Part shown: positions 1 through 39,912 of the stretch, piece by piece
How positions within the stretch are numbered: the first letter of the stretch is position 1
Layout: every line of letters starts with the position of its first letter
Source: Deltaproteobacteria bacterium
Lineage (GTDB): Bacteria; Desulfobacterota; Deferrimicrobia; Deferrimicrobiales; Deferrimicrobiaceae
Assembly (NCBI GenBank): GCA_003105225.1
Contig: PQAK01000064.1
Coordinates: 1-39,912, forward strand
DNA length: 39,912 nt
Reading direction: 5' to 3'
The notes under the pieces: model-generated
Database searches by the model: none
The model's input: the letters and a program-made list of their open reading frames with translations, nothing else
What the model was told of the DNA's origin: nothing
Made by a program: the position numbers and the translations under genes

Positions 1-449
1 TCGCCCGGGCTGCCCACCCTGCCCGCATCGGACGCGACGTTCACGATCGCCCCTCCCTCGTTTCCCGCCGCCATGGCTTCCAGGGCGACGCGCGTCCCGT
101 GCACCACCCCCATCAGGTTGACTTCCACCACCTTCGCCCAATCCTGCGGGGCGGTCGACAGGAACGGGGTGATCCGGTCCCACCCGGCGTTGTTGACCCA
201 GATGTCGATCCTGCCCAGTTCGGACAGCACCTTCTTTCCGAGGGCGGCCATCTCGGAGAACCGCCCGACGTCCGACTGCACGAAGAGGAGGCGCGCCCCC
301 GCCTTCTGCCCCAGCAGCCGGAGATGGTCGGCCCCGTCGTCGCGCACGTCCGCGACCGCCACGTGCGCCCCTTCCCTCAGGAACCGCATGGCCGTTGCGA
401 ATCCGATGCCGCGGGCCCCTCCGGTGACGACCGCCACTTTCCCTTTCAT
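1..449 (-). CDS. SDR family NAD(P)-dependent oxidoreductase (C-terminus cut by window edge)
   Basis: This is the first 149 or so codons of a short-chain dehydrogenase/reductase. The N-terminus shows the Rossmann cofactor motif TGGARGIG at about residues 9-16, an acidic residue after beta-2 (AVADVRDD), an SDVG segment, and the structural NNAGW motif near residue 87. A V-N-V-A-S stretch near residue 140 fits the position of the catalytic Ser; the YxxxK motif lies outside the window. The ATG at 449 has a GGAGG ribosome site six bases upstream. The family reduces or oxidises carbonyl/hydroxyl groups with NAD(P)(H). It resembles FabG or 3-hydroxyacyl dehydrogenases, but the substrate cannot be inferred. 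It is divergent from bamD across about 110 bp. Confidence 0.9.
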   Translation of the reverse strand, partial: MKGKVAVVTGGARGIGFATAMRFLREGAHVAVADVRDDGADHLRLLGQKAGARLLFVQSDVGRFSEMAALGKKVLSELGRIDIWVNNAGWDRITPFLSTAPQDWAKVVEVNLMGVVHGTRVALEAMAAGNEGGAIVNVASDAGRVGSPG

Positions 450-523
450 CCTGCCTCCATGGGGAAGATTGACGCGCCGGTCAAGCAACCCCTTGGGAAG
501 CGCGCCATTTCCAAAGGGTAACA

Positions 524-552
524 TTGACAATTGCCGCTGGCTATACTACCGT
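524..552 (+). promoter_or_regulatory. possible sigma-70-type promoter for bamD
   Basis: A perfect TTGACA lies at 524-529 and TATACT at 542-547, but they are only 12 bases apart, too short for a standard sigma-70 pair. TTGACA could pair at 17 bases with a weak TACCGT (547-552), or TATACT could act with another -35. Either choice puts the transcript start within a few bases of the bamD ATG at 561, which has no visible Shine-Dalgarno. A leaderless or near-leaderless message is possible. This is inference. Confidence 0.3.
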
Positions 553-560
553 TTCCCTCC

Positions 561-1289
561 ATGCTTCGGCTTCGCTATCTTCCCGCCGTCGTCGTCCTGC
601 TGCTGGTTTCCCTCCTTCCCGCATGCACCGAAAAGCTGGCCAAGCAGCAAGGTCTTTCCGCGACCGACCTGTTCGCCAAGGGCCAGCAGAAGGCCGCGGC
701 GAAAAAGTACAAGGAGGCGGTGGAGGCCTACCAGGTGCTCCTGGAACGGTTCCCCAACTCCCCCCTGGCCTCCCGGGCCCAGCTCGGCCTTGCCGAAGCG
801 CGGATGAACAACAAGGACGACGTGGAGGCCGAGGTCGCGTTCGACGACTTTCTCCGCCTGTATCCGGCGGACGACAACGTCACCTATGCCTGCTACCGCA
901 AGGGAGAACTGCTGGCGCGGCAGGCGCTCGACCCGGGCCGGGACCAATCCAAGACCCTCGAGGCGATCAAGTCGTTCACGAAGGCCCGGGAAAAGGATCC
1001 GAACGGGCCGTATGCGGCAAAGGCCTCCGCCCGGATCGCGGAGCTGCGGAACCGGCTGGCGGAGCATGAAAAACGGGTGGTCGCGCACTATTTCGGCAGG
1101 AAGCATTTCGCCAGCGCGGAAGCGCGCGCACGGCGGGCCCTGTCGGAGTACCCGGAATCCACCGCCGTGCCTTCCCTCCTGTCCCTGCTCGCGGAGTCCC
1201 TGGAGAAACAGGGGAAGAAGGGGGAGGCCGCGGAGGTCCGGAAGGGGCTCGCGGAAAAATTCCCCGCGCGGGGAGGAAAGAAACCCTGA
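561..1289 (+). CDS. bamD: Outer membrane protein assembly factor BamD (lipoprotein, TPR)
   Basis: The predicted 242-residue protein starts with a lipoprotein signal: MLRLR, a hydrophobic stretch, then a lipobox LLPAC with Cys at about residue 22. The mature part is a run of TPR-like helices (AAAKKYKEAVEAYQ, then FPNSPLASRAQLGLAE, then VEAEVAFDDFLRLYP), the pattern of BamD/YfiO. Family knowledge: BamD is an outer-membrane lipoprotein that works with BamA to fold beta-barrel proteins. The ATG at 561 was chosen over a TTG 30 bases upstream because it puts the signal peptide at the N-terminus. The gene overlaps the following TPR gene by four bases. Other TPR lipoproteins are possible, but length and repeat layout favour BamD. 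Confidence 0.85.
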   Translation: MLRLRYLPAVVVLLLVSLLPACTEKLAKQQGLSATDLFAKGQQKAAAKKYKEAVEAYQVLLERFPNSPLASRAQLGLAEARMNNKDDVEAEVAFDDFLRLYPADDNVTYACYRKGELLARQALDPGRDQSKTLEAIKSFTKAREKDPNGPYAAKASARIAELRNRLAEHEKRVVAHYFGRKHFASAEARARRALSEYPESTAVPSLLSLLAESLEKQGKKGEAAEVRKGLAEKFPARGGKKP

Positions 1290-2002
1290 GCCGGGACCTG
1301 TCCACGCTCGTCACCATCGGGAAGCGGGCCTTCGAGGAGAAGGACTTCTTCCGGGCGGAGAGGATCCTGCGCGAGGCGATCGGGGGCGGCGCCAGCTACT
1401 CCGACCTCCATTACATTCTCGGCCTCATCTATCACCAATGGGGGAAGCTGCACCAGGCCGTCGATTATTTCGAGAAGGCGGTGGAGCTGAACCCCTCCTA
1501 CACCGAGGCGCTCCTCTCGCTTTCGATCACCCTGAACGACATGGGCCGGTACGAGGAGGCGAAGACCGTCTACCGGCGCGCGAGCGAGACCGTCGAGGTC
1601 GCGGGAGCCTCCACGCCGGGCGGCATCTTCCGGGGGAGGATCGCCAACCTGCATGCCGAGCTCGGGGAGCTCTATCTCGCCCTCGGCCGGAACGAGGATG
1701 CGATCCTGGAATACCGGAAGGCCCTCGCCGCGGCCCCCGAATACCCCGACCTGCGCGTCCGGATGGTCGTCGCGCTGCGGGAAGCGGGCAGGATGGCGGA
1801 AGGGCTCGAGGAAACGGAGAAGGTCCTTGCGGGGCACCCCGGCAATATCCCCGCGAGGATCCAGCAGGGAATCCTTTGTTACCTGTCGGGGGACAAGGCG
1901 TCCGCGCGCCGCGCCTGGGAGGATGCGCTCTTCCGGGATCCGACAAACAAGCTCGTGCAGCTTTACCTGAACATGCTCGACAGGGAATCGACCGGGAAGT
2001 AG
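1286..2002 (+). CDS. TPR-repeat protein with apparent CTG start
   Basis: The frame encodes about 238 residues of tetratricopeptide repeats (for example LHYILGLIYHQWGKLHQAVDY, then AELGELYLALGRNEDAILEY, then ILCYLSGDKASARRAWEDAL). The clear repeat sequence runs upstream of the first in-frame ATG/GTG (about 1478) back to the bamD stop. A GGGAGG at 1271-1276 precedes CTG at 1286, and CTGA fuses this start to the bamD TGA. No ATG, GTG or TTG lies between the upstream coding sequence and 1478, so CTG is the best start. No signal peptide is visible. It probably works as a protein-interaction scaffold with BamD, but the role is unknown. Confidence 0.75.
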   Translation: MSRDLSTLVTIGKRAFEEKDFFRAERILREAIGGGASYSDLHYILGLIYHQWGKLHQAVDYFEKAVELNPSYTEALLSLSITLNDMGRYEEAKTVYRRASETVEVAGASTPGGIFRGRIANLHAELGELYLALGRNEDAILEYRKALAAAPEYPDLRVRMVVALREAGRMAEGLEETEKVLAGHPGNIPARIQQGILCYLSGDKASARRAWEDALFRDPTNKLVQLYLNMLDRESTGK

Positions 2003-2003
2003 T

Positions 2004-2019
2004 CCCGCACCGAAGCGGG
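2004..2019. terminator. hairpin between convergent TPR gene and alaS
   Basis: CCCGC-ACCGAA-GCGGG forms a 5-bp GC stem with a 6-base loop in the 19-bp gap between two convergent genes. On the plus strand it is followed by GGCTATTT, only a weak U tract. A bidirectional terminator is plausible from position rather than strength. Confidence 0.35.
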
Positions 2020-2021
2020 GG

Positions 2022-4658
2022 CTATTTCACCCAGGTGGAGGCCGACCGGAGCGCCTCGGGCAGCCCCCCGACGTTCCCGCCGCCCGCCTGGGCCATGTCG
2101 CGACGCCCGCCGCCCCCGCCGCCGACGAAAGCCGCGGCTTTCTTTACGATATCGTTCGCCGAATAGGACGCGAGGAGATCCTCCGTCACTCCCGCCACGA
2201 GGTGGCACCGCTCGCCCTGAACGCTTCCCAGCAGCAGGATCCCGCTTTTCATCTTTCCCTTGACCTTGTCGGCAAGCTCCCGGAGGGCGGCGGGGTCCAT
2301 CGGTTCGACTTCGCAGGCCGCGACGGTCACCGCCCCCGCCTTCACGGCTTTCCCCAGGATCTCCCCGGCCAGGTCCCGCGATGCCCGGCGCCTCGCGTCC
2401 TGAAGCTCCTTCTCGAGCCCCTTGATCTGGGCGAACAGCTTTCGTACCCGCTCGGCGGCATCGGCCGGGGGGACCTTGAGGTCGCGCGATATCTCGTGGA
2501 GAAGATCGGCCTCGCCCCTCAGGTGGCGGAGCGCCGCGGGGCCCGTCAACGCCTCGATGCGCCGCACCCCCGCCGCGAGGGCCCCCTCCGACACGATGCG
2601 GAAAGGCCCGATCTCGATCGTGTTGCGGACGTGCGTCCCCCCGCACAGCTCGCGGCTCACGCCGGGAACGGTCACCATGCGGACGACGTCGCCGTACTTC
2701 TCCCCGAAGAACGCCATCGCACCCGCCGCGATCGCGGCGTCGTACGGCAGGTTCTCCCAGGTCACCGGCGCCGACGCCACGATGACCTCGTTGACGCTGT
2801 TTTCCACCTCGCGCAGCGCCTCCGCCGGGACGGCTTCGAAATGGGTGAAGTCGAACCGCAGCTTGTCCGGCCCCACGTACGATCCCGCCTGCCGGACATG
2901 GGTCCCCAGGACCTTCCGGAGCGCCGCCTGGAGAAGATGCGTCGCGGTGTGGTTGGCCTGGGTCCGGCGCCGTACCGCTTCCTCGACCGCAAGGTCGACG
3001 GCCTTCCCCTCGCGGACCTTCCCCCCCGTGACGCTCGCGCGGTGAATGACCATGCCGGGGGCGGGCTTCCGGGTGGAGGCGATCCGAAGCCGGAACCCCT
3101 CCCCGGCGCCGGATCCGACGTCGCCTACCTGTCCGCCCGATTCTCCGTAGAAGGGGGTGACGTCCGTGACGAAGTCGATCTCCTCGCCCGCCGATGCCTC
3201 CGTCACCCGCTCCCCGTTCCGGAAGAGGGCCACGATCCTTCCCGCCGCCGCAAGGCGATCGTACCCGACGAATTCCACCGTGATCCCGGCGCCGGAAAGG
3301 AACGATGCCGCCGCGTCCGAGGCGGCGGCCTCCCCCCCCTTCCAGGACACCCGGGACTGCGCCCGCTGTTTTTCCATCTCCTTCTCGAACCCTTCCTGAT
3401 CGAGCGCAACGCCCCGCTCGCGGCACAGGTCGGCCGTCAGGTCCACGGGGAAGCCGTAGGTGTCGTACAGCTTGAACGCCACATCGCCCGCGAAGACGCT
3501 GCTTCCCCCTTTCCCGATCCGCGCGAACTCGTCTTCGACCATCCGCAGCCCCGCGTCGAGCGTTTCGAGGAACCGCTTCTCCTCGTGCAGGGCCACGGTG
3601 TCGATGAAGGCGGCGCTCTTGCCCAGTTCCGGGTAGGCGGCCGAGAACTCCTTCACCACGGCGGCGGCCACACGGTGGAGGAACGGCCCTTCGAAGCCGA
3701 TCTTCTTCCCGTGCCGGAGCGCGCGCCGGAGGATGCGGCGCAACACGTATCCCCGCCCTTCGTTGGAAGGGAGCACGCCGTCCGCGATGAGAAACGCCGT
3801 GGCGCGCGCATGGTCCGCAATCACCCGCATCGCCGCATCGGCGGCCTTCGACGTTCCCGGCGCCACCCCGCTCTCCCGCGCGATCTCCCGCAGGATCGGC
3901 TGGAAGAGGTCGGTATCGTAGTTGCTGGCGACTCCCTGGACGACCGCCGCCAGCCGCTCCAGGCCCATCCCCGTATCGATGCTCGGCCTGGGCAGCGGGG
4001 ACTTCTTCCCGCTCTCGTCCTGGTTGAACTGCATGAAGACGAGGTTCCAGATCTCCAGGAACCGGTCGCAGTCGCAGCCCACGGAGCACGCGGGCCGGCC
4101 GCACCCGATCCCTTCCCCCTGGTCGTAGAGGATCTCGGAGCAGGGCCCGCACGGCCCCGTCGGCCCCATCGACCAGAAGTTGTCCTTCTCGTCGAACCGC
4201 ACGATCCGGGAGGCGGGGAGCCCCATCGTCTTGTGCCAGATGTCGTACGCCTCGTCGTCCTCCCGGAAGACGGAGACGGTCATCCGCTTCCCGTCGAGGC
4301 CGACCTCCCGGGTGAGGAAGTCCCACCCGAAGAAGATCGCGTCCTTCTTGAAGTAGTCCCCGAAGGAGAAGTTCCCCAGCATCTCGAAGAGCGTGTGGTG
4401 CCGCGCCGTGTACCCGACGTTCTCCAGGTCGTTGTGCTTGCCGCTGACCCGCAGGCACCGCTGGGCCGTGGCCGCGCGCTTCCAGTCGGACGGACCCAGC
4501 CCCAGGAAATACTCCTTGAACTGCACCATCCCGGCGTTCGTGAACAGCAGGGTCGGGTCGTTCGCCGGCACCAGGGAGGACCCGGGAAGAACCCTGTGGC
4601 CGTTCTTCTCGAAATAGGAAAGGAATACGGCTCGAAGCGATGCCCCGGTCGTCGTCAA
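2022..4658 (-). CDS. alaS: Alanine--tRNA ligase
   Basis: The 878-residue product has the normal length and full domain order of bacterial AlaRS. The class II catalytic core begins near residue 10 (motif 2 region with TARHHTLFEMLGNFSFGDYF). The tRNA-recognition region is in the middle. The editing domain carries the zinc ligands H570, H574 (NHTATHLL), C672 and H676 (CGGTH). The C-Ala domain includes a Gly-rich GGGGGGR segment near the C-terminus. The enzyme charges tRNA-Ala and clears mischarged Ser/Gly. The start is a TTG at 4658, preceded by GGAGAGGG. The gene lies 4 bp after the recX stop and closes the recA operon, the common bacterial order recA-recX-alaS. Confidence 0.97.
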   Translation of the reverse strand: MTTTGASLRAVFLSYFEKNGHRVLPGSSLVPANDPTLLFTNAGMVQFKEYFLGLGPSDWKRAATAQRCLRVSGKHNDLENVGYTARHHTLFEMLGNFSFGDYFKKDAIFFGWDFLTREVGLDGKRMTVSVFREDDEAYDIWHKTMGLPASRIVRFDEKDNFWSMGPTGPCGPCSEILYDQGEGIGCGRPACSVGCDCDRFLEIWNLVFMQFNQDESGKKSPLPRPSIDTGMGLERLAAVVQGVASNYDTDLFQPILREIARESGVAPGTSKAADAAMRVIADHARATAFLIADGVLPSNEGRGYVLRRILRRALRHGKKIGFEGPFLHRVAAAVVKEFSAAYPELGKSAAFIDTVALHEEKRFLETLDAGLRMVEDEFARIGKGGSSVFAGDVAFKLYDTYGFPVDLTADLCRERGVALDQEGFEKEMEKQRAQSRVSWKGGEAAASDAAASFLSGAGITVEFVGYDRLAAAGRIVALFRNGERVTEASAGEEIDFVTDVTPFYGESGGQVGDVGSGAGEGFRLRIASTRKPAPGMVIHRASVTGGKVREGKAVDLAVEEAVRRRTQANHTATHLLQAALRKVLGTHVRQAGSYVGPDKLRFDFTHFEAVPAEALREVENSVNEVIVASAPVTWENLPYDAAIAAGAMAFFGEKYGDVVRMVTVPGVSRELCGGTHVRNTIEIGPFRIVSEGALAAGVRRIEALTGPAALRHLRGEADLLHEISRDLKVPPADAAERVRKLFAQIKGLEKELQDARRRASRDLAGEILGKAVKAGAVTVAACEVEPMDPAALRELADKVKGKMKSGILLLGSVQGERCHLVAGVTEDLLASYSANDIVKKAAAFVGGGGGGRRDMAQAGGGNVGGLPEALRSASTWVK

Positions 4659-4662
4659 TGGT

Positions 4663-5121
4663 TTATCCCTCTCCTTCTAGGATGTCGGACGAATGGCCCC
4701 CGATGGCCTTCCGGCACGTTCCCGGGGGGAACCCGCGACCCGCGAGAAACCGGTAGGCCCTGGCGGCGCCTTCGCGGCCGGGCGGCAGCCCGCCGCGGAA
4801 CTTCCGGCGAAGGGCGGCCGATGCCGCTGCGAGCTCCTCTTCCTCGGAGGAGGACTCCCGCAGGATGCGTTCGACCAGGTCCGGGGCGATCCCGCGCGCA
4901 CGCAGGGCCCATGCGATCTTTGCGGACCCGTAGCCGCGCGTCTCCCGGTAGGACCGGACCAGCCTCGCGCACAGCTTCGGGTCGTCCACCAGTCCGAGAT
5001 CCCGCAGCCGGCGGATCGCCGCCGAGCACTCGGCCGGGGGGAATCCCTTCTTCCCGAGCCTTTCGCGGATTTCCCCTTCGCTCAGGTCCCGCCGGGAAAG
5101 CATCCGCAGCGCAGCCCCCAT
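4663..5121 (-). CDS. recX: Regulatory protein RecX
   Basis: The 152-residue, helix-rich protein has the RecX three-helix repeat signature: LSRRDLSEGEIRERLGKKGF near the N-terminus, then LRDLGLVDDPKLCARLVRSY and GSAKIAWALRARGIAPDLVE. RecX binds RecA filaments and modulates their extension. An in-frame ORF extends further upstream, but the ATG at 5121 has a GGAGG six bases before it and begins at the conserved region, so it was chosen. The gene sits between pilT (31 bp upstream) and alaS (4 bp downstream). It is separated from recA by pilT, which is unusual for most phyla. Confidence 0.9.
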   Translation of the reverse strand: MGAALRMLSRRDLSEGEIRERLGKKGFPPAECSAAIRRLRDLGLVDDPKLCARLVRSYRETRGYGSAKIAWALRARGIAPDLVERILRESSSEEEELAAASAALRRKFRGGLPPGREGAARAYRFLAGRGFPPGTCRKAIGGHSSDILEGEG

Positions 5122-5152
5122 CGCCCCTCCGGGGGGGGGAGTCCCCCCGGCG

Positions 5153-6283
5153 CTACTCCTTCGCCGGCGACTGGCCGCTCTTGTCAAAATCGTCCCAGGT
5201 AAGGTCCGTGCCCGAGGAAATTCCGCGGACGCGCAGCGCAAGGTCGTCGGGATTCGATGCCTGCCGGAGCGCCTCGTCCAGGGTGATCAGCCCTTCCTTG
5301 TAGAGGAGCATGAGGGACTGGTCGAAGGTCTGCATCCCGTAGCTCACGAATCCCTGCGCGATCGCCTCGCGGATCTTCCGGGTCTTGTCCTTGTCCTCGA
5401 TGTACTCCTTGATCCGGGCGGTGTTGATCATGACCTCGATCGCGGGAACACGGCCTTTCCCGTCGCTCCTCGGAACCAGCCGCTGGGAAATCACGGCCTT
5501 CAGCAGCGAGGCCAGCTGGATCCGGATCTGCTTCTGCTGGAACGGCGGAAACGCGCCGACGACGCGGGTGATCGTCTCCGCGGCGTCGAGGGTGTGCAGC
5601 GTCGACAGGACGAGGTGCCCGGTCTCGGCGGCCATGATCGCCGTCTCGATCGTCTCCAGGTCGCGCATCTCGCCCACCAGGATCACGTCGGGGTCCTGCC
5701 GCAGGGCGCTCCGGAGCGCGTCGGAGAACGAGGCGGTGTCCACGCCGAGCTCCCGCTGGTTGATGATGCTCTTCCGGTCGCGCAGGAGGAACTCGATCGG
5801 GTCCTCGATCGTGATGATATGGCAGCTGCGGTGGATGTTGATGTATTCGATGATGGAGGCCAGGGTCGTCGACTTGCCGCAGCCCGTGGTCCCCGTGCAC
5901 AGGACCAGCCCGCGCTGCTCCAGCGCGATCTTCTCGAGCACTTTCGGAAGGTGGAGCTCCTCGAAGGACTGCACGCCCACGGGAACGACGCGCAGCACCA
6001 TCCCGATCGTGCCGCGCTGGATGAAGACGTTGACGCGGAACCTTCCGAGCCCGGAGACGCCGTACGCGCAATCGAGCTCCTGGGTGGCTTCGAATTTCCT
6101 GCGCTGCTCCTCCGTCAGGATGCTCGCGCTCATCTGCGCCAGCTCTTCCTGCTTGAGCGGCTCCGGCATCTTGAGGGGGACGAGCTTGCCGTTGATCCGG
6201 AAGACGGGCAACAGCCCCGCCTTGAGATGCACGTCGGATGCGCCGTGGCGGATGGCCGCCTTGAGGATGTCGTTCAGCTCCAA
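5153..6283 (-). CDS. pilT: Type IV pilus retraction ATPase PilT
   Basis: The 376-residue secretion ATPase shows the PilT N-terminal PAS-like domain (ASDVHLKAG, LPVFRINGKL), Walker A GTTGCGKST at residues 131-139, Asp box ITIEDPIEFL, Walker B LVGEMRDLETI and His box LSTLHTLDAAETI. It is a cytoplasmic hexameric motor that disassembles type IV pili for twitching. The start is TTG at 6283, preceded by AAGGAG, with one base between it and the recA stop. It is probably translated as part of the recA operon. The pilus structural genes are not here; several PilT paralogues are usual in Geobacter-like genomes, so it may be a PilT/PilU-type paralogue. Confidence 0.93.
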   Translation of the reverse strand: MELNDILKAAIRHGASDVHLKAGLLPVFRINGKLVPLKMPEPLKQEELAQMSASILTEEQRRKFEATQELDCAYGVSGLGRFRVNVFIQRGTIGMVLRVVPVGVQSFEELHLPKVLEKIALEQRGLVLCTGTTGCGKSTTLASIIEYINIHRSCHIITIEDPIEFLLRDRKSIINQRELGVDTASFSDALRSALRQDPDVILVGEMRDLETIETAIMAAETGHLVLSTLHTLDAAETITRVVGAFPPFQQKQIRIQLASLLKAVISQRLVPRSDGKGRVPAIEVMINTARIKEYIEDKDKTRKIREAIAQGFVSYGMQTFDQSLMLLYKEGLITLDEALRQASNPDDLALRVRGISSGTDLTWDDFDKSGQSPAKE

Positions 6284-6284
6284 A

Positions 6285-7312
<1,028 letters not shown>

Positions 7313-7316
<4 letters not shown>

Positions 7317-7909
7317 TTCCCCTTCTCCTCTCTCTCCGTTCTCTCCGGCTCCCGCGGGAGAGGGATGTCGCGCAGAACGGCGTACGCCGCTCCCCGCGGA
7401 GACAGCCGGCTTTCGTACAGCTGGAACGAGCTTACCCCGACCGTCCCGAACCGTTGCCCGGACAAGACCCTGGAATATTCCTCTCCCCACGCCGGTGGGA
7501 TCCTGCCTCTTGCTCGGCCGACCGTGATGTGCGGGTGGAACGGACGCTCCTCCCGGGGGAAGCCTGCGCCGGAAAGCGCGTTCTCCATATTCTCTTGCAA
7601 CTCGCCGACCAATTCAAGCGGTTCCCGGATTCCGATCCACAACACGCGGGGGGAGCGCAGGGAAGGGAATCCTCCCGCACCCTCCACGAGGAGATCGAAG
7701 GGGGGGATCCCCTGCCCGGCATCCTGGAGCCGGGAGGCGATCTCCTCCACCCGTTCCTGGGGGATCTCACCGAGAAACTTGAGCGTCACATGCAGGTTCG
7801 GCTCGGGCGTCCATGCAACGGGGAGGCGTCGCGACCGGAATGGGGACACCGCATCCGTGATCGCCCGCCGGCATTCCGGGGGCAGGCCGATCCCGATGAA
7901 CGCTCTCAT
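7313..7909 (-). CDS. thpR: RNA 2',3'-cyclic phosphodiesterase (ThpR/LigT family)
   Basis: The 198-residue product has the 2H phosphoesterase fold: two HxT motifs, H40-V-T42 in LHVTLKFLG and H127-I-T129 in HPHITVGR, spaced as in ThpR. Family knowledge: it hydrolyses RNA 2',3'-cyclic phosphates and was first described as 2'-5' RNA ligase. The start is ATG at 7909 with GAAGGA upstream. The start overlaps the pncC stop (ATGA) and its own stop overlaps the recA start (ATGA), so translation of pncC, thpR and recA looks coupled. Confidence 0.92.
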
Positions 7910-8412
7910 TCCTTCATCCCCCGGCCGGCGGGCATGCATCGGAGAAGCTCCTCCAGGGCCCAGGCTACCGCCTGGTTGCGGACGGCTTCACGGTCTCCGG
8001 CAAATCGCCTCCTGGCCGAAAACCGGACTCCCTCCGCCGTGATTCCCAGGCATACCGTGCCCACCGGCTTCTCCGGCGTGCCTCCCCCCGGCCCGGCGAC
8101 GCCGGTGACGCCGACCCCGATGTCCGACCCGAATCGGCGCTTCACGCCCTCCGCCATCGAAATCGCCACCGGCTCGCTTACCGCCCCTTCGGAAAGGATC
8201 CGGTCCTCCGGAACGTCGATTGCCCTCGTCTTGACCGCGTTGTGGTATGCCACCACTCCCCCGAGGAAGTACCGCGAACTCCCCGGAATCTCCGTTATCG
8301 CCGCGCACAGCCCCCCCCCGGTGCACGATTCGGCGACCGCCAGAAGGCGGTCCCCGCCGGAGAGGGATGCTCCCAGTCGCTCCGCCAGTTCCCGGATCAG
8401 CCGGCCAGCCAT
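7906..8412 (-). CDS. pncC: Nicotinamide-nucleotide amidohydrolase (CinA C-terminal domain / PncC)
   Basis: The 168-residue protein is the stand-alone CinA_C domain. It has the conserved AESCTGG motif near residue 28, LGGVVAYHNAVKT, GAVSEPVA and GVTGVAGPGGGTPEKPVGTV. The family deamidates nicotinamide mononucleotide to nicotinate mononucleotide in pyridine nucleotide recycling. The N-terminal MoaB-like half of full CinA is absent. The ATG at 8412 lies inside the last codons of pgpA (16-bp overlap). Location beside recA matches the common cinA-recA linkage. Confidence 0.9.
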   Translation of the reverse strand: MAGRLIRELAERLGASLSGGDRLLAVAESCTGGGLCAAITEIPGSSRYFLGGVVAYHNAVKTRAIDVPEDRILSEGAVSEPVAISMAEGVKRRFGSDIGVGVTGVAGPGGGTPEKPVGTVCLGITAEGVRFSARRRFAGDREAVRNQAVAWALEELLRCMPAGRGMKE

Positions 8413-8873
8413 TGGATCCCCCGGTAGGCCAGGTTGGCATACACCCCTGCCGCAAGGTCGTCCGCGACGACATAGATCGGCCCTTCCCTCGCGTCCGCCC
8501 AGGCCACAGGCCCGAATTTCAGGATATCGAAGAACCGGAACAGGAGGAACAGCAGCAGCGCGGGCTTCCACCCCCACGGGATCCCGGTGGCGGCCAGCAG
8601 CATCCCCGCGATCTCGTCGATCACCACCGAAGGGGGATCCTTGATGCCCGTCTCCCGGATTTCCACGCGCGCCGCCGGAATCGACAGCAGGACCACCGCC
8701 GCGAGGATGCCCATATGGGCCATGCCCGATCCGCCTCCCAGGAACCACAGGGGCATCGCCAGCAGCGTCCCGAGGGTGCCGGGGATCCCGGGAACGAAAC
8801 CGATCCCGAATCCCGAGGCGACCGCCCTCCAGAACCAGGTCACCGGAAAACGTTTGACTTGAAAGATAGGCAT
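8397..8873 (-). CDS. pgpA: Phosphatidylglycerophosphatase A
   Basis: The 158-residue integral membrane protein has the PgpA signature GFGIGFVPGIPGTLGTLLAMPL near the N-terminus, several hydrophobic segments (ILAAVVLLSIPAA; ALLLFLLFRFFDI) and the DEIAGM motif. It dephosphorylates phosphatidylglycerophosphate to phosphatidylglycerol in the inner membrane. The ATG at 8873 (MPIFQVKRF) was preferred over longer in-frame starts because upstream residues look like translated AT-rich intergenic sequence. No clear Shine-Dalgarno precedes it, so the true start is uncertain by a few codons. It is the first gene of the minus-strand operon that leads to recA and alaS. Confidence 0.9.
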   Translation of the reverse strand: MPIFQVKRFPVTWFWRAVASGFGIGFVPGIPGTLGTLLAMPLWFLGGGSGMAHMGILAAVVLLSIPAARVEIRETGIKDPPSVVIDEIAGMLLAATGIPWGWKPALLLFLLFRFFDILKFGPVAWADAREGPIYVVADDLAAGVYANLAYRGIQWLAG

Positions 8874-8959
8874 ATCTAGATTATCAATTTTACATTTATA
8901 ATAAAATGTCCGTAACAAATAAAACGACTTTTGCATTTTGAGGAGGAAGCACAGCGGAA
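8874..8959. promoter_or_regulatory. AT-rich divergent promoter region pgpA / HEAT gene
   Basis: This 86-bp gap is markedly more AT-rich than its surroundings. A perfect TATAAT lies on the plus strand at 8897-8902, without a good -35 at 16-18 bases. The minus strand has TTGTTA (8918-8913) and overlapping TATTAT/TATAAA boxes, not ideally spaced. AGGAGGA at 8941-8947 is the ribosome site for the gene at 8960. Promoter identity is inferred from composition and divergent layout. Confidence 0.5.
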
Positions 8960-10513
8960 ATGCCACAAGGCGAGTTGTTACAAAGAATCTCCCGCGCCGT
9001 ATCCGAGCTCGCCAAGGGACTGAAAAGCGTGAGCTTCTACCCCTCCGGACACCCGGCCCTGATCCAGTCCATCTCCAAGATCATCTCCGATTTCGAGGAG
9101 ATCCCGCTGCCGGAGACGGGACTGGAAATCGACGTGACCAAGAATGCCTTATTGTATAAGGAAGCGGCGCTGCCCGTCCCCAACAAAACGGTGGCGGACC
9201 TGAACCGGGAACTCTACCTTCGGCGCGCCAGCAAGGTCATCTTCCTTCCCGACCTGAAAGCTTCCGAAATGATCGTCTTTCTCGGCATCCTCAACCGGGA
9301 CGTCCAGCAGGTCCAGGACGAGGGCGGACTCGAACGGGCGATGCTGCGCGAGAAAGTGTCCCGGATCTGGGTAAACCGCGTGGACTACCAGGGGCTCACC
9401 GAAATGCTCAAGTCCCAGGAGGAAGCGGAGGCGCCCCCCGAAGAGGAAGCGGAGGCCGCCCGGGGGAAGGAGGAGATGCCGCTGGGCATGGATAACCTGG
9501 CGGCGGGAGAACTGACGATCGAGGAGTTGCTGGTCCGGATCGCCAAGGAAACCGACGCCTCCGCATACCGGGATCACCTCATCGCCCTGTCGCGGGCCTT
9601 GTTCAACGAACGCATGGACCGGAAGATCGAATATGCTTCCCGTGCGCTCATGATCTTCGCGGAGCACATCGAGCGCCCTCCCCGGCAGAACGCGGAGATC
9701 GCGAACCTCGCGCGCCTCGGGATCAAGGAAATGGCCACGGACGACCTGGTGGCTCATTACATCCGCCTGCTCCGGGACCGGAGCGGAAGGGGCCGGAAAG
9801 AGGTGGAGATCGTTCTGGTCGCATTCGAGGACCGGGCCGTCAAGCCGTTGCTCAAGACCCTCGCGGAGGAGGAGGACCTCCTGGTCCGGAAATCGATCGT
9901 GGAGATCGTCGTCCGGATCGGCAGGCCCGCGGTCCCCGCCATTCTCGAAAACCTGAACGACTCCCGGTGGTTCGTGATCCGCAACCTGGTGACCATACTC
10001 GGCAGCCTGGGGCTGCCCGACCTGGCGCCCCACGTCGCCACCGCGCTGTCCCACCCGGACCTCCGAGTGAAGAAGGAGGCGATCAAGGCGCTGTCGAAGC
10101 TGCCCCATCCTTCCGCATCCCTTGCGCTGGGGGAACTCTGCTTCTTCCCCGAGGAAACCGTGGCCCTGACCGCCACCGCCGCCATGTCTTCCAAGAAGGA
10201 GGCGGAGGCGGTTCTCACCTTGTACCGGCGCGCCGTCCACAAGCGGTTTTTCTTCCCCAACTACCGGCTGGCCCACGAGGCGATCGACTCCCTGCGGGCC
10301 ATCGGCACCGACGAGGCGGTAACGGCGCTGGAGGAAATCCTTCGGGCGACGGCCATCTTCGAGACGAAAAAGTTCCGGGCCATGAAAACCCACGCGCTCC
10401 GGAGCATCTCAAGAATGAGCGGGGAGAAGGTTCACGAGGCGGTCGAACGGGCCAGGCGGGCACCGGAAAAATACCTGAGAGCGGAAGCGGACCGGCTCCT
10501 GCGGCCCGCTTGA
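8960..10513 (+). CDS. HEAT-repeat protein with N-terminal domain shared with the next gene
   Basis: This 517-residue cytoplasmic protein has three parts. Residues 1-145 form a domain with LKSVSFYPSGHP (YPSGHP at 27-32) that matches the start of the downstream HD-GYP protein in motif position and hydrophobic pattern. Residues about 150-175 are a Glu/Ala-rich linker (EEAEAPPEEEAEAA). From about 270 onward there are alpha-helical HEAT/PBS-lyase-type repeats (VKPLLKTLAEEEDLLVRKSIVE, then VPAILENLNDSRWFVIRNLV, then LAPHVATALSHPDLRVKKEAI). HEAT repeats mediate protein-protein contacts. I do not recognise a named family for the whole protein. The HD-GYP gene follows by 13 bp, so the two are probably co-transcribed and may interact. 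There is no signal peptide. Confidence 0.85.
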   Translation: MPQGELLQRISRAVSELAKGLKSVSFYPSGHPALIQSISKIISDFEEIPLPETGLEIDVTKNALLYKEAALPVPNKTVADLNRELYLRRASKVIFLPDLKASEMIVFLGILNRDVQQVQDEGGLERAMLREKVSRIWVNRVDYQGLTEMLKSQEEAEAPPEEEAEAARGKEEMPLGMDNLAAGELTIEELLVRIAKETDASAYRDHLIALSRALFNERMDRKIEYASRALMIFAEHIERPPRQNAEIANLARLGIKEMATDDLVAHYIRLLRDRSGRGRKEVEIVLVAFEDRAVKPLLKTLAEEEDLLVRKSIVEIVVRIGRPAVPAILENLNDSRWFVIRNLVTILGSLGLPDLAPHVATALSHPDLRVKKEAIKALSKLPHPSASLALGELCFFPEETVALTATAAMSSKKEAEAVLTLYRRAVHKRFFFPNYRLAHEAIDSLRAIGTDEAVTALEEILRATAIFETKKFRAMKTHALRSISRMSGEKVHEAVERARRAPEKYLRAEADRLLRPA

Positions 10514-10526
10514 GAGAGGGGGAACG

Positions 10527-11924
10527 TTGCACCGGCGCGACGAGGAGCAGCTGATCACGGGCCTGATAAAGGCGCTGGGAACCTCGCTCAAGAACCGAGG
10601 GCTCTACCCCTCGACGCACCCGCTGGTGCGAACGCCGGTCGAAAAGGTCTACCGGGACCTGCTCCCGTTCTTCGCGGACCACTCCGAGCTCGTGCTCGTC
10701 ATCTCCGACGGCACGCTGATCTTCGAGGGTGTCCCCATCTTCAGCCTGACCTCCTCCCTGGAGTCCTTCATGGACCGGCTCACCCGCATCGGGATGCCGG
10801 CCGTCATCCTGGAGAAGGGGATCACCCCCGCGGACATCGACAGCTTCGTTCGTTTCCTCCATGAGACGAAGGAGCAGGATCTTCCTGCAGCCCGTATCCA
10901 GGAGATCCTCATCCAGAGGGGAATCGCCCACATCCGCGTCAAGCCGATCGAGGACACCGAGGAAAACGACCAGGCCATCGCCAACGAGATCTACGAAAAC
11001 GCCGTCTCCGTGGTGGTTTCGGTCCTGCGGGACGTACGGCTGGGACGGATCCCTTCCGGGGCCGAGTCCGAGCGCGTGGTCAAGGACATGAGCAGCATGC
11101 TCACGAGGAACCGCGATGCCATGCTGGCGCTGACGCTCATCAAGAACTTCGATGAGTACACCTACAATCATTCCGTGAACGTGGCGGTCCTGTCGCTTGC
11201 CCTTGCCGATGCCCTGAGCCTGTCTTCCGGGGACAAGGTCGACGTGGGGATGGCGGGGCTGCTCCACGACGTCGGGAAGACGCAGCTCGCCCTCGACCTC
11301 ATCCGGAAACCCAGCACGCTGACGGTCGAGGAATTCGAGGAGATCAAGAAGCACCCCGAGGAAGGATTCGTCCTCCTCGGGAAGATGTCCCACATCCGCC
11401 CGGCCGCCGCGTACATGGTTCGGGAGCACCACATGCGGTTCGACCGGCTCGGGTATCCGCACCCGGAGCCGGACTACCGCCTGCATCCCAACTCCAACCT
11501 CATTCCGGTGGCCGATTGCTACGATGCGCTGACGACGATGCGTTCGTACCAGAGGGCACGGTACCCGCGGCAGGCGCTCGAGATCCTGGAGAAGATCGCG
11601 GGCAAGTCCCTCGATCCCGAGGTCGTAACGGTCTTCGCGAACATCATGGGGACCTACCCCGTCGGAACCATGGTGCGGCTGAACACCATGGAGATCGGGG
11701 TGGTTTCCGGGCAGGGGATCGCGAGCCAGGGAGGGCAGAAGGTCGTGCTCCTGTTCGACCGGGACGGGAATCCCCTTCCCCGGCCCGAACAGGTGGACCT
11801 GGGAGAATCGGCCGGGTCGGCGAACGCCTCGCGCCGGTCGATCCTGGGAACGGTGAACCCCCAATTTTTCCCGGCCGCGACCGCGGGGACGTTGCTCACC
11901 GCGATGGCCCCCGCAACGGCCTAG
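10527..11924 (+). CDS. HD-GYP domain protein (putative cyclic-di-GMP phosphodiesterase)
   Basis: The 465-residue protein starts with TTG at 10527 after GAGAGGGGGA. Residues 1-145 repeat the domain of the upstream gene (LKNRGLYPSTHP, YPSTHP at 27-32). An HD-GYP domain spans about 195-400: H215, H247-D248 in LLHDVGK, H276 in KKHPEEGF, H301-H302, D306 and G309-Y310-P311, then ADCYDALTT. The metal ligands are present, but the signature reads HHMRFDRLGYP; the usual HHExxDGxGYP has lost Glu and the first Gly. HD-GYP enzymes hydrolyse cyclic-di-GMP, some cyclic GAMP. The C-terminus (GQGIASQGGQKVVLLFDRDG) looks like the small beta domain common after this family. Activity is likely but not certain. 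Confidence 0.9.
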   Translation: MHRRDEEQLITGLIKALGTSLKNRGLYPSTHPLVRTPVEKVYRDLLPFFADHSELVLVISDGTLIFEGVPIFSLTSSLESFMDRLTRIGMPAVILEKGITPADIDSFVRFLHETKEQDLPAARIQEILIQRGIAHIRVKPIEDTEENDQAIANEIYENAVSVVVSVLRDVRLGRIPSGAESERVVKDMSSMLTRNRDAMLALTLIKNFDEYTYNHSVNVAVLSLALADALSLSSGDKVDVGMAGLLHDVGKTQLALDLIRKPSTLTVEEFEEIKKHPEEGFVLLGKMSHIRPAAAYMVREHHMRFDRLGYPHPEPDYRLHPNSNLIPVADCYDALTTMRSYQRARYPRQALEILEKIAGKSLDPEVVTVFANIMGTYPVGTMVRLNTMEIGVVSGQGIASQGGQKVVLLFDRDGNPLPRPEQVDLGESAGSANASRRSILGTVNPQFFPAATAGTLLTAMAPATA

Positions 11925-12496
11925 AACTCCCCGGCGCTCCACTCCGACAGGGCGCGCGCCGCGGCGGCGCGCACCGCCTCGCTCTCCGCGCGGGCATGGA
12001 GGAGGATCTTTTCCCAACCGTCCTTGTCGGCGACCCGGGCGTAGGCGGCAACCGCCTTGCCGGCGACTTCAGGGTCGGGGTGGACCATGTATTTCGCGAG
12101 GATGGGGGCCAGTTCCTTCCTGCGGGACACCCCCAGGGTTTCCAGGAGGTTCCCCAGCACCACCCCCTTTTCCTTCGGAAGGCGTTCGACCAGGACCCTC
12201 AGGACGGCAACGGTCGGGGAGCAGGCAAGCGCGCGGGCCGCAGCCCCCCGGACTTCCTCCTCGCCGTCGTTCAACGCCGCCAGCAGCAGGGAGACCCCTT
12301 CCGAGCCGCCGATGTCCTCCGCGGAGAACACGACCCGCACCCGCTCCTCAAGGGTGCCGGTCTGAAGCGTCTTCATGTAGGATGCGACGGATCGCTTCGC
12401 ATGGAGCCGGTCCAGGGAGAACTCCGCGGCCTCCCGCACCGCCGGCGACGGATCCGACAGCAATCCCCGAAGGGTTCCCTCAATCCGGTCGATCAC
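11921..12496 (-). CDS. Small HEAT-repeat protein
   Basis: About 191 residues of alpha-helical HEAT repeats: LSDPSPAVREAAEFSLDRL, LLAALNDGEEEVRGAAARAL, YMVHPDPEVAGKAVAAYARV and a final ARAESEAVRAAAARALSEW. No enzymatic motif is seen. The start is taken as GTG at 12496, because GTGA overlaps the stop of the upstream S58-family gene and GGGGGGAGG lies seven bases before it; a GTG 21 bases further upstream is also possible. Its tail overlaps the tail of the convergent HD-GYP gene by four bases. It may be a protein-binding partner of the HEAT/HD-GYP pair, but that is speculation. Confidence 0.8.
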   Translation of the reverse strand: MIDRIEGTLRGLLSDPSPAVREAAEFSLDRLHAKRSVASYMKTLQTGTLEERVRVVFSAEDIGGSEGVSLLLAALNDGEEEVRGAAARALACSPTVAVLRVLVERLPKEKGVVLGNLLETLGVSRRKELAPILAKYMVHPDPEVAGKAVAAYARVADKDGWEKILLHARAESEAVRAAAARALSEWSAGEF

Positions 12497-13476
12497 GGCA
12501 GCCTCCCCCCTTTCCACGGCAGATCTCCCGCCGACGGCACGGCCGGTGTGCCGGCCGCGCTGCGCACGGCGTCGAGAATCGACAGTTCCAGGGCGCGCGC
12601 ACCCAGCATCGCTACCTGCATCACGTTCCCTTCACGCCCCGAGCAGCCGGTAGAGAGGGCCACAACGAGGTCCCCGTCCATCGGCGTGTGAACGGGGCGT
12701 ATGGCGCGGGACAGCGCTCCGTGCGCCATTCTTGCGACCCCGATGAGCTCCTCCCGCGACAGCAGGTCCGCCGTGGCCACCACGGCAAGCGTCGTGTTCC
12801 CGCTTGCGAACGGCTCCCGGCGGAATCCCTCCCGGAACCGTTTCTCCGTCCATGCGGGGCTTCCCCCCTCCGCGTCCCGGGCCCCTGCGACCCATTTCCC
12901 CGTATCCGGGTCCACCACGTCCCCGAATGCGTTCACGACCGCACAGGCGCCGGCGATCGTTCCGCCATCCCCTGCACTGGCCGTCCCGAAGCCTCCCTTC
13001 ATCGCCCGCCGGATGCCGAACGCCTTGCCGACCGTCGCCCCTGCGCCCGCTCCGACGGATCCGCGGGCCGGGGGGCCGGCGGAAGCCCGGGACGCCGCGA
13101 TGCGCCCCATCTCGGGAGTCGGCCGGAACGACGGATCTCCGAAGGCCAGGTCATAGATCACGGCGGTGGGAACGATCGGAACGACGCCGCCCGGCGTGCG
13201 GAATCCCACCCCCGAATCCTCCAGGTGGCGCATGACTCCCGACGCGGCGTCCAGCCCGAAGGCGCTCCCGCCGGCGAGCACGAGCGCATGCATGCGCCCG
13301 GCCGGATGGGGTCTCAGAAGGGAGTCCATCTGGCGGGTGCCCGCCGCCTCCCCACGGATGTCCGCAGCTCCCGCGGCGCCCTGCGGGAACACCAGCACGG
13401 TCACGCCGGAGCCGCGCGCGAAGTCCTGTTCGTGCCCGAGCAGCACGCCGGCGACGTCGGTGATCGAACCTGGCAT
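12493..13476 (-). CDS. P1/S58-family self-processing hydrolase (DmpA/NylC-like)
   Basis: The 327-residue protein has the hallmarks of peptidase family S58 (DmpA, NylC): an N-terminal GSITDVAGVLLGH, Gly-rich VLAGGSAFGLDAASG near residue 70, GTASAGDGGTIAGA, and the processing site GNTTLAVVAT at 226-235, where N227/T228 would be the cleavage point and T228 the nucleophile by analogy with NylC. Family knowledge: these precursors self-cleave into two chains and act as aminopeptidases or amide hydrolases. ATG at 13476 has GGAGGGCGG just upstream. It is translationally coupled to the HEAT gene by a GTGA overlap. The substrate is unknown. Confidence 0.88.
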   Translation of the reverse strand: MPGSITDVAGVLLGHEQDFARGSGVTVLVFPQGAAGAADIRGEAAGTRQMDSLLRPHPAGRMHALVLAGGSAFGLDAASGVMRHLEDSGVGFRTPGGVVPIVPTAVIYDLAFGDPSFRPTPEMGRIAASRASAGPPARGSVGAGAGATVGKAFGIRRAMKGGFGTASAGDGGTIAGACAVVNAFGDVVDPDTGKWVAGARDAEGGSPAWTEKRFREGFRREPFASGNTTLAVVATADLLSREELIGVARMAHGALSRAIRPVHTPMDGDLVVALSTGCSGREGNVMQVAMLGARALELSILDAVRSAAGTPAVPSAGDLPWKGGRLP

Positions 13477-13499
13477 CCGCCCTCCGCAATGCGTATAGT
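13470..13499 (+). promoter_or_regulatory. candidate promoter for the structured RNA
   Basis: CTGGCA (13470-13475) and TATAGT (13494-13499) are separated by 18 bases; the -10 matches consensus at five of six positions, the -35 at four. A transcript would start near 13506, about 25 bases before the long closing helix at 13531. It overlaps the 5' end of the opposite-strand S58 gene. This is an inferred site. Confidence 0.4.
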
Positions 13500-13530
13500 C
13501 TTACCGGAGCCCGCCCGGTTCGTCAATCCG

Positions 13531-13723
13531 GCCGGTCTCAAGGGATGCGTTTCGGAAGAGACCAAGCAACGAGAGGGTCGATGCGCCGGGCCAGCGAGGC
13601 ACCCGACTGAGGCGTACCCGCTGGGTACGGTGAAGGAGGGTAACAAAGCTGGAGCGGATGCAGCGGCACTCGAATGCCGGTATCTGAGGAAATGTATCCC
13701 TTGGGACCGGTGGTTGACGGTCC
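13531..13723 (+). ncRNA. structured RNA / candidate cis-regulatory leader upstream of ruvX
   Basis: Bases 13532-13553 pair with 13689-13710 in 22 unbroken base pairs (19 Watson-Crick, 3 G-U), closing about 135 nt. Inside are three hairpins. GTCG/CGAC with GCC/GGC spans 13577-13607. A 7-bp stem with a GCT loop spans 13613-13629. An apical stem CGGCA-CTCGAA-TGCCG (13664-13679) is extended by GGATGC/GTATCT (13656-13661 with 13680-13685). The single-stranded stretches are purine-rich (GAAGGAGGGTAACAAAG). Just downstream, CGGTCC (13718-13723) can pair with GGACCG (13704-13709), competing with the closing helix. No protein frame fits the region. I looked for 6S, SRP, RNase P, tmRNA, cobalamin, SAM, lysine, ydaO, ykkC and GEMM signatures and found none. 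Structure is seen; function is inference. Confidence 0.6.
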
Positions 13724-13743
13724 TGCGTGGGGAAACGTACACT
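13714..13743 (+). promoter_or_regulatory. sigma-70-like promoter for ruvX-mltG
   Basis: TTGACG (13714-13719), an 18-base spacer and TACACT (13738-13743) resemble a sigma-70 promoter, placing the transcript start near 13750 and giving ruvX a leader of about 14 bases. If used, it would make ruvX independent of the structured element upstream. The TTGACG also forms part of the competing hairpin at 13704-13723, so promoter and RNA readings of these bases overlap. Confidence 0.45.
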
Positions 13744-13763
13744 GCCTCACAGGGGGGCAATCG

Positions 13764-14195
13764 ATGGATCGGATCCGCGGAAGGATGCTCGCGATCGACT
13801 TCGGCAGCCATCGCATCGGCGTGGCGGTATCCGATCCCCTGGGCATCACCGCGCAGCAGCTTCCTGCGATCCGCAGGGAAGGGGACAGGAAGGACATCGA
13901 AGCGATCGCCTCGCTGGCGGACGCATACGGCGCGGACTCCGTGCTGATCGGCCTTCCGCTCCTCCCCTCCGGAACGGAGGGGACGCAGGCGGCCAAGGTG
14001 CGGAAATTCATGCTGAAGGTCCAGGAACGCCTGGGATTGCCGGTCATCCCGTGGGACGAACGGTTCACCACGGTCCAGGCGGAGCGTCACCTCATCGAGG
14101 CGGGAATGCGGCGCGAAAAGCGCAAGGACGTCCGGGACAGCCTCTCCGCCGCGCTGCTCCTGCAATCCGCGCTGGATGCCCGGAACCGGAAGTAG
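13764..14195 (+). CDS. ruvX: Putative pre-16S rRNA nuclease / Holliday junction resolvase-like RuvX (YqgF)
   Basis: The 143-residue protein has the YqgF RNase H-like fold: MLAIDFGSHRIGVAVSD with D12, a VLIGLPLLPSGTEG strand, PVIPWDERFTT with the second acidic residue, and RKDVRDSLSAALLLQ carrying the C-terminal Asp. YqgF/RuvX processes the 5' end of 16S rRNA and was earlier proposed as a Holliday junction resolvase. ATG at 13764 follows GGGGGG by six bases. mltG begins 6 bp after its stop; ruvX-mltG linkage is common. The 287 bp upstream hold the structured RNA and two possible promoters. Confidence 0.92.
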   Translation: MDRIRGRMLAIDFGSHRIGVAVSDPLGITAQQLPAIRREGDRKDIEAIASLADAYGADSVLIGLPLLPSGTEGTQAAKVRKFMLKVQERLGLPVIPWDERFTTVQAERHLIEAGMRREKRKDVRDSLSAALLLQSALDARNRK

Positions 14196-14201
14196 CCTCC
14201 C

Positions 14202-15200
14202 GTGGTTTCACAGAAACTCAAGGTTGCACTCGCCGCCCTGTTCGCGATGGCGTGCCTGCTCGCGTTCCTCCTGATGGACACGCCCCCCTCCCGGGAGTGG
14301 CGGAAGGCGAAGGTGGTGATCCCCAAGGGAAGCTCTTCCTCCGATGTGACGCGGCTGCTGGCCGAGGGGAAGGTCCTGCAGCACCCCGTCGTCTTCCGGA
14401 TGCTGGTGCTGGGCACGATGACGCGGAAACGGCTGCGATACGGGGAATATTCCTTCACCGAGCCTCCGTCCGTCGTCGAGGTCTGGAGAAAACTCGTCGG
14501 CGGCGAGGTCACCCGCTATTCCGTGACGATCCCCGAAGGCTCGAACCTGTACGACATCGCGAAGATCCTGGGAGACCTGGACCTCGCCGATCCGCAAAAG
14601 TTTCTGGAAACCGCCGCATCCGGGGAGGTTCTGCGCAGGCTGGACGTTCCGGGGCCCACGGCGGAAGGTTTCCTCTTCCCCGACACCTACCTGCTGGAGA
14701 AGTCTCTTCCCCCCGAGGACATCCTGGAGATCATGGTCCGGCAGTTCCGCCGGAAGTTCCCTCCCGAGTGGGAGTTCAGGGGACGGGCGGAGGGATTCTC
14801 CCTTCTCCAGGTCATCACGATCGCGTCGATCATCGAAAAGGAAACCGGGGTGGCGGAAGAGAAACCGATCGTGTCGGCGGTCATCCGGAAACGCCTGGCG
14901 CTCGGGATGCCGCTGCAGATGGACCCCACGGTGATCTACGGACTCCAGCGGTTCGGCGCGGAACTGAGCCGGAAGGACCTGCAGTCGCGGTCTCCGTACA
15001 ACTCCTACGTCAACCGCGGGCTTCCCCCCGGACCGATCTCGAACCCGGGGCTACCGGCCATCCGGGCCGCGGTGTTCCCGGCCGATACGGATTTTCTCTA
15101 TTTCGTGTCCCGGAACGACGGATCCCACAAGTTTTCCAGGACTCTCGAGGAGCACATCCGGGGCGTTGCGTCCTACAGGCGTGACAAGAGCGAGGAATGA
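14202..15200 (+). CDS. mltG: Endolytic murein transglycosylase MltG
   Basis: The 332-residue protein has an N-terminal membrane anchor (residues 7-25, ALAALFAMACLLAFLLM), a LysM-like segment (IPKGSSSSDVTRLLAEGKV), and the YceG catalytic domain with E212 in ASIIEKET, followed by VIRKRLALGMPLQMDPTVIYG and the SPYNSYVNRGLPPGPISNPG block. MltG cleaves nascent glycan strands in the periplasm and helps terminate peptidoglycan polymerisation. It starts with GTG at 14202, preceded by GGAAGTAG. Length and motifs are standard. Confidence 0.95.
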   Translation: MVSQKLKVALAALFAMACLLAFLLMDTPPSREWRKAKVVIPKGSSSSDVTRLLAEGKVLQHPVVFRMLVLGTMTRKRLRYGEYSFTEPPSVVEVWRKLVGGEVTRYSVTIPEGSNLYDIAKILGDLDLADPQKFLETAASGEVLRRLDVPGPTAEGFLFPDTYLLEKSLPPEDILEIMVRQFRRKFPPEWEFRGRAEGFSLLQVITIASIIEKETGVAEEKPIVSAVIRKRLALGMPLQMDPTVIYGLQRFGAELSRKDLQSRSPYNSYVNRGLPPGPISNPGLPAIRAAVFPADTDFLYFVSRNDGSHKFSRTLEEHIRGVASYRRDKSEE

Positions 15201-15204
15201 AACG

Positions 15205-15216
15205 GGGGCCGGCCCC
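15205..15216. terminator. GC palindrome between convergent mltG and dksA-family gene
   Basis: GGGGCC directly abuts GGCCCC, a perfect 12-base palindrome in the 30-bp gap between two convergent genes. Extra G/C flanks allow a longer stem, but there is no good U tract on either strand (minus strand reads CCCCCGTTT). It may end transcription in both directions; confidence is low. Confidence 0.3.
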
Positions 15217-15230
15217 GGGCGGGGAAAACC

Positions 15231-15629
15231 CTATTCTTCGACTTCGCCGGCGGGAACCTTCTTGATCCCCTCTTCCGGCTCTTCGCGGAGGTACTTCTCC
15301 TCCCGCTCCAGCTTTTCCTGGCATTCCACGCAGTACTTGGCGAAGGGCATCACCTTCAGACGCCCCTTCGGTATCTTGACGCCGCATTCCTCGCATAACC
15401 CGTAGGTGGCCTCCTCGATCCGGTCCAGCGCGTCGTCGATCTGGTTCAGCTTCTTCTTCTCGCGGTCGGTCAGGATCATGTCCAGCTCCCGGGTGCGCTC
15501 CTCGGAAACCGAGTCGAGGATGTCGCCGATATCGGGCATGGTCCCTTCCGTGGTCGCCTTGGATCTGCGCGCGATTTCCTTCACGAGATCCTCGCGCATG
15601 CGAAGCAGCATGTCCTTTATCGATTTCAT
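15231..15629 (-). CDS. DksA/TraR-family zinc finger protein
   Basis: The 132-residue protein has a coiled-coil N-terminus and a C4 zinc finger C79-x2-C82 / C100-x2-C103 (GLCEECG and YCVECQ), the DksA architecture. The coil tip reads PDIGDILDSVSEERT, so an Asp pair (D36/D39) matches the DxxDxA tip motif but the Ala is Val. DksA proteins enter the RNA polymerase secondary channel and, with ppGpp, tune rRNA and amino-acid promoters. The acidic tail (EEPEEGIKK) is unremarkable. ATG at 15629 follows GGGGGAT. It is 31 bp downstream of rimO and probably the last gene of the radC-to-dksA chain. Genomes of this group carry several paralogues, so it is not named dksA. Confidence 0.9.
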   Translation of the reverse strand: MKSIKDMLLRMREDLVKEIARRSKATTEGTMPDIGDILDSVSEERTRELDMILTDREKKKLNQIDDALDRIEEATYGLCEECGVKIPKGRLKVMPFAKYCVECQEKLEREEKYLREEPEEGIKKVPAGEVEE

Positions 15630-15660
15630 CGCTTATGCATCCCCCGCCAAGATGTGAAAA

Positions 15661-17025
15661 TTACGTTAGTATACCCGGAGTCGCCCGGCTGTCAACCGGT
15701 TTTGCGAACAAGTCCCATTCCCTTGTCCCGGTGATCCGGGCCCGTACGATTCTCCCCGCCGGACCCGCGTAACCGGCAAGCTGGACGGTCCCATCCACCT
15801 CCGGGGCCTGCCCCCGGTGACGCCCCAGCGCGCGCCCCCGTGCAAACGTCTTTTCCACGAGCACTTCCAGCTCTTCCCCGACCCTGGCGGCATTCCTCGC
15901 CGCCAGGATGTCCGCCTGGACGTCCTGGACCCGGCGCGCCCGCTCCTGCCGAACCGCCTCCGGCACCTGGGAACGCATGGAGTGCGCCGGCGTCCCTTCC
16001 TCCCGGGAGTAGGGGAACACTCCGAGGTAGTCCCATCGCGTATCGTGGACGAAGCGCAGCAGACGGTCGAACGCCCTCGCGGTCTCCCCGGGGAAGCCGA
16101 CGATCACCGATGTCCGCAGGAAGATGCCCGGGAGCCGGTCCCGCAGGCGGGCGACAAGCTCCCGTACGTCCTCGGGAGAGTATCGCCGCCCCATCCGTTC
16201 CAGCACGCCGGCGTCGATATGCTGGATCGGGATGTCCAGGTACCGGCAGATCTTCTTCTCCGCGGCCAGCAGGTCGATCAGGGAATCGTCGATCCGGCCC
16301 GGGTACAGGTACAGCAGCCGTACCCAGCGGATGCCCCGGATGGCGCAGATTTCGCGGACGAGGGGGGCGAGCGCCCCACCCTCGCCCCGGTCGGCCCCGT
16401 ACGAGGTGATGTCCTGCCCGATCAGGTTGATCTCCCGCGCCCCCCGGCGGACCAGCAGGCGGGCTTCCTCCAGGATCGCCTCCTTCGACCGGCTTTTCAG
16501 CGGCCCGCGGATCATGGGGATCGTGCAGTACGAGCAGCGGTTGTCGCATCCCTCCAGGATCTTCAGGAACGCCGATGCCGCGCCTTCCGCCGCCGCGCGG
16601 TTCCGGTAGATCCCGTCGCCGATCGCCGTCTCCACGATGTGCGTCAGCGGGGCCGTTCCCTCGAACAGTTTCCGTATGAGGCCGGGCAGCGCGGGCAGGT
16701 CTCCCGGACCGATGAAAAGGTCGACCTCGGGAAGCAGCCTGGGGAGGTCTTCCCGGTACCGGGTCGCCATGCAGCCCGCCACGACGAGGCGTCCGACCCT
16801 TCCCCTGGCCTTGGCTTTTCCCAATGCAAGGATCTCCCCGATCGATTCCTCCTTCGCGTCGCGGATGAACCCGCAGGTGTTGACGATGGCCACGTCGGCC
16901 CTCCCGCCGGTGACCACCCTGCAGCCGTCCTCGGCGAGCAGGCCGGTCATCACCTCGGTGTCCACCGTGTTCTTCGCGCAGCCCAGCGTGAGGATGCGCA
17001 CCGTCGGGGGTTTCCCGGAGATCAT
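15661..17025 (-). CDS. rimO: Ribosomal protein S12 methylthiotransferase RimO
   Basis: The 454-residue radical-SAM methylthiotransferase has the N-terminal UPF0004 domain with cluster cysteines C16 (LGCAKN), C51 (NTCGF) and C85 (AGCMATRY), the radical SAM CxxxCxxC at C160, C164, C167 (GCDNRCSYC), and a C-terminal TRAM domain (VLVEKTFARGRALGRHRGQAPEVDG region). RimO adds a methylthio group to Asp of ribosomal protein S12; the LGCAKN and CSYCTIP motifs separate it from MiaB. Start ATG at 17025 overlaps the lolA stop (ATGA) and is preceded by GGAGGTGGTGG. Confidence 0.93.
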   Translation of the reverse strand: MISGKPPTVRILTLGCAKNTVDTEVMTGLLAEDGCRVVTGGRADVAIVNTCGFIRDAKEESIGEILALGKAKARGRVGRLVVAGCMATRYREDLPRLLPEVDLFIGPGDLPALPGLIRKLFEGTAPLTHIVETAIGDGIYRNRAAAEGAASAFLKILEGCDNRCSYCTIPMIRGPLKSRSKEAILEEARLLVRRGAREINLIGQDITSYGADRGEGGALAPLVREICAIRGIRWVRLLYLYPGRIDDSLIDLLAAEKKICRYLDIPIQHIDAGVLERMGRRYSPEDVRELVARLRDRLPGIFLRTSVIVGFPGETARAFDRLLRFVHDTRWDYLGVFPYSREEGTPAHSMRSQVPEAVRQERARRVQDVQADILAARNAARVGEELEVLVEKTFARGRALGRHRGQAPEVDGTVQLAGYAGPAGRIVRARITGTREWDLFAKPVDSRATPGILT

Positions 17026-17690
17026 CCGTCCACCACCTCCACGCCGGCGGGCTTCCGGAACCGGAACCACCGCGGCGGCAGGGAAGGATCGAGGGCCGTC
17101 CCCTCCAGGTAAAGATGATTGGCGCCGCCCATCCGGTCGTAGATGTGAACTTCCCGCACCAGGAGGTCGGCGTTTCCCACCACCAGGTCGATGCGGCGGA
17201 CCTCCGGGGCCGCATCCCCTCGCGGAACCAGCTTCAGGGCGGTCTCCTCCCCCTTCTTCCTCGACACCGCTTCCTCCACCCGGAAGAAGCCGGTGATCTC
17301 CCCGTTCCCGAAGAGCAGCAACAGCGGGACCTTCCCCCCGAGCCCTTTTTCGTCGACCTTCCTCCGGAAGACCTGGGGAGAATCGACCGGCCGGAAATAG
17401 AGATACTCCCCGTCGGCCATGAAGATCTGGGCGTCCTGGCCGTCGTAGTCCCAGCGCATTTTCAGGGGCCGTGCGAAGAAAACCTGCCCCGACGCCTTCC
17501 GCACGATCCCCAGGTGCTGCAGGGGAACCTCCTGGCGGAACCGCGCGGAGAACGTCCGCGCGCCCGCGTACTTCCCCTCGACCTTCTTCAGGAGGGCTTC
17601 CCCGGGTCCCTCTCCGCCCGCAAACGCCGGGACGGATGCCAGAAAAACAAAGAGGGCCGCCAATGCGGCCCGTGCGCCTGCGCGCCTCAA
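17022..17690 (-). CDS. lolA: Outer-membrane lipoprotein carrier protein LolA
   Basis: The protein has a signal peptide (RRAGARAALAALFVFLASVPAFA, cleaved before GGEG) and a LolA core: TFSARFRQEVPLQHLG, ASGQVFFARPLKMRWDY, FMADGEYLYFRPVD, then a beta-rich end. LolA ferries lipoproteins across the periplasm to the outer membrane. The start is judged to be TTG at 17690: AAAGGAG lies nine bases upstream and the signal peptide begins right there. An ATG at 17726 would add 12 charged residues and has no ribosome site. It overlaps rimO (ATGA). The partners LolB and LolCDE are not in the window. Confidence 0.88.
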   Translation of the reverse strand: MRRAGARAALAALFVFLASVPAFAGGEGPGEALLKKVEGKYAGARTFSARFRQEVPLQHLGIVRKASGQVFFARPLKMRWDYDGQDAQIFMADGEYLYFRPVDSPQVFRRKVDEKGLGGKVPLLLLFGNGEITGFFRVEEAVSRKKGEETALKLVPRGDAAPEVRRIDLVVGNADLLVREVHIYDRMGGANHLYLEGTALDPSLPPRWFRFRKPAGVEVVDG

Positions 17691-17773
17691 CGAGGTACGC
17701 TCCTTTCCGGAAAAGATGCCTTCCATTTTACACGAAACCTTGCGGGTGCGCGGCCCGACGGGACCGCGGCGCA

Positions 17774-18379
17774 TCACGGGACGCGCACCCCGATGGCGTC
17801 AAGGGACGCAAGGAGGGATGCGTGGGAAACATAGCGGATCGCCTGAAGACCCAACCGGCGCGCCCCCTCGGCGTACGCCTCGATGTCGTCGATGAAGACG
17901 CACTCCTGCGGCCGGAGCCCGAGTTTCCCGAGCGCGTCGAGATAGATCCTCTCCCCCGGCTTCATCTCCTTGACCTGGAAGGAGAGCGTCACGGAATCGA
18001 ACAGGGGGAATACCGCCACCGTCTTGAAATACCGCTCGTAGTGGCATTCGTTTGTATTCGACAGCAGCCCGACCTTGTACGCTTTCTTGAGATCCCGGAT
18101 GAGCCGGAACGTGCCCGGGAGGGGGGTGAAGATCTCCGTGAAGGCCTGGAAGAAACCCTCCACGGAAATCGAAAGATTTCCCCTGCGGCACGCCTCCCGG
18201 AAGAATTCCTCCGAGGTGATTCGGCCGGACTCGTACCGGGCCGGCAGGCCGGAGGCGTAGATCGCCGCCTTCAGCTCCTCGAACCGAAGGCCGGTATGGG
18301 GCAGCAGGCGGCGCAGGAAAAGATCGTTGTCGAACGCGCAGATCACGTTCCCGAAATCGAAGATGACTCCCTGGATCAT
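17774..18379 (-). CDS. HAD-family hydrolase (YihX-like, subfamily IA)
   Basis: The 201-residue protein has HAD motif I FDFGNVICAF with the nucleophile Asp at residue 8 and Gly in the place of the second Asp, as usual in the YihX-type group. Motif II is LLSNTN, motif III the Lys in EMKPGERIY, motif IV VFIDDIEAY. A helical cap lies between I and II. The family mostly dephosphorylates sugar or nucleotide phosphates; substrate unknown. ATG at 18379 overlaps the ftsK stop (ATGA). It lies 83 bp upstream of lolA. Confidence 0.88.
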   Translation of the reverse strand: MIQGVIFDFGNVICAFDNDLFLRRLLPHTGLRFEELKAAIYASGLPARYESGRITSEEFFREACRRGNLSISVEGFFQAFTEIFTPLPGTFRLIRDLKKAYKVGLLSNTNECHYERYFKTVAVFPLFDSVTLSFQVKEMKPGERIYLDALGKLGLRPQECVFIDDIEAYAEGARRLGLQAIRYVSHASLLASLDAIGVRVP

Positions 18380-20529
18380 GGCTCTTTACGCGCCGCGTAC
18401 ACCTCCCGGGGTTTCCCTCCCTCGGAGGGCCCCACGATTCCCTGGCGCTCCATCTCTTCGATGATTCGCGCGGCGCGGTTGAACCCGATCTGGAGCCGCC
18501 GCTGCAGCAGCGACACGGAGGCGCGCCCTGCGCGCACCACTTCCTCCACGGCGGCGTCGAATTTCTCGTCCCTCGACGGATCGTGCTCCTCCTCGGCCGG
18601 CGGGACGTCGATGGAAGGCTCGTATACCGGCGCCCCCTGCGCCCGAAGGTGCGCCACGACCCGCTGGATCTCCGCCTCCCCCACGTAGGGGCCGTGCACC
18701 CGCAGGATCCCGCCGACGCCCGGCTGCAGGAAGAGCATGTCCCCGAACCCCAGGAGCGTTTCCGCGCCGGACTGGTCCAGGATGGTCCGGGAGTCGTACT
18801 GCGACGCCACCTTGAAGGAGATCCGCGCCGGGAAATTCGCCTTGATCACCCCGGTCAGGACGTCGACGGAGGGCCGTTGCGTGGCGAAGACAAGATGGAT
18901 CCCGGCGGCGCGGGCCATCTGCGTCAGCCGGGTGATCGTGTCCTCCACCTCCCGCCGGGACGCGGTCGTCATGACGAGATCCGCCAGCTCGTCGATCACG
19001 ATGACGATGTAGGGCAGCCGGGTCAGCTCCTCCCCCTCGCCGTTCCTGGTCCTGGGGCGGAACGCGGAGCGCGATCGTTTCTCCACGAGCTGGTTGTAGG
19101 CGTCGATGTGCCGCACGCCGTTTTCCTGCATGAGCTGGTACCGCCCGGTCATCTCCCCCACCGCCCACTTGAGCACCTGGCCCGCGTCCCGAGGCTGGGT
19201 GATGACGCTGTGGTAGAGGTGGGGAATCCCCTCGTAGGGGGACAGCTCGAGCATCTTCGGGTCGACCAGGATGAGCCGCACCTCGTCGGGCGTCGCGCGG
19301 AACAGGATCGACAGGATCATGGTGTGGAGCGCGACGCTCTTGCCCGAGCCGGTGGCGCCGGCGATCAGCAGGTGGGGCATCTTCGAGAGGTCCCGGACGA
19401 CCGGCTCCCCGAAGATGTCCTTCCCGAGGGCGAGCGACAGCGCCGATTCCGATTCCGCGTACGCGCGGCTTGCGAGAATCTCCCGCAGCGTGATCCGGGT
19501 CCGGTCCCCGTTGGGGATCTCGAATCCCATCACCCCTTTCCCGGGGATGTTGGGGACGACGCGGACCGACTCGCACCGCATCGCCAGCGCGAGGTCGTCC
19601 GCCATCGCCACGACCCGGTTCGCCTTGATCCCCGGAGCCGGCCGGAACTCGTACGTGGTGACGAGGGGGCCGGTCCGGATTTCCGTGATCGAGCCGTCGA
19701 TCCCGTACTGGGAAAGCTTTTCGATCAGGGTCTCCGCGTTCCGGTGAAGGGCTTCCTCGTCCGCCCCGTTCCCCCCCGCCCCCGGGGGCTCGAGCAGCTC
19801 CAGCGGCGGGAGCACGAATTCCCTTGCGGTGGCCCTTGCGGATTGCGCGGGCTCCGGAGGGGCCGGCGGCGGCGCCACGATGCGGGGGGGAGGCGGAGGC
19901 GTTTCCCGCCGGGGCTCCGCCTTCGGCCCGGAAGGCTCCCACTCCTCCTTCGGGGAGAGCTTCTCCTTGACCATGGCGCGGACTTCATCGGGGGTCTTCT
20001 TCCTGCGCCAGAGGGACGGCATGCCGGACAGCGGAAGCCCGGTGAACAGCATGAGGGAAAGGAGCAGGAGCGCGGAGAGGCACAGCAGGCCCCCCACGGG
20101 GTTCAGCAGCTTCCCGAAGAAATTGGCCCCCAGCAGGTATCCCACGATCCCGGGCAGGAAGAGATCCTGGTCGAGGATCCGGATGTGCCCGGTGAAGAAG
20201 CTCAGCACGCCGAGCAGGCAGCAGACGGCGATCAGCCCCCCCGCGGCCCGGCCCCATTTTCCCGAAATCCCCTCCCCGCGGAAGGTCCAGTAGGCAAGCG
20301 CCAGGCACAGGGCGGGAAACCCGATGGCGCCGATGCCGAACAGCTGCAGCAGCAGGTCGGAAAGGACCGCGCCCACCCATCCTCCCCAGTTGCGGACCCC
20401 CCCCGCCCCCGAGCTCCAGGCGGACAGGGAAGGGTCGACCTGGTGGAACGAGATCAGCGCCACCGCGAGGAAGATCCCGATGGTCAGGAACAGGATCGCG
20501 AGGGCGTCCCTGCGGATCTTCTCCCCCAT
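18376..20529 (-). CDS. ftsK: DNA translocase FtsK
   Basis: The 717-residue protein has four hydrophobic segments in residues 10-165, a Pro-rich linker (about 205-250), and the FtsK alpha/beta motor with Walker A GATGSGKS at 391-398 and Walker B YIVIVIDELADLVM. The C-terminal winged-helix gamma domain starts near 655 (DAAVEEVVRAGRASVSLLQRR). FtsK pumps chromosome ends through the division septum and activates XerCD. The linker is shorter than in E. coli FtsK, closer to SpoIIIE length. GGAG lies seven bases before ATG 20529. It is one base from the rnj stop. Confidence 0.95.
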   Translation of the reverse strand: MGEKIRRDALAILFLTIGIFLAVALISFHQVDPSLSAWSSGAGGVRNWGGWVGAVLSDLLLQLFGIGAIGFPALCLALAYWTFRGEGISGKWGRAAGGLIAVCCLLGVLSFFTGHIRILDQDLFLPGIVGYLLGANFFGKLLNPVGGLLCLSALLLLSLMLFTGLPLSGMPSLWRRKKTPDEVRAMVKEKLSPKEEWEPSGPKAEPRRETPPPPPRIVAPPPAPPEPAQSARATAREFVLPPLELLEPPGAGGNGADEEALHRNAETLIEKLSQYGIDGSITEIRTGPLVTTYEFRPAPGIKANRVVAMADDLALAMRCESVRVVPNIPGKGVMGFEIPNGDRTRITLREILASRAYAESESALSLALGKDIFGEPVVRDLSKMPHLLIAGATGSGKSVALHTMILSILFRATPDEVRLILVDPKMLELSPYEGIPHLYHSVITQPRDAGQVLKWAVGEMTGRYQLMQENGVRHIDAYNQLVEKRSRSAFRPRTRNGEGEELTRLPYIVIVIDELADLVMTTASRREVEDTITRLTQMARAAGIHLVFATQRPSVDVLTGVIKANFPARISFKVASQYDSRTILDQSGAETLLGFGDMLFLQPGVGGILRVHGPYVGEAEIQRVVAHLRAQGAPVYEPSIDVPPAEEEHDPSRDEKFDAAVEEVVRAGRASVSLLQRRLQIGFNRAARIIEEMERQGIVGPSEGGKPREVYAARKEP

Positions 20530-20530
20530 C

Positions 20531-22183
20531 CTAGAGCTCCATCACCACGGGGAGGATCACCGGTTTGCGCTCGAGGCGCTTGTTGAAGTAGCGGCGCAGC
20601 GCCTTCCGGATCTCGGTCTGGATCTCCGCCAGGTCCTTCCTCGACTCGACGCCGCTTTCCTCCCAGGTCTTCAGCACGATCTCCCTCGCCTCCTCGACGC
20701 TCGCTTCCGATCCGTTCTCCGTGACGACGCCCCGCGTCATCACGTCCGGACCGTACAGGATCTCCCCCGTCGTCGACGAGAGCGCGAGCACCACCATGAC
20801 GATCCCCACCTGGGAAAGCTGGTACCGGTCCTTGAGGACGAAGCTCTCCACGTCGGCCACGCCTTTCCCGTCGACGAAGAAGCGTCCCACGGCAAGCTTG
20901 CCCGGGCGGGAGAGCTCTCCCCCGGAAAATTCCAGGATGTCCCCGTTCAAGGCCACCTCGGGGTGGGGAACGCCCCTTTCCACCGCCAGGTTCCTGTGCC
21001 GGTAGAGAAAGCGCGGGTCGCCGTGGACGGGGATGAAGTATTTCGGGCGTACCGTGTCGATCATGAGCTGCAGCTCTTCCCTGCTGGCATGGCCCGAAAC
21101 GTGGACTTCGGAGATCTTTTCGTGCAGGACCTCCGCGCCGGCCAGGTACAGGTGATTGATCACGCTGGCGATCGCCCGCTCGTTCCCGGGGATGAACTTG
21201 GAGGAGAGGACCACGGTGTCCCCTTCGCGGACCCGGACGTGCTTGTGCTCGCCCAGCGCCATGAGCGTCAGCGCCGAACGGGGCTCCCCCTGGCTTCCCG
21301 TCGTCAGCACGGCGATGCCCCGGCCGGCGGGCGTCTCCGCTTCTTCGACGGGAAGCAGGATGTCGGGACGCGGCAGCGCCATGCACCCCAGCTCCAGTGC
21401 GGTCGCCACGTTGCGGACCATGCTCTTCCCGCACAGCGCCACCCTGCGCCCATGGCGGGAGGCGGCCGAGAGCACCCCCTGGATCCGGTGGATGTTCGAA
21501 GAGAACATCGCGACGATGACCCGCCCCTTCGCCTCCGCGAAGATCTCCGACAACGCTTCCTCCACGAACCCCTCCGGCAGGCTGTGCCCTTCCTTCTCCA
21601 CGTTGGTGGAGTCGGAGAACAGCGCCGTCACCGGTTCCTCGGAGGCCAGGCGCGCCAGGCGGGGGATCGCGGTCGGGACGCCGTCGGGGGGACGGGGGTC
21701 GATCTTGAAATCCCCGGTATGGACGAACACGCCTTCCCCGCAGCGCAGGATGTATCCCACGCCGTCGGGGATGCTGTGGCAGACGGGAAAGGGTTCGATG
21801 TCGAAGCTCCCGATGCGGAAACGCCCGGACCTGCCGATGGGGACCAGGCGCGCCGCGCCGTCCAGGCCGAACTCCTCGAGGCGGTGGCGCAGGAGGCCGA
21901 GCGTCAGCGGGGTTCCATGGACCGGGACGTCGAATTCCTTCAGGAGGAACGAAACCGCGCCGATGTGATCTTCGTGCCCGTGGGTGAGCAGGAGGCCCTT
22001 CAGGCGGCTCGCGGTCTCCCGCAGGACGCCGAAATCGGGGACGACGTAGTCGACCCCCAGCATCGTGTCGTCGGGAAACATGAGGCCGGCGTCGATCAGG
22101 AGCGCGGACTCGCCGTCGTCGAACAGCATGGAGTTGAGGCCGATCTCGCCAACCCCCCCCAGCGGCACCACCCGAAGCGGCAT
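20531..22183 (-). CDS. rnj: Ribonuclease J
   Basis: The 550-residue metallo-beta-lactamase/beta-CASP nuclease has LTHGHEDHIGA with metal ligands H68, H70, D72, H73, a second ligand block (HTGDFKIDP), the beta-CASP FSSNIHRIQG segment, GSQGEPRSAL, and HVSGHASREEL. RNase J acts as a 5'-3' exonuclease and endonuclease in RNA maturation and decay. ATG 22183 is favoured over the GTG six bases upstream because GAGGTGAGG sits directly ahead of it. The gene replaces nothing obvious nearby; it lies between plsC (34 bp upstream) and ftsK (1 bp downstream). Confidence 0.95.
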   Translation of the reverse strand: MPLRVVPLGGVGEIGLNSMLFDDGESALLIDAGLMFPDDTMLGVDYVVPDFGVLRETASRLKGLLLTHGHEDHIGAVSFLLKEFDVPVHGTPLTLGLLRHRLEEFGLDGAARLVPIGRSGRFRIGSFDIEPFPVCHSIPDGVGYILRCGEGVFVHTGDFKIDPRPPDGVPTAIPRLARLASEEPVTALFSDSTNVEKEGHSLPEGFVEEALSEIFAEAKGRVIVAMFSSNIHRIQGVLSAASRHGRRVALCGKSMVRNVATALELGCMALPRPDILLPVEEAETPAGRGIAVLTTGSQGEPRSALTLMALGEHKHVRVREGDTVVLSSKFIPGNERAIASVINHLYLAGAEVLHEKISEVHVSGHASREELQLMIDTVRPKYFIPVHGDPRFLYRHRNLAVERGVPHPEVALNGDILEFSGGELSRPGKLAVGRFFVDGKGVADVESFVLKDRYQLSQVGIVMVVLALSSTTGEILYGPDVMTRGVVTENGSEASVEEAREIVLKTWEESGVESRKDLAEIQTEIRKALRRYFNKRLERKPVILPVVMEL

Positions 22184-22217
22184 CCTCACCTCGCAGGACG
22201 ATGAAACCTAAAAGGTA

Positions 22218-22946
22218 TCACAATACGGCCCGCGGCCGTCGTTCCGCCACTTCCAACCGCGCGGCCAGGATCCTGCGCCTCGCCTCCAGCGCGATTTCCT
22301 GCTTGGAGGAAAAGACGCCGGAAGCCGGGGAGAGGGGCTCCAGGACGCGCACGGTCAGCACCGCCGGCCGGAATAGGAGGGACCCCTTGGGCAGGGCGAA
22401 GCGGCCGCCGTCGATGTAGACCGGAAGGACGGAGACGCCCGCTTTCTGTGCGATGTAGAAGGCCCCGGCCTTGAACTCCCCGATCTCGCCGTCCGCGCTG
22501 CGGGTCCCCTCGGGAAAGATCACCACGACCTGCCCCTTGCCGATCCGCCGGACCGCCTTTTTCATCAGGCGGACCGCGTCGCGGGGATCGTCCCGGTCGA
22601 TGAACAGATTGCCCGCGAACTCCATCGCCCTGCCGAACATCGGGATTTCCCCCAGTTCCCGCTTCGCCAGGAACTTGATCTCCCTCGGGAACGCGGCGAG
22701 AAACAGCGGGATGTCCACCAGGCTCTGGTGGTTCGACACGAGGATGGCCCCTCCCGGCGGGAGCCGCTCCGCTCCCTCCACCCGCACCCGCCATCCCCCG
22801 AGGAGGATAAACCCCTTCCCCCACCATGTCATCAGCCTGGCGGAGGCGCGCTCCGAGCGCGTGACCGCCCCGCAGAGGAACACGGTCAGAGAGGCGAAAA
22901 AGGTGAAACCCAGTATGGCGACGGACTTGAGCGCGCCCGTGATCAC
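22218..22946 (-). CDS. plsC: 1-acyl-sn-glycerol-3-phosphate acyltransferase
   Basis: The 242-residue PlsC-type protein has an N-terminal membrane segment (ILGFTFFASLTVFLCGA), the NHQSLVD motif with catalytic H73 and D78, FLAKRELGEIPMFG, FIDRDD and FPEGTRS. It acylates lysophosphatidic acid to phosphatidic acid at the inner membrane. The GTG start at 22946 was chosen because GTGA overlaps the radC stop and GGGAGG lies about ten bases upstream. Other PlsC-superfamily acyltransferases have the same motifs, so the substrate is the likely but not the only choice. Confidence 0.9.
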   Translation of the reverse strand: MITGALKSVAILGFTFFASLTVFLCGAVTRSERASARLMTWWGKGFILLGGWRVRVEGAERLPPGGAILVSNHQSLVDIPLFLAAFPREIKFLAKRELGEIPMFGRAMEFAGNLFIDRDDPRDAVRLMKKAVRRIGKGQVVVIFPEGTRSADGEIGEFKAGAFYIAQKAGVSVLPVYIDGGRFALPKGSLLFRPAVLTVRVLEPLSPASGVFSSKQEIALEARRRILAARLEVAERRPRAVL

Positions 22947-23521
22947 CAGTCCGCTTCCTCCCGGAAGCTGTAAAAGGAGCCGTCGCCTATTATGACATGA
23001 TCGAGAACGGCGATCCCCACGATTCCGCCGGCGGAACGGAGCCGCTTCGTGATCTCCCGGTCCTCGGGGCTCGGCGCGGGGTCGCCGCTGGGGTGGTTGT
23101 GGATCAGGAGCACCGAGGCCGCCCGTTCCCGCACCGCGGGGGCGAACACCTCCCGGGGGTGGATGAGGCTGCCGTTGAGGATTCCCGTCGAGACGCGGAC
23201 GTCCTGCACCGGGCGGTTCTTGACGTCCAGCAGCACGGCGAGAAACACCTCGACGGCGTAGTCGGCGAGGAGGTAGCGATAGCGTTCGAACACGTCGGAC
23301 GCCGACCGGTACGGCTCCGGCCGGGAAGGGGGCGCCGACAGCGCCCGCCGGACGATCTCCACCGCCGCCTCCCACCGCTTCCGCAGCGACGGATCGGCCG
23401 TCTCCTCACCGCGCGCGACGCTTCGCATCCGATCGCCGTCTCCGGGGAAGGCGGCCCGGAACAGGTCCGCCTCCTCGCAGGCCTCGAGCGGCCTTCCGTT
23501 CCGGCCGGGGAGTCTGGGCAT
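22943..23521 (-). CDS. radC: RadC-family JAB1/MPN+ domain protein
   Basis: The 192-residue protein has the RadC MPN+ metalloprotease-like fold with LLIHNHPSGDPAPSPED: H141, H143 and D154 are the predicted zinc ligands, and a conserved E lies in AVEVFLAVLLDVKN. The usual N-terminal helix-hairpin-helix part (LSDxELLA motif) is missing or replaced by a short divergent segment (residues 1-60). RadC's function is unsettled; the old DNA-repair claim was not upheld. ATG 23521 has GGGAGGG upstream. It is the first gene of the minus-strand chain. Confidence 0.85.
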   Translation of the reverse strand: MPRLPGRNGRPLEACEEADLFRAAFPGDGDRMRSVARGEETADPSLRKRWEAAVEIVRRALSAPPSRPEPYRSASDVFERYRYLLADYAVEVFLAVLLDVKNRPVQDVRVSTGILNGSLIHPREVFAPAVRERAASVLLIHNHPSGDPAPSPEDREITKRLRSAGGIVGIAVLDHVIIGDGSFYSFREEADW

Positions 23522-23611
23522 GGTCCCTCCCTGAAGGGGATACGGGCAGGCATTCAACATCCGTTCCAAAAAATCCCGAAGAATGGAATACCTTTCGGCG
23601 ATAATAAGAAT
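23522..23611. promoter_or_regulatory. divergent intergenic region radC / MoxR
   Basis: A 90-bp gap between divergently transcribed genes, so both promoters should lie here or in adjacent coding sequence. It is more AT-rich than its flanks (CAAAAAATCCC, GCGATAATAAGAATAT). GATAAT at 23600-23605 resembles a -10 on the plus strand but lies just ahead of the MoxR ATG, with no convincing -35. Nothing more definite is seen. Confidence 0.35.
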
Positions 23612-24559
23612 ATGGAGTTCGGGGAAGCCCAATCGGCGATCCGCCGCCTGCGGGACAATGTCGAGTCGGTTCTTCTGGGGAAGAGGGAGGCCGTGGAACT
23701 GGCGCTCTCCTCCTTCCTCGCCGGGGGGCACATCCTCCTGGAGGACCTCCCGGGTACGGGGAAGACGACGCTTGCGCGGGCCCTCGCAGCGAGCATCTCG
23801 GGCTCGTTCCGGCGCGTCCAGTTCACGAGCGACCTCCTGCCGCAGGATGTTCTCGGCGTCCATATCTTCGACGCGGAGAAGCGGGGCTTCACGTTTTCCC
23901 CCGGGCCCCTGTTCGCCAACATCGTCCTCGCGGACGAGATCAACCGGAGCAACCCGAGGGCCCAGAGCGCCCTGCTCGAAGCGATGAGCGAGCGGCAGGT
24001 GACGGTGGACAACCGGACGTACCCGCTCCCCGACCCGTTCCTCGTCATCGCCACCCAGAATCCGTTCGACCAGCACGGGACCTATCCCCTCCCCGAATCC
24101 CAGCTCGACCGGTTCAATCTCCGGCTGCGGCTTTCCTACCCGGACCGGAATTCGGAACTGCGCCTGATCCGGGAAAACAACCTGTTCACCACCCGGGACG
24201 GCATCCCGCCCGTTCTCCGTTCCGATCAGGTCCTGGAGTGCCGCTCTCTCCTGAACCGGGTCACCGTCCGGGAGCCCGTCGTGTCCTACATCCACCGGAT
24301 CGTGGAGGCGACGCGGTCGCACCCCGCGATCCGGCTCGGGGCTTCCCCCCGCGGCGCCATCGGGCTCAAGAGCACCTCGCAGGCGCTTGCATTCCTCTCG
24401 GGGCGGGATTACGTCGTCCCCGGCGACGTCAAGAAAACCGCATCGGCCGTGCTGTGCCACCGCATCTTCCCGAAAGGGTCCTCCGGGGGGGAAGCGTCCG
24501 CCGATGCCGCGGCGGCGGTCCTGTCGGAGATCCTCGAGACCGTCCCCGCGCCCGTATGA
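23612..24559 (+). CDS. MoxR-family AAA+ ATPase
   Basis: The 315-residue AAA+ protein has Walker A at 47-52 (DLPGTGKTT), Walker B VLADEINRSNPRAQSALLEAM, the MoxR ERQVTVDNRTYPLPDPF insert and sensor ATQNPFDQHGTYPLPESQLDRF. MoxR ATPases act as chaperone-like factors, usually linked to DUF58 and von Willebrand-type proteins. The following two genes (DUF58, transglutaminase) overlap it by ATGA, the classic set. No strong ribosome site precedes ATG 23612 (only AATAAGAAT), so initiation may be weak. No metal-chelatase partner with an obvious MIDAS domain is seen here. Confidence 0.92.
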   Translation: MEFGEAQSAIRRLRDNVESVLLGKREAVELALSSFLAGGHILLEDLPGTGKTTLARALAASISGSFRRVQFTSDLLPQDVLGVHIFDAEKRGFTFSPGPLFANIVLADEINRSNPRAQSALLEAMSERQVTVDNRTYPLPDPFLVIATQNPFDQHGTYPLPESQLDRFNLRLRLSYPDRNSELRLIRENNLFTTRDGIPPVLRSDQVLECRSLLNRVTVREPVVSYIHRIVEATRSHPAIRLGASPRGAIGLKSTSQALAFLSGRDYVVPGDVKKTASAVLCHRIFPKGSSGGEASADAAAAVLSEILETVPAPV

Positions 24560-25521
24560 AGCCGCCGCGCCCCGCCCTTCGCGCGAGGATCCGGCTTCCG
24601 CGCAGGCTCCGGGTCACGTTCGAAGGAAAGGGGTTCCTGCTGCTCACGCTCGGGGTGGGAGCGGCGGCGATCAACACGGGCAACAACCTCCTCTACATCG
24701 CCCTGTGCATGAACCTGAGCTTCATCATTCTCTCGGGGATCCTGTCCGAAGGATCGATCCGGGGAGTCACCCTTCGGATCGGCCCGGTCTCCGATGCCTT
24801 CGCCTCCCGCGAGAGCCTGCTGGCCGTCACGTGCTCCGCCTCCGGGAAGCGTTTCCCGGCGATGTCGCTGGCGGTGGGGCTTGCGTTCGAGGATGTCCGC
24901 CTCTGCGCGCGCTTCCCGGAAATACCGGCCGGCGGCTCGGCGACCCGGATCCTGCCGTTCCTGCCGAAGCGGCGGGGGATGCTGCCCGCCGGTTCCTGCA
25001 CCGTCTCCACGAGGTTCCCGTTCGCCCTGTTCGAGAAATCGATGGACGCCGCGGTGGAGACCTCCCTGCTGGTGTATCCGGAACCGTCCGGGGGGGAGGA
25101 GACCGCGGACGGCGGTGAAGTCTCCGATCCCTCCGGGAGCGTCGCGCTCGCCGGAAGACAGGGGACGACGATCCGCGGCGCGCGCGACCACATGCCCGCG
25201 GACCCCTTCCGGGACATCCACTGGAAGGCGTCGGCGCGGATGGGAAAATGGATGGTCAAGGTACGCGAACGGGAAGCGGTCCCCGTGTCCGACCTGCGCC
25301 TCCCCGCACCCTGCCCCCCGGACGAGTTCGAACGCCGCGTCTCCGGCGCCTGCGCCTTTGTCCTTCGGTGCGAGAAGGAGGGGCGGCCTTACCGCATCTG
25401 GGCCGGGGATCACCTGCGCGTGGATGCCTCGGGCGGCAATTGCCGGACCCGGGCGCTGTCCTTCCTGGCGCTCGTCGCCGCGGACGGCACCCTCTCCCCG
25501 GCAGGGAGCTATCGGGCATGA
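24556..25521 (+). CDS. DUF58 domain membrane protein
   Basis: The 321-residue protein has a basic N-terminus, two hydrophobic segments (FLLLTLGVGAAAINTG; NNLLYIALCMNLSFIILSGIL, residues about 28-70), then a beta-rich region and the DUF58 motif ARDHMPADPFRDIHWKASARMGKWMVK near residue 210. The C-terminal half continues with a possible von Willebrand-like fold. It partners MoxR and a transglutaminase in many bacteria, in a membrane complex of unclear function. Start ATGA overlaps the MoxR stop; its stop overlaps the next start. Confidence 0.9.
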   Translation: MKPPRPALRARIRLPRRLRVTFEGKGFLLLTLGVGAAAINTGNNLLYIALCMNLSFIILSGILSEGSIRGVTLRIGPVSDAFASRESLLAVTCSASGKRFPAMSLAVGLAFEDVRLCARFPEIPAGGSATRILPFLPKRRGMLPAGSCTVSTRFPFALFEKSMDAAVETSLLVYPEPSGGEETADGGEVSDPSGSVALAGRQGTTIRGARDHMPADPFRDIHWKASARMGKWMVKVREREAVPVSDLRLPAPCPPDEFERRVSGACAFVLRCEKEGRPYRIWAGDHLRVDASGGNCRTRALSFLALVAADGTLSPAGSYRA

Positions 25522-27578
25522 CGGGCCGTACCGCCGCCTCCCGGACCGGCTTGCTCTGGTGGGTCCTGCGGGCGCAGTGGGCGTGGGGCCTGCTCCTGCT
25601 GGCCCTATTGACGGAAGTCTCCCGGGCCGCGATCCTCGCGACCGGGGCTGCGTTTCTCGCCGGGGGGATCCTCGACCGGGCGGGAGCCCAACGCGCGGGA
25701 TTGCACCGGCTGACGGTTCCCTTCGTGGCCCTTGCCGTGGCCGCATCCGCGGCCGATCTTTTCCTCGGAAGCGGCGACTTCCTCTTCGCCGTCTCCGTCC
25801 TCGTGCTGGGCGTCCAGTCGGTGAAGTTCATGCTGCCCAAAAATCCCCGCGACGGGTGGCAGCTGTGCGCCATTTCCTTCCTCGAGTTCCTCGCGGCGGC
25901 GGGAACCACCACGGAAATCCAGTTCGCCGCCTTCAGCGTGGTCTACCTCGGCCTGAGCGCGGGAGGGATGTGGGCCCTCCAGGCATGGCAGGGGGAAGAG
26001 GAGGGGGATGCCGCCCGGACCGTGCGCCCCCGCTTCGCCGCGAAGCTGCTGCTCCTGACCACGGCGGGGGGCATTCTCCTCACCGCGGTCCTGTTCGCCG
26101 CGACCCCCCGCATCGGGATGGGGCAGATCCTGCGCCGCCTGGGCCGGGCCGACGGGATCACCGGATTCTCCGACACGATCTCCCTGCGCGAAGTGACGGC
26201 GGTGAAGGCGGACCGCCGCGTGGTCGCCCGCGTGGAATTTCCGGCAATGCCTCCCGGGGCATCGCCGCTTTCGTTCCTCCTGCGGGGGGCATCCTATCCC
26301 CGGTTCGACGGAACCGCATGGAAACGCACATGGGGAGGCCGACAGCGCGTCCTCCGAAGCGGATTCCATTACCTCGTTTCCCCCCTTCCCCGCAACACCC
26401 GCCTCTTCACTGCGGAGATCACGCTGGAGGCGATGGACAATCCCGCCCTGTTCGTGTACGGAAATCCCGTTCAGCTGGAGGGCAGCCTGGGGGAAATCTG
26501 GGAAGATGCGGCGGGGAGCCTCTCTCTCTCGCAGCCCGGCCACACCGCCCTTCGCTACCGCCTGCAGTATTCCACCGAACCGTCCGGCGGACCGATGGAC
26601 CGGACGCCCGCGACACCCCTCGATCAGGAACTGCCCCCCGGATCGGACGACATCCGGGAACTCGCCGCCCGTGTGACCGCCGGGGGAGCGTCGGACGCGG
26701 AGAAGGCGGAGCTGGCGCTGCGCCATTTCCGGACCGGATACCGGTACACGGTCACCCATCCGGCCTCCTCGATCCGGGAATTCCTCTTTTCCAGCAGGGC
26801 GGGCTTCTGCGAGCACTATGCGACCGCCCTGGCGCTCCTCCTGCGCGCCTCGGGGATACCGGCACGCGTGGCGGCGGGGTACCTCGGCGGAGAATGGAGC
26901 GACGTCGGGAAATACCTCATCGTCCGCCAGTCCGACGCGCACGCATGGACGGAAGCCCGGATCGGCGGGAAGTGGGTGACGTTGGACGCCACGCCGCCGC
27001 TCGGGGAGGGCTCTCCGTTCTTCGCGCGGACCGGGACGGTGGGGATGTACCTGGACTGGGCGCGCCAACGCTGGAACAAATACGTCGTGGACTATTCCTT
27101 GAAGATGCAGGCGGAGACCGTGTCGGAGGGGTGGGCGGCGTTCCGGCGGGCGCGCACGGGGATCCTCCGGGCGTTTTCCCCGGGCGGGGATTTCCGGAAG
27201 CCCTTCTGGCTGGCAGCGATCCTGCCGCCCGCGGTTTTTCTCCTGATCCTCCTCCGGAGAATGCTGCGGCCGTCGTCGGTCAGGGAGCGGGACGCCCTGC
27301 GGGCCAGGGGGGAATCCCGGCCCCCGCGGCCGTATGCCAGGCTGCTGCGCCGCCTGGCCGCCCGGGGGCGCCGCCCTTCGAGCGGGACCACCCTGGAGGA
27401 GATGCTCCTCCTTGCCGCGCGGGAAAAACCGCCCATGGCAGGCGGCATCTCCCGGTTCCTCGCGCTGTATCACCGGGACCGCTTCGGGGCAAATCCGCTA
27501 TCCTCCACCGAGTTCCGCGAGGCCAGCCGGCTCGCGAACCGGCTCGGCAGGGAAATCTCCCGCCCGGGTGCATCGTAG
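25518..27578 (+). CDS. Transglutaminase-like membrane protein (DUF3488 / TgpA type)
   Basis: The 686-residue protein has about six N-terminal membrane helices (residues 12-195, DUF3488/TgpA-like), then an external segment and a transglutaminase-like core with C431 in SSRAGFCEHYATALALLL, H475 in SDAHAWTEA and D490 in WVTLDATPP, the Cys-His-Asp triad. Another membrane helix lies near residue 555 (FWLAAILPPAVFLLILLRRML), followed by a helical C-terminal domain resembling DUF4129. Family members may act as proteases or crosslinkers at the cell surface. It is translationally coupled to the DUF58 gene (ATGA). Confidence 0.92.
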   Translation: MTGRTAASRTGLLWWVLRAQWAWGLLLLALLTEVSRAAILATGAAFLAGGILDRAGAQRAGLHRLTVPFVALAVAASAADLFLGSGDFLFAVSVLVLGVQSVKFMLPKNPRDGWQLCAISFLEFLAAAGTTTEIQFAAFSVVYLGLSAGGMWALQAWQGEEEGDAARTVRPRFAAKLLLLTTAGGILLTAVLFAATPRIGMGQILRRLGRADGITGFSDTISLREVTAVKADRRVVARVEFPAMPPGASPLSFLLRGASYPRFDGTAWKRTWGGRQRVLRSGFHYLVSPLPRNTRLFTAEITLEAMDNPALFVYGNPVQLEGSLGEIWEDAAGSLSLSQPGHTALRYRLQYSTEPSGGPMDRTPATPLDQELPPGSDDIRELAARVTAGGASDAEKAELALRHFRTGYRYTVTHPASSIREFLFSSRAGFCEHYATALALLLRASGIPARVAAGYLGGEWSDVGKYLIVRQSDAHAWTEARIGGKWVTLDATPPLGEGSPFFARTGTVGMYLDWARQRWNKYVVDYSLKMQAETVSEGWAAFRRARTGILRAFSPGGDFRKPFWLAAILPPAVFLLILLRRMLRPSSVRERDALRARGESRPPRPYARLLRRLAARGRRPSSGTTLEEMLLLAAREKPPMAGGISRFLALYHRDRFGANPLSSTEFREASRLANRLGREISRPGAS

Positions 27579-27742
27579 CCGCCGCCTGTCCCGCCGCGTC
27601 CGGAAACCGGTCCGGACCGTCCCGTTCCCGGATCGATGAGCCGAACGTCCTGTCCGCCCCTGCCCGCTGTCTTCCTTGATCCGCGATCCGCCCCCGTCGG
27701 CGGCACGCGGATTGCTCCGCATCGGGCGGGAGGGTCCGCCGC

Positions 27743-29284
27743 ATGCTCGTCCGCATTCTCGCCTCCACCATGCTGGGGATCGACGCGATCCCCGTCGAAG
27801 TGGAAACCGATATCTGCCAGGGGCTTCCCTCCTACACGATCGTGGGGCTGCCCGGCGGACCCGTGAGGGAGAGCGGGGACCGCATCCGGACCGCGATCCG
27901 CAACTCCGGCCTCCCGTTTCCGGGGCGGAAGGTGACGATCAACCTTGCCCCGGCGGACATCCGGAAAGACGGGGCGCTCCTCGATCTGCCCATCGCCCTT
28001 TCCATCCTCTGCGCGGAGGGCGTCCTCCCGGGGGAGATCCTGCGCAACCATCTGATCGCAGGGGAAGTCTCCCTGGACGGATCCCTCAAGCCGGTCCGCG
28101 GAGTGCTGTCGCAAGGGCTGCTCGCCCGCCGCCTCGGGCTTTCGGGGATCGTGGTCCCCGCCGCCAATGCGGCCGAGGCGCTGCTCGTGCCGGGAATCGA
28201 CATCCTCCCCGTGGCCACGCTGCGCGATGCGGTAGGCGCGCTCTCGGGGGAGGAGTTCCCCCGGGCGCTCCGGCCGGCCGCCGGCCTGCCCGGCCCTGTC
28301 GACGCCGCCCTGCCGGATTTGCGGGATGTCGTCGGGCAGCCCGTGGCGCGAAGGGCCCTGGAGATCGCTGCCGCGGGGAATCATGCGCTCCTGTTGACCG
28401 GCCCTCCGGGGTGCGGGAAGACGATGCTCGCCGAGCGGATCCCGGGCATCCTGCCCGACTTCGAGGAGGGGGAAGCCCTGGAGACGGCGCAGGTGTACAG
28501 CGCGGCCGGCGAACCTCCCTGGCCGCGGCTCGTCGCCCGAAGGCCCTTCCGCGCCCCCCATCACACCGTGACGACCGCGGGGCTGGTCGGGGGCGGGAAC
28601 CCGCCCCGTCCCGGCGAGATCTCCTTCGCCCACGGCGGCGTCCTTTTCCTCGATGAATTCTCGGAGTTTCGCCGCGAGGCGAGGGAGGCGCTCCGCCAGC
28701 CCCTCGAATCGGGGGAAATCCGGATCGCGCGGGCGGGCAACGTCTATCGCTTCCCGTGCCGCTTCCTCCTGGTGGCCGCGACCAACCCCTGCCCGTGCGG
28801 AAATTTCAGCCATCCCCGGCGGATCTGCCGGTGCTCGCCTGCGCTCCTTTCCCATTTCGCCCAGAAATTCTCGGGGCCGCTCCTCGACCGGATCGACCTG
28901 TCGGTGTCCGTGCTCCCGATGGCAGGGTCCGACTGGTACGGCACCGCCACGGGAGAGCCGTCCCACGGGATTCGCGAGCGCGTGAAACGATGCCGGAAGA
29001 TCCAGGAGGGCCGATATGCGGGGAGGCCGTACCGGGCAAACGGCACGGTGCGGGCCTCTTTCTCGGAGCTTGCCTCCCACCTTTCGGCCGACGCGCGCGG
29101 ATTCCTCACGCGGGCCGCAGACCGCCTGGGGCTGTCCGGGAGATCGCTCGGCCGGGTCTGCCGGGTGGCGCGCACGATCGCGGACCTTGCGGAGGAAAAG
29201 ACGGTCTCCCTCCCCCATCTCGCGGAAGCGGCCCAGTACCGGCTCCCCGATTTCAACGCCGGCAAGGACGGTACCCGTCCATAA
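27743..29284 (+). CDS. comM: ComM/YifB-family Mg-chelatase-like AAA+ helicase
   Basis: The 513-residue protein has the N-terminal Lon-substrate-like S5 domain (LSTMLGIDAIPVEVE, GLPSYTIVGLPGG), a AAA+ core with Walker A GPPGCGKT at 220-227 and Walker B GGVLFLDEFSEF, and a CPCGNFS...CRC zinc motif near 355-370. ComM is a hexameric helicase that promotes branch migration in natural transformation. ATG 27743 is preceded by GGGAGGG. The 164 bp before it has no convincing promoter. The gene is the last clear core gene before the AT-richer stretch. Confidence 0.93.
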   Translation: MLVRILASTMLGIDAIPVEVETDICQGLPSYTIVGLPGGPVRESGDRIRTAIRNSGLPFPGRKVTINLAPADIRKDGALLDLPIALSILCAEGVLPGEILRNHLIAGEVSLDGSLKPVRGVLSQGLLARRLGLSGIVVPAANAAEALLVPGIDILPVATLRDAVGALSGEEFPRALRPAAGLPGPVDAALPDLRDVVGQPVARRALEIAAAGNHALLLTGPPGCGKTMLAERIPGILPDFEEGEALETAQVYSAAGEPPWPRLVARRPFRAPHHTVTTAGLVGGGNPPRPGEISFAHGGVLFLDEFSEFRREAREALRQPLESGEIRIARAGNVYRFPCRFLLVAATNPCPCGNFSHPRRICRCSPALLSHFAQKFSGPLLDRIDLSVSVLPMAGSDWYGTATGEPSHGIRERVKRCRKIQEGRYAGRPYRANGTVRASFSELASHLSADARGFLTRAADRLGLSGRSLGRVCRVARTIADLAEEKTVSLPHLAEAAQYRLPDFNAGKDGTRP

Positions 29285-29455
29285 CGCACGCCAAAGGGGC
29301 TCGAGAATTTGAATAGGCGGTGATATGCACCGTCAACGGAAAGCGCATGCAGCAGAGGTGTCCGTGCCAAACGGGGGTAACTTCATAAATATCTGTCACC
29401 AATCCGTCACTTCATTCAGGTTATCCTATAAGCAAACGTAACACCCACAGTGGAT

Positions 29456-29480
29456 GGAAAGGTGCCGGGGCTGCCTTTCC
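29456..29480 (+). promoter_or_regulatory. hairpin in the leader of the first exported protein
   Basis: GGAAAGG and CCTTTCC form a perfect 7-bp stem around an 11-base loop, about 65 bases upstream of the ATG at 29545, in a 260-bp gap after comM. The gap also contains direct motifs GTCACC / GTCAC (about 29396-29410) and AT-rich candidates for -10 boxes (CTATAA near 29424). No -35 of quality pairs with them. Role unknown. Confidence 0.3.
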
Positions 29481-29544
29481 AGGCCCTGCAGCGGATGTAT
29501 TTCACATCACCGTGACTTAACCCCTAAATCCCGTGGAGGGCGCC

Positions 29545-30036
29545 ATGAAACGACTTGTCGGACTGGTCGTGTTTGCGGTGGTTGCGGTGATGGTGGTTTT
29601 CGGTTTCGCTTCAGCGGAAACGAAGGGGCCTGAGGAAAAGATCTCACAGGTCAAGGAGGATCAGACCCATAAAGGTCAAGGAACGTATGCGTCAGCTTCG
29701 ATGAAACAGGATTTGTTACATCCGAACGGCTTCGACATGATTTGGTCCTATGGTGGCAGATCCGGATGGTCCCGTGTATTTTTCCGGGATGACGGCGAGA
29801 AGATTGTCGCAGATATCAAAGTTGTCGATATCGAGAACGTTGATATCAACCAACAGGAATTCTACACGTCAGAGAGTTGCACGGGTAATGCGAAATTGAC
29901 CGATAACGGGGTTATTTTCGATGGTTGCAGTAACGCTAGTCGCGACATTCTATTGGCCTACGATCCGGGAAACAAGTTAACCCCTTTCAAGGGGAGTGGA
30001 CCGGATTGCCCAAGGATCGAATTAAGTCCGAGGTAG
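29545..30036 (+). CDS. small exported protein of unknown function
   Basis: The 163-residue protein begins MKRLVGLVVFAVVAVMVV and has a cleavable signal (FGFASA before ETKG). The mature part is hydrophilic, with two Cys (SCTGNA, DGCSNAS) and a third near the end (PDCPRI) that could form a disulphide. Secondary structure looks beta-rich (IVADIKVVDIENVDIN). I do not recognise a family. ATG 29545 follows GGAGGGC. Base and codon use (ATT, TTG, GAT, more A/T at third positions) differ from the neighbouring core genes, suggesting lineage-specific or transferred sequence. A good terminator follows. Confidence 0.75.
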   Translation: MKRLVGLVVFAVVAVMVVFGFASAETKGPEEKISQVKEDQTHKGQGTYASASMKQDLLHPNGFDMIWSYGGRSGWSRVFFRDDGEKIVADIKVVDIENVDINQQEFYTSESCTGNAKLTDNGVIFDGCSNASRDILLAYDPGNKLTPFKGSGPDCPRIELSPR

Positions 30037-30045
30037 ATAGATTTC

Positions 30046-30074
30046 GGGCCGGGGGCCATCCCTCCGGCCCTTTC
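30046..30074 (+). terminator. rho-independent terminator
   Basis: GGGCCGG and CCGGCCC form a perfect 7-bp GC stem around GGGCCATCCCT, followed by TTTCCATTTCC. It lies 10 bases after the stop at 30036 and is the strongest intrinsic terminator seen in the window. Confidence 0.7.
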
Positions 30075-30195
30075 CATTTCCACGCTCATGAGCGATATTC
30101 AAAGACCGTAGATAATCCCGACTTGAGATAGAACACTCCGCTCTTCCTAAGCTCTTATCTTTTTCACCGCTGAGGAAACCTTCATTGGTGGACCG

Positions 30196-30232
30196 GAACC
30201 TTACCGATAAGGTTCATAAGGCTATTCGAACC
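30196..30232 (+). promoter_or_regulatory. alternative hairpins in leader of second small exported protein
   Basis: GAACCTTA-CCGA-TAAGGTTC is a perfect 8-bp hairpin (30196-30215). The GGTTC of its 3' arm (30211-30215) can instead pair with GAACC at 30228-30232. The two folds exclude each other, an arrangement typical of attenuation or a switch, though neither is followed by a U tract. The gene starts at 30259. Role is inferred. Confidence 0.35.
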
Positions 30233-30258
30233 TAACCCCTGTAAGAAAAGGGGGGGGA

Positions 30259-30591
30259 ATGAAGACGTCTACGGTTGGGACGGCAGCAGTGGTGTTGCTG
30301 TTTGTAACAGGCAGTGGCATCGGTACCGCGCAGGCGGGAGGGACCGATCGAAACGTGGAGGGGCAGGATTCCATCATCGGATACGCAACCGAGGGTCGCA
30401 AGGTCACCTACTTCCACCTGCACTTCTCGGAAGATGAGGAGCAACCACAAGAGGCAAAATCAGCGTCCGAGGACATGCAACCGGAGAATCCTATAGAAAC
30501 CGGCAGTTTCCCCGCCGGGAGACCTGCAGATTTTCCCTTCCTCGAAGTCGGGGGGATTCCCTACCGGGTAAAGGTGGATGTCGGTCCCTAG
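30259..30591 (+). CDS. small exported protein of unknown function
   Basis: The 110-residue product has a signal peptide (MKTSTVGTAAVVLLFVTGSGIGTAQA, cut before GGTD), then an acidic, low-complexity middle (EDEEQPQEAKSASEDMQPENP) and a short C-terminal beta segment (FLEVGGIPYRVKVDVG). No Cys and no known motif is seen. ATG 30259 follows a GGGGGGGG run acting as ribosome site. It is separated from the upstream exported-protein gene by a terminator and about 180 bp of leader, and from the diguanylate cyclase downstream by 179 bp. It might be an orphan or partner of a nearby sensor; no function is claimed. Confidence 0.6.
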   Translation: MKTSTVGTAAVVLLFVTGSGIGTAQAGGTDRNVEGQDSIIGYATEGRKVTYFHLHFSEDEEQPQEAKSASEDMQPENPIETGSFPAGRPADFPFLEVGGIPYRVKVDVGP

Positions 30592-30770
30592 CTGAGACCG
30601 ACCGGGACGGGGGGCGGCGCCGGCGTACCTCGCGACCGGCGAACCTCCCTTGCCGTGCCGCATCGTACGAAGACCCCTCCGCGTCCCACTGAACTTTTCA
30701 CCCGGAACAATTGAATTTTTCTTGTTTTTTCCCTCATAGGCATGAAAATATCCGTGTTGGGAGGAAGGGA

Positions 30771-32027
30771 ATGGATTTTTCCAGGCTGAAATATATTTCC
30801 TGCGATGCTCCTACCACCGGCGAACTGGAACTGCTGAACGAATCGAAGGTTCGGATCGCCCAGGTCATCCGGGCACGCTGGATCATTCTCGGGATCCTGG
30901 CGGCGTACGGGATCGTTCCCTACGCCATCTTCCATTACTATTCCATCGAAATACATTCGGTCAACGACCTGCAGGTCGTCTTCCCGGTTCTCGCCTGGTG
31001 CGTCGTGGCGACCTACAACGCCTTCTTCCTGTATTCCTACCAGTGGTTCGCGAACATCCGACCCCTCAACCAGATCCAACTGCTTCTCGACCTGCTGTTC
31101 GTGACGGTCGTGATCCATTTCAGCGGAGGAGCGGTGTCGTGGTTCTGGCCGATGTACCTGGTCGTGACCCTCGAATCGGTTCTGCTGATGGAGAATCCCT
31201 CGGACACCTTTGCCTTCGCCCTTGGTGCCTCCCTGGCGTACGGCGGTCTGCTGCAGTTCGAATTTTACGGGATCCTCCCGCCGGCGAGCATGCCGTTCGA
31301 AAATCTCTCCCTCCAACAGACCCTCCCGTACGTGATAACGAAGTGGGCATGGGTGACGATGACGAACATGATCATGGCCGCCATCGGCGTCTATCTGATG
31401 AAGACGATCCGCCTCCGGGAAGAGGATCTCAGGAAACTCGTCATCCGGGACAACCTCACCTCCCTGTACAATCGCGCGTACTTCTTTTATCGGCTCCATT
31501 CGGAGATCCGGCGAGCGATACGATACAACCGCCCACTCTCCCTCCTCATCATGGACATGGATAATTTCAAGGAGTTCAACGACCGATACGGGCACCTCGT
31601 CGGTGACCAGCTGCTTCGTGTCATCTCCGGCACCATCCGGTCCAACATCCGGTACAGCACCGGGAAGCCGGGCTACGAACTGGATATCCCCTGCCGGTAC
31701 GGCGGTGACGAGTTCGCCATCATCGCTCCCGAGACGACCTCCGCCCAGGCGCTGTTCATGGCGAAGCGGCTCTGCAAGGAAATCGGGGTGAAATGCGGGG
31801 GAGAGATGATGGCCCATATCCAGGCCGCTACCGGATCCCACCCGACGGAAGTTCCGGACGTCACGGTGAGCGTCGGCGTTGCATCCGTACCCGAGCACGC
31901 CTCGGAAACGGAAGCGCTGGTGAAGGCGGCGGACGACGCCATGTACGTGTCCAAACGTTCGAAGAAGAACAACGTGGCCGTGTCGGAAACGGCTCCGTCC
32001 GTCGTCCCGACCACGAGCGCCAGGTAA
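30771..32027 (+). CDS. Membrane-bound diguanylate cyclase (GGDEF)
   Basis: The 418-residue protein has about six membrane segments between residues 35 and 212 (WIILGILAAYGIVPY; VFPVLAWCVVATYNAFFLY; LLLDLLFVTVVIHF; FALGASLAYGGLL; MTNMIMAAIGVYL). The GGDEF domain follows: DNLTSLYNRAYF, then MDMDNFKEFNDRYGH, and an intact GGDEF at 311-315. It makes cyclic-di-GMP from two GTP. The inhibitory I-site RxxD is degenerate: Y302-E-L-D305. The membrane sensor part is unnamed. ATG 30771 has GGGAGGAAGGG upstream. The HD-GYP protein at 10527 could provide the opposite activity. Confidence 0.93.
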   Translation: MDFSRLKYISCDAPTTGELELLNESKVRIAQVIRARWIILGILAAYGIVPYAIFHYYSIEIHSVNDLQVVFPVLAWCVVATYNAFFLYSYQWFANIRPLNQIQLLLDLLFVTVVIHFSGGAVSWFWPMYLVVTLESVLLMENPSDTFAFALGASLAYGGLLQFEFYGILPPASMPFENLSLQQTLPYVITKWAWVTMTNMIMAAIGVYLMKTIRLREEDLRKLVIRDNLTSLYNRAYFFYRLHSEIRRAIRYNRPLSLLIMDMDNFKEFNDRYGHLVGDQLLRVISGTIRSNIRYSTGKPGYELDIPCRYGGDEFAIIAPETTSAQALFMAKRLCKEIGVKCGGEMMAHIQAATGSHPTEVPDVTVSVGVASVPEHASETEALVKAADDAMYVSKRSKKNNVAVSETAPSVVPTTSAR

Positions 32028-32112
32028 ATGCGCATCCGCCGGGCGGCGTCACGCAGGGATCGTCGATGAAGGGCCGGTCGATCGTGCCGATGGGGAGACT
32101 CGAATCCCGGGC

Positions 32113-33123
32113 CTACACCCGGTCGGCGATGTCCCAGAAGACCTTCTCGATGTAGTTGCGGAAGCCGTGAATGAAGGCGCACCTGCGGTTGAAGCGCGCC
32201 AGGGACCCGCAGACATACAGGCCGCGGACGGTGGATTCCCCCACGGGGGAGATCACCGGGTATCCGTCCTCGTCCATCCGCAGTTCGCCCCCCTCGACGG
32301 GTATCCACTGCGGCCGATAGCCCGTCGCGCAGAGGATCCAGTCGAATTCCCGCTCGTCCCCGGACCGGAAACGAACCTTGCTGTGCGCGATGGAAACGAT
32401 CGGGTCGGCCTCCCGGAGATGAAGGATCCCGAAGCGGAACAGCTCCTTGAGGACGCTTTCCGAGGAACCCCGGATGTCGTCCAGCGCCCCCGTCTCGCTG
32501 AAGTAGCGCATCGGCCCCCGCGTGCACATCGTCACCCGGGCCGTGCCGGCGAGCTCGATCGCGATCTCCGCGGCGGAATTCGCCCCGCCGATGATCAATA
32601 CGCGCTTCCCCGAGTAGGCCATGCAGTGGACGAAATCGCAGGAGTGGACGACGTGGGGATTCAGGGAGATGCCGGGGATGTCCGGGAAGTAGGGCACCGT
32701 GGAGGCGCCCGACGCCAGCACCAGGAAACGGCAGCGGATTTCCCCCGCCGTGGTCGATACGAGGAACCCCCCGGGCGTCACCGACGCCTTCGTCGCCGCC
32801 ACGTTCTCCGCGATCCTCAGGCCCTGCTCCCGCGTAAACGACTCGACGTAGCAGAGAAAATCCTCGCGCGTCGGAAAGGGCTTCCGCACTCCCGGAAGCG
32901 CCCAGAGCGGGTGCTTGAGCGTGAGCGAGGTCCAATCCGTCCCCGGCACCGCCGGCGACAGGAGAACCATGCCGGGCCGCATCGACCGCCATGCCTGGGC
33001 GATCTTCCCCCGCTCGACGGCCTCGTAATCGACCCCGTGCTCCTGGAAATAGTGCCCGAGGAGCAGTCCGGCAGGTCCTCCACCGACGATCAGGACGTCC
33101 TTTGGCGTGGGATCCGGCGACAT
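32113..33123 (-). CDS. FAD-dependent NAD(P)-linked oxidoreductase (monooxygenase-like)
   Basis: The 336-residue flavoprotein has an N-terminal FAD-binding GGGPAG (residues 14-19 in LIVGGGPAGLLLGHYF), a second Rossmann motif LIIGGANSAAE for NAD(P) in mid-protein, and ATGYRPQW near the C-terminus, the pattern of YpdA/flavin-containing monooxygenase-like proteins and thioredoxin-reductase relatives. No CxxC redox pair is present, so a thioredoxin reductase is unlikely. Substrate unknown. ATG 33123 is divergent from rplU. It does not belong to an obvious operon. Confidence 0.87.
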   Translation of the reverse strand: MSPDPTPKDVLIVGGGPAGLLLGHYFQEHGVDYEAVERGKIAQAWRSMRPGMVLLSPAVPGTDWTSLTLKHPLWALPGVRKPFPTREDFLCYVESFTREQGLRIAENVAATKASVTPGGFLVSTTAGEIRCRFLVLASGASTVPYFPDIPGISLNPHVVHSCDFVHCMAYSGKRVLIIGGANSAAEIAIELAGTARVTMCTRGPMRYFSETGALDDIRGSSESVLKELFRFGILHLREADPIVSIAHSKVRFRSGDEREFDWILCATGYRPQWIPVEGGELRMDEDGYPVISPVGESTVRGLYVCGSLARFNRRCAFIHGFRNYIEKVFWDIADRV

Positions 33124-33195
33124 TTCTCCCCCCCCGACCCCGGATTCGGTTTCAACCTGTACTACTATACCACCGGGCCCGCGGCAATTTCCGAG

Positions 33196-33224
33196 TTGAC
33201 AGGATCCAGGGGGTCTTTTATATT
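33196..33224 (+). promoter_or_regulatory. strong sigma-70 promoter for rplU operon
   Basis: TTGACA (33196-33201), a 17-base spacer and TATATT (33219-33224) fit consensus closely. The transcript would start near 33231, giving a 35-base leader before rplU. It should drive rplU-rpmA-obgE and probably on through proB-proA-nadD-rsfS. Confidence 0.75.
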
Positions 33225-33265
33225 ATGCATTTCCGATTGAGGAAGGTCGGGGAGGGAGAAGCCCT

Positions 33266-33580
33266 ATGTATGCCGTGGTCCGGTCCGGAGGAAAGCAGGT
33301 GCGTGTTTCCCCCGGCGACATCGTGAACGTGGAAAAACTCGCCGTGGAGACCGGCGCCACGGTGGAGCTCACCGACGTGCTCCTGGTGTCCTCCGAAGCC
33401 GGCACGACCGTCGGAACCCCCGTCGTCCCGAACGCCAGGGTCATCTGCCAGGCGCTCGGAGAGGGGAAAGCGAAAAAGATCGTCATTTACAGGTACAAGC
33501 GGCGGAAGGGATTCTCGAAGAAGCAGGGCCACCGCCAGCCGTTCACCACGCTCTCAATCCAGGAAATCCGGGTGGGGTAA
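33266..33580 (+). CDS. rplU: 50S ribosomal protein L21
   Basis: The 104-residue protein has the L21 signature: [51 protein letters not shown] and the C-terminal IQEIRVG. L21 binds 23S rRNA in the large subunit. ATG 33266 is preceded by GGGAGGGAGAAG. It heads the standard rplU-rpmA-obgE cluster, 25 bp before rpmA. Confidence 0.98.
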
Positions 33581-33605
33581 CCCCCCGGCGGGAAGGTCAC
33601 CGGAG

Positions 33606-33863
33606 ATGGCGCATAAAAAAGGGGTCGGCAGCTCCCGCAACGGGCGGGACAGCCAGAGCAAGCGGCTCGGCGTGAAGCGCTTCGGCGGCCAGCACGTGAC
33701 TGCCGGAGCGATCATCGTCCGGCAGCGGGGTACCGCCGTGCACCCCGGGGACAACGTGGGAATGGGCAAGGACCATACCCTGTTCGCGCTGATCGACGGC
33801 GTGGTCCAGTTCGACCGCATGGGCAAAGACCGCAAGAGGGTGTCCGTCCTCGCCCTTTCCTGA
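33606..33863 (+). CDS. rpmA: 50S ribosomal protein L27
   Basis: The 85-residue protein is canonical L27: [58 protein letters not shown]. Its N-terminus reaches the peptidyl transferase centre. There is no N-terminal extension that would need Prp-type cleavage, as found in many Firmicutes. The stop is 15 bp before obgE. Confidence 0.98.
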
Positions 33864-33878
33864 TCCACCGCTTCCTTC

Positions 33879-34889
33879 ATGCACTTCATCGATGAAGCCA
33901 CGATCACCGTCCGCTCCGGGGACGGCGGACGGGGCTGCGTCAGTTTCCGGCGCGAGAAGTTCGTCCCCAGGGGCGGGCCGGACGGCGGCGACGGGGGCAA
34001 CGGGGGGAGCGTGATCCTGCGGGTCAGCCCCCATCTGTCCACCCTCCTCGATTTCAAATACAAGAAGATCTTCAAGGCGAAACGGGGCCAGCACGGCATG
34101 GGGAAGAAGATGCACGGGAAGAACGCCCCCGACCTGCTCATCGCAGTCCCTCCCGGGACGATCGTCCACAACGCGGACACCGGGGAGATCCTCGCGGACC
34201 TCACGAAAGAGGGGGATGCGCTGATCGCGGCCGGCGGCGGGCGCGGCGGGCGCGGGAACGCCTCGTTCGCGTCGGCGACGAACCAGGCGCCGGACCGGGC
34301 GGATCCCGGCAGGCCCGGCGAGGAGCGCCGGCTCCGGCTGGAGCTCAAGCTGATCGCGCACATCGGGCTGGTCGGCCTGCCCAACGCCGGCAAATCCACT
34401 CTCTTGTCCCGGATCTCCCGGGCAAGGCCCAAGATCGCCGATTATCCGTTCACCACGCTCTCCCCGGTCCTGGGAGTGGTCGCCCACCGCGACGAGGAGC
34501 TCGTCGTGGCGGACCTGCCCGGCCTGATCGAGGGAGCGCACCGGGGCGCGGGGCTCGGGCACCGGTTCCTGAGGCACGCGGAGCGGACCGAGGGGCTCGT
34601 GCACGTGCTCGACGCAACGCTCCCTCCGGAAAAGATCGAGGAAGCCTATCGCACCGTCCGGGAGGAGCTGGAGAGGTTCCGGCCGGAGCTGTCGGAGCGG
34701 CCCGCCCTTATCGCACTGAATAAGATGGACCTTCCCGGGGCGAGGGAATCCGCGGAAAAAGCCGTTGCCCGGTTGAATTTTCCGGCCTGGAGCGTCTATT
34801 ATATTTCCGCCGTCACCGGCGAAGGGATAACGGCCCTCCTCGACGGCCTGTTGGCGTTCCGGAAGAAGAGAGCACCCGATGCCCCCTGA
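33879..34889 (+). CDS. obgE: GTPase ObgE/CgtA
   Basis: The 336-residue protein has the glycine-rich Obg fold (DGGRGCVSFRREKFVPRGGPDGGDGG) and the GTPase domain with G1 GLPNAGKS at 166-173, G2 region DYPFTTLSPVLG, G3 DLPGL, G4 NKMD and G5 ISA. It lacks the C-terminal OCT domain; E. coli CgtA is longer. Obg GTPases act in 50S assembly and stress signalling. ATG 33879 has no good ribosome site, so it may depend on coupling to rpmA. Its stop overlaps proB by 11 bp. Confidence 0.96.
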   Translation: MHFIDEATITVRSGDGGRGCVSFRREKFVPRGGPDGGDGGNGGSVILRVSPHLSTLLDFKYKKIFKAKRGQHGMGKKMHGKNAPDLLIAVPPGTIVHNADTGEILADLTKEGDALIAAGGGRGGRGNASFASATNQAPDRADPGRPGEERRLRLELKLIAHIGLVGLPNAGKSTLLSRISRARPKIADYPFTTLSPVLGVVAHRDEELVVADLPGLIEGAHRGAGLGHRFLRHAERTEGLVHVLDATLPPEKIEEAYRTVREELERFRPELSERPALIALNKMDLPGARESAEKAVARLNFPAWSVYYISAVTGEGITALLDGLLAFRKKRAPDAP

Positions 34890-36048
34890 CACCACCGTAC
34901 AGCGCGCGGCCTTCCTCCGCTCCCGGAAGATCCGCCGGATCATCGTGAAGCTGGGAAGCGGCACGTTGACCGACGCCTCGTTCGGCCTGCGCGAGACGAC
35001 GATCCGGTCCCTGGCGGCACAGGTCGCAGGGCTACGGGAGTCCCGCGGCATCGAGGTCGTGGTGGTGACGTCGGGGGCCATCGCCGCGGGCAGAAAGAAG
35101 CTGGGCATCGCGGACCGCCCCCGCACGGTCGCCCTCAAGCAGGCCGCCGCCGCCGTCGGGCAGACGACGCTCATGCGCGCCTACGAGCGCGCGTTCGAGA
35201 AACGGGGATTGAAGGTCGGGCAGCTTCTCCTCACCCACGAGGACTTCGAGAACCGGGAGCGCTACGTGAACGCGAGGAACACGCTGGAGACCCTGCTCGC
35301 CCGGGGGATCGTCCCCATCATCAACGAGAACGACACCGTGGCCACCGAGGAGATCCGGCTCGGGGACAACGATCACCTCGCGGCGCTGGTGACGCAGCTC
35401 ATCGGCGCGGACCTGCTTCTCCTGCTGACCGACAGCGATGCCCTGTATACCCGGGACCCCAGGCGCCATCCCGATGCGAAGCGGATTCCCATCCTGGCGG
35501 GAGTCGACGACAGCCTGCTCCGTTCCTCCGCGGGGAAAAGCGGGCCTGCGGGAACCGGCGGGATGGGATCCAAGCTTCTCGCCGCCCGGGTCGTCACCGC
35601 CTGGGGAACCCCGGCCGTCATCGCGGGGGGACTGTCCCGCCGCTCCATCCTGGATGTCCTCGACGGCAAGGAAACCGGCACCCTGATCCTTCCCGGCGGG
35701 GGGGCCAGGGCGCGAAGCCGGAAGCTGTGGATCGCGCATGCCCTGCAGGCGCACGGGACCATCTCCGTCGACGACGGGGCGAAGAAGGTCCTCCTGGAGG
35801 GGGGGAAAAGCCTGCTGCCCGCCGGGATCCTCGGCGTCACCGGGACCTTCCGGAAGGGGGACGCGGTCTCCATCGGCGACCGCAGGGGGCGCGCCTTCGC
35901 CCAGGGGATCGCTTCCTGGTCCAGCGAACAGGTGAAACGGGGGATGGGCAAGAAGAGCGCGGAGGTCCGGTCGATCCTCGGGGAGGACATCCCCGCGGAG
36001 GTGGTCCATCGCGACAACCTGACGATCCTTGCGGCGGGAGGCAGATAG
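34879..36048 (+). CDS. proB: Glutamate 5-kinase
   Basis: The 389-residue protein has an amino-acid kinase domain (RRIIVKLGSGTLTD, VVVVTSGAIAAGR, IPIINENDTVATEEI, GDNDHLAALV, LLLLTDSDALYTRDPR, GTGGMGSKL) and a C-terminal PUA domain from about residue 290 (SRKLWIAHALQAHGTISVDDGAKK). It phosphorylates glutamate as the first step of proline synthesis. ATG 34879 lies inside the obgE end (11-bp overlap). proA follows directly. Feedback-inhibited by proline in the family; no such site is judged here. Confidence 0.96.
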   Translation: MPPDTTVQRAAFLRSRKIRRIIVKLGSGTLTDASFGLRETTIRSLAAQVAGLRESRGIEVVVVTSGAIAAGRKKLGIADRPRTVALKQAAAAVGQTTLMRAYERAFEKRGLKVGQLLLTHEDFENRERYVNARNTLETLLARGIVPIINENDTVATEEIRLGDNDHLAALVTQLIGADLLLLLTDSDALYTRDPRRHPDAKRIPILAGVDDSLLRSSAGKSGPAGTGGMGSKLLAARVVTAWGTPAVIAGGLSRRSILDVLDGKETGTLILPGGGARARSRKLWIAHALQAHGTISVDDGAKKVLLEGGKSLLPAGILGVTGTFRKGDAVSIGDRRGRAFAQGIASWSSEQVKRGMGKKSAEVRSILGEDIPAEVVHRDNLTILAAGGR

Positions 36049-37308
36049 ATGGTCGATCTTCGGGACGGCGTGGAGCGGGTCTGCCGGGCGGCGAAAGAGG
36101 CGTCGGCCCCGATGGCGCACGCGGATGCATCGAGGAAGAACGCCGCGCTCGCGGCCATGGCCAAAGGGCTGCGCGAGCGGGCGGAGTGGCTCAAGGCGGA
36201 AAACCGGCTGGACATGGAGGCGGCCCGGACCAAGGGGATCTCCGCGGCGATGCTCGACCGGCTCCTGCTGACCGACGAGCGGATCCGCCACATGGCGGAC
36301 GGGATCGAGGAGGTGATCGCCCTCCCCGACCCGGTCGGCGAGGTCACGAAGATGTGGCGGCGGCCCAACGGCCTCTGGGTGGGCCGGATGCGCATCCCCC
36401 TGGGGGTCATCGGGATCATCTACGAATCCCGCCCCAACGTGACGGCCGACGCGGCGGCGCTGTGCATCAAGTCCGGGAACGCCGTCGTGCTCCGCGGCGG
36501 GTCCGAGGCCATCCGCTCCAACACCGCCATCGCGCGCATCCTGCGGGACGCGCTCTCCGGCGGCGGCCTGCCCGCGGACGCCGTGTCGATCATCGAGCAG
36601 ACCGACCGGGAGGCCATCGACTGCATGCTGGCGGCCGAAGCGTTCATCGACCTCATCATCCCGCGCGGCGGGGAAGGGCTCATCCGGAGCGTGGTGGAAA
36701 AATCCCGCATCCCGGTCATCAAGCATTACAAGGGGGTCTGCCACATCTACGTCGACGAGGACGTCGACCTTCCGCAGGCGGTCTCCGTCTGCGTCAACGC
36801 GAAGGTGCAGCGCCCCGGGGTCTGCAACGCCATGGAAACCCTCCTCGTGCATGAAAAGGCCGCGCCGGCGTTTCTCCCCGCGGTGGCGGCGGAACTGGTC
36901 AAGAACGGCGTCGAGCTGCGCGGCTGCCCCTGGACCGTCCGCCTCGTCCCGCAGGCAAAACCCGCCTCGGACGAGGACTGGGGGACCGAATACCTGGACC
37001 TGATCCTCGCGGTGAAGGTGGTCGCGTCGATGGAGGAGGCGATGGAGCATATCCGCCGCTACGGCTCGCTGCACACCGAGGCGATCCTCACCACGGACCA
37101 CGCCCGGGCGATGCGGTTCGTGCGCGAGGTCGACTCCTCGCTGGTGCTCGTCAACGCCTCCACCCGCTTCAACGACGGCTTCCAGCTGGGGCTGGGGGCG
37201 GAGATCGGGATCAGCACGACCAAGATCCACGCCTTCGGCCCGATGGGGCTCGAGGAGCTGACCACGACGAAGTTCATCGCCTTCGGGGACGGCCAGGTCC
37301 GGCAGTAA
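36049..37308 (+). CDS. proA: Gamma-glutamyl phosphate reductase
   Basis: The 419-residue aldehyde-dehydrogenase-fold protein has the catalytic Cys C259 in [28 protein letters not shown] near 117-132, [13 protein letters not shown] and the C-terminal [18 protein letters not shown]. It reduces glutamyl-5-phosphate to the semialdehyde, following ProB in proline synthesis. Start ATG abuts the proB stop with no gap; nadD likewise abuts its stop. Confidence 0.97.
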
Positions 37309-37992
37309 ATGGACCCACCACGGTCATCGGTGGCGCTCTTCGGGGGGACGTACGACCCGTTCCACAACGGCCACCTGCGCATGGCGGTCGAGGTCAAGGA
37401 GGCGCTCGGCATCTCCCGGTTGACCCTGTTTCCCGCGCTCCATCCGCCCCACAAGCCGAAGCGGCCGGTGACCGAAGCGCGGCACCGGCTCGCGATGGTC
37501 GCGGCGGGGGCGGCCGGCCTCCCCGGGATCGACGTTTCCGACATCGAGATCCGCCGGGAGGGTCCCTCCTACTCTCTTCTCACCGTCCTGGACTTCCGGA
37601 GGGAGCTGCCCGACGCCCGGATCCTGTTCGTCATGGGCGCCGACTCCTTTGCCGATGTGTCCTCCTGGCATCGATACGGCGAGCTCCTCCTGTCGTGCGA
37701 TTTCATCCTCCTCCCCCGGTCGGGCGTCGACCCGGAACCCGCTCCCCCGAAGGGCGTGCATATTGAAAAAGAGGAGCCGCATTGCTATAGTTGGATGGGG
37801 AAAAGCTACCGCCTCCCGGGCGGGCGACGGCTGTTCTGCCCGTCGCTGCCGGCCCTGGACATCTCCTCGAGCGCCATCCGCGAGAAAGTCCGGAAGGGCA
37901 AATGCATCCGGGGGCTCGTCCCGCCGGAAGTGGAGCGGTACATATCCGACCATGGTCTCTACCTTGACCGCGCGGAGGAGCAACGGCCATAA
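37309..37992 (+). CDS. nadD: Nicotinate-nucleotide adenylyltransferase
   Basis: The 227-residue protein has the nucleotidyltransferase motif FGGTYDPFHNGH near residue 11, PPHKPKRPVT, MGADSF and the C-terminal SSSAIREKV. It adenylylates nicotinic acid mononucleotide in NAD synthesis. ATG 37309 directly follows the proA stop. The stop TAA overlaps the apparent ATA start of rsfS. Confidence 0.94.
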   Translation: MDPPRSSVALFGGTYDPFHNGHLRMAVEVKEALGISRLTLFPALHPPHKPKRPVTEARHRLAMVAAGAAGLPGIDVSDIEIRREGPSYSLLTVLDFRRELPDARILFVMGADSFADVSSWHRYGELLLSCDFILLPRSGVDPEPAPPKGVHIEKEEPHCYSWMGKSYRLPGGRRLFCPSLPALDISSSAIREKVRKGKCIRGLVPPEVERYISDHGLYLDRAEEQRP

Positions 37993-38330
37993 CGACGCAG
38001 GAGACGCTGCTGCGGTGCGCGCGGCTGGCCCAGGAAAAGAAGGCCGCCGACATCCGCGCGCTCGACGTCCGGGAACGCGCCACCTTCACCGACTTCTTCC
38101 TGCTGTGTTCGGGGACGTCCGACCGGCAGGTTTCGGCCGTGGCCCATCATATCGAGGAGTCGCTCCGCAAGGAGGGCCTGCGGCCGCTGGGGATCGAGGG
38201 GATCCGGGAAGGACGGTGGGTCCTCCTCGATTACGGCGATTTCGTGGTGCATGTGTTTCTTTCGAGCGTTCGGGAATTCTACAATTTCGATCGGCTGTGG
38301 GGATCGGCGCCGGAGATCCCCCTCCCCTGA
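37989..38330 (+). CDS. rsfS: Ribosomal silencing factor RsfS, apparent ATA start
   Basis: The frame gives 113 residues with the RsfS/Iojap pattern: AQEKKAADIRALDVRE, TFTDFFLLCSGTSDRQV, VAHHIEESLRKEGLRPLG, REGRWVLLDYGDFVVHVF and FYNFDRLW. RsfS binds L14 and blocks subunit joining in starvation. The first ATG in frame (38139) lies in mid-domain. A stop at 37965-37967 limits upstream extension. Between them no ATG, GTG or TTG fits; ATA at 37989, preceded by GGAGGAG (37974-37980) and overlapping the nadD stop as ATAA, is the best start. A sequencing error (ATG to ATA) is the main alternative. Confidence 0.87.
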   Translation: MTTQETLLRCARLAQEKKAADIRALDVRERATFTDFFLLCSGTSDRQVSAVAHHIEESLRKEGLRPLGIEGIREGRWVLLDYGDFVVHVFLSSVREFYNFDRLWGSAPEIPLP

Positions 38331-38359
38331 AGGACCGATAACCACGGAGGAGCCTGCGC

Positions 38360-39691
38360 ATGGCGGTCCGTCTGCTGTTCCTGCTCTTCGTCATCATCCT
38401 TGTGGCCTTCTCCTACATCTCCTTCCTGAACGGCCAGCACATCCAGTTTTTCTACTCCGACACCCGCCAGCTGGAGATCACGGTCAGCGAGCTCGCGATC
38501 CTCTCCTTCGCCCTCGGCGCCGCGATGGTCATCCTCGGCACGTTGGTGAAGGACGTGACCCTGGCGTCGAAGAACTGGAAAGAGCGCCGGGAAAAGCAGC
38601 GGCGGGAGGCGGCCCGCTCCCGCGTGGCCAAGGCATCCGATCTCTTCCAGCGGGGGATGCTCTCCGAGGCCGCCAAGGAGCTGGAGCGCAGCCTTTCCGT
38701 CAACCCGGACGACCGCGAGGCCCTCGATCTCCTCTCTTCCGTAGAGACGGAGCGGGGGAATTCCCTGGAGGCCGTGAAAGCCCTGACGCGGGTCAAGCAG
38801 ATCGATCCCTCCGACCTGTCGGTGTTCTTCCGGCTGGCGGCCCTCTACCGCAAGATGAACGATACGGAAAACGCGGCCTCCCTGTTCAAGGCCATCGAGG
38901 ATTCCGAGGGGGAAAACCCGCGCGCCTGGGAAGGGCTGCGGGACATCCACATCCTCCGGAACGAGATGGTGCCCGCATACGCATTGCAGAAAAAGATCAT
39001 GAAATACAAGGGAAAAACCGCCACCCCCGAGGACCAGGAGCTCTTCGACGCCCTCCGGTACGAGAAGGCGGTCGTACGACTCAAGGAAGGGAAAACCGAC
39101 GATGCGGAACGGCGTCTCCGCGATCTCGTCAAGGACCAGCCCCGGTTCTGCGGCGCCTACATCACCCTCCACGAATACATGCGGTCGCGCGGCAACCTGG
39201 AGGAAGCCACGCAGCTGCTGCTCCTGGGCTACCGGACGACGCGCAACGCCGTGTTTCTCATCAAGCTCGAGGACCTCGGCATCGAAACGGAGAGCCCGCA
39301 GGCCGTGATCGGCGTCTATACGGATCTCCTTCAGGAGTACCCCTCCGATTTCGACGTCAACCTGTTCACGGGAAAATTTTTCCTGCGCCTGGAGATGAAC
39401 GACGAGGCGGTGGAACAGTTGTTGAAGGCGGAATCTCTGGAACCGGAGCGGGAATCCGTCCACATCCTTCTTGCGGAGGCGCTCCGGCGGAGGGGACGAT
39501 ATGAATCCGCCTGCCAGCACTACCAGCGTGCCTTCGGCTACAAACGACGCTACCTCATCCCCTTCCGCTGCGCGATATGCGGGAAGGCCACCATCAAGTG
39601 GACCGCCCGCTGCCCCGACTGCGGCGCCTGGAACGCCTACTCCATCGATCACGGGCACAGGGAGTACGCCGCGCCGGCCTCCATCCGCTGA
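38360..39691 (+). CDS. LapB/YciM-like TPR protein with LapA-like membrane N-terminus
   Basis: The 443-residue protein has two hydrophobic segments at about 4-22 and 44-66 with the LapA-domain spacing (FLNGQHIQFFYSDTRQLEI between them), a basic coiled stretch (ASKNWKERREKQRREAARS), TPRs over residues 90-390, and a C-terminal rubredoxin-like zinc site C404-x2-C407 / C418-x2-C421 (CAICG, CPDCG). LapB works with FtsH to regulate LpxC and lipopolysaccharide level; E. coli has separate lapA and lapB. ATG 38360 follows GGAGGAG. Not named lapB because the fused form is unverified. Confidence 0.85.
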   Translation: MAVRLLFLLFVIILVAFSYISFLNGQHIQFFYSDTRQLEITVSELAILSFALGAAMVILGTLVKDVTLASKNWKERREKQRREAARSRVAKASDLFQRGMLSEAAKELERSLSVNPDDREALDLLSSVETERGNSLEAVKALTRVKQIDPSDLSVFFRLAALYRKMNDTENAASLFKAIEDSEGENPRAWEGLRDIHILRNEMVPAYALQKKIMKYKGKTATPEDQELFDALRYEKAVVRLKEGKTDDAERRLRDLVKDQPRFCGAYITLHEYMRSRGNLEEATQLLLLGYRTTRNAVFLIKLEDLGIETESPQAVIGVYTDLLQEYPSDFDVNLFTGKFFLRLEMNDEAVEQLLKAESLEPERESVHILLAEALRRRGRYESACQHYQRAFGYKRRYLIPFRCAICGKATIKWTARCPDCGAWNAYSIDHGHREYAAPASIR

Positions 39692-39701
39692 CCCGGAGAA
39701 A

Positions 39702-39912
39702 GGCGTCCGCGAAAGCTGTTGGCGCAGCCTCGCATCGGAGTCCCTGGGCGAACTGGCGTGCCTGGCGTCGCTTTTTCCGGTGTCGCCCGTCCGCTTCACC
39801 GCAGCGGATGTCCGGAGCTGGCCCGCATACCGCGGAGAGGCGTGCCCCCGCTGCGGCGCCTTCACGGGGGTGGGCCATCCCCGCGGCGCCCGGATCGTCT
39901 GCAGGTCCTGCG
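39702..39912 (+). CDS. partial zinc-ribbon protein, start unresolved
   Basis: The frame read from 39702 is open to the window edge and looks protein-like: ESLGELACLASLFPVSPVRF then a CxxC pair, CPRCGAF and CRSC at the very end, a zinc-ribbon layout. GGAGAAAGG at 39695-39703 could be a ribosome site, but no ATG/GTG/TTG stands at the right distance in this frame (GTG only at 39780). A ComF-type N-terminus or a divergent zinc-ribbon protein is possible; neither is claimed. The other two forward frames are open but rich in Arg/Pro/Ala, so look like shadows. Confidence 0.3.

Follow-up and report, generated by a model that had tools for sequence, protein, structure and literature searches.

An AUA or AUC codon as the probable, conserved start of rsfS in the Deferrimicrobiaceae

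To our knowledge, ordinary bacterial genes do not start at AUA or AUC; such starts are very rare in bacteria, and those known to be conserved serve regulation. The closest described system is infC, the gene of IF3, which starts at AUU, AUA or AUC; its autoregulation by IF3 is established for Escherichia coli, as cited in PMC13009471, and in Staphylococcus aureus it starts at AUA (PMC13009471). The AUA and AUU starts of S. aureus yield approximately 10-30% of the expression obtained with AUG and are modulated by IF3 (PMC13009471), and the same work presents ccpN of S. aureus and Bacillus subtilis (AUA) and cvfC1 of S. aureus (AUU) as conserved AUH starts with an extended Shine-Dalgarno (SD) sequence and with expression at about 10-30% of AUG. 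In a reconstituted system, IF3 was observed to favour strong codon-anticodon pairing at the third base (PMC10158994). RsfS is described in PMC7125091 as binding uL14 on the large subunit and blocking joining, and in E. coli without RimM, IF3 and RsfS rise together (PMC13246957).

In this study, the rsfS gene of a deltaproteobacterial genome of the family Deferrimicrobiaceae was investigated within a stretch of 39,912 nucleotides, hereafter the window (contig PQAK01000064.1 of assembly GCA_003105225.1). The gene resembles infC in combining an AUH start and a strong SD with a product that is a ribosome anti-association factor, and AUC or AUU starts of infC in this family stand alongside the AUA or AUC of rsfS. 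It differs from infC in encoding the large-subunit silencing factor, and control by IF3, established for E. coli infC, is putative for rsfS. In comparison with ccpN and cvfC1, the gene and the phylum are other ones, and the third base of the family rsfS start alternates between A and C. The rsfS of E. coli (ybeB) is the same gene and likewise has a weak non-AUG start, read as TTG in its sequence and reported as UUG (PMC10917681); UUG is a standard minor start, unlike the AUA and AUC of the family. We found no earlier report of a conserved AUA/AUC start of rsfS in the literature searched; the kind of start is known from infC and ccpN, and judged by this literature rsfS is a new conserved case with AUA/AUC. 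The features of the locus are as follows.

37309-37992, + strand: nadD, nicotinate-nucleotide adenylyltransferase (TIGR00482, 158.9 bits)
37965-37967, + strand: in-frame TGA of the rsfS frame, which excludes any start farther upstream
37974-37980, + strand: rsfS Shine-Dalgarno sequence GGAGGAG, within the 3' end of nadD, with 8 nt separating its last G from the ATA
37989-37991, + strand: proposed rsfS start codon AUA, from family conservation and the register with solved RsfS proteins
37989-38331, + strand: rsfS, 113 aa if AUA is the start, stop TGA at 38329-38331
38139-38141, + strand: GTG, the first in-frame standard start of the rsfS frame, inside the RsfS domain and not credible as a start

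The product scored above the curated cut-offs of the RsfS/YbeB/Iojap family, both for PF02410 (111.8 bits against 21.6; match at 38016-38300) and for TIGR00090, rsfS_iojap_ybeB (114.2 bits against 56.9). The RsfS domain is therefore intact upstream of 38139, as originally predicted, and the first standard codon there, which had been called ATG, is a GTG; it was rejected as the start because strongly conserved residues of the domain precede it. After the TGA at 37965-37967, the frame reads CCG CGC GGA GGA GCA ACG GCC ATA ACG ACG CAG GAG ACG CTG CTG CGG TGC, with no ATG, GTG or TTG between 37968 and about 38016, and since the TGA closes the frame on one side and the PF02410 match begins at 38016 on the other, the start must fall between these two points. 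This interval harbors an AUH codon at the proper distance from an SD with no AUG, GUG or UUG available, which is the arrangement of infC-type starts. Two further details of the original prediction held as well: GGAGGAG precedes the ATA at a normal distance, with a spacing that is fixed across the family, and the ATA overlaps the nadD stop TAA (37990-37992) as ATAA, by 4 nt.

Conservation was examined in the window genome, in the only other species of its genus among the genomes available and in another 22 species from the family, comprising 11 genera in all; among the genomes examined this family makes up the whole order, and an order-level search gave the same 24 genomes. The rsfS start column held ATA or ATC in 22 of the 23 other genomes, and hence in 23 of 24 with the window, so that the non-AUG identity typical of infC-like starts is retained throughout the 11 genera. 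The third base was A in 13 and C in 10 of these 23 genomes and never G or T. In a gapless alignment of the 23 genomes on the ATH codon, from which one locus with a repeat insertion (L006) was left out, A and T occupied positions 0 and 1 in all sequences, and the SD columns were G at -12 and -11 (23/23), A at -13 (22/23) and G at -14 (20/23). Two genomes of genus g6 (L007 and L009) carry an ATA two codons farther upstream, with the overlap ATAG. On the NadD plus RsfS tree, the ATA and ATC states require at least 3-4 changes, and the A-to-G transition that would give AUG was seen only at the repeat insertion of L006. In the single-contig relative G004, ATA makes up 1.9% of the isoleucine codons, or 1 per 1000 codons; set against so rare a use in coding sequence, the ATA or ATC of 22 of 23 other genomes at the rsfS start is not due to chance. 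As the changes at the third base run between A and C and do not lead from A to G, we infer that AUG is selected against.

The sole ATG, in L006 (genome G013), is found where a repeat of about 170 bp joins the locus. This repeat (L006:690-868) is MITE-like and was inserted directly after the old rsfS ATA, and rsfS there would use the junction ATG; on reading of the sequence, the insert also carries an in-frame TGA just 5' of that ATG. The same repeat matched 55 places in genome G010 and 11 in the genome of the window.

Other start positions were considered across the family. Eight genomes, namely that of the window and those of L015, L016, L018, L019, L020, L024 and L025, leave no choice but a non-standard start, as they have an in-frame stop 3-8 codons upstream and lack any standard start ahead of the conserved core. 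Some room for doubt is left by L017 and L021, in which an ATG and a TTG, respectively, stand three codons upstream of the AUH, and by L023, with an ATG 13 codons upstream and without an SD; the codons of L017 and L021 are badly spaced because they immediately adjoin the SD. Many of the ATA genomes have a GTG or TTG 29-68 codons upstream, within nadD, and these are excluded only by analogy with the genomes having a nearby stop. With ATA taken as residue 1, the product falls into exact register with solved RsfS proteins (residues 3-112 to 3-112 of 2o5a; 12-108 for 9q40, 16-104 for 30qz, 3-108 for 6sj6 and 13-106 for 2id1), and most Desulfuromonadales loci display a TTG start in the same column as the ATA/ATC of the family. 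The invariant AT, the fixed SD spacing, this register and the exclusion of standard starts agree with the start originally proposed for the window, and we regard initiation of rsfS at AUA/AUC as very probable; its place, non-AUG identity and conservation are established by comparison of the sequences.

In most ATA genomes, the nadD stop overlaps the rsfS start as ATAA or ATAG, with TAA or TAG running from +1. The ATC genomes have it upstream at -9, -8 or -21, or downstream at +19 or +112, and the ATA genome L023 has it at +11, with no ATAA overlap. Given these genomes, the overlap was rejected as the cause of the ATA, and on the sequences compared it is incidental to the AUA start. The nadD stop still falls within about 20 nt of the rsfS start in most genomes, which makes translational coupling of rsfS to nadD likely from the arrangement of the two genes.

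Genes in 1.2 Mb of G004 were called with a simple program of our own, trained on ORFs with an ATG and an SD. For the 1128 genes screened, the chosen starts were ATG in 785, GTG in 241 and TTG in 102, and rsfS ranked first of all 1128 for a best non-standard start that beats any standard one. The same scoring picked up infC, our positive control, as a gene with a non-standard start; across the family, infC begins with ATC, once with ATT (L129), after AAGGAGG in nearly all readable genomes (L129-L150), and in L148 and L150 an in-frame stop lies only a few codons upstream. Standard starts were found in the neighbouring genes of rsfS, namely nadD (24/24 family genomes) and the downstream TPR gene (22/22). 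A tRNA scan of the same 1.2 Mb, which is about half of the G004 genome, disclosed one tRNA with a CAT anticodon and none with TAT. The screen also flagged prfB, which was set aside as the programmed frameshift of RF2 on reading of its sequence.

Several other accounts of the ATA were weighed. The window contig comes from a draft of 221 contigs with 89.5% completeness, and the ATA could be an ATG read or assembled wrongly, in an ordinary ATGA-like overlap; comparison of position 37991 among relatives, suggested by the original prediction, answers this doubt, since the sister species and 21 other separately assembled family genomes, 22 in all, also show ATA or ATC with no G, and the error reading is already refuted, leaving it next to no probability. 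Initiation downstream, at CTG 38010 or ACG 37992/37995, with the ATA as mere upstream sequence, could appeal to the plausible SD AGGAG (37999-38003) spaced 6 nt from the CTG. In the 23 genomes, however, the 38010 column varies among ATC, CTC, CTG, GTC, ACG and CTT, and that of 37992 among ACC, ACG, GCG, GAT, GGG, GAA and others, against the invariant AT[A/C]; a start at 38010 would also cost 7 residues relative to the solved proteins, and these codons were rejected as very improbable starts. The 4-nt overlap of nadD and rsfS in the ATA genomes might suggest a NadD-RsfS fusion made by frameshifting or readthrough, with no start needed at all, yet the position of the nadD stop ranges from -21 to +112 nt among the relatives and takes every one of the three frames relative to rsfS, and several genomes have an in-frame stop just 5' of rsfS; the fusion was rejected on the varying frames and is considered extremely improbable. 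It might also be that the clade initiates loosely on many codons and that rsfS is nothing special, as pth in part of the family has a conserved ACG and no standard start and infC uses AUC. Against this, a non-standard start was favoured by more than 25 score units in only 3 genes of the G004 screen, and by more than 10 in only 5, with rsfS at the top, and we hold loose initiation to be very unlikely.

As for the meaning of the AUA start, a strong SD inside the end of nadD would position the ribosome at AUA 37989, where the initiator fMet-tRNA (CAU) would pair with a mismatch at the third base. Selection would keep this start weak, the relatives swapping AUA and AUC without drifting to AUG, and the weak codon may hold the synthesis of RsfS low and responsive to the level of free IF3, as for infC. 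Excess IF3 would lead to rejection of AUH starts; a shortage of IF3, or its retention on immature 30S subunits, would permit synthesis of IF3 and RsfS alike, each the anti-association factor of one subunit. That the weakness of the start is selected appears likely to us, and the explanation as a whole, an AUA start at 37989 kept weak by selection with low RsfS and a response to IF3, we favour with slightly less assurance. The retention of AUA/AUC throughout the family, with AUG avoided, suggests that the amount of RsfS is set at initiation and that its output is deliberately held low or tied to IF3. IF3-dependent control, which the original prediction reasonably raised, is plausible by analogy with infC, and the AUC/AUU starts of infC in the same genomes are consistent with it; we place IF3-responsive control of rsfS slightly short of an even chance. 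A weak start that is real and unrelated to IF3, being a fixed low level or one tolerated through reinitiation after nadD, is a serious contender, though somewhat below even: the closeness of the nadD stop in most genomes makes coupling likely, and weak starts of other kinds (UUG, GUG) occur in many rsfS genes elsewhere. Coupling alone, however, does not account for the failure of AUG to reappear at a codon whose third base switches between A and C, and in L022 the nadD stop lies 112 nt downstream of the rsfS start, which is still AUC. We rate the IF3-linked reading as only marginally more likely than a simple low setting or a coupling to nadD in which IF3 has no part. Should the link to IF3 hold, it would offer a simple connection between two anti-association factors whose joint increase in E. 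coli was recently reported (PMC13246957). A broader proposal, that RsfS and IF3 are tied at initiation by shared starts discriminated by IF3 (AUA/AUC in rsfS, AUC/AUU in infC and perhaps ACG in pth), with a fall in free IF3 raising both, and that this is why weak rsfS starts (AUA, AUC, CUG, ACG, UUG) evolved repeatedly, seems to us rather unlikely. For annotation, gene finders limited to ATG, GTG and TTG will miss or truncate rsfS in this family.

Outside the family, 81 distinct rsfS loci of the same phylum were collected and their starts chosen automatically, giving ATG in 49, TTG in 17, GTG in 5 and none in 10. On inspection, two of these ten (L255 and L309) had an ATG farther upstream, and L258 has an ATG right after its stop. 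Loci without any standard start include L122 and L295, with CTG after GGAGG or GGAG, L291, with ACG after AAAGGAG, and L063, with CTG after a good SD. Among the loci inspected, rsfS thus frequently has a weak start.

Two other genes displayed unusual start regions. In G004, an lnt-like gene (apolipoprotein N-acyltransferase, as judged from sequence only; C1:417450-418991, - strand, within L172) lacked a usable standard start in the screen and carries an ACG preceded by GGAGGAG. The pth gene (peptidyl-tRNA hydrolase) has no ATG, GTG or TTG from its in-frame stop to the GLGNPG motif in L232, L235 and L237-L241 (genomes G014, G021, G023, G020, G015, G009 and G022). All seven share an ACG five codons ahead of this motif, with AAGGAG or a GGAG-like sequence upstream in most, and it is a possible start of pth in these genera. 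Most of the other genera have a GTG or TTG some 20 codons upstream, within the end of rplY, which may act as the start.
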